This document shows positions 1-64,000 of a DNA stretch of 64,000 nucleotides, piece after piece. Source of the DNA: Rhizobium sp. SG_E_25_P2 (GTDB lineage Bacteria; Pseudomonadota; Alphaproteobacteria; Rhizobiales; Rhizobiaceae). Location of the stretch: contig NZ_JARXVM010000009.1 of the NCBI RefSeq assembly GCF_029892285.1, forward strand, positions 124,001 through 188,000. Direction: 5' to 3'. The notes under the pieces were generated by a model. That model made no database searches, had not been told where the DNA came from, and worked only from the letters and a program-made list of their open reading frames with translations. Position numbers and translations under genes: made by a program. Every line of letters starts with the position of its first letter. Position 1 is the first letter of the stretch.

Positions 1-1327
1 GCGTGGGAATGAGCGGATGGCTCACAAATCCACCCGCCATCAACAGCGTGTTGACCTCGTCGCTTCCGGGCATATTGGTAAGACTGTCGCGGATAGAGCA
101 GGCCAGACCGACACAAGCGCGCCAGAACAATTTGCAGAGACCATCGAAACTCTCGTCCAACGTCAGCCCCGCCAGAGTTCCGGTCAATTCCGGGTCGGTG
201 ACGGGAGAGCGCGCGCCATGAAAATCAGGCAGCACGGTCAAGGGAGCGCCATATGCCGGGCCTGCCGCTGCAAGCCTCTCCGAGATCGCATCCAGCAACG
301 CCAGAGGTGACGGCGGCGATGCGCCTCGACCAGCGGGATGCAGGCGGATCAGATGATCGAGCAGCGCGCCGGACGCGGATTGGCCAGCTTCCATCAGCCA
401 GAGATCCGGCAAGGCGACATCGCGAAAACCACCCCAACATCCGGCTTTGGTCCGAGCATTCTCATCGAAGCGGATGACGCAACTCGACGTGCCGGCAATG
501 AGCGCGGCCTTCCGGTGGAAATCCGCGCCGCCAACGGAGGCGAAGACGCCGATCGCGCCCGCATAGGCGTCGATCAGGCCGGGGGCGACGAGGCAGCGTC
601 GTGTGAGCCCGAGAGCGTCTGCCGCGCTCCCGCTCAGTGATCCGATGGCCGCGCCCAACGGCGTCGACATCTCGGGAATTCCAGATCTTGCCGCCAGGTC
701 GGACAGCCCGATGCGGCGATAGAAATCGTCGGGGCGTGCGCCGGGCGCTATGGGCTCATAGCCCCATTTCGAGGCGAGCGACGAATGCGAACGCGCAGGG
801 GAGCCGGTGGCTCGCCAGGTGAGATAATCGCAGAGATCGAAGATCTGGCCTGTTTTCGCCCATGTCTCCGGCAGATGTCGTTTGAGCCAAAGAAGTTTCG
901 GCGCCTGCATTTCCGGCGAAAGCCGACCGCCAAAACGGCTGACGACAGGGTCGTCCGCAAGCGAGCACTCCGCCGCTTCGTTGCGGGCGCGGTGATCCAT
1001 CCAGAGCATGGTGTCGAAGGATCCGCTTTCCGAGGCGGAGATCGAGATCGGCGCGCCGTCTTTATCTCTCGTCACCAGTGAACAGGTGGCGTCGAAACCG
1101 ATCGCGGCGATGTCATCGGGGGAAAGACCGGCGGCCTGCCGCGCCTCTCGCACGGATCTGCAGACGGCGGCCCAGATCTCCTCGCTATCCTGCTCATATT
1201 GAAGCGGCTGCGGTCGATTGAGCCCGATGGGCGTCACCGCCCGCGCCAACTGCCGTCCGCTGAGATCGAAAACGCCGGCGCGCGCGCTGCCGGTGCCGAC
1301 ATCCACCGCGATGACATGTTCACCCAT
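1..1327 (-). CDS. FGGY-family pentulose kinase, ribulokinase-like (3' part outside window)
   Basis: This would phosphorylate a ketopentose, probably D-ribulose or D-xylulose, made by the polyol dehydrogenases encoded upstream. The N-terminus carries the ASKHA phosphate-1 motif DVGTGSARAG, and the next 60 residues read like the YpCarbK/human FGGY (D-ribulokinase) subgroup rather than classical XylB. About 442 codons are visible; the usual length is 500-550, so the C-terminal part lies left of base 1. The ATG overlaps the stop of the HAD phosphatase gene (ATGGGTGA), so it is probably translationally coupled as the last visible gene of the polyol operon. Rhodobacter smo operons carry xylB at this place. 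The exact substrate is not resolved. Confidence 0.85.
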   Translation of the reverse strand, partial: MGEHVIAVDVGTGSARAGVFDLSGRQLARAVTPIGLNRPQPLQYEQDSEEIWAAVCRSVREARQAAGLSPDDIAAIGFDATCSLVTRDKDGAPISISASESGSFDTMLWMDHRARNEAAECSLADDPVVSRFGGRLSPEMQAPKLLWLKRHLPETWAKTGQIFDLCDYLTWRATGSPARSHSSLASKWGYEPIAPGARPDDFYRRIGLSDLAARSGIPEMSTPLGAAIGSLSGSAADALGLTRRCLVAPGLIDAYAGAIGVFASVGGADFHRKAALIAGTSSCVIRFDENARTKAGCWGGFRDVALPDLWLMEAGQSASGALLDHLIRLHPAGRGASPPSPLALLDAISERLAAAGPAYGAPLTVLPDFHGARSPVTDPELTGTLAGLTLDESFDGLCKLFWRACVGLACSIRDSLTNMPGSDEVNTLLMAGGFVSHPLIPT

Positions 1328-2036
1328 CAATGCCGTCTTTCGATCTCCTCGCCCGTTCGGCAAGGTGCAGCAAATCACCCATCGCGTCAAATTGTTGATC
1401 GGGTTTGAGAGCCTTGATGGCGGCGTGATAGTTTTCACTGCTCGCATGCGATCCGCCGGAAAAGGCGAATACGGTCATGCCAGCCGCGCGTGCGGCCTGA
1501 ACGCCAGCCGGGCTATCCTCGATCACGATGCTGCGCTCGGGCGGAAAGCCCAGCCGGGTCGCGGCATGGAGAAAGAGATCCGGCGCGGGTTTGCCGCGCG
1601 CCACCATAGTGGCGCTGAAAATGCGCGGCGAGAAACGACTGAAAAGCCCCGTCACATCGAGGCTCTTGGCTATGCGCTCGGGTTGGCTGGAGGAGGCGAC
1701 GCAATAGAAGAAGCCTGCTGAGGCAAGCGCGTCGAGCGTCTCGGCCATATTTGAAATCGGCTGCAATTCCTCCTCGAAACGCACGAATAGACGCTTGCGC
1801 ATGCGGTCCGGAAAATCCTCCGGCAACGCGACGCCGAATTCCTGCCGGATGAGGGCGGTCATGGACGACAGGCTGCGTCCGAGGAAACGATCCGAGATCG
1901 AATCGGCATCCAGAGTGACGCCTTCTTCGGCCAGCATGTCACGAAGAACATCCAGCGCGATTGGCTCGCTGTCGACGAGAACTCCGTCGCAATCAAAGAT
2001 CACAAGCCAATCGCCGCCGTTTTCGTGTGTCGTCAC
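1320..2036 (-). CDS. HAD-superfamily sugar-phosphate phosphatase/phosphomutase-like
   Basis: A 238-residue haloacid-dehalogenase hydrolase of the beta-phosphoglucomutase/GPH type. Motif I is FDCDGVLVDSEP around residues 14-25 (nucleophile and acid/base aspartates), motif II is the serine run near residue 116, and motifs III/IV are GKPAPD and IEDSPAGVQAA. The helical cap lies between motifs I and II. The start codon is GTG in a GTGA overlap with the mtlK stop, which fixes the start and implies coupling. In this operon it could dephosphorylate a polyol or ketose phosphate that accumulates during sorbitol or mannitol use. The substrate cannot be read from the sequence. Confidence 0.85.
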   Translation of the reverse strand: MTTHENGGDWLVIFDCDGVLVDSEPIALDVLRDMLAEEGVTLDADSISDRFLGRSLSSMTALIRQEFGVALPEDFPDRMRKRLFVRFEEELQPISNMAETLDALASAGFFYCVASSSQPERIAKSLDVTGLFSRFSPRIFSATMVARGKPAPDLFLHAATRLGFPPERSIVIEDSPAGVQAARAAGMTVFAFSGGSHASSENYHAAIKALKPDQQFDAMGDLLHLAERARRSKDGIDG

Positions 2037-3514
2037 CCGCCAAGCGTCCCGTCAAGATAGGCGGTCAAAGTCGCCGCCGTGCCTCTGTCCCGCAGACTTG
2101 CGAGCGCCGTGCCGAAGCGGGCGACGAATTGCGGGTTTACACCCACATCGCCGAAAATATCGCCGAGCGCAAGAAAGGCTTTCGGATCTTGGCGCGAAGC
2201 GAGCGCGGCAGCCTGCAATCTGTCGGCGCTCGCATCGTTGAACACGATGGCCTTGCCGCTGTCCGACAGGCCTTCGAAATATCTGCACCACAGCGCGGAC
2301 ACGAGCGCCAGACCGACGACGTCAAGGCCCTTGGTGAGGCGATCACTGGTGGATGGCAGGATGAATTTCGGCTGGCGATTGGAGCCGTCCTGGGCGAGAC
2401 GGGGAATGGTGTCGCCGATCTTGGGATTGGCGAAACGGCGCTCGATCAGGTCGAAATAATCGCTGAGGCTGGTGTTCGGCACCGGCGGGACGACGGGAAT
2501 GATCTCGTCATGCTCCAGCTTGGCGAGAAAGGCGCGGATCAGTTCGTTCTCCATCGCCTCGTGGACGAAATGAATGTCCATGAGCGCGGCGGGATAGGCG
2601 ATCGCCGCATGGCCGCCATTGAGGATGCGCAATTTCATCAGCTCGTAGGGGGCGACATCGGGCACGAAAGTCGCTCCGACATCCTCGAAAGCGGGGCGTC
2701 CGAGCGGGAAATTATCTTCCATCACCCATTGCTTGAACTCTTCGCAGAACACTGGCCAGCCGTCCTCGATTCTATAGGCGTCGCGGGCGATGTCGATTTC
2801 CCGCTGTCCGGTCGCCGGCGTAATGCGGTCGACCATGGAATTGGGGAAGGCGACGTTCTCATGGATCCAGTGAGCGAAATCCGGATTGGACAGCTTGGCG
2901 AGGCCGGTGACGGTCGCCTCAGTCACCTCGCCATTGCCCGGAATATTGTCGCAGCACATGACCGTGAAGGGCGGAATGTTCTTGGCGCGGCGCGCCTTGA
3001 GCCCGGCGATGATCAGGCCGAACACGGTTTTGGGATGGTCTGGATCGGCGGCGTCGGCGACGATTGCCGGGTGCTTCGGGTCGAACTTGCCGGTGGCGGG
3101 GTCGATGAAATAGCCGCCTTCGGTGATGGTCATTGAAACGATGCGGATCTTGGGATCGGCAAGCGTGTCGATGATGCGGGCGAAGTCGGGGGCGGTAATA
3201 ATGTCGATCATCGGGCCGGTGATGGTGGCGGCGGAACGATTGACGTCCTGCTCGACGACCGTCGTTAGATAATCCTGCGCCTGAAGCGTCGCCTTCATCT
3301 TGGCGTCGGAGGCCATGACGCCGGCCCCGATAATGGCGAAGTCGAGCGCCTTGCCCTCGTTCATCAGCTCATGGAGATAGACGGCCATATGGGCGCGATG
3401 GAAGTTGCCCACGCCGAAATGCACGATGCCAGCCGAGAGATCGTCGCGGCGATAGCGGGGAACGCCGGCCTGGGCCGATAGCGCGTCGAGATTGGCGAGC
3501 GAGAGTTTGGTCAT
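2033..3514 (-). CDS. mtlK: Mannitol 2-dehydrogenase (polyol:NAD oxidoreductase)
   Basis: It oxidises D-mannitol (often also D-arabitol or sorbitol) to the ketose with NAD+ in the cytoplasm. At 493 residues it has the full length of the long-chain mannitol dehydrogenase family. The N-terminal Rossmann part has GIVHFGVGNFHRAH, and the catalytic signature K-x4-N-x2-H is present as KLRILNGGH at about residues 294-302, equivalent to Lys295/Asn300/His303 of the Pseudomonas enzyme. It lies 31 bp downstream of smoS and overlaps the HAD gene. Fructuronate and tagaturonate reductases share the fold, but the polyol transporter context argues for mannitol dehydrogenase. Confidence 0.9.
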   Translation of the reverse strand: MTKLSLANLDALSAQAGVPRYRRDDLSAGIVHFGVGNFHRAHMAVYLHELMNEGKALDFAIIGAGVMASDAKMKATLQAQDYLTTVVEQDVNRSAATITGPMIDIITAPDFARIIDTLADPKIRIVSMTITEGGYFIDPATGKFDPKHPAIVADAADPDHPKTVFGLIIAGLKARRAKNIPPFTVMCCDNIPGNGEVTEATVTGLAKLSNPDFAHWIHENVAFPNSMVDRITPATGQREIDIARDAYRIEDGWPVFCEEFKQWVMEDNFPLGRPAFEDVGATFVPDVAPYELMKLRILNGGHAAIAYPAALMDIHFVHEAMENELIRAFLAKLEHDEIIPVVPPVPNTSLSDYFDLIERRFANPKIGDTIPRLAQDGSNRQPKFILPSTSDRLTKGLDVVGLALVSALWCRYFEGLSDSGKAIVFNDASADRLQAAALASRQDPKAFLALGDIFGDVGVNPQFVARFGTALASLRDRGTAATLTAYLDGTLGG

Positions 3515-3545
3515 GGGCAGTCTCCGATCCTGGGGTCTGGGAGCC

Positions 3546-4319
3546 TCAGCTCATCCAGTTGCCGCCATCGACATTATAGGTTTGGGCGACGATGTAATCG
3601 GCCTCGGAGGAGGCCAGAAACACCGCCATGCCGGTCAGATCCTCGGCGCGCCCCATGCGCCCGAAGGGCACGGCCTCGCCAACGAGTTTTTTCTTTTCGC
3701 CGCGTGGGCGGTTCTCATGCTTGGCGAACAGCGCGTCGACGCCGTCCCAATGTTCGCCGTCAACCACGCCCGGCGCGATGGCGTTGACGTTGATGCCGTA
3801 TTTGATGAGATCGAGACCTGCGGACTGGGTGAGCGAGATGATTGCGGCCTTGGTGGCGCAATAGACCGCGACCAAAGCCTCGCCGCGACGACCGGCCTGG
3901 CTCGCCATATTGATGATCTTGCCGCCTTTGCCGCGCTTGATCATCGATTTCGCCGCCGCTTGTAGAGTGAAGAGCGAGCCTGCCACATTGATGGAGAACA
4001 ACGTGTCGTAGCTCTGACGGCTGATTTCCACGATGGGCGCGAGATCGAACAGCGCTGCATTGTTGATCAGGATGTCGAGGCCGCCTGTCTTGTCTTCAAC
4101 CGCTGTCATTGCCGCATCGATCGAAGCCTGATCGGTTACGTCCATGCGGATGGCGTAAGCGGCGGCGCCCAGCTCGGAGGCGGTCTGCTCAGCGCGCTCG
4201 AGATTGATGTCGGCGATGGCGACGGTTGCGCCTTCGCGGATATAGGCCTCTGCGAAAGCGCGGCCAATCCCGCGCGCGGAGCCGGTGATCAGGGCTGATT
4301 TTCCATCCAGTCTTTTCAT
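3546..4319 (-). CDS. smoS: Sorbitol dehydrogenase (short-chain dehydrogenase)
   Basis: A classical SDR of 257 residues that should convert D-sorbitol to D-fructose (and perhaps galactitol to tagatose) with NAD+. The TGSARGIG cofactor loop is at residues 12-19, the NNA motif near 87, the catalytic Ser near 140 and YCATK (Tyr/Lys) near 153-157. Sequence and length match the Rhodobacter SmoS type. The ATG overlaps the smoK stop (ATGA). Its place between smoK and mtlK is the same as in the known Rhodobacter smo operon, which is the main support for the specific name. Confidence 0.9.
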
Positions 4320-5317
4320 CGGATTGCCATTCCCTTGTCATTGAAGCGGTGGATCCGGCGCTCGTCCGGTGTCAGATACACGTCATGTCCATGACGAAAC
4401 GCGGTGTCGCCATCGGCGCGCACCGTCAGGTTGCCTGCCTGTTCGGTATGGATATGCAGGAAGGTGTCGGAGCCGAGATGCTCTGTGACTCCGACCTTGC
4501 CCTTCCACAGGCCTTCCGTGGTCGAGAGCCTGACATGTTCAGGCCGGACGCCGATCGTATGAGCGCCATGCGGCCCTGCCGCTTCGCCGCTGACGAAATT
4601 CATGTGCGGCGAGCCGATGAAGCCCGCCACGAACAGATTGTCGGGCCGGTTGTAGAGCTCCATCGGTGATCCGACCTGCTCGATGTTGCCGGCCTGCAGC
4701 ACGACGATCTTGTCGGCCATGGTCATCGCCTCGACCTGGTCATGCGTCACATAGATCATCGTGGCCCCAAGCTGCTGGTGCAACTCGGAAATCTCCAGCC
4801 GCATGGAACCGCGCAGCGCCGCATCCAGGTTGGACAAGGGTTCGTCGAACAGGAAGGCCGAGGGTTCGCGCACGATAGCGCGACCGATCGCGACGCGTTG
4901 GCGCTGGCCGCCGGAGAGCTGACCGGGCCGACGTTCGAGATAATCGGTGAGATTGAGAATGCGCGCGGCGTCCTTGACCTTTTTGTCTATGGCGTCAGGC
5001 GTCATGCCCGCCATTTTCAGCGGGAAGGCGATGTTCTTGTACACGCTCATATGCGGATAGAGCGCATAGGACTGAAACACCATGGCGAGACCGCGCTTGG
5101 CGGGTGGCGTCTTCGTCACATCCTGGCCGTCGATCTCGATATGGCCCGATGTCGTGTCTTCAAGGCCGGCGATCAGCCGCAGAAGCGTGGACTTGCCGCA
5201 GCCGGAGGGGCCGACGAAAACGACGAATTCACCGTTTTCGATGGAGAGGTCGATGCTCGGAATGACCGTGGTCGCGCCGAACGACTTGTTGACCTTCTTG
5301 AGTTGGATCGTGCCCAT
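4316..5317 (-). CDS. smoK: Polyol ABC importer, ATP-binding protein
   Basis: A MalK/UgpC-type ATPase of 333 residues energising the SmoEFG importer. It shows Walker [10 protein letters not shown], the signature [14 protein letters not shown], Walker [13 protein letters not shown], an H-loop in VTHD, and a C-terminal TOBE/regulatory domain with GVRPEH. The frame could start at a GTG one codon earlier, but GGGGAG sits seven bases before the ATG, so the ATG is preferred. It lies 20 bp downstream of smoG. Confidence 0.92.
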
Positions 5318-5337
5318 CACTGTTCTCCCCTAATTTG

Positions 5338-6162
5338 TTATTTCACCGCGCCGAAGGTCAGGCCGCGCACCAATTGTTTCTGCGAGAACCATCCCATGAT
5401 CAGGATGGGGGCGATGGCGAGCGTGGAGGCCGCCGAGAGCTTCGCCCAGAACAGGCCTTGCGGGCTCGAGAAGGAGGCGATGAAAGCGGTGAGCGGCGCG
5501 GCATTGGTGGTGGTCAGCCGGATCGACCAGAAGCTTTCGTTCCAGGCCAGGATAATGTTGAGCAGCATGGTGGAGGCGATGCCGGGGACCGCCATCGGCG
5601 TCAGCACATGCACGATCTCGCCCCAGAGGGTTGCGCCATCCATGCGGGCGGCTTCGAGGATCTCGCCCGGAATTTCCCTGAAATAGGTGTAGAGCATCCA
5701 GACGACGATCGGCAGGTTGATCAACATCAACATGATCGTCAGGCCGATGCGGCTGTCGAGCAGACCGAAATCGCGGAAGAGCAGATAGATCGGCACCAGC
5801 ACGGCGACCGCCGGCATCATCTTGGTGGACAGCATCCACATCAGGATGTCCTTGGTCCTGCTGGTCGGGGCAAAGGCCATCGACCATGCGGCGGGAACCG
5901 CAATCAGCAGCGCCAGAATCGTCGAGCCGACCGACAGGATCACCGAATTCATGAACGGCTTGAAATAATCCCGCTGCGTCTGGACCTCGACATAGTTTTC
6001 GAGAGTGAAGGAGGGGACGAGGCTGAAGCCCTGGATCGCCTCGGTCTCGGTCTTGATCGAGGTGATCAGCGTGTAGAGGATCGGAAAGAAGATCACGAGC
6101 GCCACCGACCAGGCGGCGAGGGTGAAGACGGCTTTGCGGCGGGTGGAAACGGCGCGGGCCAT
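5338..6162 (-). CDS. smoG: Polyol ABC importer, inner-membrane permease (MalG type)
   Basis: A 274-residue CUT1 permease with an N-terminal membrane segment (AVFTLAAWSVALVIFFPILY) and several later hydrophobic helices. The EAA loop that contacts the ATPase is EAARMDGATLWGEIVHVLTP around residues 175-195. It pairs with SmoF to form the channel. The start ATG follows GGAGAGACCC. It lies 10 bp after smoF in the operon. A long open frame on the opposite strand across it is a coding shadow. Confidence 0.92.
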   Translation of the reverse strand: MARAVSTRRKAVFTLAAWSVALVIFFPILYTLITSIKTETEAIQGFSLVPSFTLENYVEVQTQRDYFKPFMNSVILSVGSTILALLIAVPAAWSMAFAPTSRTKDILMWMLSTKMMPAVAVLVPIYLLFRDFGLLDSRIGLTIMLMLINLPIVVWMLYTYFREIPGEILEAARMDGATLWGEIVHVLTPMAVPGIASTMLLNIILAWNESFWSIRLTTTNAAPLTAFIASFSSPQGLFWAKLSAASTLAIAPILIMGWFSQKQLVRGLTFGAVK

Positions 6163-6172
6163 GGGTCTCTCC

Positions 6173-7045
6173 TTACTTGTCCAGGTTCTTGCCGACGGCG
6201 CGCATCAGGAAGAAGGCGACGATATTGGCGAGGATGACGGCGATGATGCCGCCGGCGGAGGCCCCGCCCACGTCATAGCCCAGCAGCGCGGTGCGGTAGA
6301 TCAGGAAGGCGATATTGGTGGAGGCGTAGCCGGGTCCGCCATTGGTGGTGACGAGGATTTCCGCGTAGACGCCGAGCAGGAAGATCGTCTGGATGAGAAT
6401 GACCACCGTGATGGCGCGGGAAAGATGCGGCACGACCAGATAGATGAAGCGGCTCCAGACGCCGGCGCCGTCCATTTCGGCGGCTTCCTTCTGCTCGCCG
6501 TCGAGCGACTGCAGCGCGGTCAGGAGAATAAGCGTCGAAAACGGCAGCCACTGCCAGGCGACGATGATGATGATCGAGAACAACGGATATTGCGCAAACC
6601 AGTCTACCGGCTGGAAACCGAGCGAACGGTTGATATCCGCCAGCACGCCGTAGCCCGGATGCATGATCATGTTCTTCCACACCAGCGCGGCCACCGGCGG
6701 CATGACGAAGAAGGGCGAAATGACCATGATGCGCACGAGACCCTGGCCCCAGATTTCCTGATCCAGCAGCAGGGCGATGAGAACGCCGCCGATGACGGTG
6801 ATCAGCAGCACGCCGCCGACCAGCACCAATGTGTTGTAGATCGACTGGAAGAAGGCCGGGTCGGTATAGAAGAAGCGATAGTTGAACAGGCCGGTGAACC
6901 CGACATTGGCCGGATTGAGCAGGTTATAGTTCTGGAAGGAGAACCACAGCGTCATCGCCAGCGGCACGATCATCCAGATCAACAGTAGCCCCACGGACGG
7001 CGCTATCATTGCGCGCGCGAGCGTCCTCGTCTGTTGCGTCGCCAT
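6173..7045 (-). CDS. smoF: Polyol ABC importer, inner-membrane permease (MalF type)
   Basis: A CUT1 permease of 290 residues with about six membrane helices and an EAA loop containing EAAEMDGAGVWSRFIYLVVP. The open frame extends 15 codons further upstream, but GGGGAGGAAACG lies directly before the ATG at 7045, which decides the start. A strong hairpin lies between this gene and smoE and may favour higher expression of the binding protein. It forms the heterodimeric channel with SmoG. Confidence 0.92.
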   Translation of the reverse strand: MATQQTRTLARAMIAPSVGLLLIWMIVPLAMTLWFSFQNYNLLNPANVGFTGLFNYRFFYTDPAFFQSIYNTLVLVGGVLLITVIGGVLIALLLDQEIWGQGLVRIMVISPFFVMPPVAALVWKNMIMHPGYGVLADINRSLGFQPVDWFAQYPLFSIIIIVAWQWLPFSTLILLTALQSLDGEQKEAAEMDGAGVWSRFIYLVVPHLSRAITVVILIQTIFLLGVYAEILVTTNGGPGYASTNIAFLIYRTALLGYDVGGASAGGIIAVILANIVAFFLMRAVGKNLDK

Positions 7046-7130
7046 CGTTTCCTCCCCTGCGTAGCCCGAATGGTGAAATTGTCGAGACAATAGATGTCGC
7101 GCTTGGGCGCGGAATTGTTCTTGGAAAAAG

Positions 7131-7153
7131 GCTGCCCGGAGGGGCCGGGCAGC
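7131..7153 (-). other. Intercistronic hairpin downstream of smoE
   Basis: Perfect 9-bp stem GCTGCCCGG / CCGGGCAGC with a 5-base loop in the smoE-smoF gap. There is no T-run, so it is not a plain terminator. Hairpins at this place after binding-protein genes (as between malE and malF) protect the upstream mRNA and raise binding-protein levels. That role is inferred here. Confidence 0.6.
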
Positions 7154-7178
7154 AAGGTCAGGCCTGGGAGCCTGTGGA

Positions 7179-8489
<1,311 letters not shown>

Positions 8490-8537
8490 GGTCTTCCTCC
8501 CAGAAGAGAAACTTGAGCAAATGCCATGCTCATGGGC

Positions 8538-8567
8538 AGATATTCACTTCACTCTGAAAACTGTCAA
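8538..8567 (-). promoter_or_regulatory. Candidate smo operon promoter
   Basis: Read on the minus strand there is a perfect -35 TTGACA (8567-8562), then 18 bases, then ATATCT (8543-8538) as a weak -10. It points into smoE, whose ATG is about 50 bases on. The palindrome at 8580-8606 ends just upstream of the -35, where an activator or the SorC-type regulator could sit. Only the -35 is strong. Confidence 0.5.
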
Positions 8568-8579
8568 TAGGGAATCTTT

Positions 8580-8606
8580 TTTGCAGCGCCGAAACGGCGC
8601 TGCAAA
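8580..8606. promoter_or_regulatory. 27-bp perfect palindrome, probable regulator site of the smo operon
   Basis: Twelve paired bases (arm TTTGCAGCGCCG) around an AAA centre. On neither strand is it followed by a proper T-run in the needed direction, so an intrinsic terminator is unlikely. It sits 12 bases upstream of the -35 box of the smo promoter, between the regulator gene and smoE, which fits an operator for the SorC-type protein encoded upstream. Confidence 0.5.
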
Positions 8607-8610
8607 CTAT

Positions 8611-8647
8611 TGAAAAAATTGAAATAAAAATAACGGCTCATAAGCCG
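8611..8647 (-). terminator. Terminator of the SorC-type regulator gene
   Basis: On the minus strand the stem CGGCT-TATG-AGCCG (8647-8634) is followed by a T-rich stretch TTATTTTTATTT. A larger GC-rich stem (GCCGCCCC / GGGGGCGG, about 8644-8669) precedes it. It lies just after the stop of the regulator gene, separating it from the smo promoter. Confidence 0.6.
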
Positions 8648-8703
8648 CCCCTGACAAGAGCGGGGGCGGACACATGGCACGGGGAGGGAAGGGGAAGCGC
8701 CGA

Positions 8704-9657
8704 TCAGTTGGCGAGCAGCATCCGCGCGGCGTCTTCGTCGGTGATCAATCCGTTGATCTTGCCGCCCAGAACGGCGGCTTTGATCGCCTTGTGCTTGCGG
8801 GCGCCGCGCCCCAGACCGATGACCGTCGAGTCCTCGCGGGAGGGGATCGGCAGGCTCGCGACGCGGTCGTTGACCGGATGGTCGAGAAGAGCGCCGTCCG
8901 GCCCGAAGATCCAGCCGCAGATCTCGCCCACCGCGCCGGCGGCAAGCAAGTTTTCCATCTCCGCCTGCTTCAGGAAGCCATCGACGAGCAGCGGCGCGTT
9001 CAGCGCCATGTCTCCGATGCCGACAAAGGTGACGTCGGAATGCTTGCCGAGATCGATGGTGGTGGCCATCAGCGGCTGGCTATGCATCAGGTCGCGTTCA
9101 TCCCGCGAGGAGACGATGACCGGCAGCGGCATCGGGAAATGCGGCGCCTTCACCGCGTCGGCCATAGAGAAGATGACGTTGAAATAAGCGGCCGATCCGT
9201 CCGGGCTGATATTGCCGGTGAGTGATACAATCTTATGTTGCGGGCAGTCCATCGGCGACAGTTGGTCGATGACGGCGCGCAGCGTGCGGCCTGTGCCCAT
9301 GGCGATCACGAGGGGTTCGCTGCGTTTGAGCCAGCGTTCGAGCTCGGCGGCGCCGGCTTCGGCGACGCCGAGTGGTGTGTTTCCCGCATTCGGATCGCTG
9401 GGAACCACCTCGACCTGCTTCAGCCCATAGCGATCCTTGATGGCTTCGGCCAGTTCGAGACAGGCGGCGATGGGATGATCGAGACGAACTTTGACCAGCT
9501 TCTCCGCCACCGACAATGAAATCAGGCGTTGTGCGCTCTGACGCGAAATGCTCATGATCGCGGCGATTTCGTCCTGCGTGCGACCTGCGACGTAATAGAG
9601 CCAGCCGGCGCGCGCCGCTTCGTCAAGACGTCCCTGACTGTCCGGTCGTTTGGCCAT
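8704..9657 (-). CDS. SorC/DeoR-type sugar-binding transcriptional regulator of the polyol operon
   Basis: A 317-residue regulator. The N-terminal HTH (residues about 20-60, GRTQDEIAAIMSISRQSAQRLI) is followed by the SorC effector domain, which resembles sugar-phosphate isomerases (GTGRTLRAVIDQL, FVGIGDMA, GEICGWIFGPDG). Such proteins sense a phosphorylated sugar. An in-frame ATG lies 18 codons further up, but GAGGGT five bases before the ATG at 9657 favours the shorter start. It lies upstream of smoE on the same strand, in the place of Rhodobacter smoC. Whether it represses or activates cannot be told. Confidence 0.85.
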   Translation of the reverse strand: MAKRPDSQGRLDEAARAGWLYYVAGRTQDEIAAIMSISRQSAQRLISLSVAEKLVKVRLDHPIAACLELAEAIKDRYGLKQVEVVPSDPNAGNTPLGVAEAGAAELERWLKRSEPLVIAMGTGRTLRAVIDQLSPMDCPQHKIVSLTGNISPDGSAAYFNVIFSMADAVKAPHFPMPLPVIVSSRDERDLMHSQPLMATTIDLGKHSDVTFVGIGDMALNAPLLVDGFLKQAEMENLLAAGAVGEICGWIFGPDGALLDHPVNDRVASLPIPSREDSTVIGLGRGARKHKAIKAAVLGGKINGLITDEDAARMLLAN

Positions 9658-9717
9658 TTTACCCTCGTCTATCGTCCCGTCTGTGCTGCCAAGTTTCGCG
9701 CGGCCTGTCAAACATCT

Positions 9718-10734
9718 TCAGCCGCTTTCGCCTTCGACGAAGCTCATCGGCCAGAGTTGGCGCCGGGGCGCATCCGGATAGTGCTCGCGATAGGCGGGCA
9801 TGGCGGCTAGCAGGCTTTCGGCAAGAGCAGCGCCGAGATCGCGCAGCGACAGATCGAAATAGGTCAGGCTCGGGGCCAGGAACTCAGCCTGCGGGCTGCG
9901 CATGCCGATGACCGCAATGTCGCGGCCGGGGTAAAGGCCGACTTCCGCGAGGCCCCGATAGAGGCCGAGCGCGATGGACTCGCTCACCAGCAGCACGCCA
10001 TCAGGGCGCTTTTCCGCCTTGAGGATCTGGCTCGCCACGTCATAGCCGCCTTTTTCGCTGGCGGCGGCGTGAAATATCCGCGCGTCGGGCAGATCGAGGC
10101 CGTATTCGGCAAGCACGGCGCGGCAGCGCTCGACATAGACATAGCCGAGATTGAGATCGCCATGCGGCCAGACGAAAGCGAGATCTCGTTTGCCGCGTTC
10201 GACCATGCGCCGTACCGACCGTTCCGCCATGCTCTCAAAATCGAGATCGATCCAGGGCTGGTCGACATCCGTCAGGCTTCGGCCGAGCGTGATGAAGGGA
10301 ATGTTGCGATGGGCGAGATACTCGAAACGCGCCTCGTGCCGGCGGGTGGCGGAGAGGATCACGCCATCGGCGAAACCACGCGCCACCATGCGCTTCAGAT
10401 ATTCGTCCGGATCTTCCTCCGACGAGCACAGCATCGCCACCATATCGAGATTATGACGGGCGAGCACGGTCTGGACGCCGTCGAACACGCTCATGAAAAA
10501 CGTGTCGCCGCGGCCGGTGATCTCTGGCCCGGTCTGCATCATGAAGCCGATGACGCCCGTCTCACCCTTCCTGAGCGCCCGGCCGGATTGATTGGCCACG
10601 TAGCCCAGTTTCTCGGCGGCCTCGAGCACGCGCTTTCGCGTGTCCGGATTGACATCCGGCTTGCCGTTCAGGGCGCGAGAGACGGTGCCGATCGAAATCT
10701 TCAGATGGTCGGCGAGTTGGCGAATGCCTGTCAT
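9718..10734 (-). CDS. LacI-family transcriptional repressor
   Basis: A 338-residue LacI/GalR regulator. The HTH and hinge are at the N-terminus (IRQLADHLKISIGTVSRALNGKPD, then KLGYVANQSGRALRKG), followed by a type-1 periplasmic-binding-like effector domain. The frame stays open far upstream to 11229, but the family start and the HTH place the true ATG at 10734. It is transcribed away from a sugar catabolic operon. A perfect LacI-type operator lies in the shared promoter region and a half site lies close to its own start, so repression of the operon and self-control are likely. Confidence 0.92.
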   Translation of the reverse strand: MTGIRQLADHLKISIGTVSRALNGKPDVNPDTRKRVLEAAEKLGYVANQSGRALRKGETGVIGFMMQTGPEITGRGDTFFMSVFDGVQTVLARHNLDMVAMLCSSEEDPDEYLKRMVARGFADGVILSATRRHEARFEYLAHRNIPFITLGRSLTDVDQPWIDLDFESMAERSVRRMVERGKRDLAFVWPHGDLNLGYVYVERCRAVLAEYGLDLPDARIFHAAASEKGGYDVASQILKAEKRPDGVLLVSESIALGLYRGLAEVGLYPGRDIAVIGMRSPQAEFLAPSLTYFDLSLRDLGAALAESLLAAMPAYREHYPDAPRRQLWPMSFVEGESG

Positions 10735-10757
10735 GCGGTCTCGATGCGCTCCGTGAT

Positions 10758-10765
10758 CGTTTACG
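10758..10765. promoter_or_regulatory. LacI operator half site
   Basis: CGTTTACG, identical to the right half of the main operator at 10805-10818. The centres are about 50 bp apart. It could help looping or autoregulation of the repressor gene. Confidence 0.45.
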
Positions 10766-10774
10766 GAAATCCTA

Positions 10775-10804
10775 TTGACAAATTTCCATTGCTGTAAATA
10801 GTAT
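10775..10804 (+). promoter_or_regulatory. Promoter of the LacI-controlled sugar operon
   Basis: Perfect -35 TTGACA at 10775-10780, an 18-bp spacer, and TAGTAT (4 of 6) at 10799-10804. The operator starts at the next base, so a bound repressor would cover the start of transcription. The first gene starts 58 bp downstream. Confidence 0.65.
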
Positions 10805-10818
10805 CGTAAACGTTTACG
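10805..10818. promoter_or_regulatory. LacI-family operator
   Basis: CGTAAACGTTTACG is a perfect 14-bp palindrome with the central CG typical of LacI/GalR operators. It directly follows the -10 box of the operon promoter and lies between the divergent repressor gene and its target operon. Confidence 0.8.
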
Positions 10819-10861
10819 GAATGCGAAAGAGGAGTTTCGCTTCCGTCGGTGGAGGAAATCA

Positions 10862-11899
10862 GTGACATACACAGCCGTTTTGTGCGGGTGCGGAGCTATG
10901 GCCAAAGGTTGGCTTCGTGCGATCGCCGAACATGAGGATCTCAAGGATAAGATCGCCATTGCTGGACTGGTCGATCTCGATGAGGGCGTGGCCCGCAGTC
11001 TGGCTGAAGAATTCGGGTTGACTGACGTGGTGATCGGCTCGGATCTGGACGCAGTCCTGTCCGAAACGGCTGCCGATCTGCTGTTTGACGTGGTGGTGCC
11101 GCCGGCGCGCAAGGATGTGGTCAAAACAGGCCTTGCCCATGGCTGCCACGTGCTGTCGGAAAAGCCAATGGCGACCTCGATCAAGGACGCGGAAAGCCTT
11201 GTTCGAAAGGCCCGCAAGAAGGGCCTCACCCACGCCGTCGTGCAGAACCGGCGCTATATTGCGGGCGTCAGGCGGATGAAGGCCTTTGTCGAGTCCGGCG
11301 CGATCGGCGCGATCACCGGTGTCCATTGCGACTTTTTCATCGGCGCGCATTTCGGCGGTTTTCGCGACAAGATGGACAATGTCCTGCTGCTCGATATGGC
11401 GATCCATACCTTCGACGCCGCCCGCTTCGTCTCCGGCAAGACGCCGAAGGCCGTCTATTGCCATGAGACCAATCCCAATGGCTCCTGGTATGCGCATGGC
11501 GCTTCGGCTTTTGCCATCTTTGAGATGAGCGACGACGTGACCTTCACCTATCGCGGCTCCTGGTGCGCCGAAGGCGCCAACACAAGTTGGGAAAGCCAGT
11601 GGCGGATCACCGGTGAGAAGGGGACGCTGCTCTGGGACGGGCTGGATGAGTTTTCCGCCCATCGCGTGGCTGCGGACGAGGGGTTCCTGCGCGATCAGGA
11701 AGGGATCTCCGTCGCCCCCGCCCCCGATCTCTCGGAGACCGAGGGGCACGCCAGCGTTATCTCCGCCTTTATCCGGGCGATCGAGACCGGAACGCCGCCG
11801 GAAACATCAGGCGAAGACAATATCAAGAGCCTTTCCATGGTGTTCGCCGCCATCGAAAGCGCCAGGCGCGGCAAGCGCGTCGTCATTTCCAAGGAGTAG
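10862..11899 (+). CDS. Gfo/Idh/MocA-family oxidoreductase
   Basis: A 345-residue NAD(P)-dependent sugar or sugar-acid dehydrogenase. The N-terminal Rossmann fold has GCGAMAKGWLRAI, the family EKP motif is in LSEKPMATS near residue 100, and the C-terminal alpha/beta domain has DMAIHTFDAARF, where the catalytic histidine is expected. The start is GTG with GGAGG seven bases upstream. It is the first gene of an operon with a TIM-barrel isomerase and a CUT1 importer, so it probably oxidises the imported sugar or inositol-like compound. The substrate is not known. Confidence 0.88.
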   Translation: MTYTAVLCGCGAMAKGWLRAIAEHEDLKDKIAIAGLVDLDEGVARSLAEEFGLTDVVIGSDLDAVLSETAADLLFDVVVPPARKDVVKTGLAHGCHVLSEKPMATSIKDAESLVRKARKKGLTHAVVQNRRYIAGVRRMKAFVESGAIGAITGVHCDFFIGAHFGGFRDKMDNVLLLDMAIHTFDAARFVSGKTPKAVYCHETNPNGSWYAHGASAFAIFEMSDDVTFTYRGSWCAEGANTSWESQWRITGEKGTLLWDGLDEFSAHRVAADEGFLRDQEGISVAPAPDLSETEGHASVISAFIRAIETGTPPETSGEDNIKSLSMVFAAIESARRGKRVVISKE

Positions 11900-11903
11900 C
11901 AGG

Positions 11904-12806
11904 ATGAGCAACCCGGCAAAATCGATCCGCGTCGGCACCATGGTCAGCGCCAGCGGCGGCAAGGCGGCCGAGCGCATCGGCCAGATCGCCGATATGGGCT
12001 TCGAAAGCTTCGAACCCTTCTTCTGGCAGACCACCAATGGCCAGGATCTCGCCGAACTCGGCAAGCGATGCAAGGACGCCATCGGCGACCGCGATATCAC
12101 CATTTCCACGCTCGGCATGTTCGGCAATCCGCTCGAAACCACCGAGATCGACCAGATCACGCTTGAGGGCTGGAAGGACTGCATCGACAACGCCCATCAT
12201 TTCGGCGCCACCTGTGTCGCGGGCTTCACCGGCCGCATCCGCAACACGCCGCTGACCGACAGTCTTCCCCGCTACAAGGAAATCTGGAGCGAACTCGCCA
12301 AGCGCGCCGCCGACAAGGGCGTCAAAATCGCGTTCGAGAATTGCGCCATGGATGGCAATTGGCAGACCGGCGACTGGAACATCGCCCATAATCCCGACGC
12401 CTGGGAGCTGATGTTCAACGAAACGCCGGATGACAATCTCGGACTGGAATGGGAGCCCTGCCATCAGATGGTCTATCTGATCGATCCGCTGCCGCAGATC
12501 CGCAAATGGGCCGCCAAGATTTTTCACGTGCATGGCAAGGACGCCACCATTCGCTGGGACGTGATCCGCGAGCACGGCATTTTCGGCAAGGAGAAATTCG
12601 TCTTCATGCGCACGCCGGGCTTCGGCGACACCAACTGGACGGATGTGATTTCGGAGCTTCGCCTGGCCGGCTGGTCCGGTTCGATCGACATCGAAGGCTG
12701 GCACGATCCGGTCTACCGCGACGCGCTGGAGATGACCGGCCAGGTCCACGGGCTGAATTACTTGAAGAATTGCAGGGGCGGCGACTTCGTCATCGACCCG
12801 CAATGA
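11904..12806 (+). CDS. Sugar phosphate isomerase/epimerase-like TIM-barrel protein
   Basis: A 300-residue protein of the xylose-isomerase-like/AP-endonuclease-2 superfamily. It shows the barrel pattern with GFESFEPFFWQ near the N-terminus, IAFENCAMDG in the middle, GLEWEPCHQM, HVHGKDA and SIDIEGWHDP at the end; the last four carry the usual metal-binding Glu/Asp/His residues. It follows the dehydrogenase gene by 4 bp, with AGGAG just before the ATG. It would isomerise or epimerise the keto product of the dehydrogenase, or dehydrate it, as some members do. The exact reaction is open. Confidence 0.82.
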   Translation: MSNPAKSIRVGTMVSASGGKAAERIGQIADMGFESFEPFFWQTTNGQDLAELGKRCKDAIGDRDITISTLGMFGNPLETTEIDQITLEGWKDCIDNAHHFGATCVAGFTGRIRNTPLTDSLPRYKEIWSELAKRAADKGVKIAFENCAMDGNWQTGDWNIAHNPDAWELMFNETPDDNLGLEWEPCHQMVYLIDPLPQIRKWAAKIFHVHGKDATIRWDVIREHGIFGKEKFVFMRTPGFGDTNWTDVISELRLAGWSGSIDIEGWHDPVYRDALEMTGQVHGLNYLKNCRGGDFVIDPQ

Positions 12807-12868
12807 GAATGCCCGGGCGGCGAGGAGGAAAGCCGTCCGGATCACTCTGAACCTGAATGGAGGAGAAC

Positions 12869-14101
12869 ATGGGTATCAGGAAATTTCTCATGGCGGGCGC
12901 GCTGGCGCTCGCATCAGTGTCAGTGCTCGGCCTTTCGGCGCATGCCGAAGACGTGAAGATCACCGTCTGGTCGCTCGACCGCGACATCCAACCAGCGCCG
13001 AACCTTGTCAAGGACTTCAACGATCTCAAGAACGGCATCACGGTGGAGTACCGCCAGATCCAGTTCGACGATGTGGTGAGCGAGGCCATGCGCGCTTATT
13101 CCACCGGCCAGGCGCCCGACATCATCGCGGTCGACAATCCGGAACATGCGATGTTTTCGTCGCGCGGCGCTTTTCTCGACCTGACCGACCGGATCGCCAA
13201 ATCCACGGTGATCAAGCCCGAGAATTATTATCCCGGCCCGCTGAAGTCGGTGATGTGGGACGGCAAATATTTCGGCGTTCCCAAGGCGACCAACACGATC
13301 GCGCTCTACTACAACAAGGATATGTTCAAGGCGAAGGGACTCGATCCCAACAAGCCGCCGCAGACTTGGGACGAGTTGGTGGCGGACGCCCGCAAGCTGA
13401 CCGACCCGGCCAACAATGTCTACGGCCTGGCTTTCTCGGCCAAGGCGAGCGAGGAGGGGACTTTCCAGTTCCTGCCCTGGGCGCAGATGGGGGGCGGCGG
13501 TTACCAGCAGATCAACGCGCCGGGCGCAGTGAAGGCGTTGGAAACCTGGAAGACCATCATGGACGAAAAGCTGGCGTCTCCCGACAGCTTGACGCGCGGT
13601 CAGTGGGATTCCACCGGCACCTTCAATTCGGGCAATGCCGCCATGGCGATCTCCGGCCCCTGGGAGCTCGACCGCATGCTGGAGGAAGCCAAGTTTGACT
13701 GGGGCGTGGCGCTGCTGCCGGTTCCGGACGCGGGCGCTCCGCGTTCCTCGGCCATGGGCGATTTCAACTGGGCGATCTTCTCTAATACCCAGCATCCGGA
13801 TGAAGCCTTCAAGGTGTTGGAATATTTCGCCTCGCAGGATGACAAGATGTTTGCGAAATTCGGCCAGCTGCCGGCTCGTTCCGACATCACCATTGCCGCG
13901 ACCGGCAAGCCGCTTAAGGACGAAGCGCTCAAGGTCTTCCTGGAGCAGCTGAAATACGCCCAGCCGCGCGGGCCGCATCCGGCATGGCCGAAGATCTCCA
14001 AGGCAATCCAGGACGCCATTCAGGCTGCCCTGACCGGCCAGATGAGCCCCAAGGACGCGCTCGATCAGGCCGCCGAGAAGATCTCGGCCGTGCTCGGCTG
14101 A
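12869..14101 (+). CDS. ABC sugar importer, substrate-binding protein (CUT1)
   Basis: A 410-residue family-1 solute-binding protein. The signal peptide begins [20 protein letters not shown] and ends near SAHA-ED. An ATG four codons earlier exists, but GGAGG lies just before the ATG at 12869. The mature part is typical for CUT1 binders ([61 protein letters not shown]). It works with the two permeases and the ATPase that follow. The ligand is unknown; the operon's dehydrogenase and isomerase suggest a monosaccharide or cyclitol. Confidence 0.9.
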
Positions 14102-14149
14102 CATTATCCGCTTTCCTCCTCGGGGGGAAAGCCACCCGTTCCTCCCGAA

Positions 14150-14183
14150 GGGGCCGCCTTGCTTGACCGAGGCGGGCGGCCCC
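14150..14183 (+). other. Intercistronic hairpin after the binding-protein gene
   Basis: Perfect 9-bp stem GGGGCCGCC / GGCGGCCCC with a 16-base loop in the 109-bp gap before the first permease gene. There is no T-run. It is in the same relative place as the hairpin after smoE and probably stabilises the upstream message. Confidence 0.55.
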
Positions 14184-14210
14184 GAGGACGCCTAGTTTTC
14201 GCGGGGTTCC

Positions 14211-15113
14211 ATGAAGAGATTCCTCACCAGCCTGACCGACGGCCGCGGCTTCGACATCGGCCTTGTGGCGTTGCCGCTCGGCTTCCTGTTCGTGATGTCC
14301 GGCCTGCCGCTGATCTACAATGTGCTCATGAGCTTCCAGGAAGTCGACATGTTCTCGCTCGGCACGTTCATCCGGCCGTTTGTCGGCTTCAAGAATTATA
14401 TCGCTTTGTTTTCCCAACCGGAAACCTGGCCGATCCTGCGCAACACGGCGGTTTTCGTCGTCGCCTCGATCGCCGGCCAGTTTCTGATCGGCTTCGGGCT
14501 GGCGCTGTTCTTCTGGAACGATTTTCCCGGCTCAAGCTGGCTGCGCGGTCTGTTTCTCGTCTCCTGGGTCATGCCCGGCCTCGTCGTTGGCGCAATCTGG
14601 AATTGGCTTCTCTCCGGCGATTTCGGCGTATTGAATTACTTCCTGCGCGAATTGGGCGTCATTTCCAGCAATATCTTCTGGCGCTCAGATCCGCATTATT
14701 CGCTCTGGGCGGTGATCCTGGCCAATATCTGGCTCGGCACGTCCTTCAACATGATCCTGTTGTCCGTCGGGCTGTCCGGCATCCCGAAGGATCTCTACGA
14801 GGCGGCCGAGCTCGATGGCGCCGGCGTCTTCCAGCGCTTCTTCACCATCACCCTGCCGATGATGCGCTCGACCATCGGCGCGATCATCTCGCTGGGTCTC
14901 ATCTTCACCCTGCAGCAATTCGATCTCTTTGCCGGCATCACCTCGGGCGGGCCCAACAATTCCTCGAATGTGGCGCAATACTGGGCCTGGGACTTGTCCT
15001 TCAAGCAATATGATTTCGCCCGCGGCGCGACCGTGTCTGTGATCATGATCGTCTTCGTGATGATCGCGGCGGTGATCTATGTCCGCTCGACGCGGCAGGA
15101 GGTGCGGGGATGA
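14211..15113 (+). CDS. ABC sugar importer permease (MalF type)
   Basis: A 300-residue CUT1 permease with six predicted membrane helices. The EAA loop is EAAELDGAGVFQRFFTITLP around residues 200-220. It is followed by the second permease with an ATGA overlap, so the two are made together. It forms the channel for the sugar bound by the upstream periplasmic protein. Confidence 0.9.
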   Translation: MKRFLTSLTDGRGFDIGLVALPLGFLFVMSGLPLIYNVLMSFQEVDMFSLGTFIRPFVGFKNYIALFSQPETWPILRNTAVFVVASIAGQFLIGFGLALFFWNDFPGSSWLRGLFLVSWVMPGLVVGAIWNWLLSGDFGVLNYFLRELGVISSNIFWRSDPHYSLWAVILANIWLGTSFNMILLSVGLSGIPKDLYEAAELDGAGVFQRFFTITLPMMRSTIGAIISLGLIFTLQQFDLFAGITSGGPNNSSNVAQYWAWDLSFKQYDFARGATVSVIMIVFVMIAAVIYVRSTRQEVRG

Positions 15114-15937
15114 GCGAGATATTTCGCAATCGTCTGATGCTCGTCATCGCGTTGATCCTGGCGGCCATCTACCTTTTTCCGCTTTACTGGATGTATATTA
15201 CTGCGCTGAAGACGGGCTCTGCGATGTTCGCCACGCCGCCGAGCTTCTGGCCGTCCGATCCGCAATGGGGCGTCTATGGCGCTGTCTGGGAGGCGAGGGG
15301 CGTCGGGCGCTTCCTCTGGAATTCGCTGCTCATCGCGTTTGGATCGGTGGTGCTGATCACCATTCTCGGCGCCGGCTGCGCCTATGTTCTGGCGCGCTAC
15401 CGCAATGTCTGGATCGATATCGGGCTTTTCCTGATCCTGATGCTGCAGGTGCTGCCGGCCTCGCTGATGATCACGCCGATTTTCGTCGGTTATTCGCAGC
15501 TTGGCATGCTCGATTATCCCCGGCTCGCGGTGATCATCGCGATTGCCGCGAAAAGCATGCCGTTCTTCGTCGTTCTGGTCCGCGCCACTTTCATGAGCGT
15601 GCCGATCGAGCTTGAGGAAGCGGCGATGGTCGACGGAAATTCCCGCATCGGCGCCTTCTTTTACATCGTGCTGCCGCTCGCCCGCAACGGCATCCTCGTT
15701 TCGGCCATCCTGATCTTCATGCAGGCTTTCGGCGAGTTCGTCTATTCCAAGTCGATCATCCAGGCGATCGAATACCAGCCGGCGAGCGTGGGCCTCTATT
15801 CCTTTATGGGGCCAAACACCAATGAGTGGAACAATATCATGGCCTTCGCGACCATGTATGTGACGCCGATCCTCGCCCTTTTCGTCCTTCTGCAGCGCCG
15901 CATCGTGTCCGGCCTCACGTCAGGAGCCCTCAAATGA
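15110..15937 (+). CDS. ABC sugar importer permease (MalG type)
   Basis: A 275-residue CUT1 permease with an N-terminal helix (LMLVIALILAAIYLFPLYWM) and the EAA loop EEAAMVDGNSRIGAFFYIVL around residues 168-188. Start and stop both overlap the neighbouring genes by the four bases ATGA, showing a tight operon. It partners with the preceding permease. Confidence 0.9.
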   Translation: MSEIFRNRLMLVIALILAAIYLFPLYWMYITALKTGSAMFATPPSFWPSDPQWGVYGAVWEARGVGRFLWNSLLIAFGSVVLITILGAGCAYVLARYRNVWIDIGLFLILMLQVLPASLMITPIFVGYSQLGMLDYPRLAVIIAIAAKSMPFFVVLVRATFMSVPIELEEAAMVDGNSRIGAFFYIVLPLARNGILVSAILIFMQAFGEFVYSKSIIQAIEYQPASVGLYSFMGPNTNEWNNIMAFATMYVTPILALFVLLQRRIVSGLTSGALK

Positions 15938-17001
15938 TTCCGCAAATCGAGTTGACAGGCGTCAACAAGCATTATGGCGCCTATCATGCGTTGAAAAATA
16001 TCAATCTTACGATCGATAAGGGCAGTTTTGTCGCGCTGGTCGGCCCGTCCGGCTGCGGAAAATCCACGCTGCTGCGGTCTCTGGCGGGGTTGGAAAAGAT
16101 CAGCGAAGGCAGAATGACCATCGCCGGCGAAGATATGCGCGATGCGCCGCCGCGCAAGCGCGACATCGCCATGGTCTTCCAGTCCTACGCGCTTTATCCG
16201 CATATGACGGTCGAGGAAAACCTCATGTATCCGCTGCGTATGCGTGGGACGGACAAGGCCGCCGCCAAGATCAAAGCCGCAGACGTCGCCGCGATCACAG
16301 GTCTTTCCGGTCTTCTCGAACGCTATCCTCGCCAGCTTTCTGGCGGCCAACGTCAGCGCGTCGCCATGGGGCGTGCGGTGATCCGCAATCCCAAGGCTTT
16401 CCTGTTCGACGAGCCTCTGTCCAATCTCGATGCGGCCCTGCGCGTCTCCATGCGCAAGGAAATCCGCTCGCTGCACGACCGGTTGGGCGCAACATCCGTC
16501 TATGTCACCCATGACCAGATCGAAGCGATGACCATGGCCGATCATGTCGTGGTGATGAAGGATGGCGTCATCGAGCAGCAGGGCGCGCCGCTGGAGCTCT
16601 ATGACCGGCCCGCCAACCGCTTCGTCGCCGGTTTCATCGGCTCGCCGGCGATGAATTTCGTGGCCGCGACGGGCGCCGGCGGCGGGCGCGTGGTTCTCGA
16701 CTTGCCGGGCGCGCCGGAGATTTCGGTCTCGCAAAGCGTGGAGACGTCACGCAAGCTGCTGGTCGGTCTTCGCCCCGAACATCTGAAAGTGGCGCATGGC
16801 GAGGAAGCCGGCTTCACGCTGCCGGTGTCGTTGATCGAATCCACGGGCTCGCTGACCTATATCGTGCTCGGCTTCGGCCAGAGTGAAATCACCGTGGTGG
16901 AGCAGGGCAGGGAGCGTGTGCAGCCGGGCGACAACCTGCGGCTGACGATCGAGCCGGGATTGGTGCATCTGTTTGATCCGGAGACCGGGCGGCGGGTGTG
17001 A
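15934..17001 (+). CDS. ABC sugar importer ATPase (UgpC/MalK type)
   Basis: A 355-residue ATPase with Walker [10 protein letters not shown], signature [14 protein letters not shown], Walker [13 protein letters not shown] and H-loop VTHDQIEAM. The C-terminal TOBE/MalK-like domain includes GLRPEH. The frame is open further upstream, but the ATG overlapping the permease stop (ATGA) is the real start. It is the last gene of the LacI-controlled operon and runs close to a convergent small gene. Confidence 0.9.
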   Translation: MIPQIELTGVNKHYGAYHALKNINLTIDKGSFVALVGPSGCGKSTLLRSLAGLEKISEGRMTIAGEDMRDAPPRKRDIAMVFQSYALYPHMTVEENLMYPLRMRGTDKAAAKIKAADVAAITGLSGLLERYPRQLSGGQRQRVAMGRAVIRNPKAFLFDEPLSNLDAALRVSMRKEIRSLHDRLGATSVYVTHDQIEAMTMADHVVVMKDGVIEQQGAPLELYDRPANRFVAGFIGSPAMNFVAATGAGGGRVVLDLPGAPEISVSQSVETSRKLLVGLRPEHLKVAHGEEAGFTLPVSLIESTGSLTYIVLGFGQSEITVVEQGRERVQPGDNLRLTIEPGLVHLFDPETGRRV

Positions 17002-17003
17002 TG

Positions 17004-17219
17004 TCAGGCGTGGACGCCAGCGTCGACGCTGTCGATATAGGCTAAGACCTCCTGCGCCCGGCCCTCGCGAACAAGATCGCGAGCGGTTGCACTTCCGTGG
17101 CCCGGCAGCGGCGTGCTGTTGAACCAATCCAAGGCTTCAGACTCGTTGCCGAACCTCGTGATGATGCGGCTTATGATTTCCCGCTCCTCCACACCGAAGG
17201 ACATAGCTTCTTTTGTCAT
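17004..17219 (-). CDS. Orphan MbcA/ParS/Xre-type toxin-binding domain protein (DUF2384)
   Basis: A 71-residue protein whose last 45 residues read like the C-terminal toxin-binding domain of MbcA/ParS/Xre antitoxins (SEALDWFNSTPLPGHGSATARDLVREG, then AQEVLAYIDSVDAGVHA). The usual N-terminal Xre-like HTH is missing; only about 25 residues precede the domain. No RES-type toxin gene lies next to it on either side, so it is not a complete toxin-antitoxin pair here. It ends two bases from the convergent ABC ATPase gene. It could be a degenerate antitoxin, a solitary anti-toxin modulator, or unrelated to toxins. Confidence 0.65.
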   Translation of the reverse strand: MTKEAMSFGVEEREIISRIITRFGNESEALDWFNSTPLPGHGSATARDLVREGRAQEVLAYIDSVDAGVHA

Positions 17220-17346
17220 GACCGCGTCGCCTTGATGCTGTTCTTTGCCAGTATGCCATCAGTGGTGGGCGGAGGGTCAGAAAATCTGCGACAGATGGAT
17301 TTTCGCATGCCATAAGAGCGCCCGCGTCAACCAGTTCAGATAAGCC

Positions 17347-18969
17347 ATGATCCGCCTCGAAAACATATCCAAGCAGCTCAGCCACCGTATCCTGTTCATC
17401 GAGGCCTCCGCCGCGCTCAACAAGGGCGAAAAAATCGGTCTTGTCGGCCCCAATGGCGCAGGCAAATCCACCCTGTTTCGGATGATCACCGGCCAGGAAG
17501 AGCCCGATGAAGGCCAGGTGTCGGTCGATAAGGGGGTGACGATCGGCTATTTCGACCAGGATGTCGGCGAAATGGCGGGCCGCAGCGCGGTGGCAGAGGT
17601 GATGGATGGCGCAGGGCCTGTCAGCACCGTGGCGGCCGAACTGCACGAACTCGAGACGCAGATGTCCGATCCCGACCAGATGGACCGGATGGACGAGATC
17701 ATCGAGCGCTATGGCGAAGTGCAGGCGCGTTTTGAGGAATTGGACGGCTATGCGCTGGATGGCCGCGCCCGCGAAGTGCTGGCCGGTCTGTCCTTCAGCC
17801 AGGAAATGATGGATGGCGACGTCGCCAAGCTCTCTGGCGGATGGAAGATGCGCGTGGCGCTGGCCCGCATCCTGCTGATGCGCCCCGATGTGATGCTGCT
17901 CGACGAACCGTCGAACCATCTCGATCTCGAAAGCCTGATCTGGCTTGAATCCTTCCTCAAGAATTATGACGGCGCGCTCCTCATGACCTCGCATGACCGC
18001 GAATTCATGAACCGCATCGTCACCAAGATCATCGAGATCGATGGCGGCACGCTGACCTCCTATTCCGGCGATTACGGCTTCTATGAAGGCCAGCGGGCCC
18101 AGAACGAGAAGCAGCAGCAGGCGCAATTCGAACGCCAGCAGGCCATGCTCGCCAAGGAAATCAAGTTCATCGAACGGTTCAAGGCGCGCGCCAGCCATGC
18201 CTCGCAGGTGCAAAGCCGGGTGAAGAAACTGGAAAAGATCGACCGCGTCGAGCCGCCCAAGCGCCGCCAGTCCGTGGCCTTCGAATTTCGTCCCGCGCCG
18301 CGTTCGGGCGAAGATGTCATCGCCATCAAGGGTGTGCACAAAAAATATGGCAGCCGGACGATCTATGAAGGCCTCGATTTCAGCGTGCGCCGGCGCGAGC
18401 GCTGGTGCATCATGGGCGTCAACGGCGCCGGAAAATCCACGCTTCTGAAACTGGTGACCGGAACGACCGAGCCGGACGAGGGCACGGTGGCGATCGGCGC
18501 GAGCGTCAAGCTCGGCTATTTCGCCCAGCATGCGATGGATCTGCTCGATGGCGAAGCGACTATTCTCGAATGGCTGGAATCCTCGTTCCCGCAGGCGGGC
18601 CAGGCGCCGCTCAGGGCGCTTGCCGGCTGCTTCGGCTTCTCCGGCGACGACATCGACAAGCGCTGCCGTGTGCTGTCGGGCGGCGAAAAGGCGCGTCTGG
18701 TGATGGCCAATATGCTGTTTGACCCGCCAAACCTGCTTGTCCTCGACGAGCCGACCAACCATCTTGATCTCGACACCAAGGAAATGCTGATCCGCGCGCT
18801 TGCCGATTACGAGGGCACGATGCTGTTTGTCAGCCATGACCGGCATTTCCTCGGCGCGCTGTCGAACCGCGTGCTGGAGCTGACGCCCGACGGTGTCCAT
18901 CGTTATGATGGCGGCTACACCGAATATGTCGCCCGCACCGGCCAGGAAGCGCCCGGCTTACGCGGCTGA
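17347..18969 (+). CDS. ABC-F family ATPase (YbiT/Uup-like, ribosome-associated)
   Basis: A 540-residue soluble protein with two ABC domains in one chain and no membrane part. NBD1 has Walker A GPNGAGKST (about residue 36) and signature LSGGWKMRVALA; NBD2 has GVNGAGKST and LSGGEKARLVMA. Both Walker B motifs end in DEPSNHLD / DEPTNHLD, typical of ABC-F. The linker between them (about residues 240-310) is charged and helical (KFIERFKARASHASQVQSRVKKLEK). These proteins act on the ribosome E-site. It stands alone between an operon end and an AraC gene. A 587-codon open frame on the other strand is a shadow. Confidence 0.92.
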   Translation: MIRLENISKQLSHRILFIEASAALNKGEKIGLVGPNGAGKSTLFRMITGQEEPDEGQVSVDKGVTIGYFDQDVGEMAGRSAVAEVMDGAGPVSTVAAELHELETQMSDPDQMDRMDEIIERYGEVQARFEELDGYALDGRAREVLAGLSFSQEMMDGDVAKLSGGWKMRVALARILLMRPDVMLLDEPSNHLDLESLIWLESFLKNYDGALLMTSHDREFMNRIVTKIIEIDGGTLTSYSGDYGFYEGQRAQNEKQQQAQFERQQAMLAKEIKFIERFKARASHASQVQSRVKKLEKIDRVEPPKRRQSVAFEFRPAPRSGEDVIAIKGVHKKYGSRTIYEGLDFSVRRRERWCIMGVNGAGKSTLLKLVTGTTEPDEGTVAIGASVKLGYFAQHAMDLLDGEATILEWLESSFPQAGQAPLRALAGCFGFSGDDIDKRCRVLSGGEKARLVMANMLFDPPNLLVLDEPTNHLDLDTKEMLIRALADYEGTMLFVSHDRHFLGALSNRVLELTPDGVHRYDGGYTEYVARTGQEAPGLRG

Positions 18970-19234
18970 GCGCCTGTGCTCCGCTTCGAAATAAGCTTGA
19001 TGACAACAATCGATTTTTGGGGCGGCGCTTGGATCGGCGCCGCTCATTCTGGGACGCGAACATTATTCACTGCTAAATCATGGCACTATTTGCCGGTTCC
19101 CAGGCACCGTCTGACTGATTGGCGGGTATTCAAAACCTAACCATTGCAGGGACTTACTGAGATCTCCATGGTCTTGCTCAAGAAATTGTCGGCCAGCGGC
19201 GCCGACGCTCGAGGCAAGCGGGGAAGATTTCGAG

Positions 19235-19678
19235 ATGCATATGGCCAGCGTGAAAGAGCAGAATACGCATGTTAATGCGCGCTTACATGACGATGGAGAC
19301 GGTTCCCGTCCGTTGACCGCCAAGGAGCGGGAGGCGGTGCGACGCGCCGGCGTTTTGATCGAACAGAATTTGTCCGATCCGCTCAGCCTTGGGGACTTGG
19401 CGGAGATGGTCGGGCTCAGCCAGCGGCGGTTGACGCAAGGATTTCGCGAGCAGTTTGGCAGCACGATCTTCGGCTATCTGCGCGAGAGCCGGTTGAGAAC
19501 CGCGCGCAGGCTGCTCGGTGAGACAGAAATGCCGCTCAAGCAGATCGCGTTTCTGATCGGCTACGGCCATGCCAACAATCTCATCGCCGCCTATCGCGAA
19601 CGCTTCGGCGTCCCACCCCGTCGTCATGCCCGGCTGGCGGCCCTGACGTCAAACGAACCGGCGAGACTCAGCGCCTGA
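19235..19678 (+). CDS. Short AraC-type HTH protein
   Basis: A 147-residue protein that is mostly the AraC/XylS double HTH (SLGDLAEMVGLSQRRLTQGFREQF for the first, PLKQIAFLIGYGHANNLIAAYRERFGVPP for the second). AraC regulators usually have 250-330 residues with an N-terminal sensor, which is absent. The frame stays open upstream and codes plausibly (LEASGEDFEM), but no start codon with a ribosome site was found, so this may be a truncated PchR-like gene. It follows the ABC-F gene by 265 bp. Confidence 0.7.
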   Translation: MHMASVKEQNTHVNARLHDDGDGSRPLTAKEREAVRRAGVLIEQNLSDPLSLGDLAEMVGLSQRRLTQGFREQFGSTIFGYLRESRLRTARRLLGETEMPLKQIAFLIGYGHANNLIAAYRERFGVPPRRHARLAALTSNEPARLSA

Positions 19679-19702
19679 GGGCGGGAAGCAAGCCCCTGAA
19701 TT

Positions 19703-20713
19703 TCAGCTGCCGATCTTGGCGACCCATTGCGACCACATCGCTTGCGGGGTCGCCGCCATCGCTCGCTCCATGTCGGAGGCCGAGAGATGACGCACTTCTC
19801 GCGGCGTCATGCCGAACAGGCGGCGAAAGGCGCGGGTGAAATTTTCCGGATTGGCGAAGCCGTGACTGTCTGCGATGGCGGAAATGGGCAGATGGCGCTG
19901 GTCCGCGGCCCGCAACGCTTCCCAGGCGCGCCGCAGCCGTCGCTCATGCACATACGATTGGAAGCCGCCGAACCGCTCGAACAATCGGTAAAGAGAACGA
20001 CGAGATAGGCCGAAGCTGCCGGCGACCGTTTCAGCCGATAGGTCCGGATCCAGCAGATTGGCCTCGATATGTCGTCTGATGCTGGCGGTCAGCATCAGAT
20101 TCACGGCTTCCGCCTTTTCCTCGGACAGTTCCGAATTGATCGCCACGGCGGTCAGATCGACCAAAGGCTTGAGCGCGGCTTCCGCGTCATCGGCCCGCAT
20201 CCGGTCGAGATTGCGCGTATAGCTCACCATGGCGTCGCGCAGCAATGTGACCAGCGGCTGCTGGCCGGGGATCACCAGTTCATGGCAATTGTCCGGCATT
20301 TTCAGGAATGGCGCGAGCATGCGCCGCGGCAGCGCGAAACTGATCTGCTCATGATCGGTTGTGGTGGTCGCCAAGGCTTGCGCCATGTCGATCAGGTAGA
20401 GATCGCCCGGCTTGGCCGTCTGGCCGCTGACGCGTCCTTCGCTCTGTCCCTGAAGGTAGAATTGCAGGACATAGCCATCCATCGCGTCTTTGGCGATCTT
20501 CTTGCGCGACCGATCGAAACGCTGGCCGCCGCCGTGGATGTGTCCGATTCCGACTTCACCGACCAGCCAGGCGTCCACAGATGCGAAGAAGCCTTCTTCG
20601 ATGCGCTTGTGAGGACGAGAGTCGAAAATCACGCTGATCTGATCATGCCAAAGGTCCCAGGCTGGGCCCGCCGGCAGTTTGCGTGTGTCGAAAAAGGAAC
20701 GCGGTATGGTCAT
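19703..20713 (-). CDS. AraC-family transcriptional regulator with AraC-binding-like sensor domain
   Basis: A 336-residue regulator with an N-terminal cupin-like AraC-binding domain (ISVIFDSRPHKRIEEGFFASVDAW, then GYVLQFYLQGQSEGRVSG) and a C-terminal double HTH (LSAETVAGSFGLSRRSLYRLFERFGG, SAIADSHGFANPENFTRAFRRLFGMTP). The frame is open to 21130, but MTIPRSFF at 20713 fits the family start. It is divergent from the hydroxypyruvate-isomerase-like gene across a 379-bp region with direct repeats, so that gene is its most likely target. Confidence 0.85.
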   Translation of the reverse strand: MTIPRSFFDTRKLPAGPAWDLWHDQISVIFDSRPHKRIEEGFFASVDAWLVGEVGIGHIHGGGQRFDRSRKKIAKDAMDGYVLQFYLQGQSEGRVSGQTAKPGDLYLIDMAQALATTTTDHEQISFALPRRMLAPFLKMPDNCHELVIPGQQPLVTLLRDAMVSYTRNLDRMRADDAEAALKPLVDLTAVAINSELSEEKAEAVNLMLTASIRRHIEANLLDPDLSAETVAGSFGLSRRSLYRLFERFGGFQSYVHERRLRRAWEALRAADQRHLPISAIADSHGFANPENFTRAFRRLFGMTPREVRHLSASDMERAMAATPQAMWSQWVAKIGS

Positions 20714-21092
20714 TCTGGATCCGGTTGGCACGGCTTTGCGTGCCGCGCATTTATGTCTAAGCTCATCAATATGTCTATCAGCGACAGCGATTATGGTTTC
20801 TTGCGCTATACGTTTTGTCCATATGGAAAATTCGCTCTGTGCGGCATCGCGTCGATGTCGGCCTGGCGGCGCTGAGCGGACCATGGAAATATCAGATATA
20901 CGCCGCGCGCCCTTGTCATGAGAATAGCTAGTTCCATAATTATGATTATCGACTTTTCGTATGTAGCCGCAAAGTTGAATTGTCCTGTTTCTGCAAAGTT
21001 GGGATGTCGCGCTCCCCACGTCTGAAGGATGTCTGGAAGATTGCAGAAAAGATTGATGCGATGATAAGTCCATCATCCGCCATGGAGCCCTG
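20714..21092. other. Divergent intergenic region
   Basis: This 379-bp gap between an AraC-type regulator and an isomerase-like gene holds no convincing ORF. It is more AT-rich in its middle. It contains the perfect palindromes TCCATATGGA (20818-20827) and CATAATTATG (20935-20944), and a direct repeat at 20969-21009. A weak promoter TTGCAG (21041-21046) with GATAAG (21063-21068) points to the isomerase gene. Confidence 0.6.
20969..21009 (+). promoter_or_regulatory. Direct repeat, candidate AraC-type binding site
   Basis: The 17-mers starting at 20969 and 20993 share GCAAAGTTG and, four bases on, GTC (13 of 17 bases equal, 24-bp period). Direct repeats about two helical turns apart are the usual target form of AraC-family activators, and a weak promoter follows. 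Confidence 0.45.
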
Positions 21093-21863
21093 ATGCCACG
21101 TTTCGCCGCCAATCTCACCATGCTGTTCACCGAATTGCCATTCGAGGCGCGCTTTGCCGCGGCGGCGGAGGCCGGGTTCGAGGCGGTGGAGTTTCTGTTT
21201 CCCTATGACCACAAGCCGGAGCGCGTTGCCGACTGGGTTCAGCAGGCCGGCTTGCCCGTGGCGCTTTTCAATATGCCGCCGGGAGTCTGGAGCGCCGGCG
21301 ATCGGGGGCTTGCGGTTGATCCGCGTCGGCAGGATGAATTCAACGCGTCGCTAAGTCTTGCTCTGACCTATGCCCGCGCGCTCGGGGTCAAGAGGCTGCA
21401 TTGCATGGCCGGTATCGCCGAACGCCCTGATCCTGTTGCGGCCCGCGTCTATCGCGACAATCTCTTGAAAGCGGCCGACGCGGCCGGTGAAATCGGCGCC
21501 GAAATCCTGATCGAGCCGCTCAATCCACGCGATATGCCCGGCTATTATCTCAATAATTTCAATGACGCTGCCGAGCTGATCGATCGGCTCGGCCATTCCT
21601 GCCTCAGGCTGCAATTCGATATCTATCACCGCCAGATCCTGCATGGCGACGTGTTGACCGGGCTGAGGTCGCTGTTTCCCCTGGTCGGTCATGTCCAGAC
21701 AGCGGCGGTTCCGCATCGTGGAGAACCAGGCAGCGGCGAACTCGACGACGCCAGAATTTTCGCTGAACTCGATGCGCTCGGTTATGAGGGCTTTGTGGGT
21801 TGCGAATACCGGCCGATAGCGGACACAATCGCCGGGCTGCACTGGCTTGACCGCTATCGCTGA
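21093..21863 (+). CDS. Hydroxypyruvate isomerase / 2-oxo-tetronate isomerase family protein
   Basis: A 256-residue TIM-barrel protein of the Hyi/OtnI type, which interconverts hydroxypyruvate with tartronate semialdehyde, or a 2-oxo-tetronate with its 3-oxo form. Recognisable parts are FAANLTMLFTELPFEARFAAAA at the N-terminus, LFNMPPGVWSAGDRG, ILIEPLNPRDMPGYYLNN (metal-binding Glu), LQFDIYHRQ, HVQTA and GFVGCEYRP. GGAG precedes the ATG. It stands alone, divergent from an AraC regulator. No tartronate semialdehyde reductase or glyoxylate carboligase is visible nearby, so the pathway is open. Confidence 0.82.
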   Translation: MPRFAANLTMLFTELPFEARFAAAAEAGFEAVEFLFPYDHKPERVADWVQQAGLPVALFNMPPGVWSAGDRGLAVDPRRQDEFNASLSLALTYARALGVKRLHCMAGIAERPDPVAARVYRDNLLKAADAAGEIGAEILIEPLNPRDMPGYYLNNFNDAAELIDRLGHSCLRLQFDIYHRQILHGDVLTGLRSLFPLVGHVQTAAVPHRGEPGSGELDDARIFAELDALGYEGFVGCEYRPIADTIAGLHWLDRYR

Positions 21864-21883
21864 TCCCCATCCATCACATCCGT

Positions 21884-21907
21884 GAATCGATCCGTGCGGA
21901 TCGATTC
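21884..21907. repeat. 24-bp near-perfect palindrome
   Basis: GAATCGATCCG and its exact complement are separated by TG. It lies between the isomerase-like gene and the WGR gene. It can form an 11-bp hairpin but has no T-run. It may end the upstream transcript in a factor-dependent way, or be an operator for the WGR gene, whose start is 47 bp on. Confidence 0.5.
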
Positions 21908-21953
21908 AGCAAAGTCGTTGGACGTTCGCCGGCGCGGCTGGAAGAATCGCGCC

Positions 21954-22193
21954 ATGACAGGTTCTTTCTCAACCCCCTTGCGCCTTCGCCGGATCGATGC
22001 CGCCCGCAACATGGCCCGCTTCTATCTCCTCAGCCTGCAGCCGACCTTGTTCGGCGAAATCTCGCTCATCCGCCAATGGGGCCGGATTGGCGGCGAAGGC
22101 CAGAAAAAGATCGAGACCTTCGCCTCGCAAGACGACGCCGTCCGCGCTTGGGCGCGATTGGAGCGGATCAAGAGGCGGCGCGGCTACGGCTAA
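21954..22193 (+). CDS. WGR domain protein
   Basis: A 79-residue protein that is essentially one WGR domain (MARFYLLSLQPTLFGEISLIRQWGRIGG, then KKIETFASQDDAVRAWARLERIKRRRGYG). The Trp-Gly-Arg triplet is present. The domain binds nucleic acid and occurs in PARPs and in short bacterial proteins often found near plasmid or ligase genes. An ATG at 21882 would add 24 residues, but that part covers the palindrome and is not domain-like, so the shorter start is chosen. No functional partner is apparent. Confidence 0.8.
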   Translation: MTGSFSTPLRLRRIDAARNMARFYLLSLQPTLFGEISLIRQWGRIGGEGQKKIETFASQDDAVRAWARLERIKRRRGYG

Positions 22194-22197
22194 AATG

Positions 22198-23799
22198 TCA
22201 AGCGGCGCAGATCATCCTGGCGCATTTGTCGCCGATCATCATCGAGGGCGCATTGGTGTTGCCGCCGATCAGCGTCGGCATGATCGAGGCGTCGGCGACG
22301 CGCAGATTGGAAAGGCCCCTCACCTTCAATGTTTCGGGATCGACGACGGCCATGTCGTCGACGCCCATCTTCACCGTGCCCACCGGGTGATAGACCGTAA
22401 GCGCTTCGGCGCGGAGATAGGCGCGAATTTCATCGTCGGTCTGGACATCCGGACCCGGGAGAATTTCTGTTCCCTTGAGTTGGGAAAGGGCTGCCTGTGA
22501 GAAGATCGAGCGCGCCACCTTGATGCCTTCGATCAGCGTGTCGAGATCCTCCGATCGGCTGAAGAAGCGGTGGTCTATCAAGGCGTTACGACGCGTTCCA
22601 TCGGCGGAGAGCGTGAGTTCGCCGATGCTTTTCGGCCTGAGAACGCAGGTATGCACGGCAAATCCATGGCCATATTCGACGAGCCGGCCACGATGGCTGC
22701 GATAGCCCGGCACGAAATGGAACTGGATGTCCGGCAGCCCAGTCGAGAGCCGGGTCTTGGCGAAGCCGCCGGCCTCGACATAGTTGGTGGTCAGCATGCC
22801 CTTGCGGCGCAGGAGATAATCTATCGGGCTTGCGAGGATCGCCGGCAGATTGCCGAGCGAAAGGCCGAGCGTCTTGAGGCTTTTGGAGCGCACGGTGATC
22901 ATGCCGTCGATATGATCGCGCAAATTCTTGCCGACGCCTGGAATATTCAGCTTGACCTCGACGCCTGCGGCGGCGAGTTCAGTTGCGGGGCCCATGCCCG
23001 AGGCCAGCAGGATGCGCGGGCTGCCGATCGCCCCCGCCGACAGGATGATTTCGCCGCGCGCAACTATCTTATGCGCAATTCCATTGCGCACGACATTAAC
23101 AGCCGTGGCCTTGTCGCCATCGATGTCGAGATCGATGACCTCGGTTTCGGTGAGGACATGCAAGTTCGCCCTGCCCGCGATCGGCTTCACGAAAGCGGTA
23201 TGCGCGGAGAAGCGGCTGCCTTTGTCTTGGGTCACATTGTAGACGCCGACGCCAAATTGGCTTTGGCCGTTGAAATCACCGTTCTCAGGCAGTCCGGCCT
23301 GCTTGCCGGCCTCGACAAACAGGCGCGCTACGACATTGGGATCGCGCGGCCGGTCAACCAGGAGTTCGCCGTCGAAGCCGTGATAGGCCGCGTCTTGGCC
23401 GATCAGGTTGCGTTCGAAGCTTTTGAACACTGGCAGCACATCGTCATAACCCCAGCCCTTGCAGCCGAGCGATGCCCATTCGTCGTAATCCTCCCGCGCG
23501 CCGCGGATATAAATCATCGAATTGATCGTCGAGGAGCCGCCCAGCGCCTTGCCGCGATTGACGGGAATGCGCCGGCCATTCATTTCGCTTTGCGGAACGC
23601 CCGTATAGCCGTAGTCGAAGCGCGGATTGCCATAGAGCGAGAGAATGCCAGCGGGAACCTTGACGCGCAGACTGGCGTCCGAGCCGCCGCCTTCGATCAG
23701 GCAGACGGTTTTCGTCGGATCCGCGCTCAGCCGGTTGGCGAGCACGCAGCCAGCCGAGCCCGCGCCGACGATCACATAGTCGAATTCGAGTCTGTCCAT
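22198..23799 (-). CDS. GMC-family FAD oxidoreductase (choline/alcohol dehydrogenase-like)
   Basis: A 533-residue flavoenzyme. The N-terminal ADP-binding fold is VIVGAGSAGCVLANRLS, GMC signature 1 is GKALGGSSTINSMIYIRG near residues 80-97, signature 2 is GAIGSPRILLASG near 260, and the catalytic C-terminal part includes VYHPVGTVKMG (active His) and GNTNAPSMMIGD. It resembles BetA and long-chain alcohol dehydrogenases. Two ATGs are possible; the second (23799) has GGAG eight bases upstream. No betaine aldehyde dehydrogenase or BetI is next to it, so choline is not proven. The ABC importer gene upstream is on the same strand, 81 bp away. Confidence 0.88.
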   Translation of the reverse strand: MDRLEFDYVIVGAGSAGCVLANRLSADPTKTVCLIEGGGSDASLRVKVPAGILSLYGNPRFDYGYTGVPQSEMNGRRIPVNRGKALGGSSTINSMIYIRGAREDYDEWASLGCKGWGYDDVLPVFKSFERNLIGQDAAYHGFDGELLVDRPRDPNVVARLFVEAGKQAGLPENGDFNGQSQFGVGVYNVTQDKGSRFSAHTAFVKPIAGRANLHVLTETEVIDLDIDGDKATAVNVVRNGIAHKIVARGEIILSAGAIGSPRILLASGMGPATELAAAGVEVKLNIPGVGKNLRDHIDGMITVRSKSLKTLGLSLGNLPAILASPIDYLLRRKGMLTTNYVEAGGFAKTRLSTGLPDIQFHFVPGYRSHRGRLVEYGHGFAVHTCVLRPKSIGELTLSADGTRRNALIDHRFFSRSEDLDTLIEGIKVARSIFSQAALSQLKGTEILPGPDVQTDDEIRAYLRAEALTVYHPVGTVKMGVDDMAVVDPETLKVRGLSNLRVADASIMPTLIGGNTNAPSMMIGDKCARMICAA

Positions 23800-23880
23800 G
23801 CGCATATCTCCACGCTGTCGCGCGGCCTGCGCCGGCGCGAGACTGGTCTCTGCATGTCGTTTTGAATGTCGACGACGCCT

Positions 23881-24672
23881 TTAGTGAGCGTCGTCCTCGT
23901 CATTGCGCAGGAGTTCCAGGATCTCCCGCTTCATGGCGATAAATTCCGGCTCCAGCACGATGTCGGCAGAGCGCGGCCTGGGAATCGTGACCTTGATTTC
24001 CTTCTTGATCAGGCCAGGCCGCCCGGACATCACCAGCACCCGGTCGGCAAGCAGGATCGCCTCGTCGATGTCATGGGTGACGAACAGTACGGTTTTCTTG
24101 GTCGCTTCCCAGACCCTGAGCAGCAATTTCTGCATCTGATGGCGTGTCTGGCTGTCGAGCGCGCCGAAGGGCTCGTCCATCAGCAGCACTTCCGGATCAT
24201 TGGCGAGCGCGCGGGCGATGGCGACCCGCTGCTTCATGCCGCCGGACAATTGCGACGGATAGTGGTTGGCGAATTTCGACAGGCCCACCTCGGCGAGATA
24301 GTGATCGACCAGGTCTTTGCGGGTGGCTGGGTTGATACCCTTGCGCTTAGGCCCGTATTCGACATTCTGGGCCACGGTCAGCCAGGGAAACAGCGTGTAG
24401 CCCTGAAACACCATGCCGCGATCGGGACCCGGTTCGGTGACGGTGCGGCCGCCGACGGTGATCTCGCCGCCCGTCCGGTCTTCAAGACCAGCGATGAGAT
24501 AGAGAAGGCTCGACTTTCCGCAACCGGACGGGCCGACGATGACGCAGAACTCGTTCTTTTCCACATGCAGGGAGATGTCGTTGAGGGCTAGGACCGCCTT
24601 GTTGCCGGCGCCGTAGCGCAACTGGACATGAGAGACGGAAATATCCGATGAATTGTAATCGAGTTTGGACAT
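23881..24672 (-). CDS. ABC importer ATPase (taurine/nitrate/sulfonate type)
   Basis: A 263-residue SsuB/TauB-like ATPase: Walker [10 protein letters not shown], signature LSGGMKQRVAIARA, Walker B VLLMDEPFGALD and H-loop VTHDIDEAI. It is the last gene of the set binding protein-permease-ATPase, read on the minus strand, and ends 81 bp before the GMC oxidoreductase gene, which may belong to the same unit. Confidence 0.9.
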   Translation of the reverse strand: MSKLDYNSSDISVSHVQLRYGAGNKAVLALNDISLHVEKNEFCVIVGPSGCGKSSLLYLIAGLEDRTGGEITVGGRTVTEPGPDRGMVFQGYTLFPWLTVAQNVEYGPKRKGINPATRKDLVDHYLAEVGLSKFANHYPSQLSGGMKQRVAIARALANDPEVLLMDEPFGALDSQTRHQMQKLLLRVWEATKKTVLFVTHDIDEAILLADRVLVMSGRPGLIKKEIKVTIPRPRSADIVLEPEFIAMKREILELLRNDEDDAH

Positions 24673-24682
24673 GCGGCGCCTC

Positions 24683-25483
24683 TCAATTGGCCCAGGGCGC
24701 CATATAGCGGCGAACGATGCGGAAGATTTTGTCGGTGAGGAGGCCCAGAAGACCGATCATGGCGATCGCCATGAAGATCACGTCGACCTGGAAGCCGCGG
24801 GCGGCCTTCAGTGAGATATAGCCGAGGCCGGCGCGGGCGGCGACGAGTTCGGCGACCACGAGATAGGTCCAGGCCCAGCCCATGGTGACGCGCAAAACGT
24901 CGAGAATGTTGGGCAGGGTCGCCGGCAGAACGATGTGGAACACGGTCTCGATCCGTCGCGTTCCAAGCGTATAGGCGGCGTTGATCAGGTCGCGCGGCAC
25001 GGAATGGGCGGCGTCGGCGATCATCACCAATTGCTGGAAGAAGATGCCGAAGAAGATCACGGCCATTTTTTGCTCAATGCCGATGCCGATCCAAAGGATG
25101 AACAGCGGCACGAAAGACGTGACCGGGAGATAGCGGATGAAATTGACGAGCGGATCAAACAGTCCTTGCACGACGCGATAAGAGCCCATCAGGAGGCCCA
25201 GCGGAACGGCGAAAACGGAGGACACCACAAAACCCAGGAGCACGACCTTGAGGCTCGACGACGTATGCTCCCACAACTGGCCATTCTGGGCGAATTTCAC
25301 CGTTGTTTCTACAACATGGCCGGGGCTCGGCAGAAACATTTCGGGCACGTAACCGGACCAGGTCACCGCGATCCAGAAGCCGATGACCAGCACCCAGATC
25401 AGCACGCCAAGGCCCGCAGTCAGCGACGGCGGAATAGCGCGAAAAGGCGACGCCATGTCTTTTAGGAGAGAACGTTGAGACAA
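24683..25483 (-). CDS. ABC importer permease (SsuC/TauC type)
   Basis: A 266-residue permease with about six membrane helices (LGVLIWVLVIGFWIAVTW near the N-terminus, LIGLLGLLTDKIF near the end). The EAA-like loop is NAAYTLGTRRIETVFHIVLP around residues 167-187. It lies 10 bp upstream of the ATPase gene. The family imports nitrate, sulfonates, taurine, or pyrimidine and thiamine precursors. Confidence 0.88.
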   Translation of the reverse strand: MSQRSLLKDMASPFRAIPPSLTAGLGVLIWVLVIGFWIAVTWSGYVPEMFLPSPGHVVETTVKFAQNGQLWEHTSSSLKVVLLGFVVSSVFAVPLGLLMGSYRVVQGLFDPLVNFIRYLPVTSFVPLFILWIGIGIEQKMAVIFFGIFFQQLVMIADAAHSVPRDLINAAYTLGTRRIETVFHIVLPATLPNILDVLRVTMGWAWTYLVVAELVAARAGLGYISLKAARGFQVDVIFMAIAMIGLLGLLTDKIFRIVRRYMAPWAN

Positions 25484-25534
25484 AATCAGTACTCCAGCTC
25501 CTGCCCCGATGGAAGGCGGAGGCGCGTATACGGA

Positions 25535-25555
25535 CCGGGCGGCTGGGCCGCCCGG
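25535..25555 (-). other. Intercistronic hairpin after the binding-protein gene
   Basis: Perfect 9-bp stem CCGGGCGGC / GCCGCCCGG with a 3-base loop, in the 86-bp gap between the binding-protein gene and the permease gene. No T-run follows. It has the same placement as the hairpins at 7131, 14150 and 38171. Confidence 0.6.
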
Positions 25556-25569
25556 CGGAGAGTCGAGCG

Positions 25570-26550
25570 TTACTTGATGTCGAGGAACTGTGCGTCGACC
25601 ACGTCTTCGAACTTGGCGTCCATCTTGACCTTGCCGAAGCTGCCCCAGATCTCGTTGCCGAGCTTGATCAGCGTTCCGGCCTCGCTATCTGCGCCGCCCT
25701 TGAAGAAGCGGGCATTTTCGTCCTTGCCGTAGAAGTTCACGCCAGCGGCGGAATCGGCGAAATCCTTGGGATCGGACAGCCAGCCGCCGACGCCCTTGGC
25801 CATGATGGCGTAGGCCTCTTCCTTGTTGGTCTTGATATATTCATTGGCCTTGTAGAGGCCTTCGACCAGCGCTTTGACGTCTTCCGGGTGCTTTTCGATA
25901 TAATCGCAGCGCAGCGACAGCACGTCGACGATCACGCCGGGGGTTTTGGACGAATCGATCAAAACCTTGCCCTTGTTGGCCTTTTTGGCCAGCGTCAGAT
26001 GCGGTTCCCAGGTGACGGCGACCGGGATGCGGTCGGCCATGAAGGCGGCGGCGGCGTCGTCGGCGGTCATGTTGGTAACCTTGACGTCGGCTTCCGTCAT
26101 GCCTTCGCGCTTGAGCAGGATGTTGAACCAGAACTGCGAGACCGAGCCTTCGTTCAGGCCGATTTCCATGCCCTTCAACTCCTTGATGGAATTGACGCTG
26201 GTGGGCGTCAGCATGCCGTCGCCGCCATGGCTGTCGTCAAGCGCGTAGACCGTCTTGAAGCAGAATTCCTTGGTGCGATATTGCAGCGTCTCGTCGATCG
26301 TGCCGGCGTCGCCATCCAGTTCGCCGGAGGCTTCCGCAGCCATGGCGAGCGCATGGTCCTCGACGATCTGAAGATCGACTTCAAGGCCCTTTTCCTTGAA
26401 ATAGCCGAGGTCGCGGGCCAGAAACAGCGGGCCGTAGCCCACCCAGGTGGTCATGCCGAGCTTCATGGTTCCGGCTTCGGCTGTGCTGGCCGCGAGAAGC
26501 GCGACGCCAGCGGCCAGCGAAGTCTTGAACAGGCGAGAAAGAGATTTCAT
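25570..26550 (-). CDS. ABC importer substrate-binding protein (NMT1/SsuA-like)
   Basis: A 326-residue periplasmic protein. The signal peptide is in MKSLSRLFKTSLAAGVALLA, with cleavage near AEA-GT. The mature part begins TMKLGMTTWVGYGPLFLARD and has the pattern of the taurine/nitrate/THI5 binders (DGDAGTIDETLQYR, ALDDSHGGDGML, VTWEPHLTLA). The frame is open 28 codons further up, but the signal peptide fixes the start. Sequence alone does not give the ligand; the absence of sulfonate monooxygenase genes argues against a simple sulfonate system. Confidence 0.87.
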   Translation of the reverse strand: MKSLSRLFKTSLAAGVALLAASTAEAGTMKLGMTTWVGYGPLFLARDLGYFKEKGLEVDLQIVEDHALAMAAEASGELDGDAGTIDETLQYRTKEFCFKTVYALDDSHGGDGMLTPTSVNSIKELKGMEIGLNEGSVSQFWFNILLKREGMTEADVKVTNMTADDAAAAFMADRIPVAVTWEPHLTLAKKANKGKVLIDSSKTPGVIVDVLSLRCDYIEKHPEDVKALVEGLYKANEYIKTNKEEAYAIMAKGVGGWLSDPKDFADSAAGVNFYGKDENARFFKGGADSEAGTLIKLGNEIWGSFGKVKMDAKFEDVVDAQFLDIK

Positions 26551-26842
26551 GTGACGTTCCCTTGTCTGTGGTTCGTTCTCGACGTCCTGGCTGACGATGG
26601 ATTTTCTGGGGCAGGAGAGATCCCAAAACCGCATCGGACCGGCGTCTTTTGTCGTTGCCTATACAAGTAAGCACGGATCGGTCATTTGGAAAAATAAACT
26701 TTTCTGACGAAATTGATTAGGGTCAGCCTAATCAACAGCTTTTTTCGTGAGCGTTCGTCTGCGTCGATTAAAATACGCGCAGGCGTCGCCTAAGCTTTGG
26801 GCGTCTGCATATTTCCGGTCTCTGCCATGGTTTTTCGCCAGT

Positions 26843-27787
26843 TCAGCGGCGTTTCTGTCCCATGGCCGGCGCCACCATTCCCGGAATATAGGAGTCGGAA
26901 ATAAATGCCCGGGCATGGGCGCTGAAGGCGGCGAGCAAACGCGATTTGCGCAATTGCTTGAGAGTGGCGACGCCGATGGTCATGGGCCTGTGATCGCCAG
27001 CCAGTCGCACCCGCGTCACCCTGCGGCCATCCAGCGCCTGGTCCGAGCGCGAGGTGACATTGGCAAGCGTATAGCCGTAGCCATTGGCGACCATGGTCCT
27101 GATCACATCCGGCTGCGAGAAGCGGAAGCCGATCGTCGGCTGCAGGCCTTCCTTGAGGAAGAGCGCCATGAAATATTCAGTGGAGATCGGCATGTCGAGC
27201 AGGATCAGCGGCAGTTCGATGAGTTCCTGCAGCGTCACGGCGGAATTCCGAGCGAGCGGATGCGTTTCCCCGAACAGCGCATGAACGGGGAGGTCGACGA
27301 GCGGCGTGAAATCTATGTCCAGCGGGATCTGCAGGTCATAGGTGATGGCGACATCGATCGTTGCCTTGTGGAGGCCCGACAGCAACGTTTCCTGGTGATC
27401 GGCGAAGGGACGGATCGACGCCTTGGGAAAGGCCGACATGAAGGAAAGCGACAATTCCGGCAGGATCATCGGCGCGAGCGTGGTGAGGCAGCCGACATTG
27501 AGTTGTCCCCTCACCTCTTCCGAAGTCGCCGTCGCCGCCGAATAAAGCGCTTCAGCCTGTTCGATCAGGCGTTTGGCCTCCGCCAGCATGACGCGGCCAG
27601 CGGGCGTTAGCGACAGGCCCTGTGCGTGGTGACGCACGAAGAGCTGGACCCCGAGTTCCTGCTCCAGTTGCGAAATGGCCGTCGAGATCGACGGAGAGGA
27701 GATATTGATGCGGTCCGACGCCTGCGCGATGCTGCCGGTTTCGCCTGCAGCGATGAAATATTCGAGCTGTCTCAACGTGAAGCGCAT
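26843..27787 (-). CDS. LysR-family transcriptional regulator
   Basis: A 314-residue LTTR with the N-terminal winged HTH (FTLRQLEYFIAAGETGSIAQASDRINISSPSISTAISQLEQEL) and a C-terminal inducer-binding domain with the Cys-containing GQLNVGCLTTLAP start. It is upstream of and co-oriented with the taurine/nitrate-type importer, 292 bp away, and probably controls it. Its own upstream neighbour is the GntR gene, 76 bp away on the same strand. Confidence 0.88.
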   Translation of the reverse strand: MRFTLRQLEYFIAAGETGSIAQASDRINISSPSISTAISQLEQELGVQLFVRHHAQGLSLTPAGRVMLAEAKRLIEQAEALYSAATATSEEVRGQLNVGCLTTLAPMILPELSLSFMSAFPKASIRPFADHQETLLSGLHKATIDVAITYDLQIPLDIDFTPLVDLPVHALFGETHPLARNSAVTLQELIELPLILLDMPISTEYFMALFLKEGLQPTIGFRFSQPDVIRTMVANGYGYTLANVTSRSDQALDGRRVTRVRLAGDHRPMTIGVATLKQLRKSRLLAAFSAHARAFISDSYIPGMVAPAMGQKRR

Positions 27788-27863
27788 GCAGGGGACATCC
27801 GGTTATTGTCAGTCTCGCCTGTCCGGCGTGTCCGTCCAGTCGACATTAGCATCCGAAGGCGCT

Positions 27864-28583
27864 TCAGCCCAGACCGTTCTTGAGGGCGTATAGCGCGCGG
27901 GATCGCTCCAGATGCTTGATCATGGCGTTTTCGGCCGCTTCGGGATCATGGGCCTCGATCGCGGCGATGATGTCCTCGTGCTCGGCCAGCGTGAAATTCT
28001 CCTTGCCGGTCCAGATCAGCATTTCCGTGTGATAGGCCTTGAGCCAGCCGAGCATGGCCTCGCTGACCGCCTCGAAAATCGGATTGCCGGAGATGCGGGC
28101 GATGGCCGTATGGAATTCCATGTCGGCTCCGATGAAGCCTTCGGAATCGCCGAGTTGCGCCTTCTGCTTTTCGAGCTTTGTCTTGAGTTCACGAATCTGG
28201 TCGTCTGTGGCCTTTTCGGCGGCTTCCCGCACCATGCCGCGCTCGAAGAAGATGCGGGCGCTTTTCAGATGTTCGAGCGAGTCCGAGGATCCCGCCAGCA
28301 TGACCTTGGCCGGCAAATCCACCTGCCTCAGCAGCGATTGCGCCGTGACCTTCAATACCCGGGCGCGTTCGCCATGCGAAATTTCCACCAGCCCTTTGCC
28401 GGCGAGCGCCTGCATCGCTTCGCGGATCGCCGGCCTGCCAACGCCGAACCGCTCCATCAGCGTTCGTTCCGACGGCATTTCGTCGCCGGCCTTGAGTTCG
28501 CCCGTCTCGATCAGCGCCCGCAATCTCAGGAACACTTCGTCGGATAGCTTCCGTCGCACGATCGGTTCGGAGAGGATGGTCAT
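27864..28583 (-). CDS. GntR-family (FadR/FCD) regulator, probable D-apiose cluster regulator
   Basis: A 239-residue regulator. The GntR winged HTH is at residues about 10-75 (LSDEVFLRLRALIETGELKAGDEMPSERTLMERFGVGRPAIREAMQAL), followed by an FCD helical effector domain with the metal-binding D/H pattern (DMEFHTAIARISG). The ATG at 28583 follows AAGGT; the upstream in-frame ATG lacks a site. It is divergent from the RuBisCO-like gene. A 17-bp motif in this promoter region recurs in front of apnO, so the protein likely controls both apiose operons. Confidence 0.87.
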   Translation of the reverse strand: MTILSEPIVRRKLSDEVFLRLRALIETGELKAGDEMPSERTLMERFGVGRPAIREAMQALAGKGLVEISHGERARVLKVTAQSLLRQVDLPAKVMLAGSSDSLEHLKSARIFFERGMVREAAEKATDDQIRELKTKLEKQKAQLGDSEGFIGADMEFHTAIARISGNPIFEAVSEAMLGWLKAYHTEMLIWTGKENFTLAEHEDIIAAIEAHDPEAAENAMIKHLERSRALYALKNGLG

Positions 28584-28668
28584 CGCGTTACCTTCTGTTT
28601 CGCCGCTGATCTTATGCACGATTGCGCGAAGCAAGAAAACCGTCGCCGGGCACTTGCATGACAGTGAT

Positions 28669-28685
28669 ACTCATTATACCAGTTG
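28669..28685. promoter_or_regulatory. Shared motif, candidate operator of the D-apiose regulator (site A)
   Basis: On the minus strand it reads CAACTGGTATAATGAGT. The same 17-mer with one change is at 40251-40267, upstream of apnO. It lies between the GntR gene and the RuBisCO-like gene. It also contains TGGTATAAT, an extended -10 reading toward the GntR gene, so part of the likeness could be promoter sequence. Confidence 0.5.
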
Positions 28686-28723
28686 TCTTCCATCCGCAAC
28701 GCGAATGCTCGGGGAGGAGCGCC

Positions 28724-29980
28724 GTGATCAGGGTCACCTATCGTATTGAAACGGCCGGCTCCATTGAAAAAATGGCCGCCAAGATCGCCAGCGACCAATC
28801 CACCGGCACATTCGTGGCGCTGCCCGGCGAGACGGAAGAGCTCAAGGCGCGGGTCGCAGCCCGGGTCGTCGATATCCGACCCCTGCCCCCGACCGACACG
28901 CCGTCTTTTCCTGATGAAGGCGGCGGCGCAAGTCTGTTTCATCGCGCCGATATCGATATCGACTTTCCGATGGACGCGGTGGGGACTGATCTCTCGGCGC
29001 TGATGACGATCTGCATCGGCGGCGTCTTTTCGATCAAGGGCATGACCGGCATCCGCATCGTCGATCTCAAACTGCCCGACGCGTTCCGCACGGCCCATCC
29101 CGGCCCGCAATTCGGCGTCGCGGGCAGCCGGACACTGACGGGCGTCGTGGACAGGCCCATTATCGGCACCATCGTCAAGCCTGCGCTCGGCCTTCGCCCG
29201 CATGAGACGGCGGAGATGGTCGGCGAACTGATCGAGGCCGGCGTCGATTTCATCAAGGACGACGAGAAGCTGATGAGCCCGGCCTATTCGCCGTTGTCGG
29301 AACGGGTGGCGGCGATCATGCCGAGGATACTCGACCACGAGCAGAAGACCGCCAAGAAAGTGATGTACGCCTTCGGCATCTCGCATGCCGATCCCGATGA
29401 AATGATGCGCAATCATGATCTGGTGCTCAAGGCTGGCGGCAATTGCGCCGTGGTCAACATCAATTCGATCGGGTTCAGTGGCATGAGTTTTCTGCGCAAG
29501 CGGTCAGGGCTCGTGCTGCACGCCCATCGCAATGGCTGGGATGTTCTCACCCGTCACGCCGGCATCGGCTTTGAGTTTTCCGTCTGGCAACAGTTCTGGC
29601 GCCTGCTCGGCGTCGACCAGTTCCAGATCAACGGCATCCGCGTCAAATATTGGGAGCCGGACGAGAGTTTCGTGCGCTCCTACAAGGCGGTGTCGACGCC
29701 GATGTTCGACCCCTCCGATTGTCCCTTGCCTGTGATCGGCTCGGGCCAATGGGGCGGCCAGGCGCCGGATACGCTCAAGGCGACCGGCGGTTCGACCGAT
29801 CTTCTTTATCTCTGCGGCGGCGGCATCGTCAGCCATCCCGATGGGCCGGGCGCGGGCGTCAAGGCCGTCCGGCAGGCCTGGGAGGCGGCGGTGGCGGGCG
29901 TTCCGCTCGAGGATTACGCACGGGATCACCCCGAACTCGCCCGCTCGATCGAGAAATTCGCTGACGGCAAGGCCGCCTGA
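28724..29980 (+). CDS. RuBisCO-like protein acting on 3-oxo-isoapionate 4-phosphate
   Basis: A form IV RuBisCO-like protein of 418 residues, not a CO2-fixing enzyme. In known D-apiose pathways such proteins are OiaT (transcarboxylase/hydrolase giving 3-phosphoglycerate and glycolate) or OiaX (decarboxylase giving L-erythrulose 1-phosphate). Catalytic features kept are Lys152 in TIVKPALGL, the carbamylation motif KDDE at 178-181 and His268-Arg269 in LHAHRNG. Loop 6 is changed (GIRVKYWEP). The start is GTG with GGAGG six bases upstream; the frame extends further without a site. No tetrulose-phosphate isomerase is nearby, which favours OiaT. oiaK follows 21 bp later. Confidence 0.85.
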   Translation: MIRVTYRIETAGSIEKMAAKIASDQSTGTFVALPGETEELKARVAARVVDIRPLPPTDTPSFPDEGGGASLFHRADIDIDFPMDAVGTDLSALMTICIGGVFSIKGMTGIRIVDLKLPDAFRTAHPGPQFGVAGSRTLTGVVDRPIIGTIVKPALGLRPHETAEMVGELIEAGVDFIKDDEKLMSPAYSPLSERVAAIMPRILDHEQKTAKKVMYAFGISHADPDEMMRNHDLVLKAGGNCAVVNINSIGFSGMSFLRKRSGLVLHAHRNGWDVLTRHAGIGFEFSVWQQFWRLLGVDQFQINGIRVKYWEPDESFVRSYKAVSTPMFDPSDCPLPVIGSGQWGGQAPDTLKATGGSTDLLYLCGGGIVSHPDGPGAGVKAVRQAWEAAVAGVPLEDYARDHPELARSIEKFADGKAA

Positions 29981-30001
29981 CAAACCTTCCCGGAGCATGA
30001 T

Positions 30002-31327
30002 ATGACCCGCCCCCTGATCAGCTATTACGGCGACGATTTCACCGGCTCGACCGATGTGATGGAGGCGCTTGCGTCCAATGGCGTCGACACCGTCCTCTAT
30101 CTGAAGCGTCCAAGCGCGGTGACAGCTGAGCGGTTTCGCGACGCCCGCGCCGTCGGGCTTGCTGGCACAAGCCGCAGCGAAAGCCCTGACTGGATGGATG
30201 TCCATCTTGCTGAGGCCTTTGCGTGGCTCGCCGGGCTCGACGCCGAACTCTGCCACTATAAGGTCTGCTCGACCTTCGACTCCCGCCCTGAGATTGGCAG
30301 CATCGGTCGGGCCATCGAGATCGGCGCGCGTATATTTGGAAATCGAACCACCAGTCTCCTTGTCGGCGCGCCGCAGATCCGTCGTTACACTGCATTCGGC
30401 CAGCTTTTCGCCGCCTATCAGGGCAAGAATTTCCGTATCGATCGCCATCCGGTGATGAGCCGGCATCCGGTGACGCCGATGGACGAGGCGGATCTTCTCC
30501 TGCATCTGTCGCGCCAGACGTCACTGTCGACTGCGCTGCTCGATTGCGTGTCCTTGACCGGTGCCGACGTCGCTGGCGCGCTGGAAGCCGCGCTCGCGGA
30601 TGATCCCGCCATTCTGCTGGTCGATGTGCTGGATGGGGGCACGCAGGCCGCCGCCGGACAGATCCTGTGGAATGCGCTGAGAGATCGCGGTCGTTTTGTC
30701 TGCGGCTCCTCGGGCGTCGAATATGCGCTGATCGAAGCCTGGCGGCAGGCGGGGCTGATTGGGCCGAAACCGGTTTTCGAGCCTGTCGGGCCGGTTGAGC
30801 AGATTGCGGTGGTCTCGGGTTCGGTGTCGCCGACAACGGAGCGGCAGATCCGTCATGCGCTGACGCAAGGGTTTGAAGCCGTGGCGCTCGATCCGCTGCT
30901 TCTAACCGGCGATGAAGCGGAGCGTGAGATGGACCGCGCCGTGGCGGCGGGTCTCGAGATCTTGTCGCGCAGCGCGAGCCCGGTGATCTATACGGCGCTC
31001 GGACCGTCCGCTGATCGCGGCAGTGACATCGACGCGCGCAACGGCGCTCGGCACCGGATCGGACAGGGACTGGGAAAGATCCAGAAGCGTCTGGTCGGCC
31101 AGGCCAAGCTCTCCCGCGCGGTGGTCGCTGGCGGCGACACGTCCAGCCATGCGCTTGGGGAAATGGGGATCGAAGCGTTGACGCTGGCGATGCCGCTGCC
31201 GCAAACGCCGGGCTCGCCGCTCTGCAAGGCGCATGGCGGCGATCTCGATGGATTGGAGATCGCGCTGAAGGGCGGTCAGGTCGGCGGCGACGATTACTTC
31301 TCGATGATCCGCGCCGGCCGTCCCTGA
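30002..31327 (+). CDS. oiaK: 3-oxo-isoapionate kinase (DUF1537 four-carbon acid sugar kinase family)
   Basis: A 441-residue kinase of the OtnK/DUF1537 family, phosphorylating the branched keto-acid so that the RuBisCO-like protein can act on it. The N-terminal domain starts with ISYYGDDFTGSTDVMEALASNG, the family's D-D-F-T-G-S motif; the C-terminal nucleotide-binding domain has VVAGGDTSSHALGEMGIEAL and LPQTPGSPLCKAHGGDLDGLEIALKGGQVGG. It follows the RuBisCO-like gene by 21 bp with GGAG before the ATG. The cluster context (apnL, apnO, apsD) is what distinguishes OiaK from threonate kinases. Confidence 0.87.
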   Translation: MTRPLISYYGDDFTGSTDVMEALASNGVDTVLYLKRPSAVTAERFRDARAVGLAGTSRSESPDWMDVHLAEAFAWLAGLDAELCHYKVCSTFDSRPEIGSIGRAIEIGARIFGNRTTSLLVGAPQIRRYTAFGQLFAAYQGKNFRIDRHPVMSRHPVTPMDEADLLLHLSRQTSLSTALLDCVSLTGADVAGALEAALADDPAILLVDVLDGGTQAAAGQILWNALRDRGRFVCGSSGVEYALIEAWRQAGLIGPKPVFEPVGPVEQIAVVSGSVSPTTERQIRHALTQGFEAVALDPLLLTGDEAEREMDRAVAAGLEILSRSASPVIYTALGPSADRGSDIDARNGARHRIGQGLGKIQKRLVGQAKLSRAVVAGGDTSSHALGEMGIEALTLAMPLPQTPGSPLCKAHGGDLDGLEIALKGGQVGGDDYFSMIRAGRP

Positions 31328-31377
31328 CGGTCGAAGAAAGGGCGGTTTTGCCGCCCTCCCCTCGGATCATCAGTCAA

Positions 31378-31773
31378 TCAGGCCTTGGCGCGCTGGGCGT
31401 CGACGCTGAGCGGACCGGCGCCTGCAAAGACGAAATACAGGAACAGGAAGCAGTAGAGGATCGCCGCGTCGCCGCCATTGTTCATCGGGAAGAAATTCTG
31501 CGGCGCATGCGCGATGAAATAGGCGAAGGCGCACATGCCCGAAGCGAGGAAGGCGGCCGGACGGGTCAGGAAACCGACGGTCAGGAGAGCGCCGCAGACC
31601 AGTTCGATAACGCCGGCCCACCAACCGAGGCTGAACGCCGCCGGGTTCATCTGCGACACCGGAAAGCCGAGCAGCTTGGCGGTGCCATGTTCAAGGAAGA
31701 TGAGACCCGAAATGATCCGGGTGATGCTGAGCATATAGGGAGAATAGGAGTTCAGTCTTGCGGTGAGCGTCAT
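31378..31773 (-). CDS. DoxX-family membrane protein
   Basis: A 131-residue inner-membrane protein with four predicted helices (RIISGLIFLEHGTAKLLGFP, WWAGVIELVCGALLTVGFL, AFLASGMCAFAYFIAH, AILYCFLFLYFVFAGAGP). The GLIFLEHGTAKL segment is typical for DoxX. It is the last gene of the minus-strand apiose operon, 112 bp after apnL, and converges with oiaK. DoxX proteins accompany many redox and catabolic clusters; no specific role can be stated. Confidence 0.85.
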   Translation of the reverse strand: MTLTARLNSYSPYMLSITRIISGLIFLEHGTAKLLGFPVSQMNPAAFSLGWWAGVIELVCGALLTVGFLTRPAAFLASGMCAFAYFIAHAPQNFFPMNNGGDAAILYCFLFLYFVFAGAGPLSVDAQRAKA

Positions 31774-31885
31774 GGATTCAATGCCTTGCTTGGGCTGAGA
31801 GGAGAATGCCTCAGCGGCTTCGCATGGCTCGGAAATGTTGTCACTTCAACTCCAGATAAATTCCTCGTGAACACCCCTTGCGCTG

Positions 31886-33781
31886 TCAGATCAAGGCCTT
31901 GAGACAGGCATAGGCGGGCAGGGAGACGATGTCCGAAGTCGGACCTGGCTTGAAGCCCTGTTCCAGATCGTCAGCGGCGAGAAGAGCGAGGCTGCTTGCG
32001 GTGCTTGGGAGGCGGACTATCCGCCTCTGGGAGGTGATGTTCGCCGCGAGCAGAACTGTTCGGCCCTCGCCTTCTGCGGCGAGACCCACGATCTCCGACG
32101 GCGTCTCGGAGGTTAGCGTCCATGCGGTTTTCCCCGAGAGCGCGGCGAGTTCTGTGATGATGCGCCCGAGGGGGCGCAGCGTGCCGGCTGCGCAGGGTTC
32201 CCCCTCGCCGGCGATCAATCCGAATGGCCCCGCCAAGCTGGACAGCGTGAGCAGTTCGAGGCCAGCCGGCAGCGTGGTCGCGGCGTAAGCGAGCGCGAAG
32301 GCCGCGCCGAACAGGCCGTTATGGCGCGGATCTACATTGGCCATGGGAATGCGCGAGAGCGTCGGATTGTCCTTGGTCGCAGAACCATAGGGGTTCTGGC
32401 GCATGGTGATGGTCGAGGGACCGATGCGATAGGGTTTGTCGTCATAGAGCGCGCGCGCAGAGGCGACGACGTCGGCCAGCGCCTCGAAACTCTGCATCAC
32501 CGAGAGATCGTCGGCCGCGTGCACGATCGGGTTGGTGCAATGGCTGACGTAATCGACAGAGTGACCCGGAATGCGTTTGCGGTTGAGTTCGGTGAAGTAG
32601 GAGAGCATACCGCCGCCCAGCCGAACGCCGGGAAAGGCCTTGCGCGCCGCCTGATAGAGGTCTTCAAGAGGCGGGCAATTGGGCCATGCCGAGCCTGGGG
32701 GAGTCGATTGCCGGTCGACAGAGGGGCTTACAAACAGCGTGTCGATCGGGAGATTGGCCTTCGCAATGAGCGCAGCGAGTTCAGCCATCTCGTCATCGAG
32801 CGGGCGTTTGCAAGCGACGGCGCATTCGAGGGTGAGTTTGAGCCCCGTCTGCCGCGCCACATATGCGTAATGCTTGAGCGCATCAAGGCCATGACCCGCG
32901 ATCGGATCAAAATGAGCGATGAGATGGCGCGCTCCGATCTGCTCAAGCAAAGGGAGATGCCGCGCCTCGGCCTCAGCGCAGTCGGGCCGCAGACCAACGC
33001 CGATCTCCGGCAGTCGCACAGCCTTCGGAGACAGAGCAAGCGCGATGGGCGCATCCGACCGCGCCAAAGCCGGCGCTGCGGCGTCTGCTGACAGGATCAG
33101 TTCGACGCTCTGGCTATGGCGCGCGCCGCTTTCGAGGCGGTAGGGCCAGGGCAGCGCCAAGGGCCGGACATAGGTCTTGTAGGAACCGTCGGTCCAGTTG
33201 CGCTGGTCCTCCATCTCGAAGATATCGCCGGCGAAGCGGGTCTCTGCTGTAATGCCGGACGCGACCCTATGCGTGATGGAGGCGATCTCCTTGAAAGGCT
33301 GCCAGGGATCAATCGCCCTGGGCCAATGCGCCTGCTCAACCGATCCATCCGCATGGCCCACCGTCACCGGTTGGCCGGAGACGCCGACGATGGGATGCAG
33401 CACAGTGAAGCCGGCGCGGGCTGTCTCGAAATCGCCTTGCGCCGTAAAATTCGCCGTGAAGCGAATGCGCTCCGCCTCTCCTTCTATGACGATGTCGGCG
33501 AAGAGTCCTGCGCCATCGGGAGCGGAATAGCTTGCGCGATAGGTGATGCGGAAACGCGGCTCACTTTCATGAATGGCGAGGTCGGAAATCTTCGCTGCAC
33601 ATGTTCCCCAATCCTTGTCGCGCACCAGAAAGGCGATGGCGCGAAGGACTTCGTGGCCACGATAGCGGATGGTGCGGAGATTGCCGTCCTGCAGATCGAC
33701 GCTCAGAGGCCCCGCCGTCAGCCTGCGCATGGGCGCTGGCGGCTCATAAGTTCCATAAAGACGGAAATCGAGGCTGCTCAT
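31886..33781 (-). CDS. apnL: D-apionate lactonase
   Basis: A 631-residue cytoplasmic protein without signal peptide. Its length and N-terminus (LYGTYEPPAPMRRLTAGPLSVDLQDGNLRTIRYRGHEVLRAI) match the D-apionate lactonase family found in D-apiose clusters. It hydrolyses D-apionolactone, the product of D-apiose dehydrogenase, to D-apionate. The middle shows barrel-like segments with carboxylates (LTLECAVACKRPLDDEMAELAAL, DTLFVSPSVDRQSTPPG, VDYVSHCTNPIVHAADD). It lies 30 bp downstream of apsD, whose product it uses. I rely on family resemblance and context; the active site is not assigned. Confidence 0.82.
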   Translation of the reverse strand: MSSLDFRLYGTYEPPAPMRRLTAGPLSVDLQDGNLRTIRYRGHEVLRAIAFLVRDKDWGTCAAKISDLAIHESEPRFRITYRASYSAPDGAGLFADIVIEGEAERIRFTANFTAQGDFETARAGFTVLHPIVGVSGQPVTVGHADGSVEQAHWPRAIDPWQPFKEIASITHRVASGITAETRFAGDIFEMEDQRNWTDGSYKTYVRPLALPWPYRLESGARHSQSVELILSADAAAPALARSDAPIALALSPKAVRLPEIGVGLRPDCAEAEARHLPLLEQIGARHLIAHFDPIAGHGLDALKHYAYVARQTGLKLTLECAVACKRPLDDEMAELAALIAKANLPIDTLFVSPSVDRQSTPPGSAWPNCPPLEDLYQAARKAFPGVRLGGGMLSYFTELNRKRIPGHSVDYVSHCTNPIVHAADDLSVMQSFEALADVVASARALYDDKPYRIGPSTITMRQNPYGSATKDNPTLSRIPMANVDPRHNGLFGAAFALAYAATTLPAGLELLTLSSLAGPFGLIAGEGEPCAAGTLRPLGRIITELAALSGKTAWTLTSETPSEIVGLAAEGEGRTVLLAANITSQRRIVRLPSTASSLALLAADDLEQGFKPGPTSDIVSLPAYACLKALI

Positions 33782-33811
33782 GGTTTCCTCCTCATGGATT
33801 GCAACAGGGGG

Positions 33812-34849
33812 TCAGCCTAGGAGATCCGCGAGATCGATCGGTCTGCCGGTCTCGGCGCTGAGATAGGCGGCCTCGACCAGCGCGAAGGTTTTCAGATTGT
33901 CGTCGCCGGAGGTGTCCGGCGCCTGCCCTGCGACCAGCCGCTCGATCCAGTGCTTCTGGATCAGCGATACGCTTTCCTGGATATTGTGCCAGGGGCGGGA
34001 GGCCCAGGGCAGCAGGTTGGGCGCGACGGTGGAAATTCTGGTTCCCGATCGGCCATGCACGGTGAGGCGATAATCCTTGCCGAGCCGGAGCGTGCCCTCG
34101 GTTCCGTCGATCTCGACGAAGGTTTCCGGGAACGGCTCTTCCGGCAGCTTCGAGGCGTAGGACACATCGACGACGGAGGTGACGCCGTTTGCATGATCGA
34201 GCAGCATTGTGGCGACATCCTCGCCGGCGATAGCGGGATTGATGCGCCTGGTGCGCGCCGTCATGCGGCTGGCGTCGCCAAACAGATAGCGGGCGATGTC
34301 GAGTGAATGTATGCCGAGATCCTCGATGATGAAGCGCTTGCCCTTGGCCAGGTAAGGCTGGCCGGAAAACACGTCGAAGCCGGAGCGGAAGGAGACGCGG
34401 CCCCAGAAAGCCTCGCCGATTTCGCCAGACTCCAGCACAGCCTTGACCGCCAGGATCGGCGTCTGCCAGCGGAAATTCTCGTGGATCATCAGGGGTGCGC
34501 CGGCGTCTCGGGCGGCGCGGACCATGGCCTTGGCGTCATCCAGCGTCGGCGCGAAGGGCTTCTGGCAGATCATCGGGATCTTGTGCCGGGCGGCAAGCTC
34601 CACCAGCGCCCGATGGCTGGAAACGGTGGTGGCGATGTCGACAAAGTCGAAGCCGCCATCGGCAAACATAGTCTCCGCATCCTGATAGCGTCTGGCGACG
34701 CCGAACTGGTCGCCGACAATCTTCAGCCGTTCCGGATCGCGGTCGCAAATCGCGACGATCTCGACATTGCCGGCGTCACGCCAGCCATGCATCTGGTTGA
34801 CGGCGAAGAAGCCGCAGCCGATCAACGCGCCCTTGAATGTCGGCATCAT
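33812..34849 (-). CDS. apsD: D-apiose dehydrogenase (Gfo/Idh/MocA family)
   Basis: A 345-residue NAD-dependent oxidoreductase: Rossmann motif ALIGCGFFAVNQMHGW near the N-terminus, the family motif QKPFAP at about residue 100 in place of the usual EKP, and LGIHSLDIARYLFG with the probable catalytic His near 185. It would oxidise D-apiose to D-apionolactone, which the next gene product hydrolyses. It sits between the importer permease gene and apnL in one operon. Other members of the family act on many sugars, so the name rests on the whole cluster. Confidence 0.8.
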   Translation of the reverse strand: MMPTFKGALIGCGFFAVNQMHGWRDAGNVEIVAICDRDPERLKIVGDQFGVARRYQDAETMFADGGFDFVDIATTVSSHRALVELAARHKIPMICQKPFAPTLDDAKAMVRAARDAGAPLMIHENFRWQTPILAVKAVLESGEIGEAFWGRVSFRSGFDVFSGQPYLAKGKRFIIEDLGIHSLDIARYLFGDASRMTARTRRINPAIAGEDVATMLLDHANGVTSVVDVSYASKLPEEPFPETFVEIDGTEGTLRLGKDYRLTVHGRSGTRISTVAPNLLPWASRPWHNIQESVSLIQKHWIERLVAGQAPDTSGDDNLKTFALVEAAYLSAETGRPIDLADLLG

Positions 34850-34862
34850 CGCCCTCCCCTGC

Positions 34863-35927
34863 TCAGCCGGCCTTGGCCATCTGCATCAGCGTCACGCGCT
34901 GCTGCAATTTGCGTTGCGCCTGATCGACCACGACCGCGACGATGATGACGAGACCCTTGATGACCATCTGCCAGAAGGATGAGACGCCCATCATCACCAG
35001 TCCGTCCGAGAGAATACCGATCACGAAAGCGCCGATGATCGTGCCGCCGATCGTGCCGCGTCCGCCTGACATCGAGGTGCCGCCGAGCACGGCCGCCGCG
35101 ATGGCGTTGAGCTCGAAGGAATTGCCGGTGGCCGGATGGGCAGCCATCAATTCCGACGATATCACCAGCCCGACGATCGCGGCGCAAAAGCCGGAAAACA
35201 TATAAACGAACATCTTCACCCGGTCGACGCGAATGCCGGACATGCGGGCCGCCCGCTCATTGCCGCCAACGGCGAAGATATGCCGGCCGAGCGGCACGAA
35301 ACGGGCGAAATAGGCGGCGGCCAGCGCTACCGCGATCAGCAGCCAGACGGATGTCGGCAATCCCAGAATATAGCCTGCGCCCAAAAAGCCGAAGCCTTCA
35401 TTGCCGAGTTCCGGCTTGCCGACCAGATTGGGCAGCGTCTGACCGTCGGAATAGAGAAGCGCCGCGCCGCGCGCCATATAGAGCGTGCCGAGCGTGGCGA
35501 TGAAGGGCGCGACATTGAGCTTGGTGATCAACAGCCCGTTGATGACGCCGATGAACACGCCGACCACCAGCACGATCAGCGCCACTTCGAAAATGTTGAA
35601 ATAGACGGTGTAGCCGATCGGAAGCTGGATGCCGTTCAAGATCAGTCCGCCCGCCACCATGCCGCAGAGGCCGACGATCGAGCCGACCGAGAGATCGATG
35701 CCGCCGGTGACGATGACGAAGGTCATGCCCATGGCGAGAAAGGCGTTGAGCGCCACATGCTTGGACATCAGGATCATATTCGCCGTCGACAGGAAATTCG
35801 GGGCGAAGATCGAGAAGAAGGCGATCACGGCAAACAGCGCGATGAAAGTGCGCAGTTTCATGAGCGTCAGGAGCAGCGATCCGGAGACTGGGCTCGCGCC
35901 CGTTGCGGCATTGGCGGCGGCGGTCAT
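34863..35927 (-). CDS. D-apiose ABC importer, permease (ribose type)
   Basis: A 354-residue CUT2 permease of the RbsC family with about 8-10 hydrophobic segments (RTFIALFAVIAFFSIFAPNF, FLAMGMTFVIVTGGIDLSVGSIVGLCGM). GGIDLSVG is the family hallmark. Start and ATPase stop overlap by one base (TGATG). It forms the membrane channel for the sugar captured by the binding protein encoded at 38232-39173. Confidence 0.9.
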   Translation of the reverse strand: MTAAANAATGASPVSGSLLLTLMKLRTFIALFAVIAFFSIFAPNFLSTANMILMSKHVALNAFLAMGMTFVIVTGGIDLSVGSIVGLCGMVAGGLILNGIQLPIGYTVYFNIFEVALIVLVVGVFIGVINGLLITKLNVAPFIATLGTLYMARGAALLYSDGQTLPNLVGKPELGNEGFGFLGAGYILGLPTSVWLLIAVALAAAYFARFVPLGRHIFAVGGNERAARMSGIRVDRVKMFVYMFSGFCAAIVGLVISSELMAAHPATGNSFELNAIAAAVLGGTSMSGGRGTIGGTIIGAFVIGILSDGLVMMGVSSFWQMVIKGLVIIVAVVVDQAQRKLQQRVTLMQMAKAG

Positions 35928-37468
35928 CAGTGAAGCGTCCTTCTTTGTTTATGTCCTTCGGCGGAGGCGGCGATGATCGCCTCCTCGGTGGCGGCGGCGC
36001 GATCAAGGATCGTCACCAGTCGGCCGTTGCTCATCACGGCGATCCGGTCCGACAGCGCCATGACCTCTTCGAGATCGGAGGTGGAAAACAGGATGGCGAG
36101 CCCCTCGCCCGCCAGCCGGCGCATGGTGCGGAAGACATCGGCCTTTGCGCCGACATCGATGCCGCGCGACGGCTCGTCCATCAAGAGCACCTTCGGCCCG
36201 GTCATCAGCGCCTTGCCGATCACGACCTTCTGCTGATTGCCGCCCGACATCGAAGTGACTTCGAAATCCGGGTTCGGCGCCTTGATGGCGAGATTGCGGA
36301 TCGAGTCCTTGATCGCCTGCTTTTCTTTGCCGAGATCGATGTGGAACAGTCCCTTCACGAACTGGCCGAGGCTCGCGAGCGTCAGGTTCTCGGCGATCGA
36401 CAGGCATTGCACGAGGCCTTCGCGCTGGCGATCCTCGGGGATCAGAGCGAGCCCCTTCTGGATGCGGCGCGTGGTGTCGGGCGCCGTGAGTTCCGCGCCA
36501 TCGATGAAGATCCGGCCCGACGACAGGGGATGACGGCCCATGACGCATTCGAAAAGTTCACTGCGTCCCGCGCCCATCAAGCCGTAAATGCCTAGGATTT
36601 CGCCTTTGCGCACCGTGAGCGACACGTGATCGACGGCATAGCCGCCCTGGGCGCGCGGCAGGCAGATTTCCTCGACGCGCAGCGCCTCGCCGCCGATCTT
36701 GTGATCCGTGGCTTTGGCGAAATCCTTGGCGTCCGAGCCGATCATCGAGCGGACGATCCAGCGGGTGTCGATGTCCTTCACCAGCGCCTGGCCGGTAATC
36801 TGGCCGTCTTTGAGCATAGTAATGTAGTCGCCGATGCGCATCAGCTCTTCGAGCCGGTGCGAGATATAGACGATGGCGACGCCCTGCGCCTTCAGTTCGG
36901 CGATGACCCGGAAGAGAATGTCGACCTCGGCGGCTGACAGGGCCGAGGTCGGCTCGTCCATGATCAGGATGCGGGTGTCGAGCGAAACCGCGCGTGCGAT
37001 TTCCACCAGCTGCTGCTGTCCGATCGGCAGATCTTCGGCGAGCGTCTCGGCGGAGATGCCGGCTTCCAGTCGGTTAAGGAAAGCGTTGGCCTTGTCGACC
37101 TGCGCCTTGTGGTCGATGCCGCGCAGGCCGCGGGTGATCTCGCGGGTGGCGAAGATGTTTTCCGCCACGGTGAGATTGCCGAACAGGTTGAGTTCCTGAA
37201 AGACGATGCCGATGCCATGCTTGACGGCGTCGGCGGGCGAGGAGAGCGAAATGCGTTCGCCATCCATCCAGATCTCGCCCAGCGTCGGCTGCTCCACGCC
37301 GGCGATGATGCGCATCAGCGTCGATTTACCGGCGCCATTTTCGCCGACCAGCACATTGACCGCGCCGCGCCTGAGCTTGAGATTGGCCTTCTTGACGGCG
37401 AGAATGCCGGAATAGGCTTTGGTGACGTCGCGCAGTTCGAGGATGACGTCGTCCTGGGAAGCGTCCAT
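35927..37468 (-). CDS. D-apiose ABC importer, double ATPase (RbsA type)
   Basis: A 513-residue protein with two ABC domains. NBD1 has Walker A GENGAGKST, signature LPIGQQQLVEIARA and DEPTSALS; NBD2 lacks a canonical Walker A, as usual for RbsA proteins, but has MSGGNQQKVVIGKA and DEPSRGID. Length and pattern are normal. It lies one base after the DUF2291 gene and overlaps the permease gene, so importer parts are translated together. Confidence 0.92.
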   Translation of the reverse strand: MDASQDDVILELRDVTKAYSGILAVKKANLKLRRGAVNVLVGENGAGKSTLMRIIAGVEQPTLGEIWMDGERISLSSPADAVKHGIGIVFQELNLFGNLTVAENIFATREITRGLRGIDHKAQVDKANAFLNRLEAGISAETLAEDLPIGQQQLVEIARAVSLDTRILIMDEPTSALSAAEVDILFRVIAELKAQGVAIVYISHRLEELMRIGDYITMLKDGQITGQALVKDIDTRWIVRSMIGSDAKDFAKATDHKIGGEALRVEEICLPRAQGGYAVDHVSLTVRKGEILGIYGLMGAGRSELFECVMGRHPLSSGRIFIDGAELTAPDTTRRIQKGLALIPEDRQREGLVQCLSIAENLTLASLGQFVKGLFHIDLGKEKQAIKDSIRNLAIKAPNPDFEVTSMSGGNQQKVVIGKALMTGPKVLLMDEPSRGIDVGAKADVFRTMRRLAGEGLAILFSTSDLEEVMALSDRIAVMSNGRLVTILDRAAATEEAIIAASAEGHKQRRTLH

Positions 37469-37469
37469 G

Positions 37470-38108
37470 TCAGCCTCCGAACGTGATCGTCGCCGGCACG
37501 AATTGCGGCAACTGGCCCGAAGACGGCTGCGGATAGGCGCCCGACGCCTTCACCGTCTTGCCGACGAGTGTGTCGCGCGGCAGCTTTTCCAGCGTCAGCT
37601 TGTTGACATGAATGTTGAAGGACTTGCCGAACTGCGCCCATTCGATCTGGTTGCGGAAGGAATTGAAATCGACGAAATCCAGCGCGTCGCGCAGCGCTGT
37701 GCCGCGAATGGCCGGGCCGATCGCCACGCGCACATCCGCCTTCTGGTCGCCGTCGACATCGACGTCGACATAGCCGGCGCGGGATTTGGTCTCGGCCTTG
37801 ACGATGACGCCGTCGACCTTGGCGACATAGGTCCAGGGCGCGTTGCCCTGCTTTTCCTTATGGCCATAGGTCTTGTTAGCGGCGTCCGGATCGGAGGCGA
37901 CAAGGGCCGCCACGTCCTTATAGGGCGCGGATTTCTTGTCGAAATAGGGTGCGACCTTGCTGTCCCAGATCTCGGCCACCTGCCGGTCTGGATCGAAGGC
38001 GGCGGCGGCTGCTTCCTTCTGCTGGTCCGCGGTCTTGACGAATTTGCATCCGGCCAGCGTGAGCCCAGTCAGCGCCAGAAGGGCGATGAAGGCGTGATGT
38101 CGGGACAT
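37470..38108 (-). CDS. DUF2291 periplasmic lipoprotein of the apiose importer
   Basis: A 212-residue lipoprotein with signal MSRHHAFIALLALTGLTLAG-C; LTLAGC is the lipobox. The rest is a globular domain (VAEIWDSKVAPYFDKKSAPYKDVAALV, then AIRGTALRDALDFVDFNSFRNQIEWAQFG) of the DUF2291 type, which recurs inside CUT2 sugar transporter operons. Its place between binding-protein and ATPase genes suggests it helps ligand delivery or transporter assembly at the outer face of the inner membrane. The molecular role is unknown. A longer upstream start lacks a signal sequence and is rejected. Confidence 0.85.
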   Translation of the reverse strand: MSRHHAFIALLALTGLTLAGCKFVKTADQQKEAAAAAFDPDRQVAEIWDSKVAPYFDKKSAPYKDVAALVASDPDAANKTYGHKEKQGNAPWTYVAKVDGVIVKAETKSRAGYVDVDVDGDQKADVRVAIGPAIRGTALRDALDFVDFNSFRNQIEWAQFGKSFNIHVNKLTLEKLPRDTLVGKTVKASGAYPQPSSGQLPQFVPATITFGG

Positions 38109-38170
38109 GGCGCGCTCCGGTCGTGTACACCAATGATGGGCCGGCAAACGGCCCGGAATGAAGGGAAAAG

Positions 38171-38200
38171 GCGCGGGGATGCTGGACGGCGCCCCCGCGC
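38171..38200 (-). other. Intercistronic hairpin after the binding-protein gene
   Basis: Perfect 8-bp stem GCGCGGGG / CCCCGCGC with a 14-base loop between the binding-protein gene and the DUF2291 gene. No T-run follows. Probable mRNA stabiliser, as at three other importers in this window. Confidence 0.5.
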
Positions 38201-38231
38201 AAAGTTGGCCGTAAGGCGGCCTTGGGAAAGA

Positions 38232-39275
<1,044 letters not shown>

Positions 39276-40103
39276 TCAGGTGATGCGCTGAATGCTGGCG
39301 GCGATTTCTTCAGGCTCGAAGACGCGCAGCCAGTCGTCCTTCATCAGCACCGGCTTGCCGAATTCGATCGCCTTGTTGCAGGCGTCGGAAAACACGCCGG
39401 GCGTCTCTTCGAAAATGACCGCGCCGAGCACATTCATATGGCCGAGCAGGAAGTCGCGGGCCGCTTCCTTGGGCACGCCACGGCGGACGCATTCGTCCAT
39501 GGCTTCCTTCATCACGACCAGCAGCGAGGCGCAGACGGTTTCGGACAGACCGGGCTCCAGCAGCGCCATCTGTTCGACGGTGACGCGATGCGAGCGCATG
39601 ACCGGCGCCCAGATCGTCTTGGCGATTTCCTCGCCGAGCGCATACTCGCTTTCCGGACCCTGCATCAGCGCAGACACGATATGCTGCTTGGCGTGCACGC
39701 CGCCGAAGTGATCCTTCTTGGCGGCCATGTCGGTCTCATCGTTGAAGATCGGCGGGTGGCAGGGATGGGTGACGAAATAAGTGAGGTCGGTGCGTTCCGG
39801 CAGATGGCCGGCGAAGGGGGCGGCGGCGTCGAGCACCACGACCATCACGCCCGGCTTGAGCTTGTCGGAAATCGAATGCGCGACCTTGCCGATGGCGGTA
39901 TCCGGCACCGCCAGGATCACCACATCGGCGCCATCGAGTGCTGCGTCGGCGTCAACGGCCGTGACGCCCAGTTCATTGGCAAGCCGAGCTTTGCCGGCGT
40001 CGCTGACTTCGACGTGACGGACGTCGAAACGCGATCCCTTGAGATTTTTCGCCAGGCGGCAGCCCATTTTTCCGCCTGCTCCGAATAGCGCGATCGCCGT
40101 CAT
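39276..40103 (-). CDS. apnO: D-apionate oxidoisomerase
   Basis: A 275-residue NAD-dependent enzyme that oxidises D-apionate and moves its hydroxymethyl group to give 3-oxo-isoapionate. The N-terminal Rossmann fold is TAIALFGAGGKMGCRLAKNL, and DVVILAVPDTAIGKVAHSI is the beta-hydroxyacid-dehydrogenase pattern. The C-terminal helical domain has FVTHPCHPPIFND and LLEPGLSETVCASLLVVM. It is the first gene of the minus-strand apiose operon. Without the neighbours it would be called a 6-phosphogluconate-dehydrogenase-like protein; the complete set with OiaK, ApnL and the RuBisCO-like protein gives the name. Confidence 0.83.
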   Translation of the reverse strand: MTAIALFGAGGKMGCRLAKNLKGSRFDVRHVEVSDAGKARLANELGVTAVDADAALDGADVVILAVPDTAIGKVAHSISDKLKPGVMVVVLDAAAPFAGHLPERTDLTYFVTHPCHPPIFNDETDMAAKKDHFGGVHAKQHIVSALMQGPESEYALGEEIAKTIWAPVMRSHRVTVEQMALLEPGLSETVCASLLVVMKEAMDECVRRGVPKEAARDFLLGHMNVLGAVIFEETPGVFSDACNKAIEFGKPVLMKDDWLRVFEPEEIAASIQRIT

Positions 40104-40250
40104 TGTGCCGTCTCCGTCTTTGCTGTGTCCATTTGGAGGGGCGGCGCTTTGGGCGCAGAGGGTCGCTATCCGCCGACGCTGCGGCGGAGGCCTCCCAGGC
40201 TGCCGTTCTCCCGACGGCGCCGCTCCTCACTCTGGCGAGGATCGGTAAAG

Positions 40251-40267
40251 CAACTGGTATGATGAGT
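40251..40267. promoter_or_regulatory. Shared motif, candidate operator of the D-apiose regulator (site B)
   Basis: CAACTGGTATGATGAGT on the plus strand equals site A at 28669-28685 in 16 of 17 bases. It lies about 150 bp upstream of the apnO start, at the head of the importer/apnO operon. The two sites are the promoter regions of the two apiose operons. Confidence 0.5.
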
Positions 40268-40298
40268 CAATGAGGTAATGATTATTTTGTGCGAACAC

Positions 40299-40327
40299 AA
40301 AAAACCCGCCGGATTGCAGCCGGCGGG
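40299..40327 (-). terminator. Terminator of the aldehyde dehydrogenase operon
   Basis: On the minus strand the stem CCCGCCGG / CCGGCGGG with a 7-base loop is followed by TTTTTT, 22 bases after the aldehyde dehydrogenase stop. A textbook intrinsic terminator that also insulates the apnO promoter. Confidence 0.9.
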
Positions 40328-40349
40328 CAAGGCTTGGCGGGAGAAACAG

Positions 40350-41837
40350 TCAGTATTTGATCCAGGCGGTCTTGAGGCCGGAGAATTTGTCAAAGGCGTG
40401 CAGCGACAGGTCACGTCCAACGCCGGATTGCTTGAAGCCTCCGAACGGCGTCATCGGAGACAGGGCGTCCACGGTGTTCACGGAGACAGTGCCGACTTTC
40501 AGGACATCGATCAGCCTGTGGGCGCGCGACAGGTTTGACGTCCAGACGGAGGCGGCCAGGCCATAGATCGTGTCATTGGCGAGCGTCACGGCTTCTTCCT
40601 CGGTGTCGAACACCGTCACGGCCAGCACAGGGCCGAAGATCTCTTCACGCGACAGGCGATTGTCAGGATCGACGTCGGCAAAGATGGTCGGCTGGATAAA
40701 GTGGCCCTTGCCAGCTACCGTCACGCGCTCTCCGCCTGCGATCAGCTTGGCAGTGGTCTTGCCGTGTTCAATATAGGCCTGAACCCGGTCGCATTGGCGG
40801 CCATCGACAATCGCGCCCATGGTCGAGGCCGGATCGAGCGGATCGCCGGGCACATAGCGCGCGGCGCGCTCCTTCATATTCTCAAGGAAGGCGTCTGCGA
40901 TGCCGCGCTGGACGAGCAGGCGGGAATTGGCCGAGCAGATTTCGCCCTGATTGAAGAAGATGCCGAAGGCGGCCATGTCGGCTGCGGCGTCCAAATCCTC
41001 GCAATCGTCGAAAATCAGGTTGGGGCTCTTGCCGCCGCATTCCAGCCAGACCTGTTTCATATTGGACTGGGCGGAATAGCCGAGGAAATATTTGCCGACT
41101 TCGGTGGAGCCGGTGAAAGTAATGCAATCGACATCCTCATGCAGGCCGAGCGCCTTGCCGGCGGTCTCGCCGAAACCGGTCACGACGTTGAAGACGCCTT
41201 CCGGCACGCCCGCCTCAAGTGCGAGTTCTGCGAGGAAGAGGGCCGACAACGGCGATTGCTCGGCCGGTTTCAGCACCACCGAATTGCCCATGGCGAGCGC
41301 CGGCGCGCATTTCCATGCGGCCATATCGAGCGGGAAATTCCAGGGCGTGACAGCGCCGATGACGCCCAGCGCTTCGCGCCTGACCATCGCGACATTGCCG
41401 CGACCTGTCGGCGCGATCTCGTCATAGATCTTGTCGATGGCTTCGGCGAACCACTGGAACACACCGGCCGCGCCCGGCACATCGATGGCGGCTGCATCCG
41501 TCACCAACTTGCCCATGTCGAGGCTTTCGAGCAGCGCGAATTCGGTGAGATTGTCGCGGATGAGATCGGCAAGCTTCAACAGCACCGCCTTGCGCTCAGC
41601 CGGCGTCTTGCCCGACCAGCGACCGTCCTCGAAGGCGGCGCGTGCGGCTTTGACGGCGCGGTCGATATCCTCGGCGTCACAGGCGGCGATCTCGGCGATC
41701 ACCTCCTCCGTCGCTGGATTGACGCTCGGAAAAGTCTTGCCGGAGAGCGCCGGAACGAAAGCGCCGTCGATGAAGGCCTTGTTGCGGACGCTCAGCTTTT
41801 CAGCGGCTGCTTTCCAGTCTGCGAGGGTCATGGTCAT
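40350..41837 (-). CDS. Aldehyde dehydrogenase (PuuC-like)
   Basis: A 495-residue NAD(P)-dependent aldehyde dehydrogenase. Typical parts are TPWNFPLDMAAWKCAPALAMGN (cofactor site), FTGSTEVGKYFLGYSA, the catalytic Glu in LECGGKSPNLIF near residue 260 and the catalytic Cys in NQGEICSANSRLLV near 297. It resembles gamma-glutamyl-gamma-aminobutyraldehyde dehydrogenases. It is followed upstream by DUF1028 and RidA genes on the same strand with short gaps, which points to an amine or amino-acid breakdown pathway. GGAG precedes the ATG. Confidence 0.88.
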   Translation of the reverse strand: MTMTLADWKAAAEKLSVRNKAFIDGAFVPALSGKTFPSVNPATEEVIAEIAACDAEDIDRAVKAARAAFEDGRWSGKTPAERKAVLLKLADLIRDNLTEFALLESLDMGKLVTDAAAIDVPGAAGVFQWFAEAIDKIYDEIAPTGRGNVAMVRREALGVIGAVTPWNFPLDMAAWKCAPALAMGNSVVLKPAEQSPLSALFLAELALEAGVPEGVFNVVTGFGETAGKALGLHEDVDCITFTGSTEVGKYFLGYSAQSNMKQVWLECGGKSPNLIFDDCEDLDAAADMAAFGIFFNQGEICSANSRLLVQRGIADAFLENMKERAARYVPGDPLDPASTMGAIVDGRQCDRVQAYIEHGKTTAKLIAGGERVTVAGKGHFIQPTIFADVDPDNRLSREEIFGPVLAVTVFDTEEEAVTLANDTIYGLAASVWTSNLSRAHRLIDVLKVGTVSVNTVDALSPMTPFGGFKQSGVGRDLSLHAFDKFSGLKTAWIKY

Positions 41838-41849
41838 GGCATACGCTCC

Positions 41850-42527
41850 TTATCTTTCGTCGCCGGGAACGCCGTAGCTCGGCGAGCCCGAGGGATTGAG
41901 CGCGCGGGTGACATAGGCGTCGAGTTGCGGCTTGTAGAGCCGCCAGAGATCGGCGAGCTGGCCGATCGGATCCTCTTCGGCCCAATCGACGCGGAGGTCG
42001 GCGACAGGCCAGCTGACATGATCGACGATCAGCAGGCCGGCGGAATGAACCGGCCCCGCCTCCCCGCCCGCCTCAAGCGCCGCCTGCATGGCGGCGAGCA
42101 GCCGGTCGCCGAGATCGCCCTCTGCCGCTTCAAACGCCGCGACCATGCGCTTGGGAATGAAGGGATTGGCAAGCAGATTGCCGGCTGCGGCGCAATCGCG
42201 CCCCTGCGCCATCTCGTGAACGCCGAGCGCCTGGGCGCCGGAAAACAGCGCGGATTGCCCTTTTGCGTCCAGAATGACGATCTGGCGCCACTCCGCATGC
42301 GGATAACCGTCGAGAAGCGCCGTCATCGCAGCGTCTGCGGCTAGACCCTTTGCGAGCAGGTCGAGCCCCTTCGGCCCGAGCGCGGGGTCGGTGATGTTCT
42401 GGCTGGCGACGACGCCGGCCCCGGCGCGGGCATGGGCGCAGCGGGCGGCGACCGCAGGAGACGAGGAGGAGATGGCCATGCCAAGCTGGCCGGTGGTCTT
42501 GCAGCGCCCGAGGATCGAGAAGGTCAT
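41850..42527 (-). CDS. DUF1028 family protein (Ntn-hydrolase-like)
   Basis: A 225-residue protein. The family start MTFSILGRCKTTGQLGMAISSSSPAVAARC is present, where the residue after cleaved or start Met forms the Ntn-type site in related proteins; GVVASQNITDPALGPKGLDLL and GPVHSAGLLIVDH follow. DUF1028 genes accompany RidA and aldehyde dehydrogenase genes in many proteobacteria, suggesting hydrolysis of an amide-like intermediate. The start at 42527 matches the family; a longer frame is open upstream. It lies between the aldehyde dehydrogenase and RidA genes. Confidence 0.82.
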   Translation of the reverse strand: MTFSILGRCKTTGQLGMAISSSSPAVAARCAHARAGAGVVASQNITDPALGPKGLDLLAKGLAADAAMTALLDGYPHAEWRQIVILDAKGQSALFSGAQALGVHEMAQGRDCAAAGNLLANPFIPKRMVAAFEAAEGDLGDRLLAAMQAALEAGGEAGPVHSAGLLIVDHVSWPVADLRVDWAEEDPIGQLADLWRLYKPQLDAYVTRALNPSGSPSYGVPGDER

Positions 42528-42534
42528 GGCGCGC

Positions 42535-42957
42535 TCAATCCGGAATGACGGCGGTGACATCCACTTCGACCAGCCATTCCGGCCGGGCGAGCGCCGAGAT
42601 CACCACGCCTGTCGACACCGGAAAGACGCCCTTCAGCCATTTGCCGATGACGCGATAAACGGTTTCGCGATAGCGCGGGTCAACCAGATAGATGGTGATC
42701 TTGCAGATATGGCCAAGTTCGGAGCCGGCTTCCTCAAGCAGCATCTTGATGTTCTTCATCGCCTGCTCGGTCTGCGCCTCGACATCGCCGATGCCGACAT
42801 TCTTGCTGGTGTCGAGGTCCTGGCCGATCTGGCCGCGAACGAACACCATGGTACCCCGTGCGACCACGACCTGGCAGAGATCGTTGTCGAGCTTCTGTTC
42901 GGGATAGGTGTCCTTTGTGTTGAACATCCGGATGCGCTTGTGGATGGGCATGGTCAT
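42535..42957 (-). CDS. RidA/YjgF/YER057c-family protein
   Basis: A 140-residue RidA-type protein, likely a trimeric deaminase of reactive enamine/imine or an aminoacrylate-like intermediate. Typical segments are VFVRGQIGQDLDTSKNVGIGDVEAQTEQAMKNI and KITIYLVDPRYRETVYRVI; the latter holds the conserved Arg region of the active site. ATGs at 42957 and 42951 are both possible. It is the first gene of the RidA-DUF1028-aldehyde dehydrogenase set, divergent from a monooxygenase gene. RutC, the RidA member of pyrimidine catabolism, is related, but this copy is 10 kb from the RutA gene. Confidence 0.87.
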   Translation of the reverse strand: MTMPIHKRIRMFNTKDTYPEQKLDNDLCQVVVARGTMVFVRGQIGQDLDTSKNVGIGDVEAQTEQAMKNIKMLLEEAGSELGHICKITIYLVDPRYRETVYRVIGKWLKGVFPVSTGVVISALARPEWLVEVDVTAVIPD

Positions 42958-43228
42958 TCCATTCTTCGGTTGGCGATCCCCGCCGGGGCGAGGCAGGCTG
43001 TTATTGGACCTTATGTTCCGGATTGAGGAAAGAACGCTTTCCTTGTTCGTTGCGTCAGGAAAACCGAAGCAATCAACGCCTTGCTTAGTCGACTATGGCA
43101 TGATGTGGGCGAACGGTGATTGCGTCCGCTGGTTCGAAATATCAAAATCAGATGACAGATAAATCATCATTTCCCGAAGCAGCCCCTTCGACTAGCCTTT
43201 TCTCGTCCCGGTCACGAAGGAGCCCGCC

Positions 43229-44458
43229 ATGACGGTAGAAACGATTGACACACTCATCATCGGCGCTGGCCAGGCCGGGCTCGCGATGAGCGAGCACCTG
43301 TGTAGCGCCGGCGTCCCTCATCTCGTGCTGGAGCGCAATCGCATTGCCGAGCGCTGGCGTTCGGAGCGCTGGGATTCATTGGTGGCCAACGGACCTGCTT
43401 GGCATGACCGTTTTCCGACCCGGAGCTTCGATGATATCGATCCCGACGGTTTTGCGGGCAAGGACAGCATTGTCAGCTATCTCGAAGCTCATGCACAACA
43501 CTTCGGCGCCCCTGTTCGGTGCGGCGTCGAGGTCACGGCGCTCCGCCGCAAGCCTGACGGTTCGGGTTTCATCGCCGAGACCAGCGAGGGCGTCTTCGAA
43601 GCGCGGAACGTCGTCTCCGCCACCGGCCCGTTTCAGAAGCCTGTTATTCCCGCCCTTGTGCCTGATGATAGCGGGGTGGCACAGATCCATTCTTCATCCT
43701 ATCGCAATCCCGCACAACTTGCTGATGGCGGCGTGCTGGTGATTGGGGCCGGCTCCTCGGGCGTACAGATCGCCGATGAACTGGCGCGCGCCGGCCGCAA
43801 GGTCTATCTCGCGGTAGGCCCGCACAACCGGCCGCCCCGCAGCTATCGCGGCAAGGATTTTGTCTGGTGGCTCGGCGCGCTCGGCCTCTGGGACGTCAAG
43901 GCCAACGATCCCGCGCTTGAACATGTCACCATTGCCGTGAGCGGCGCACGCGGCGGTCATACTGTGGATTTCCGCGAACTCGCCGCCCAGGGCATCACGC
44001 TGGTCGGTCGCGCCCAATCCTATGAGTCGGGCGTGCTGCATTTCGCCGATGACCTGGCGAAAAACATCGCCATGGGCGATGCTGACTATCTCTCGGTGCT
44101 CGATGCCGCCGACGCGCATATCGCTCGCGAAGGACTGGATTTCCCGGAAGAGCCCCAAGCGCGGATCATCGGCCCCGAGCCCGATTGCGTGAAGAACCCG
44201 ATCCTTGATCTCGATCTTGCTGAGGCTGGCGTCACCTCGATCATCTGGGCGACGGGCTATGTGCTCGATTTTGGCTGGCTTAAATTCGACGTGATGGACG
44301 AAAAGGGCCGGCCTGCCCATAGCCGGGGCGTCTCCGCCGTCCCCGGTTTCTATTTCCTCGGCCTTGCCTGGCTCTCCCGCCGCGCCTCGCCCTTTATCTG
44401 GGGCGTCTGGCACGACGCAAAATATCTGGCCGAGCAGATCGCCGCGCGTCAGGGCTGA
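43229..44458 (+). CDS. FAD-dependent monooxygenase (flavin-containing monooxygenase/CzcO-like)
   Basis: A 409-residue flavoprotein with two dinucleotide folds: IIGAGQAGLAMSEHL near residue 11 for FAD and VIGAGSSGVQIADELARAG near 172 for NADPH. SERWDSLVANGPAWHDRFP and ATGPFQKPVIP match group B flavoprotein monooxygenases. The usual product is an N- or S-oxide, a Baeyer-Villiger ester or a hydroxylamine. It is monocistronic, divergent from the RidA gene across 271 bp, where a shared promoter region is expected but no clear operator was seen. Confidence 0.85.
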   Translation: MTVETIDTLIIGAGQAGLAMSEHLCSAGVPHLVLERNRIAERWRSERWDSLVANGPAWHDRFPTRSFDDIDPDGFAGKDSIVSYLEAHAQHFGAPVRCGVEVTALRRKPDGSGFIAETSEGVFEARNVVSATGPFQKPVIPALVPDDSGVAQIHSSSYRNPAQLADGGVLVIGAGSSGVQIADELARAGRKVYLAVGPHNRPPRSYRGKDFVWWLGALGLWDVKANDPALEHVTIAVSGARGGHTVDFRELAAQGITLVGRAQSYESGVLHFADDLAKNIAMGDADYLSVLDAADAHIAREGLDFPEEPQARIIGPEPDCVKNPILDLDLAEAGVTSIIWATGYVLDFGWLKFDVMDEKGRPAHSRGVSAVPGFYFLGLAWLSRRASPFIWGVWHDAKYLAEQIAARQG

Positions 44459-44537
44459 GCGGGGACTTCGTGAGTGCGTCTGGCCAAGGTCCGGGTAAGG
44501 CGCTAAGGGCTGATGTCAGTTCACGCGCGAGGCGTTC

Positions 44538-45020
44538 ATGATCGCATGTCCCTGCGGCTCCGGCCAGTTCGAGATATCCTGTTGCGGCCCTTATCTGGCC
44601 GGCAAGCCGGCGCCGACCGCCGAAGGTCTGATGCGGTCGCGCTACACGGCTTTCACACGCGGTGATCTCGATTATATCGAACGAACCTGCGCCGGCGACG
44701 CGAGGCTCGCCTTTGATCGCCTCTCGCTCGGCCGGTCGATCGCAAACACGGAATGGCTGGGCCTGACGATCGAGGAAACCGTCAATGGCGGTGAAGAGGA
44801 TGCGGCAGGGACCGTGCGATTTGCTGTTCGCTATCGCGAGGGCGGTCGGCTGTTTTCGCAAACAGAAACATCGGAATTCCAAAGGCTTGCGGATGGATGG
44901 CGCTATATGCGCGGCAATATCTCGCGCGCATCCGCGCCTACCTTCTCCGCGCCGGGTCGTAATGATCCCTGCCCGTGCGGATCGGGAAAAAAATTCAAGA
45001 AATGCTGCGGGGCCGGCTGA
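44538..45020 (+). CDS. YchJ-family protein with two SEC-C zinc motifs
   Basis: A 160-residue UPF0225/YchJ protein. It starts with [17 protein letters not shown] and ends with [14 protein letters not shown], each a C-x-C-(8)-C-C zinc-binding SEC-C motif. The central part ([24 protein letters not shown]) is the NTF2-like YchJ domain. Length is normal. Function is unknown; SEC-C motifs bind zinc and sometimes SecB or nucleic acid partners. It lies 79 bp after the monooxygenase and converges with the SRPBCC gene. Confidence 0.9.
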
Positions 45021-45037
45021 GCGCAGGCCCCTGAGCT

Positions 45038-45568
45038 TTACGCCGGGATCATCGTCTCGTATTCGTTGCGCAGGCTCGACCAGACGTCCCAGAAGGGTTT
45101 GGGGTCAGCCTCTTCCAGCCGCGCCTTGAGGATGTCGAGATGGGCGTGCCAGCCGGCGCCGATCTTGACCATATTGGCGCGGTCGCTGATGCGCTTGTGG
45201 ATCACCGTCAGAAGCACATCCTCACCTTTCGGCTCCAGCGTGAAGCTGACTTCGCCCGGTCCCCAGGCGAAGGCCAGTTTGCGCAGCGGGTCGATTTCCG
45301 TCACCCGGCTCTGCATGCGATGCTCTTCGCCGAAACCTTCCGGCCGCGCGCCCGGCGGGTCAGTCAGTTCGTCATTCCGCCAGACCAGTTCCATGGGCCC
45401 ATCGATCGTGAGATCCATCGGCCCGGACGCCAGCCATTGGCGACGCAGCTCGCTGTCGGTGAGATAGGACCAGACGCGCTCGGCGGGGCCGGGCAGCAGG
45501 CGTTCGAGTTTCAAAGTCGCCTGTTCGACGACGGCGGCGTAGGCGTTCAGTTTGGCATGCTCATTCAT
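45038..45568 (-). CDS. SRPBCC (AHSA1/CalC-type) protein
   Basis: A 176-residue START-like protein. LERLLPGPAERVWSYLTDSELRRQWLASGPMDL is the AHSA1 opening, and the C-terminal helix lies in GWHAHLDILKARLEEADPKPFWDVWSSL. Such proteins form a hydrophobic ligand pocket. The ATG overlaps the stop of the ArsR gene (ATGA); a longer upstream frame runs through that gene and is rejected. The pair ArsR-SRPBCC is very common in bacteria, the regulator controlling the ligand-binding partner. Ligand unknown. Confidence 0.88.
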   Translation of the reverse strand: MNEHAKLNAYAAVVEQATLKLERLLPGPAERVWSYLTDSELRRQWLASGPMDLTIDGPMELVWRNDELTDPPGARPEGFGEEHRMQSRVTEIDPLRKLAFAWGPGEVSFTLEPKGEDVLLTVIHKRISDRANMVKIGAGWHAHLDILKARLEEADPKPFWDVWSSLRNEYETMIPA

Positions 45569-45930
45569 CGGGTCTCTCCCTCTGTTGCATTTCCATCGCC
45601 GCCGCGGTCCGTCCGCAGCAGATTTTCGAGAACATCGAGACGATCGGTCCAGAAACGCTGATAGATCGCCAGCCACTCATGCGCGCGCGCTAATGGGCCG
45701 GGGTCGAGCCGGCAGACATGGGTGCGCCCTCTCACCTCGCGGCGGAGAAGCCCCGCGCTTTCCAGCACTTTGATGTGCTTGGAGGCCGCGGCCAGCGACA
45801 TGTCATGCGGCGCGGCGAGATCACCGACGCTGCGTTCGCCCGAGGCGAGTGCGGCCAGCATTCCTCGGCGCGTCGCGTCCGACAGAGCGTGGAAGATCAA
45901 ATCTATCTGTTGTGTGTGATGTTCAACCAT
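45565..45930 (-). CDS. ArsR-family regulator of the SRPBCC gene
   Basis: A 121-residue winged-helix repressor: LIFHALSDATRRGMLAALASGERSVGDLAAPHDMSLAAASKHIKVLESAGLLRREVRGR covers the whole HTH and wing. No metal-binding Cys pair is seen, so it senses something other than arsenite-type metals. The frame also opens with a TTG at 45966, but MVEHH at 45930 fits the family and lies at a palindrome. Two near-identical palindromes cover its promoter, so autorepression is very likely. Confidence 0.88.
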   Translation of the reverse strand: MVEHHTQQIDLIFHALSDATRRGMLAALASGERSVGDLAAPHDMSLAAASKHIKVLESAGLLRREVRGRTHVCRLDPGPLARAHEWLAIYQRFWTDRLDVLENLLRTDRGGDGNATEGETR

Positions 45931-45939
45931 GTGGTTGAA
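45922..45939. promoter_or_regulatory. ArsR operator 1
   Basis: TTCAACCATGTGGTTGAA, 8 of 9 base pairs symmetric. It covers the start codon of the ArsR gene (45930-45928) and the end of the -10 box. It shares TCAACC-n4-GGTTGA with operator 2, whose centre is 40 bp away. Confidence 0.75.
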
Positions 45940-45966
45940 TATTTTTGATCGGCGCTTAATTGTCAA
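45938..45966 (-). promoter_or_regulatory. Promoter of the ArsR-SRPBCC operon
   Basis: On the minus strand a perfect TTGACA (45966-45961), 17 bases, then AATATT (45943-45938, 4 of 6). The ArsR ATG starts seven bases after the -10, so the message would have almost no leader. The -35 lies inside operator 2 and the -10 touches operator 1. Confidence 0.7.
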
Positions 45967-45978
45967 CCGATTGGTTGA
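45963..45978. promoter_or_regulatory. ArsR operator 2
   Basis: TCAACCGATTGGTTGA, 7 of 8 base pairs symmetric, overlapping the -35 box. Together with operator 1 it brackets the promoter. Confidence 0.75.
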
Positions 45979-46040
45979 ATAAAAATCCCGATCTGCGCCA
46001 GCCGCGTTGCGGTTGGCTTATGCTGCGCTGGAATGAAAGG

Positions 46041-47186
46041 TCAGGACAGCCGATCGAGGATCTTGCCGAGCATCGTCCGGCATGCCTCCATCTGGCTGAG
46101 TTCGATGAATTCGTCGGGCTTGTGGCCCTGCTCCATATCGCCGGGGCCGCAGACGATCGAAGGCGCGCCGAAGGCCTGTTCGAACAACCCGCCTTCCGTG
46201 CCGAAAGAGACCTTGAATTGCTGGCCGCCGGAGAGCGATTTCACCGTCTCGGTCGCCTTGCCGCGCGGATCGACATTGAGGCCCGGATAAGTGTTGAAGA
46301 TGTCGAGGCGAATGCCGGTTTCCGGGAAACGCTTCCGTCCCTCTTCGGTGATCCGCTCGGCCTTGTCGAAAAGTCTGGCCATATAGGCCAAGGGATCGTC
46401 GCCGGCGAGGTTGCGGATTTCGAAATCGAGACGGCAGGCGTCGGGCACGATGTTGAGCGCGGTGCCGCCCTGGATCACGCCGGCATGCAGCGTGGTGTAG
46501 GGCACGGTGTAATCGTCATCGCGGGGCCCGGAGGCCTCGATATCGGCCTGGATGGCGCGCACTTCCGCCAGAAGCTCTGTCGCCATATAGATGGCGTTGA
46601 GGCCGGTGGGCGCCAGCGCCGAATGGGCGGAATGGCCGGTGCAATAGGCCTTGACGCCGGTCTTGCCCTTATGGCCGGTGGCGACCTGCATGGCGGTGGG
46701 TTCGCCGATCAACACCCATTCCGGATCGATGCCGGCAGTCGCCAATTCATCCAGCATCGGGCGAACGCCGACGCAGCCGATTTCTTCGTCATAGGAAAAG
46801 GCGAGATGCAACGGACGGGTTAGCCGGCGCTCGGTGGCGGCTGCCGCTGCTTCCATGGCGCAGGCGATGAAGCCTTTCATATCCGTGGTCCCGCGTCCAT
46901 AGAAGCGGTCGCCCTTGCGGCTCATGCGGAAGGGATCGACCGTCCAGGCCTGGCCATCGACCGGCACGACGTCGGTATGGCCTGAGAGCACGATGCCCCC
47001 CGGCCCTTCCGGTCCAATCGTGGCGAAAAGCGAGGCGCGGTCGCCATTCTCGTGTGGGAACAATCGGGAGGGAATGCCGGCCGCCGCCAGCGCATCGGCG
47101 ATATAGCGGATCAGATCGATATTGCCGTCTCGGCTCACGGACGGAAAAGCGATCAATCGGTCGAGAATGTCATAGGCGCTGGTCAT
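46041..47186 (-). CDS. argE: Acetylornithine deacetylase-type M20 peptidase
   Basis: A 381-residue zinc-dependent amidohydrolase of the ArgE/DapE type. Metal and catalytic residues are visible in LSGHTDVVPVD (His, Asp), GRGTTDMKGF (Asp), AFSYDEEIGCVG (Glu-Glu) and GEPTAMQVATGHKG (Glu site), with the dimerisation domain from about residue 170. TEGGLFEQAFG and GPGDMEQGHKPDEFI complete the site. The ATG at 47186 is chosen over an upstream GTG or ATG. It is not within an arginine operon; it lies between an ArsR and a LysR gene, so it may act on another N-acyl amino acid. Confidence 0.85.
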   Translation of the reverse strand: MTSAYDILDRLIAFPSVSRDGNIDLIRYIADALAAAGIPSRLFPHENGDRASLFATIGPEGPGGIVLSGHTDVVPVDGQAWTVDPFRMSRKGDRFYGRGTTDMKGFIACAMEAAAAATERRLTRPLHLAFSYDEEIGCVGVRPMLDELATAGIDPEWVLIGEPTAMQVATGHKGKTGVKAYCTGHSAHSALAPTGLNAIYMATELLAEVRAIQADIEASGPRDDDYTVPYTTLHAGVIQGGTALNIVPDACRLDFEIRNLAGDDPLAYMARLFDKAERITEEGRKRFPETGIRLDIFNTYPGLNVDPRGKATETVKSLSGGQQFKVSFGTEGGLFEQAFGAPSIVCGPGDMEQGHKPDEFIELSQMEACRTMLGKILDRLS

Positions 47187-47254
47187 GCGAGGCGATTCCT
47201 GTTTGCCGCAAACTACCGCTGCGACCATGGCGGACGCAAGGACGCATCGCGACG

Positions 47255-48112
47255 TCAGGGCGCCGCGCGCAGATTGATCGCCTTGCGCATGATTTCTTCG
47301 GTGAGCGCCGAGGTGAGCGCCTTGTCAGCCCCTCGCCGCTCGACAAGCACGAATTCGACATCCTCGAGTTCGGGAAGACGCCCAGTGGGGATTTCGCGAA
47401 GTCCAGACGGCGCGAGGCTGCGCGGCTGTACGAACACGCCCATTCCTGCCTTTGCGGCTGCGGTCAGCCCGCTCAGACTGCCGCAGGTGCAGCTGATCCG
47501 CCAAGCGACGCCTGCGGCGGTCAGGGCTTCGAGCGCGATCGATCGGGTGACGCTCGGCGATGGAAAGGCGATCAGCGGCAAAGGGACTTGCATGAGGGCA
47601 TGGTCTGGATCGCGGGCCAGCCAGACCAGCGGTTCGCGATGCAGCAGTGCGCCGCGTGTTTCTCCCAATCGCCGCTTGGCGAGCACCAGATCAATTTCGC
47701 CATTTTCCTGCATCTGGAACAGTGGACCCGAGAGCGCGACCGTTAGTTCGAGATCCACGGATGGATGCGAACGGGCGAAACCTTCAAGGATGAGCGGTAA
47801 CTGGCTGTTGACCAGATCTTCGGAGACGCCGAAGCGGATGCGGCCGCGAAGATCGCCAGCGCGGAAATGGCGTTCGGCCCGGTCGGCGATGGCCAGCATG
47901 TCGCGGGCATAGCCGATCATGGCCTCGCCGTCGATTGACAGCGCCACCCGATGCGTGTCGCGCGACAGCAGCTTTCGCCCGACTGTCGTTTCGAGCTTCT
48001 GGATATGTTGGCTGACGGTGGATTGGCCGAGACCCAGCCGCTCGGCGGCGAGCGTGAAGCTGCCCGTCTCTTCGACGGCGACGAAAGACCGGAGTTGCGA
48101 GAGGTCGAGCAT
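47255..48112 (-). CDS. LysR-family transcriptional regulator
   Basis: A 285-residue LTTR with the HTH LDLSQLRSFVAVEETGSFTLAAERLGLGQSTVSQHIQKLE and the inducer domain from about residue 90. It is divergent from the bile-acid:sodium symporter-family gene, with about 84 bp between the two starts, which is the classical layout for control of that gene. The argE-type gene follows it on the same strand, 68 bp away, and could share its transcript. Confidence 0.88.
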   Translation of the reverse strand: MLDLSQLRSFVAVEETGSFTLAAERLGLGQSTVSQHIQKLETTVGRKLLSRDTHRVALSIDGEAMIGYARDMLAIADRAERHFRAGDLRGRIRFGVSEDLVNSQLPLILEGFARSHPSVDLELTVALSGPLFQMQENGEIDLVLAKRRLGETRGALLHREPLVWLARDPDHALMQVPLPLIAFPSPSVTRSIALEALTAAGVAWRISCTCGSLSGLTAAAKAGMGVFVQPRSLAPSGLREIPTGRLPELEDVEFVLVERRGADKALTSALTEEIMRKAINLRAAP

Positions 48113-48196
48113 GGTTATCGGAATCTACAATGAGTGTTATTTCTTGTATTGCGAAATGTGATGAAAGACAATTGGCGCGATCACAAGGATTTCGTC

Positions 48197-49186
48197 ATGC
48201 GCCGCTATATTCCCAACAGCTTCACGCTGATGCTCATCGCCACCGTCATTGTTGCCTCGTTGCTGCCGGCGAGCGGCGCTTTCGCGGATTGGTTTGGGGT
48301 CGCCACCGACATCGCCATTGCGCTGTTGTTCTTCCTGCATGGCGCGCGCCTGTCGCGCGAGACGGTGATCAAGGGCATGCTGCATTGGCGGCTTCATCTG
48401 GTGATCTTGTCGGTGACCTTCATCGTCTTCCCGCTTCTCGGGCTGGGGCTCGGCTTTCTGCCGGAAAGCCTGTTGCCGCAGCCGCTCTATCTCGGCTTGC
48501 TTTATCTCTGCGTCCTGCCGTCCACGGTGCAGTCGTCGATCGCCTTCACCTCCATGGCGGGCGGCAATGTGCCGGCGGCGGTGTGCTCGGCTTCGGCCTC
48601 AAACATCATCGGCATGTTCCTGACGCCGCTTCTGGTCTATTTCCTGTTCTCGCTCGGCAATGGCGGCAGCGGATTTTCGTTGGGCGGTCTCGAAAAGATC
48701 CTGTTGCAATTGCTGGCTCCTTTCGTGGTCGGTCAGATTGTGCAGCCCTGGGTCGGCGACTGGGTGCGGTCGAAGAAGAACCTCCTTCTGCCCGTCGATC
48801 GCGGTTCGATCCTGATGGTTGTCTATCTGGCCTTCAGCCATGCGGTGATCGAGGGCGTCTGGAGCGATTTTTCGCTGCGCGATCTCGCTGTTGTCGCGGT
48901 GATCGATATGCTGCTGCTCGCTTTGGTGCTGACGCTGACCTATTGGGGATCGAAGGCGCTGGGTTTCAATCGCGAGGACGAGATCGTCATCGTCTTCTGC
49001 GGCTCCAAGAAGAGCCTGGCGAGCGGCGTGCCCATGGCCAACGCCCTGTTCGCCGGGCCGATGATCGGCTCTATCGTGCTGCCGATCATGTTGTTTCATC
49101 AGATCCAGCTGATGGCGTGCGCGGTGATCGCCGAGCGCTATGCGGCGGCGCGCCGTCGTTCGGCGCCAGAGCCCGCCGCCGCCTGA
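48197..49186 (+). CDS. Bile acid:sodium symporter-family transporter (YfeH/SLC10A7 type)
   Basis: A 329-residue inner-membrane protein with about ten helices. The N-terminus (PNSFTLMLIATVIVASLLPASGAFADWFG, then IAIALLFFLHGARLSRETVIKGMLHWRLHL) matches the YfeH/SLC10A7 group. STVQSSIAFTSMAGGNVPAAV and IVFCGSKKSLASGVPMANALF are the crossed-helix motifs. The frame opens earlier at 48134, but alignment to the family and AAGGA before 48197 support this start. Substrate unknown; probably an organic anion with Na+. Confidence 0.87.
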   Translation: MRRYIPNSFTLMLIATVIVASLLPASGAFADWFGVATDIAIALLFFLHGARLSRETVIKGMLHWRLHLVILSVTFIVFPLLGLGLGFLPESLLPQPLYLGLLYLCVLPSTVQSSIAFTSMAGGNVPAAVCSASASNIIGMFLTPLLVYFLFSLGNGGSGFSLGGLEKILLQLLAPFVVGQIVQPWVGDWVRSKKNLLLPVDRGSILMVVYLAFSHAVIEGVWSDFSLRDLAVVAVIDMLLLALVLTLTYWGSKALGFNREDEIVIVFCGSKKSLASGVPMANALFAGPMIGSIVLPIMLFHQIQLMACAVIAERYAAARRRSAPEPAAA

Positions 49187-49189
49187 GGT

Positions 49190-49813
49190 TTAAAGCGTGG
49201 CGATGAAGTCGAGGACTTCCGCTTCCGAGACCACATCGGCATATTTGGCGTTCATGTCGAACAGATTGGCCTCATGCGGGGCGGGATGCCGGTCGCCGCA
49301 GGCGTCGGCGACGACAGTGGTGATGAAGCCATGCGACATGGCGTCGACACAGCTCGCCCGCACACAGCCGCTGGTGGTGAGGCCGGTGAGGACGACATTG
49401 TCCACGCCCATCGAGGTCAAGAGCGGCGCAAGCGACGTGCCGAAGAAGGCGCTGGGATATTGCTTGGAGATCACGAATTCATCGGCTTCAGGCACAAGTC
49501 CGGCGGGCCATGCGCCGAGCGGATTGCCGGCCGTGAACGAGGCGAGCGGCTTTGCCTTCTGGAAAAAGCGGCCGCCATCCAGACCCGTGGGATGCAGCAC
49601 GACGCCCGTGATGATGACGGGGACGCCTTTCACACGCGCGGCGGCGCGGATGCGCAGCGCGCTTTGAAGCGCCGCGTCCACCCCTGCGTAAAGTGGGCTG
49701 GACGGTTCGAAATAGGCCTGAACGAAATCGACCAGAACCAGCGCCGGCTTCTTGCCGAAGCCGATGCGGTTGTCATAGGCGCGAGCGTAATTTTCCTTGA
49801 GATCGGCATCCAT
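49190..49813 (-). CDS. Isochorismatase-fold amidohydrolase (N-carbamoylsarcosine/maleamate type)
   Basis: A 207-residue cysteine hydrolase. The catalytic triad is visible as Asp in LVLVDFVQAYF (near residue 29), Lys in EFVISKQYPSAFFGT and the nucleophilic Cys in LTTSGCVRASCVDAMSHGF; GDRHPAPHEANLFDMNAKY is the N-carbamoylsarcosine/maleamate amidohydrolase signature, unlike the ureidoacrylate hydrolase RutB. It would cleave a linear amide or carbamoyl group, freeing ammonia (and CO2). It is the last gene of a minus-strand operon starting with the RutA-type gene, 11 bp after the lyase gene. Confidence 0.87.
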   Translation of the reverse strand: MDADLKENYARAYDNRIGFGKKPALVLVDFVQAYFEPSSPLYAGVDAALQSALRIRAAARVKGVPVIITGVVLHPTGLDGGRFFQKAKPLASFTAGNPLGAWPAGLVPEADEFVISKQYPSAFFGTSLAPLLTSMGVDNVVLTGLTTSGCVRASCVDAMSHGFITTVVADACGDRHPAPHEANLFDMNAKYADVVSEAEVLDFIATL

Positions 49814-49824
49814 GTCGGCGTTCC

Positions 49825-50685
49825 TTAGGTTTCCGCATAGGTCTTTTCGAAGCTCCAGACGTCTTCGAAGCCCAAAAGCGTATTGAAGTCCTTGAAGGGA
49901 TAGAGATCCACCGCATCGGTGGTGACGCCATTGTCGAGAAGATCCCGATAGGCGGCGCGAACGGCTTGTCCATGCGCGAGAAAGCCAAGCGCCGGGTAGA
50001 TCGCTACGCCATAACCGAGCGATTTGAGCGTTTCGACCGGCATCAGCGGGGTGCGCCCGCCATTGACCATATTGGCGAGCAGAGGTCTGTCGATGGCGGC
50101 GGCGATCTCGCGGACTTCCTCTTCGCTCTCTGGCGATTCCACGAAAATGATGTCGGCGCCGGCCTTCGCATAGGCCTGGCCGCGGCGGATCGCCTCCGCA
50201 AGACCGAGGCCGGTGCGCGCGTCCGTCCGGGCGATGATCAGAAAATCATCGCTTGTACGACTGTCGACGGCGACCTGGATCTTTCGCACCATGTCTTCCA
50301 TCGGCACGACGCGGCGATTGGGCGTATGGCCGCATTTCTTCGGAAATTCCTGATCTTCCAGCTGGATGGCGCTGACGCCGGCCTGTTCGTAGCCCCGCAC
50401 AGTATGGCGCACATTCAGGAGGCCGCCATAGCCGGTGTCTGCGTCGGCGATCACCGGCGTCTTCGTGCGCGCGACGATCTGGGCGATGCGCTCGATCATA
50501 TCGCGATAAGTTGCAATTCCGGCGTCGGGAATGCCGAGATAGGAGGCGACGGTCCCGTAACCGGTGACGTAGAGGGCTGGAAATCCCATCGTATCGGCGA
50601 TGAGCGCTGAGATCAGTTCATAGACGCCTGGGGCGAGAATGAACCGTTTTTCCGTGAGCGCCAGTTTCAGTGCGGGATCTGCCAT
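49825..50685 (-). CDS. Isocitrate lyase/PEP mutase-family C-C lyase (methylisocitrate or dimethylmalate lyase type)
   Basis: A 286-residue TIM-barrel enzyme. The metal-binding DADTGYGG and the gating-loop motif KKCGH in QLEDQEFPKKCGH are present; a Cys in this loop marks true lyases (PrpB, 2,3-dimethylmalate lyase) rather than PEP mutase. It would split a 2-hydroxy-dicarboxylate into pyruvate or glyoxylate plus a short acid. It overlaps the upstream amidase gene by 19 bp, so it works in the same pathway, probably on the nitrogen-free carbon skeleton at the end. Confidence 0.85.
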   Translation of the reverse strand: MADPALKLALTEKRFILAPGVYELISALIADTMGFPALYVTGYGTVASYLGIPDAGIATYRDMIERIAQIVARTKTPVIADADTGYGGLLNVRHTVRGYEQAGVSAIQLEDQEFPKKCGHTPNRRVVPMEDMVRKIQVAVDSRTSDDFLIIARTDARTGLGLAEAIRRGQAYAKAGADIIFVESPESEEEVREIAAAIDRPLLANMVNGGRTPLMPVETLKSLGYGVAIYPALGFLAHGQAVRAAYRDLLDNGVTTDAVDLYPFKDFNTLLGFEDVWSFEKTYAET

Positions 50686-51992
50686 GCGAACTCCAGGGGC
50701 TTATGGGCATTAAGGACCGGCGCGATGCGGGCCGCGACGGCAAGGAGCGAAGGGTCTGAAAAACGCGGACCCAACAGGGTGACGCCGATCGGCAGAGCGA
50801 AACCGGAAAGCGGCGCATGCAATGCGGGAACGCCGAGCAGCGTCCAGATGGCGTTGAACACGGGATCGCCCGGCCGTCGTCCAACCGGCGCGAAACCTGG
50901 AGCGCTGGGCGCGATCACCACGTCGAAATCGGATGCCAGCAGATCGAAATCGACCCGCGCTTCTGCTGCGGCGTCATAGGCGGCGCGGAGATCGGCGAGC
51001 GAGCGCCGGTCGCGGTTTTCCACCCGGTGATGAAAATCATCATGCAGATCGGCGCCGAAACGGCGGGCAAGATTGCGGAAGGCGGCGGCGCCCTCGCGAT
51101 GCAGGATCGTGCGATGGTGATGATCGAGTTCGGCGAAGGACGGCGGAAGTTCGAGATGGCGTATGTCCCATCCCGCCTCGCGCAACCGGTCCCCGGCAGC
51201 TGCGAGCGCGGCTTGGGCGTCGCCATCGAGCTTTTCGGCATGCGGGCCTCGGGCGATCGCGATTGATAGGTCTTGGGAGCCCTTGGATGGGCGGATTGCC
51301 TCGGTCAGACCGAAAACGCCGGCGAGGAGCGAAAGATCTTCGACGGAGCGGGCGTGCCAACCGATAGTGTCGAGGCTGTTGGCGTAAGTCTTCACCCCTT
51401 CCCGGCTGACCAGTCCGAAAGACGGCTTGAACGCGTAGACGCCGCAGAAGGAGGCCGGCCGGATGGTCGAGCCGCCAGTCTGCGTGGCGAGCGCCAGCGG
51501 AACATGTCCATCCGCCACGCCGGCGGCGGACCCGGCGGATGAGCCGCCCGACGTTCTCGTCAAATCGACGGGATTTCCCGTCGCGGCGTCACGTCCGGCT
51601 GCGGCGAATTCCGTCGTGTCGGTCTTTCCGAGAATGATCGCGCCTTCTGCGCGCAGGAGATCGACCGGAGCGGCATCAGCCGCAGGCTGGAAATTCGAAA
51701 AGAGCGGCGAGTTATGTGTGGTCGGCAGATCCCTGGTGTCGAACACGTCCTTCACGCCGACCGGGAGGCCATGAAGCCGACCGCGCTTGCTCAGGGGAAC
51801 GGCGTCTGCGTCTTCCGCCATCTCAAGGGCGCGGGGATGGATCGCCAGCCAAGCCTTGACCGCGCCATCCCGCGCAGCGATCCGTTTGAGACAGGCTGCG
51901 ATGAGGTCACGGGAGGTTAAATCCCCTGCCCGCAGACGCGACGCAGCCTCCGTTGCGGTCAATCCGTGAAGCGGAACAGCGTTTGACGTCAC
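50667..51992 (-). CDS. Amidase-signature hydrolase 1
   Basis: A 441-residue amidase. The Ser-cisSer-Lys triad is recognisable: Lys in LPVGVKDVFDT (near residue 75), cis-Ser in TSGGSSAGSAAG (near 150) and nucleophile Ser in LATQTGGSTIRPASFCG (near 174). AS enzymes cut amides, ureido acids, biuret and allophanate. The ATG overlaps the stop of amidase 2 by four bases, and its 3' end overlaps the lyase gene by 19 bp. Two amidases in a row suggest successive cleavage of two C-N bonds. Confidence 0.88.
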   Translation of the reverse strand: MTSNAVPLHGLTATEAASRLRAGDLTSRDLIAACLKRIAARDGAVKAWLAIHPRALEMAEDADAVPLSKRGRLHGLPVGVKDVFDTRDLPTTHNSPLFSNFQPAADAAPVDLLRAEGAIILGKTDTTEFAAAGRDAATGNPVDLTRTSGGSSAGSAAGVADGHVPLALATQTGGSTIRPASFCGVYAFKPSFGLVSREGVKTYANSLDTIGWHARSVEDLSLLAGVFGLTEAIRPSKGSQDLSIAIARGPHAEKLDGDAQAALAAAGDRLREAGWDIRHLELPPSFAELDHHHRTILHREGAAAFRNLARRFGADLHDDFHHRVENRDRRSLADLRAAYDAAAEARVDFDLLASDFDVVIAPSAPGFAPVGRRPGDPVFNAIWTLLGVPALHAPLSGFALPIGVTLLGPRFSDPSLLAVAARIAPVLNAHKPLEFAWQIPH

Positions 51993-53407
51993 AGTCCGGC
52001 CCCCGGAGGCATGGCGTTATGGTGATCGGTCGCATTCTGAAAGGCGATGGCCGCCTCCAGACACAGAACATCTTCGCCTGGCCGGCTGATAATCTGTATG
52101 CCGGTCGGCAATCCTGCGGCGCCGAAACCCGATGGCGCCATGAGCGCCGGAAAGCCTGTGACGTCGAAGATCATGGTGTTGCGCGAAATGATATGCTGAA
52201 AGGCGACCGCCTCGCCGTTGATGTCGACCGTCATCGTATCGAGCCTGCCTGCTTCCCCGCCGATCCCGGGGGTGATCATCACATCGACCTCCGCCATCGC
52301 GGCGCCCAACGCGGCCTGGGCGTCGATCCTTGCCTGCAGCGCGGAGATGTAGTCGACGGCCGAATAACCAAGGCCGTTGCGGAGCCTGACGAGAAGTCCA
52401 GGATCGAAAAGCTCGGCGCGGTCGAGACGATCATGCTGGAGCGCCGCCAATTCGCTCTGCAGGATGATCCAGCCGGCTTCGTGCCAGGGGGCGATGTCGA
52501 TCGGCGGCATGTCAATCAGCCGATGTCCGAGCGCGTCGAACACTTTCAGCGCTATGCCCCAATTCTCCAGCACCGAGCGATCGACGCGCTCGGTGAACCA
52601 GGTCTGCGGCACGCCGATCCTCAACGGCCGGCCGGGCGGCTGCGCCGAGAGCGTCGCGCATCCGGCAATGACCGAGGGATCTGGCTCCGCCGTCATGAAG
52701 GGCAGGACGCGGGCAATATCGGCCGCGCTTCGAGCCATTGGCCCGACATGATCGAGTGTCCAGGACAGAGGCGCGACGCCCCGGCGCGAGACAAGCTCCC
52801 TGCTCGGCTTGAGACCGGTGGTTCCACACCAGCAGGACGGAACGCGGATCGAGCCGCCGGTGTCGGTGCCGAGCGCGAAAGGCATCAGGCGCGCGGCGAG
52901 CGCCGCCCCGGACCCAGTCGAGGATCCGCCCGTCCAGCGCGTTTCGTCCCAAGGATTATGCACCGCGCCAAAGCGTGGATTATGCGGCGAGCCGGCGGCA
53001 AATTCAGTGGTGGCGGTGATGGCCATGGGAATGGCGCCCGCCGCTCGCAATCGGCTCACGACATGCGCGTCCGCTGCAGCAATGCGGTCACCGGTGAATA
53101 ATGAGCCACAGGTCACGCCTGCGCCGGCGACGTCGATAATGTCCTTGACGCCGAAAGGGACGCCTTCCAGCGGTCGCGGTCGTCCCGCCGCCCAGCGACG
53201 GCTGCTGTCATCTGCCGCGGCTTGCGCATCCGGTGTGAGCCGCAGCACCGACTGGGTTCCTGCTGGCAACGCCTCGATCGCCGCGACGAGTTCGGCGACA
53301 TAATCCAGGGGCGTGTAGGACGCGGAGGCGAAGGCGGACAGGAGATCTGCGATCCCCATGTCGCGCATCGGTCGCGTCAAGGGCGCCGCTATTGTCGGCA
53401 GGCCCAT
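51989..53407 (-). CDS. Amidase-signature hydrolase 2
   Basis: A 472-residue amidase with Lys in GVPFGVKDIIDVAG, cis-Ser in TGGSSTGSGAAL and nucleophile Ser in GTDTGGSIRVPSCWCG. The frame is open to 53518, five bases from the RutA-type stop. The start at 53407 is chosen because the amidase fold begins soon after; 53371 and a GTG at 53518 remain possible and no clear ribosome site decides. Its N-terminal region (MGIADLLSAFASASYTPLDYVAELVAAIEAL) resembles AtzF/ureidomalonase-type amidases. It follows the RutA-type gene in the operon. Confidence 0.84.
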   Translation of the reverse strand: MGLPTIAAPLTRPMRDMGIADLLSAFASASYTPLDYVAELVAAIEALPAGTQSVLRLTPDAQAAADDSSRRWAAGRPRPLEGVPFGVKDIIDVAGAGVTCGSLFTGDRIAAADAHVVSRLRAAGAIPMAITATTEFAAGSPHNPRFGAVHNPWDETRWTGGSSTGSGAALAARLMPFALGTDTGGSIRVPSCWCGTTGLKPSRELVSRRGVAPLSWTLDHVGPMARSAADIARVLPFMTAEPDPSVIAGCATLSAQPPGRPLRIGVPQTWFTERVDRSVLENWGIALKVFDALGHRLIDMPPIDIAPWHEAGWIILQSELAALQHDRLDRAELFDPGLLVRLRNGLGYSAVDYISALQARIDAQAALGAAMAEVDVMITPGIGGEAGRLDTMTVDINGEAVAFQHIISRNTMIFDVTGFPALMAPSGFGAAGLPTGIQIISRPGEDVLCLEAAIAFQNATDHHNAMPPGAGL

Positions 53408-53522
53408 GACATGAAGCGGATGCGGCGGTCGACGAAAGGGAAGGTCCGCCCGCGTCGGATCCCGCCCATCAAGGGGGCCCTGCGCCTGTCCCGTGTCCGA
53501 CACCCGCATCCGCGACACCGGC

Positions 53523-54605
53523 CTATTCCGCGGCGATTTTAAGGGCGCTGCGGCTTTCCATCAGCGGCTGAATACGCTGCCCGAACTGGTCGAGACCGAT
53601 CAGGAAGTCGTCGAAAGTCAGCATGATGCCCTTGGTGCCGGCAACGGTCGCGGCTTCGTCGAGCATGCGCGCGACGCTCGCATAGGAGCCCACCAACGTG
53701 CCCATGTTGAAATTGACGGCGCCTTCCGGGAGGTTGATCGATTTTGCGGTCGAGGAGGCGTCGGCATTGGCGTCTTTCGAGCCCTGATCCGCCATCCAGG
53801 CGAGCGCGCCGACATCAGCGCCGGCGCGGTAGCTTTCCCATTTCGCCTTGGCCAGCTCATCCGTCTCGTCGGCGATCACCATGAACAACACATAGGAGCC
53901 GACGTCGCGGCCGGTCTTGGCGGCGGCGGCGATCAGCCGCTCATTGTTGGGCGCATAGGCGGTGGGCGTGTTGATGCCCGAGCCCAGCACGAAATTGTAG
54001 TCGGCATATTGAGCGGCGAACTCCATGCCGCGCGGGCTCTGGCCTGCCGCGACGATTTCGATCTTGTGCTCGGGCATCGGCCGCATCTTGCAATCCTTCA
54101 TGGTGAAGTGCTTGCCGTCGAAGGTGCATTCGCCCGTAGACCAGAGCTCATTCATGATATGCACATATTCGGTCGAATAATCGTAGCGGTAGCCGAAATA
54201 GTCGTCCCCGGGCCAGATGCCCATCTGGTCGTATTCCGCCATTTGCCAGCCGGAGACGATGTTGACGCCGAAGCGACCGGGCGCGACGGAATCGATCGTG
54301 GTCGCCATCCGCGCCACGATCGCCGGCGGCAGCGTCAGCACGGCGGTGGAAGCGAACAGCTTGATGCGCTCGGTCACGGCGGCGAGCGACGCCATCAGCG
54401 TGAAGGATTCGAGATTGTAGTCCCAGAATTCGGTTTCGCCGCCGAAGCCGCGAAGCTTGATCATGGAAAGCGCGAAATCCAGGCCATAGCTCTCGGCCTT
54501 CTGGACGATCTGTTTGTTGAGCTCGAAGCTCGGCTTGTATTGCGGCGCGGCGGTGGAGATGAGCCAGCCATTGTTGCCGATGGGAATGAAGACGCCAATA
54601 TCCAT
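53523..54605 (-). CDS. rutA: RutA-type flavin monooxygenase (pyrimidine ring-opening family)
   Basis: A 360-residue class-C (LLM) flavin monooxygenase closely like E. coli RutA, which opens the uracil ring between N3 and C4 using FMNH2 and O2. Shared stretches include [48 protein letters not shown] and [21 protein letters not shown]. It needs reduced flavin; a RutF-type reductase is at 62622. No RutB-, RutD- or RutE-like genes are present, so the substrate may not be uracil. It starts the minus-strand operon, with a GTACGAAC variant operator 50 bp upstream. Confidence 0.88.
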
Positions 54606-54650
54606 TTTAGGTTCCCCTTTTCGTCAGTATTGTCGGAAGCGCGAGACTGT

Positions 54651-54662
54651 ATGTACGAACTA
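54651..54662. promoter_or_regulatory. GTACGTAC-type operator, variant, upstream of the RutA-type operon
   Basis: ATGTACGAACTA matches the left half (ATGTAC) of the perfect site at 57209-57220 and deviates in the right half. Its centre lies 51 bp before the RutA-type ATG. Candidate site for the GntR/UTRA regulator. Confidence 0.5.
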
Positions 54663-54842
54663 ATGCAAAATTTTTTGGAGCTGTCCAGCCTAAAAATGAC
54701 GCTTCTTTGTGCGCGCCTAAATCATGTGCAGTCGCCTGAAATCCATGCGGACCCCGGCGCCGATGATCGCATCAGGTTGAATGAACAATAGGCGACGGTC
54801 GCGCGTGAGGCGCGTCTGGAAAGCGAAGCGTGTGGGGAAGGG

Positions 54843-55640
54843 TCAGTTTTCGGCGCGGAGCGTCGTGGTATAGGTGAAGCGTTCCGCAGGGAGGACCTGG
54901 AAGGCGTATTCCAGCAAGCGGCGACCAGAACCGTAATAGCGGCGGGTGACGACCAAGGCCAGATCCCCCGTCTTGACGCCAAGGCGGGTGGCGATGTCCT
55001 CGGTCAGCGCCATCGGCTTGATGTCCTGCTCGATTTCCTGGATCTTTTCGCCGGTATATTGCTCGATATAGTGGAATATGGCGCTGCGCGCGACGTCTAT
55101 GTCCTTCACCGCCGCCGATAGCCGGGCGTCGACATAGACCTCATTCCACGAAAACGGACGGCTGCGATTGGTGGGATAACGGATTCCGCCCATATGGAAG
55201 AACTTGCGCCCAGGCCTGCAACCCAGATCCACGGCCAGTCGACCCTGTGCCGAGATCTCTTCCTTGAAGGTGATTACGAATTCGGTTTCAGCGGCGATCT
55301 CGAACAATTCAGCGCGCGAATGGGCGATAAACCGGGTTCGCTCGGGGTTGAAGCCGGCCTCGACGCGTGTGCCAACGCCTTTTCGAGCGGACAGACGACC
55401 CTTGTTGCGCAGGGTGCCGATGGCTTGCCGAACGGTCTGGCGACTGACGCCGAGCGCCTCCGCCAACTCGTTTTCCGTGGGCAGCAACGAACCGACGGGA
55501 TAATCGCCATTGTTGACCTTGTTCTCGATATGGCGCGCGACCTGAAGATAAAGCGGCGCCGTGTCGAGTTCGGGCTTCCAGCCTTTTCCCGTTGGCGGGT
55601 TCTGTTCTTCTGGTTTGGTGAGCGTTGGTATCGAGTTCAT
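54843..55640 (-). CDS. GntR/HutC (UTRA) transcriptional regulator of the RutA/amidase module
   Basis: A 265-residue regulator: GntR HTH at residues about 28-95 (PLYLQVARHIENKVNNGDYPVGSLLPTENELAEALGVSRQTVRQAIGTL), then a UTRA ligand domain of the HutC type (GRKFFHMGGIRYPTNRSRPFSWNEVYVDARL and DIKPMALTEDIATRLGVKTGDLALVVTRRYYGSG). It lies between the RutA operon and the divergent MFS/ABC genes. HutC-type operators have a GT-n4-AC core, which the GTACGTAC sites in this region satisfy. It probably represses uptake and breakdown genes until a pathway compound binds. Confidence 0.87.
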   Translation of the reverse strand: MNSIPTLTKPEEQNPPTGKGWKPELDTAPLYLQVARHIENKVNNGDYPVGSLLPTENELAEALGVSRQTVRQAIGTLRNKGRLSARKGVGTRVEAGFNPERTRFIAHSRAELFEIAAETEFVITFKEEISAQGRLAVDLGCRPGRKFFHMGGIRYPTNRSRPFSWNEVYVDARLSAAVKDIDVARSAIFHYIEQYTGEKIQEIEQDIKPMALTEDIATRLGVKTGDLALVVTRRYYGSGRRLLEYAFQVLPAERFTYTTTLRAEN

Positions 55641-55756
55641 AGAACGATCATGCCTCGTGCGCGGCCTTTGAACCTTCTTTTTCTTGGGAATGCAAACAAA
55701 TTCATGTGAGTTCGTGAAACTGGCGTGAGCGCCTTGATGTCGGGCGCTTCATCGTT

Positions 55757-55768
55757 TAGTACGTACAT
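55757..55768. promoter_or_regulatory. GTACGTAC operator upstream of the MFS gene
   Basis: TAGTACGTACAT, with a perfect 8-bp palindromic core at 55759-55766. It lies in the divergent region between the GntR gene and the MFS gene, 32 bp before the MFS start. Confidence 0.65.
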
Positions 55769-55799
55769 AAGCAAATATCCTACAGGGCGAATTTCCAGA

Positions 55800-57017
55800 A
55801 TGTCCGATATCGCAGCGGAGAGCGAGGTCCCCGAACGGCGGGCTTCGTCTCTTCTTCAAACCCTCTCCACCGCCACGCTGATCCAGATCGTCGCCACCGC
55901 GAGCGTATTGGCGTTGACCGCGATCGCGCCAGCGGTTGCCGCCGATCTCGACGTCGGCGCCTATTGGATCGGCTACCAGATCAGCCTGATCTATGCTTCA
56001 GGCATGTTTTCCTCGGCCATTGCCGGGACTCTGGTGCAGCGCTATGGGCCGGTGAGAGTGGAGCAAGCCGCGCTCGCCTGTTTCGCACTCGGATTTGCGG
56101 GCGTCGCCGCAGCATGGATTCCAGCGATCATAGTCGCGTCTCTGTTCATCGGTCTGGGCTATGGGCTCAACAATCCGGCCGCATCGGAAATGTTGAGCCG
56201 GGTGACTCCCCCCAGCAAGCGCAATCTCATCTTCTCCATCAAGCAATCCGGTGTTCCGCTTGGCGGAATCGTCGCCAGTTTCGCTTTTCCATTCCTGTCC
56301 AGATACATGGATTGGAGGTTGGCGCTGCTCGCAGGCGTCCTTGCCTCCATCGCGACGATGGGCTTGCTGTGGCTGACGCATGCAGCGGAAGCGCCGCGTC
56401 GCGCGGAGGCGGGCTCGCTCGGCAAGGCGCTGGTCGAGGAACAGGCGCTGATCTGGAAAAACAAGCGCTTGCGCGCGCTCAGCATTCTCGGTTTCGCCTA
56501 TTCGGCGATGCAATTGTCGGTGTCGGCCTTTGCTGTCGTGACGCTGACCCACGACGCCGGCTGGTCCCTGCTCGCTGCAGGCGCTGTGGCGGCTGGCATG
56601 CAATTCGCCGGCGCCACGGGGCGAATTTTCTGGGGAGTGGCCGCGGATCGGCTGGGCGGCGGCTTCGTGACTCTTTCGCTGCTCGGATTGCTGGGCGGAA
56701 TGGGTTACGCCGCGCTGTTCTGGCTCGCGGCCATGCCGCACGCCCTGCAGGCCGCGCTATTCATCGCCATGGGCGGCGTCACGATCGGTTGGAACGGGGT
56801 TTTGCTGGCTGAGGTGGCGCATAACGCGCCCGAAGGCCGCGTTGGGGCGATCACGGGCGGAGTCCTGGTCTACACTTTCATCGGCGTCATTGTCGGCCCG
56901 TCCAGTTTTGCGGCGCTCTACGCCCTCACCGGGCACTACGGCGCAAGCTTTCTTGCATTTTCCGGTTTTGGCTTCCTTGGCATGGTGGCGGCCTGGCGCT
57001 GCCGTGTCTCTGTTTAA
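55800..57017 (+). CDS. Major facilitator superfamily transporter
   Basis: A 405-residue membrane carrier with about twelve helices. SLLQTLSTATLIQIVATASVLALTAIAPAVAADL opens helix 1, and the MFS loop between helices 2 and 3 lies near AGTLVQRYGPVRVEQAAL. The frame opens at 55725, but that would place the operator inside the gene, so the ATG at 55800 is preferred. It lies between GTACGTAC operators at 55757 and 57028. It could import the module's substrate or export a product; the direction is not evident. Confidence 0.86.
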   Translation: MSDIAAESEVPERRASSLLQTLSTATLIQIVATASVLALTAIAPAVAADLDVGAYWIGYQISLIYASGMFSSAIAGTLVQRYGPVRVEQAALACFALGFAGVAAAWIPAIIVASLFIGLGYGLNNPAASEMLSRVTPPSKRNLIFSIKQSGVPLGGIVASFAFPFLSRYMDWRLALLAGVLASIATMGLLWLTHAAEAPRRAEAGSLGKALVEEQALIWKNKRLRALSILGFAYSAMQLSVSAFAVVTLTHDAGWSLLAAGAVAAGMQFAGATGRIFWGVAADRLGGGFVTLSLLGLLGGMGYAALFWLAAMPHALQAALFIAMGGVTIGWNGVLLAEVAHNAPEGRVGAITGGVLVYTFIGVIVGPSSFAALYALTGHYGASFLAFSGFGFLGMVAAWRCRVSV

Positions 57018-57027
57018 GCGTTTTTAA

Positions 57028-57039
57028 AAGTACGTACAA
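57028..57039. promoter_or_regulatory. GTACGTAC operator downstream of the MFS gene
   Basis: AAGTACGTACAA, a palindromic core starting 13 bp after the MFS stop and 181 bp before the next copy (centre to centre). With that copy it precedes the ABC/amidase/RutF operon. Confidence 0.6.
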
Positions 57040-57191
57040 AAGATCGAGTTCGGCGTCCTGAATAAGGGCGCCGTTTTGTCGTTGTGCGGGGTCTTTACGC
57101 TTGCGAGTGATCAAGAAATAATCCCGCCGATGTCGAGAAAGTCAGCAGACGCCGCAAAATTGTGCGCTGCAAAAATATCGGCAAAACACGG

Positions 57192-57221
57192 TTGACGATC
57201 GCTCGACTATGTACGTACATT
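57192..57221 (+). promoter_or_regulatory. Candidate promoter of the ABC/amidase/RutF operon
   Basis: TTGACG (57192-57197), 18 bases, TACATT (57216-57221, 4 of 6). The perfect operator 57209-57220 covers the -10, so a bound regulator would block it. Confidence 0.5.
57209..57220. promoter_or_regulatory. Perfect GTACGTAC operator upstream of the ABC operon
   Basis: ATGTACGTACAT is a perfect 12-bp palindrome, the best of the four copies. Its centre is 72 bp before the binding-protein ATG. Confidence 0.7.
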
Positions 57222-57285
57222 AAAGACGAAAGGCGATGAAAAAGCCTGACCAGAAAACGCCGGAACACCGGAACCACAGAGGGAA

Positions 57286-58395
57286 ATGTCGACCATGCGC
57301 CTGCTTTTCACCACCTCGTTGATCTCCATAGCTTTCTTGGGTGCGGCGCCGCTCGCCGCGTCGGCCGATCCGATGGCGGACGCCAAGGCGATCATCGCGG
57401 AATATCAGAAAATGCCGGTGTTCACGCCGCCCGGCGAGGCGTTCGACGCCAAAGCCTGCATGGCCGGCAAGAAGGTTCTGTCGATCCCGATTTCGATGAC
57501 CATTCCCTTCAATGTCGAATTGCAGAAGGCGATGGCGTCGGCGGCTGAGGAGGTCGGCTTCACCTATACGACCTGGGACAACCAGCTCAAGAGCGACCAG
57601 TGGATCCAGGGCGTGTCGCAGGCGATCAGCCAGAAATATGACGTGCTCGATATCGCCGGCGGTCTCAATCCAGAATGGCTCGGCCCGCAACTGGCCGAGG
57701 CGCGCGGCGCGGGCCTCAAGATCACCACCACGCATTTTTACGATGTGACCCAGACGTCCGCGCCGAGCGTCGATTATTCCGGCAAGGTGGATTTCACCGG
57801 CGCCGGAAAACTGCTCGCTGCCTGGGCCTATGTGAAGACCGAGGGCAAGCCGAACGTGCTGATCATCGGCTCGTCGGACGTGCTTCCCTCCATCCCCTTC
57901 GTCAAGTCTATCCAGGACGAACTGAAGGCGTTGTGCCCCGAATGCAAACAGCAACATCTCGACGTGCCGGTGTCCGAATGGGCTACCAAGATCCAGTCTG
58001 GCGTGCAATCGGCGCTGTTGGCCGATCCGGGCATCAACTACATCCTGCCGATCTATGACTCGATGTCGCAATTCGTCGTACCCGCCCTGCGCATCACCGG
58101 CTCCGAAGGCGCGGTCAAACTGGCGAGTTTCAACGGCACGCCCTTCGTGCTCGACATGGTGCGTGAAGGACAGGTGCAGATGGATGTCGGCGAGAGCCTT
58201 GGCTGGGCCGGTTATGCTGCGATCGACAACATCATGCGCATGATGTGCGGTCAGCCGGAAGTGGCCAAGCTCAACGTGCCGCTGTTGGTGTTTGACGAGA
58301 GCAACATTCAGACCGCCGGCGTGCCCGCCAATTTCAACGATGGTTATGGCGACGCCCATCTCGATGGTTTCCGCAAGCTCTGGAAGCTGAAGTAA
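57286..58395 (+). CDS. ABC importer, type-1 periplasmic binding protein
   Basis: A 379-residue periplasmic protein; the signal peptide begins MRLLFTTSLISIAFLGAAPL and is cut near ASA-DP. The mature part follows the ribose-binding pattern (SIPISMTIPFNVELQKAMASAAEEVG, YDVLDIAGGLNPEWLGPQLAEARGAG, LPIYDSMSQFVVPALRITG). Cysteines near residues 47, 217 and 220 (LCPECKQ) are unusual and could form disulfides. It is the first gene of a six-gene operon that also encodes an amidase and a RutF-type reductase, so the ligand is probably the module's nitrogen compound and not a plain sugar. Confidence 0.87.
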   Translation: MSTMRLLFTTSLISIAFLGAAPLAASADPMADAKAIIAEYQKMPVFTPPGEAFDAKACMAGKKVLSIPISMTIPFNVELQKAMASAAEEVGFTYTTWDNQLKSDQWIQGVSQAISQKYDVLDIAGGLNPEWLGPQLAEARGAGLKITTTHFYDVTQTSAPSVDYSGKVDFTGAGKLLAAWAYVKTEGKPNVLIIGSSDVLPSIPFVKSIQDELKALCPECKQQHLDVPVSEWATKIQSGVQSALLADPGINYILPIYDSMSQFVVPALRITGSEGAVKLASFNGTPFVLDMVREGQVQMDVGESLGWAGYAAIDNIMRMMCGQPEVAKLNVPLLVFDESNIQTAGVPANFNDGYGDAHLDGFRKLWKLK

Positions 58396-58423
58396 GGCGG
58401 CATTTAACTAGCGGGAGCTTGTG

Positions 58424-59971
58424 ATGACCGAGAACGCCGTCCTTCGCATGAACAATATCCGCATGAAATTCGGCGAGCACTACGCGCTCAAGGGCGTCAG
58501 CCTGTCGATCCGGCGGGGCGAGGTGTTCGGGCTATTGGGTCAGAACGGCTCCGGCAAATCCACCCTCATCAAGGTGCTGGCCGGCTTTCATCAACCAGAG
58601 CCGGGCAGCGAGGTCGTGCTGTGGGGACAGACCATGGCTCTGCCGCTCGATCCGACGGAAATCAAGCGGCGCGGCGTCGCCTTCGTGCATCAGCATCTCG
58701 GTCTCGTTCCGTCATTGACGGTGATCGAGAACATGAGAGTGACGTCTCTTGGCCGGCGTACGCCGTGGTTCGTCAATTGGCGGCGCGAGGCGGCGAGCGT
58801 CGCTGGTCTGTTCGCCGAATTCGGCCTCGACATCGATCCCTTGCGGACGGTGGCTGAGCTTTCTCCTGTCGAGCGCGCCTTCGTCGCCATCGTTCGCGCC
58901 TTCGAAGATCTCAGGGCCTCTGATGCGGGTTATGGCGGCGAGGGCATTCTGGTGCTTGATGAGCCCACTCCGTTTCTGCCGGCTGAGGATGTCAAGCGGC
59001 TCTTCGGGCTGATCCGGTCGATTGTCAAGACCGGCGCCTCTGTGGTGATCGTCACCCATGACATTGATGAGGTGCGCGATATCACCGACCGCGTCGCCGT
59101 GCTGCGCGACGGGCAGCTGGTCGATATTCTCGACACCAAGGCTTCGGCCCGTCAGGCGATCCTTGATACGATCGTCGGCGCACGTATCGATGCATTCCAG
59201 AAAAATCGAATGGCCGACCAGGGCGTCCCGGTCGCGGTATCCGTGCGCGGCGCGCCGGATGGCCTCGGGTCGAGTTTCGACTTCGACATCAGGCAGGGCG
59301 AAACGCTGGGGGTCACGGGTCTGATCGGATCCGGTTTCGCCGCGCTTCCCTATCTTCTCTACGGCGCCCGGCGCGGCGCGGGTCGCATGACCATCGGCGA
59401 CCGCACGATCGACCTGGCGTCCCTGACGCCGCTTGCAGCTCAGGCGCTCGGGGTGGCTTTTCTGCCGGGCGACCGCCTCGGCGCGGCGGGCGTCGGTTCG
59501 CTGTCTGTCGCCGACAATATCACTTTGCCGATTCTGGCCGAACTTGGCGGCTTTTTCAGCCTTGATCGCCGCGCGATGGCGCGCGAGGCCGCGCTGATGT
59601 CGGAGGCTTATGACGTCCGGCCCGCCAATCCCTCTCTGAACCTGGCCGCGCTGTCGGGCGGAAATCAGCAGAAAGTCTTGCTCGCCAAATGGCTGCGCAT
59701 CAAGCCGAAACTGCTGATGCTTGACGAGCCGACCCAAGGGGTGGATTTCGGCGCGCGCCAGCAGATCTTCAAGGCGCTCGATCGCGCCGCGCGTGATGGA
59801 ACAGCCATTCTCTGCGCCTCGACCGACAATGAACAACTCGAACAGATTTGCGACCGGATCATCGTCTTTTCGCGCGGACGACCGGTCGCGGAACTCAAAG
59901 GCGATGAGATCAGCCGCGAGGCGATCACCGAAGCCTGCTTTTACTCGGATCAACAGGAGGCTGCTGAATGA
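58424..59971 (+). CDS. ABC importer, double ATPase (RbsA type) with a degenerate first signature
   Basis: A 515-residue ATPase with two NBDs. NBD1 has Walker A GQNGSGKST and Walker B ILVLDEPTPFL, but its signature reads LSPVERAFVAIVRA rather than the usual LS-GQQQ form, followed by a short insertion (RASDAGYGGEG). NBD2 has LSGGNQQKVLLAKW and DEPTQGVD and, as usual, no proper Walker A. GGGAG stands six bases before the ATG at 58424; a GTG one codon earlier is possible. It is 28 bp after the binding-protein gene and overlaps the permease gene (ATGA). Confidence 0.88.
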   Translation: MTENAVLRMNNIRMKFGEHYALKGVSLSIRRGEVFGLLGQNGSGKSTLIKVLAGFHQPEPGSEVVLWGQTMALPLDPTEIKRRGVAFVHQHLGLVPSLTVIENMRVTSLGRRTPWFVNWRREAASVAGLFAEFGLDIDPLRTVAELSPVERAFVAIVRAFEDLRASDAGYGGEGILVLDEPTPFLPAEDVKRLFGLIRSIVKTGASVVIVTHDIDEVRDITDRVAVLRDGQLVDILDTKASARQAILDTIVGARIDAFQKNRMADQGVPVAVSVRGAPDGLGSSFDFDIRQGETLGVTGLIGSGFAALPYLLYGARRGAGRMTIGDRTIDLASLTPLAAQALGVAFLPGDRLGAAGVGSLSVADNITLPILAELGGFFSLDRRAMAREAALMSEAYDVRPANPSLNLAALSGGNQQKVLLAKWLRIKPKLLMLDEPTQGVDFGARQQIFKALDRAARDGTAILCASTDNEQLEQICDRIIVFSRGRPVAELKGDEISREAITEACFYSDQQEAAE

Positions 59972-60981
59972 CGACGCTCGACATGCCCGCCACTCCGGAC
60001 GCGACCGCCAAACACAGTTCGACGATCCGATGGAAGAAGGAGGTGGAACGCTTCGCGCTGGTGGCCGCATGGCTGGCGCTGGTGATTCTGTTCGGAGCGT
60101 TGATGCCGGAATCCTTTCTGAGTTGGCGGAATTTTTCCACCATGTTCGGTTCCCAGGCGGTTCTGGTCGTGCTGACGCTTGCGATCATCATTCCACTGAC
60201 ATCGGGAGATTTTGATCTTTCCGGCGCCTCTTCCCTGACCATGAGCGCCATGCTGATCGCCGTGCTCAACGTCAAGCTTGGCTGGCCGATCGTCCCGGTT
60301 CTGGCCGTGGCCTTGTTGTCCGGCATGGTCGTCGGGGCGGTCAATGCCGTGTTCGTGCTGTATTTCCGCATTCACTCGCTCATCGTCACGCTCGGCGTCG
60401 GAACCTTCGTCAATGGCGCGGTCCTCTGGATCAGCGATTCCCAGACCATATCGGGCGTGTCGATGGGGTTGATCGAATGGGTGATCATCAACAGGCTGTT
60501 CGGCGTGCCCTTGGCCTTTTATTACGCCTTGCTGCTTGCGGGCGTGATCTGGTACGCGCTGGAATTCACCATACCCGGCCGTAAATTGCTGTTCGTGGGC
60601 CGCGGCCGTGAAGTGTCTCGCCTCAATGGCATCGCAGTCGATCGGGTGCGGGCTACTTCCTTTATCCTGTCCGGGCTGATTTCGGCTTTTGCGGGAATGC
60701 TCTATGCGGGCATGACGGGCTCAGCCGATCCTCTTTCCGGGCTCAATTTGCTGCTGCCGGCCTTTGCTGCGGCGTTTCTCGGCGCGACGACCCTGTCGCC
60801 CGGCCGGTTCAACGCCTTTGGCGCCGTCATCGCCGTCTATTTCCTGGTGACCGGCATCACAGGCCTCACCATGCTGGGCGCCAAGGCCTATGTGCAGAAC
60901 CTGTTCTATGGCGGCGCGCTGGTGATCGCGGTGTCGCTGAGCCAGTTGGTGCGCAATCGCCAGCCGCAGGATTTCAGCTGA
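59968..60981 (+). CDS. ABC importer, permease (ribose type)
   Basis: A 337-residue CUT2-like permease with about eight to ten helices. ALVAAWLALVILFGALMPESFLSWRNFSTMFG opens it, and LTLAIIIPLTSGDFDLSGASSLTMSAML holds the family motif, here GDFDLSG instead of GGIDLSVG. The start overlaps the ATPase stop (ATGA) and its stop overlaps the next ATG (TGATG). It forms the channel of the importer. Confidence 0.88.
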   Translation: MTTLDMPATPDATAKHSSTIRWKKEVERFALVAAWLALVILFGALMPESFLSWRNFSTMFGSQAVLVVLTLAIIIPLTSGDFDLSGASSLTMSAMLIAVLNVKLGWPIVPVLAVALLSGMVVGAVNAVFVLYFRIHSLIVTLGVGTFVNGAVLWISDSQTISGVSMGLIEWVIINRLFGVPLAFYYALLLAGVIWYALEFTIPGRKLLFVGRGREVSRLNGIAVDRVRATSFILSGLISAFAGMLYAGMTGSADPLSGLNLLLPAFAAAFLGATTLSPGRFNAFGAVIAVYFLVTGITGLTMLGAKAYVQNLFYGGALVIAVSLSQLVRNRQPQDFS

Positions 60982-61184
60982 TGGATCAGGATCTCGTCGT
61001 CTCCTTTCTGGCCGAGACATTCTGGGGCCGCATGCCCAACGATGCGGAACGCGTGGCGATGCGGGGGCAGATGGAGCGGGACGCCCGCGCCATCGCGCCC
61101 AGATTTTCTGTCGAGTGCAGCGCGCTGTTCGGGGTCGAGCCATCGGCATTCGAGGCATTGATGCGAAGTGAGGCGCAGCCATGA
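60981..61184 (+). CDS. Small AtzG/GatC-like candidate partner of the amidase
   Basis: A 67-residue, probably all-helical protein (DQDLVVSFLAETFWGR, then ERVAMRGQMERDARAIAPRFSVE). I do not recognise the sequence with certainty. Size, helical character and position directly before an amidase gene with an ATGA overlap recall AtzG (DUF4089), the small subunit that binds the amidase AtzE (1-carboxybiuret hydrolase), a pair related to GatC-GatA. It also overlaps the permease stop (TGATG), so it is certainly co-translated. It could instead be an unrelated small protein. Confidence 0.6.
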   Translation: MDQDLVVSFLAETFWGRMPNDAERVAMRGQMERDARAIAPRFSVECSALFGVEPSAFEALMRSEAQP

Positions 61185-62593
61185 GCCTGGATGCGCCCGC
61201 AACGCTCGCGGAAGCGGCCCGATTGATCCGAAGCCGACAAACGTCCTCCGAGGATTTGACCAGGGCTGCGCTTGCGCGCGCGCGATCGAGCCAGGAACGC
61301 CTCAACGCCTTCATCGAAATCGAAGAAGACGCGGCCATCCTCGCCGCCAAGATGGCGGATCGCGCTCTTGCGGAGGAGCTTCCGGTCGGACCGTTGCACG
61401 GGGTTCCCCTCGCCCACAAGGACATGTTCGATCGCCAAGGATTCGTCTCCGGTTGTGGATCGCTCATTCGCGGCAGCTATCGCGCGACGCAGACATCGAC
61501 GGTCATGCGGCGTCTCGCCGAGGCGGGAGCGGTCTCCATCGGCCGGTTGAACATGAGCGAATTCGCCATGGGGCCAACCGGGCACAATGCGCATCACGGC
61601 CGTGCGACCAATCCGATCGATGGCGCGCGAGTGACAGGCGGCTCGTCTTCTGGTTCGGGCGCAGCGGTCGGCGGCGGCGTTGTGCTCGCAGCGCTCGGCT
61701 CCGACACCGGCGGGTCGATACGGCTTCCCGCCGCTTGCTGCGGCGTGGTTGGGATCAAACCGACCCAAGGGCGCATCAGCCGACATGGGGTCATGCCGCT
61801 GTCTTTTTCGCAGGACTGCGTCGGTCCCCTCGCCCGCTCCGTCGAAGACGCCTGGACGATGCTCAAGGTGGTCGCTGGGCCCGATGGACGTGATCCGACC
61901 TGTATTGAGGCCAAGCCGCTCGAGGATTTCACCCTTTCGCCCTCCGAAATCCGGATCGGCGTGCTCGGAGGCCTTTTCGGAGAAGACCTGACTTCTCCTG
62001 TCGCGAAGGGCATGGAGATGGCGATCTCGACGCTCGCCGCCGCGGGCGCCTCCGTTTCCGCCGCGTCGGCCGCCGATCTCAAAGACGTTGCGGAACTCGC
62101 CAATGTCGTGGCCATGGCGGAAGCTGGCGCGCAGCATTTCGACTGGATGCGCGATCGTCCCGACGAATACGGTCCGCAGGTGCGGATGCGGCTCAGCCAG
62201 TCGCTGGCCATTCCCGCGCCGATCTATCTTCGCGCACTGCAGATCCGCAGCGTGATGCTGGCCTCATTCCTTGAGACGGCCTTTGAACGAGCGGATGTGC
62301 TGATCGCTCCGGTCATGCCATTTGCTCCGCCCTTGTCGGCGGACGTCGATGTCGGCGACAGCCCTGAAATGAATCGCGTGGTCGCCGCTATGACCCGATT
62401 TACGCGACCCTTTTCCTATCTCGGCCTTCCGGTGGTCGCCGTGCCAGTCGCGGAAACCGCGGAGGGATTGCCGATCTCGGTGCAATGCGTCGCCCGGCCC
62501 TGGCGTGAGGATCTCGCTGCTGCGGTCGCCGCCAGTCTTGAACACCATCTTCGAACCGACTTCATTTCTCGTCTGTCCCGGTCCGCCGCCTGA
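61181..62593 (+). CDS. Amidase-signature hydrolase 3 (AtzE/GatA-like)
   Basis: A 470-residue amidase with Lys in [15 protein letters not shown] (near residue 75), cis-Ser in [15 protein letters not shown] and nucleophile Ser in [16 protein letters not shown]. The opening [26 protein letters not shown] and [10 protein letters not shown] are GatA/AtzE-like. It overlaps the preceding small gene by four bases, suggesting a heteromeric amidase. It is followed 28 bp later by the RutF-type gene. The third amidase of the module, it would remove a further amide, carbamoyl or carboxyureido group. Confidence 0.88.
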
Positions 62594-62621
62594 TGCGGGG
62601 CCTCAAGGAAAGGATGCCGCC

Positions 62622-63158
62622 ATGAACACTTTAGCCTCGCTAACCCAGCCGATCGAACCCGTCGTGGACGTCCCCCCGCAGATCTTTCGCGACGCGATGA
62701 GCAGGTTGGGCGCCGCCGTCAACATCATCACCACGGATGGGCCGGCGGGCAAAGCGGGTTTTGCCGCGACCGCCGTCTGCAGCGTCACCGACACGCCGCC
62801 CACTCTGCTGGTCTGCCTCAACCGGTCTGCCTCGGTGTTTGATGCGGTGACCGGCAATGGGCGGCTTTGCGTCAATGTGCTGAACGGCGATCAAGACCGT
62901 CTGTCAACGCTTTTCGGCGGCAAGACGCCGGTGGAGGAGCGCTTCGCCGCCGCTGACTGGAGCCAGGGGATTACCGGCGCTCCGATGCTCGATGGGGCGA
63001 TGGCGTCGTTTGATTGCGAGATCACGGAAATGAAGGACATCGGCACGCATCGCGTGTTGTTCTGCACGGTCAAGGCGATCCGGCTGGGAGAGGCTGAGAA
63101 CGCGCTGGTATATTTCCAGCGTGGGTATCACCGTTTGTCCTCCGCCACGGCGGCGTAA
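62622..63158 (+). CDS. rutF: RutF-type flavin reductase
   Basis: A 178-residue flavin reductase of the split-barrel class, very close to E. coli Rut[65 protein letters not shown]. It makes FMNH2 with NAD(P)H for the RutA-type monooxygenase encoded 8 kb away on the other strand. The open frame begins in the amidase gene at 62505, but AAGGA before 62622 and the RutF N-terminus set the start. It is the last gene of the ABC/amidase operon. Its presence here ties both operons into one pathway. Confidence 0.9.
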
Positions 63159-63194
63159 GGCCAGCGCCGCGCCGACCTGCATGGATCGATCAAG

Positions 63195-63887
63195 TCAGGC
63201 GTCTCTATCCACCCGCTCGCCGCGTCGCATCACGATTATGCCGCCGATGATGGTCAAGGCCGCCATAGCGAACCATGTCAGTGCGTATTGCAGATGGTGA
63301 TTGGTGAAGGCGACCACGGTCAGTCCGCCGACGGGATAGGCGTTGGCTGATCCCAAGGCTTCGACGTCAATGAAGTAGGGAGCGACTGAAGCCAAGCCCC
63401 TGGCTTTGGCGATTTCCGGGATGTCGCGAGAAAACCAGCGACCTGCTGCCGGATCGTTTTCGCGCAGGAAGCCGCCTTTGGGCTCGCTCAGCCGCAGCAG
63501 GCCGGTGATCGCGACACGGCTTGCGGGAGCGGCATAGGCCGATGGGTCCTTCATATCCTGCGGAATGAAGCCGCGGTTGACGAGGAAACTGCGGCCGTCC
63601 TCTGTCTTGAAGGGGGTCAGCACCCAGAAGCCGGGGCCGCGTGTCGTCACGGCCTGGGTCAACGTATCGCCGCCGGTGATATAGGTTCCCCTCAGAACAA
63701 TCCGGCGATATTCATCGTCCGCCGTGGCTGAGGACGGCGGAGCGGCGGGCTCTGCATGGATGCGGGCGTCAACCCGGGCGATGAGATCCTGTTTCCATTG
63801 CAGCCGCTCGATCTGCCAGACGCCGAGGCCGACAAAGGTCAGGAAGGCCAGAGCCAGCAGGCCGAGAAGCAGGATGCGCTTGGTCAT
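63195..63887 (-). CDS. SURF1-family cytochrome oxidase assembly protein
   Basis: A 230-residue membrane protein with one helix at each end (LLLGLLALAFLTFVGLGVWQIERL and ALTWFAMAALTIIGGIIVM) and a periplasmic middle domain (PFKTEDGRSFLVNRGFIP, HHLQYALTWF). SURF1 proteins help heme or copper insertion into heme-copper oxidases. GGAGA precedes the ATG at 63887; the frame extends 11 codons further. It lies downstream of a gene end that resembles cyoD, which fits SURF1 copies linked to cytochrome bo oxidase operons. Confidence 0.9.
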   Translation of the reverse strand: MTKRILLLGLLALAFLTFVGLGVWQIERLQWKQDLIARVDARIHAEPAAPPSSATADDEYRRIVLRGTYITGGDTLTQAVTTRGPGFWVLTPFKTEDGRSFLVNRGFIPQDMKDPSAYAAPASRVAITGLLRLSEPKGGFLRENDPAAGRWFSRDIPEIAKARGLASVAPYFIDVEALGSANAYPVGGLTVVAFTNHHLQYALTWFAMAALTIIGGIIVMRRGERVDRDA

Positions 63888-63904
63888 GTTGATTCTCCAA
63901 ACTA

Positions 63905-63937
63905 AAAGCCGCGGCGTCATGGGTGAGCCGCGGCTTT
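63905..63937. terminator. Hairpin between cyoD end and SURF1 gene
   Basis: Perfect 10-bp stem AAAGCCGCGG / CCGCGGCTTT with a 13-base loop. On the minus strand it ends in CTTTTAG, a short T-run, so it can end the upstream (cyo) message or lower SURF1 expression. Its stem starts only 18 bases upstream of the SURF1 ATG. Confidence 0.7.
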
Positions 63938-63970
63938 GAAGAGGCTTGTACGCCTGATGTCGCGGTCCGG

Positions 63971-64000
63971 TTACGGCACGTTGCGCATCATGTCCGGCGA
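63971..64000 (-). CDS. C-terminal end of a probable cytochrome o ubiquinol oxidase subunit IV
   Basis: Only the last nine codons and the TAA are inside the window. They read SPDMMRNVP, like the tail (MRNLP) of many alphaproteobacterial CyoD proteins, and a SURF1 gene follows on the same strand. The identification rests on this short tail and the neighbour, so it is tentative. The rest of the gene lies right of base 64000. Confidence 0.45.
   Translation of the reverse strand, partial: SPDMMRNVP

Follow-up and report, generated by a model that had tools for sequence, protein, structure and literature searches.

The window, that is, the whole 64-kb stretch of Rhizobium DNA analysed here, carries a RutA-type flavin oxygenase and a RutF-type flavin reductase in two operons on opposite strands, with a GntR/UTRA regulator gene and an MFS transporter gene between them (Table 1). 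This arrangement raises the question of how the parts of the module are expressed together. A preliminary description, made from the sequence alone, had pointed to four palindromes and proposed that they are GntR operators that tie the module into one regulon. We have examined these sites, their distribution and their conservation in related genomes.

The palindromes and the genes they accompany

The four palindromes lie exactly where they had been reported. Their assignment to promoters needs one correction: all four sites are present, but the copy at 57028, 11 bases past the MFS stop codon, belongs to the region upstream of the ABC operon and not to the MFS promoter. Three copies share the core GTACGTAC, and the core of the rutA operator, read towards rutA, is GTTCGTAC, which lies inside TTAGTTCGTACATAC and precedes the rutA ATG (54605) by about 48 bases.

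Table 1. Genes, operators and promoter of the module, with positions in the window.
Feature	Position	Strand	Basis or remark
Remainder of the rutA operon: two amidases, PEP-mutase/methylisocitrate-lyase family protein, isochorismatase-fold hydrolase	49190..53518	(-)	Pfam, NCBIfam
RutA-type flavin oxygenase	53523..54605	(-)	NCBIfam TIGR03612; first gene of the leftward operon
rutA-operon operator ATGTACGAACTA	54651-54662		Variant; core 54653..54660 (-)
GntR/UTRA (HutC-subfamily) regulator, 265 aa, presumed repressor	54843..55640	(-)	Pfam GntR 1.9e-19, UTRA 2.3e-16
gntR/MFS operator TAGTACGTACAT	55757-55768		Core GTACGTAC 55759..55766; divergent gntR/MFS intergenic region
MFS transporter	55800..57017	(+)	Pfam MFS_1 1.8e-31; ATG 55800 likely, from sequence
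Auxiliary operator AAGTACGTACAA	57028-57039		Core GTACGTAC 57030..57037; 181 bp upstream of the main ABC-operon operator
Sigma-70-like promoter TTGACG-18-TACATT	57192..57221	(+)	Consensus scan, 9 of 12; -10 overlaps the main operator
Main operator ATGTACGTACAT, 12-base perfect palindrome	57209-57220		Core GTACGTAC 57211..57218; before the substrate-binding-protein/ABC/amidase/RutF operon
ABC operon: periplasmic binding protein, ABC ATPase, permease, 67-aa protein, AtzE-like amidase, RutF-type flavin reductase	57286..63158	(+)	
67-aa protein	60981-61184	(+)	Within the ABC operon
AtzE-like amidase	61181-62593	(+)	Within the ABC operon
RutF-type flavin reductase	ATG 62622	(+)	ABC operon

In the window, GTACGTAC occurs three times against 0.05 copies expected, a number that none of 100 shuffles reached. 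Genome-wide (5.56 Mb), it occurs four times, three of them in the window, whereas TGTACGTACA is found once and AGTNCGTACAT twice, both times inside the module. The number of unlinked copies, which had been suggested as a check on the regulon, hence comes to one for GTACGTAC and to none for TGTACGTACA and AGTNCGTACAT. The single unlinked GTACGTAC (G000:C5:253501; L002:1501) precedes a gene that, by its appearance, resembles one for a pyridoxamine-phosphate-oxidase-type FMN protein. One close relative (G163) preserves this copy intact within a stretch of 201 bases that is 94% identical, and a comparable match was absent from all the other relatives searched; this site is at most a possible target of the regulator. 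The same letters in reverse order, CATGCATG, are present in 113 copies in the genome versus four of GTACGTAC, which suggests an avoidance of GTAC-rich words.

The regulator has an N-terminal GntR winged helix-turn-helix (PF00392, 69.5 bits, cut-off 27) and a C-terminal UTRA effector domain (PF07702, 60.3 bits, cut-off 23.8), and scores 96 bits against the HutC equivalog model TIGR02018, below the cut-off of 220. The RutA of the window exceeds the cut-off of TIGR03612 (629.6 versus 498.3 bits), which does not by itself fix the substrate. The RutF-type reductase falls just under that of TIGR03615 (251 versus 254.75 bits), and the isochorismatase-fold hydrolase stays below that of the RutB model TIGR03614 (42.1 versus 377.95 bits). 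The ABC operon has overlapping or tightly packed genes, it yielded no internal sigma-70-like promoter, and its terminator-like sites do not exceed chance level; the simplest reading is, therefore, that RutF is transcribed from the promoter at the main operator. The open reading frame of the 67-aa protein shares a few bases with the end of the permease gene and with the beginning of the amidase gene, and a small protein (66-70 aa) is kept in every module genome with the ABC operon. It reached no Pfam or NCBIfam model; by its size and its place before the AtzE-like amidase, it resembles AtzG-type small subunits.

Conservation of the sites and their linkage to gntR

Orthologues of the GntR protein (hits with at least 72% identity) were found at 22 loci in other genomes, 21 of them with the module; these 21, five further genomes of the family and the window make up the 27 module genomes compared. 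The rutA and gntR/MFS sites are present at the same places in 27 of 27, and the ABC site in every module genome that has the ABC operon, a tally that includes three genomes with a truncated gene start, where the site was initially classed as auxiliary. The check for conservation in orthologous promoters, proposed in the preliminary description, has thereby been carried out, with sites in the same promoters of the 26 other module genomes. All promoters of all the module genomes compared have a GTnCGnAC sequence, with the GT-n4-AC spacing. Since the variation falls mostly on core positions 3 and 6, the core is better written GTnCGnAC. The site search used this same pattern, so that the invariant letters are partly a matter of construction, but promoter alignments made without any pattern show the same conservation. 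In each of the three intergenic alignments (rutA, gntR/MFS and ABC), conservation peaks at the 14-mer of the site (0.99, 0.975 and 0.98, against alignment means of 0.73, 0.63 and 0.60).

This GntR protein is encoded in 12 of 298 genomes of the family. The 14-mer of the rutA operator, TTAGTTCGTACATA, occurs in nine of the 298, all among these 12 and always near gntR, and the other three carry single-base GTnCGnAC variants at the same places. Such a co-occurrence is partly physical linkage and so does not constitute independent evidence; the conservation of the sites against diverging flanks is, therefore, the stronger argument.

Several genomes provide natural controls. The second RutA of the same genome (63% identical; G000:C8:13118-14182, L102) has no palindrome, which marks the RutA of the window as a distinct, module-specific paralogue; a RutF-like gene lies near this second copy. 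No such site was found at a RutA of 75% identity in a genome without the GntR protein (L103). This gene adjoins a divergent LysR gene (L103:9982-12431), which suggests that control of related RutA genes has passed to a different regulator. In L010, there is neither an ABC operon beside gntR nor an ABC site, and the other two sites are kept. A natural deletion is seen in Rhizobium sp. G21 (L007:9211-13950), where gntR is kept and the module and sites are lost: on one side of the solitary gene is a SURF1 gene and on the other are the SBF-like/LysR/M20 genes known from the flank of the module in the window, and searches of that genome revealed no site pattern and no RutA. The helix-turn-helix of this solitary GntR has Lys where the module GntR proteins of the Rhizobiaceae have Asn.

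Judging from the sequence, we consider it very probable that the palindromes serve the embedded GntR/UTRA protein as operators and tie the transcription units of the module into one regulon. The scarcity of unlinked copies and the conservation in orthologous promoters both favour this proposal of the preliminary description. A local regulon of an ordinary bacterial type is, in this respect, well supported.

Promoter overlap and mode of control

The perfect palindrome had been described as covering a candidate -10. This is borne out by the consensus scan, in which the -10 of the TTGACG-18-TACATT match overlaps the main operator, and by the aligned genomes, in which a TTGAC -35 is kept at a fixed distance from the ABC operator. 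The rutA and MFS promoters were not recognisable in the sigma-70 consensus scan, so the overlap with a -10 is supported at the ABC operon only. With an operator on the -10 and a constant distance to the TTGAC, repression by blocking of the polymerase is the natural reading, and the regulation at these operators is presumed to be repression.

A GntR dimer would bind the CG-centred pair of half-sites (A/T)GTnCGnAC(A/T) in operators lying over the promoters of three units, namely the rutA-amidase operon, the divergent gntR/MFS pair and the ABC-transporter/amidase/RutF operon, and its presence on the -10 region would keep these units off. A metabolite of the pathway, by default an intermediate, would bind to the UTRA domain, lower the affinity and free all the units together, and the oxygenase RutA and the flavin reductase RutF would be made simultaneously. 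The 55757 site probably serves both MFS and gntR; in GntR divergons, a single site usually serves both genes (PMC4494728). The regulator would then repress its own gene through this site, a probable autoregulation that the preliminary description had missed.

Also missed was a systematic one-base departure in the rutA operator, which is never a perfect palindrome: position 3 is T in 25 of the 27 module genomes, G in two and A in none. The persistence of this departure in nearly all relatives suggests that the rutA site is kept weaker than the others, which would provide a graded control. Six other module genomes have a counterpart of the auxiliary site 179-214 bp from the main operator, five of them at 179 bp, and in L020 there is a weaker one, ATACGTAC, at 190 bp; in most other module genomes, no clear counterpart was found. 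A distance of 179 bp corresponds to 17.05 DNA turns at 10.5 bp, close to a whole number, and looping between the auxiliary and main operators is possible.

Other readings of the same sites deserve consideration. The shortness of the motif is all that favours a non-regulatory origin, by chance or as pieces of a repeated element, and we reject this as next to impossible in view of the enrichment, the few copies in the genome, the placement at promoters only and the promoter alignments, where the sites are conserved amid diverging flanks. The same protein might, at the same sites, act as an activator, or as a repressor at some promoters and an activator at others. Some GntR proteins do activate transcription, and the conserved CTGGACA block upstream of the rutA operator could be a site for another regulator or a -35. 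However, the ABC operator lies across the -10 with a constant spacing to the conserved TTGAC, which is the usual position of a repressor, and activation is in our view improbable.

Less probable still is that another regulator, e.g., the true HutC or a further UTRA paralogue, is the main protein bound at the sites, the local GntR being incidental to them. Besides this GntR, the genome codes for five UTRA paralogues (six UTRA proteins in total), with a true HutC (L112) among them, and TGTACGTACA does fit the HutC operator TGTA-N2-TACA (PMC12977541), so that one of these proteins could bind there as well. Nevertheless, the 14-mer is restricted to GntR-bearing genomes among the 298 of the family, TGTACGTACA is single in the genome, no TGTAnnTACA occurs in the 3.4 kb around the genome's own hutC, and the recognition helix has Met in HutC versus Gln in this GntR. 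Repression of the module by its own GntR protein is the reading we retain.

Relation to known regulators and pathways

In most operators of the HutC subfamily, four bases separate GT from AC (PMC4494728), and the HutC-type GT-n4-AC core named in the preliminary description is correct for this subfamily, with GT-ACGT-AC at the sites. The regulator shares with the HutC of Pseudomonas the GntR helix-turn-helix and the UTRA domain, an operator of the form TGTA-N2-TACA (PMC12977541), as far as TGTACGTACA fits it, and a local catabolic regulon with operators that overlap promoters. It differs in that it is not an orthologue, the true HutC of this genome being a separate protein (L112; 269.6 bits against TIGR02018), in the CG centre of its sites in every module genome and in its targets, a RutA-type cluster. 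With the amino-sugar repressors NagR/YvoA and DasR, it has in common the domain make-up, a conserved Arg at the start of the recognition helix, the G at -4 and the six-base G-C spacing (PMC4333415). In NagR, it is Arg48 that reads the G at -4, with half-sites six bases apart (PMC4333415); GTACGTAC fits this geometry, and the GntR of the module has kept the Arg. In contrast, the Arg38 of NagR, which reads a G at -5, is Asn here, and the module sites have A or T at -5. This Asn as the sole key to specificity was ruled out, because Thioclava and Palleronia have Thr or Ser at that position and keep GTnCGnAC. The position after the recognition-helix Arg correlates with the central bases of the operator (PMC4494728). 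It is occupied by Gln here, by His in Palleronia and by Met in the true HutC of this genome, and we infer that the Gln or His reads the CG centre.

The RutR-controlled rut operon likewise encodes RutA and RutF enzymes. Its regulator, RutR, is of the TetR type, whereas that of the module is a GntR/UTRA protein. The RutA proteins of the clade found in the window are 84-100% alike where this GntR is present and 60-65% alike to other RutA proteins.

More distantly, plasmids of Palleronia and Thioclava, both of the Rhodobacterales, have gntR beside rutA, with GntR proteins that are 48-51% identical. Their gntR and rutA promoters hold five GTnCGnAC sequences in five regions against 0.15 expected (0 of 5000 shuffles), and in the ABC promoter of Palleronia, the match is limited to a weaker GTCCATAC. 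In Thioclava (L119:6420-7525), the cluster's flavin reductase gene overlaps with a gene for 3,4-dihydroxy-2-butanone-4-phosphate synthase, an enzyme of riboflavin synthesis, and it looks as though the pathway included a supply of flavin. On Azospirillum plasmids (L122:971, L123:918), a CoA-ester/amidase/TRAP cluster has a perfect TTGTACGTACAA in a divergent promoter, and a GntR of 35% identity is encoded nearby; this operator may, therefore, be spread more widely.

In the part of the literature that is openly accessible, we found no description of this CG-centred operator with such a regulator, or of a RutA/GntR cluster. We lean, if only modestly, towards a broader view, namely that an uncharacterised clade of UTRA repressors, whose GTnCGnAC operator is read at its CG centre by the Gln or His of SR[QH]T, controls through graded operators an undescribed RutA-type ring-opening pathway, distinct from the canonical rut pathway, in Rhizobiales and Rhodobacterales.

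The regulon would define a co-expressed set of two operons, two transport systems and a regulator, and joint expression would place the RutA-type oxygenase, the reductase, the amidases and the ABC importer in one pathway. The ligand of the regulator would offer a direct handle on the substrate of this pathway and so make it findable, and the conserved operator, paired with its recognition helix, would be an addition to the specificity code of the GntR/HutC proteins.
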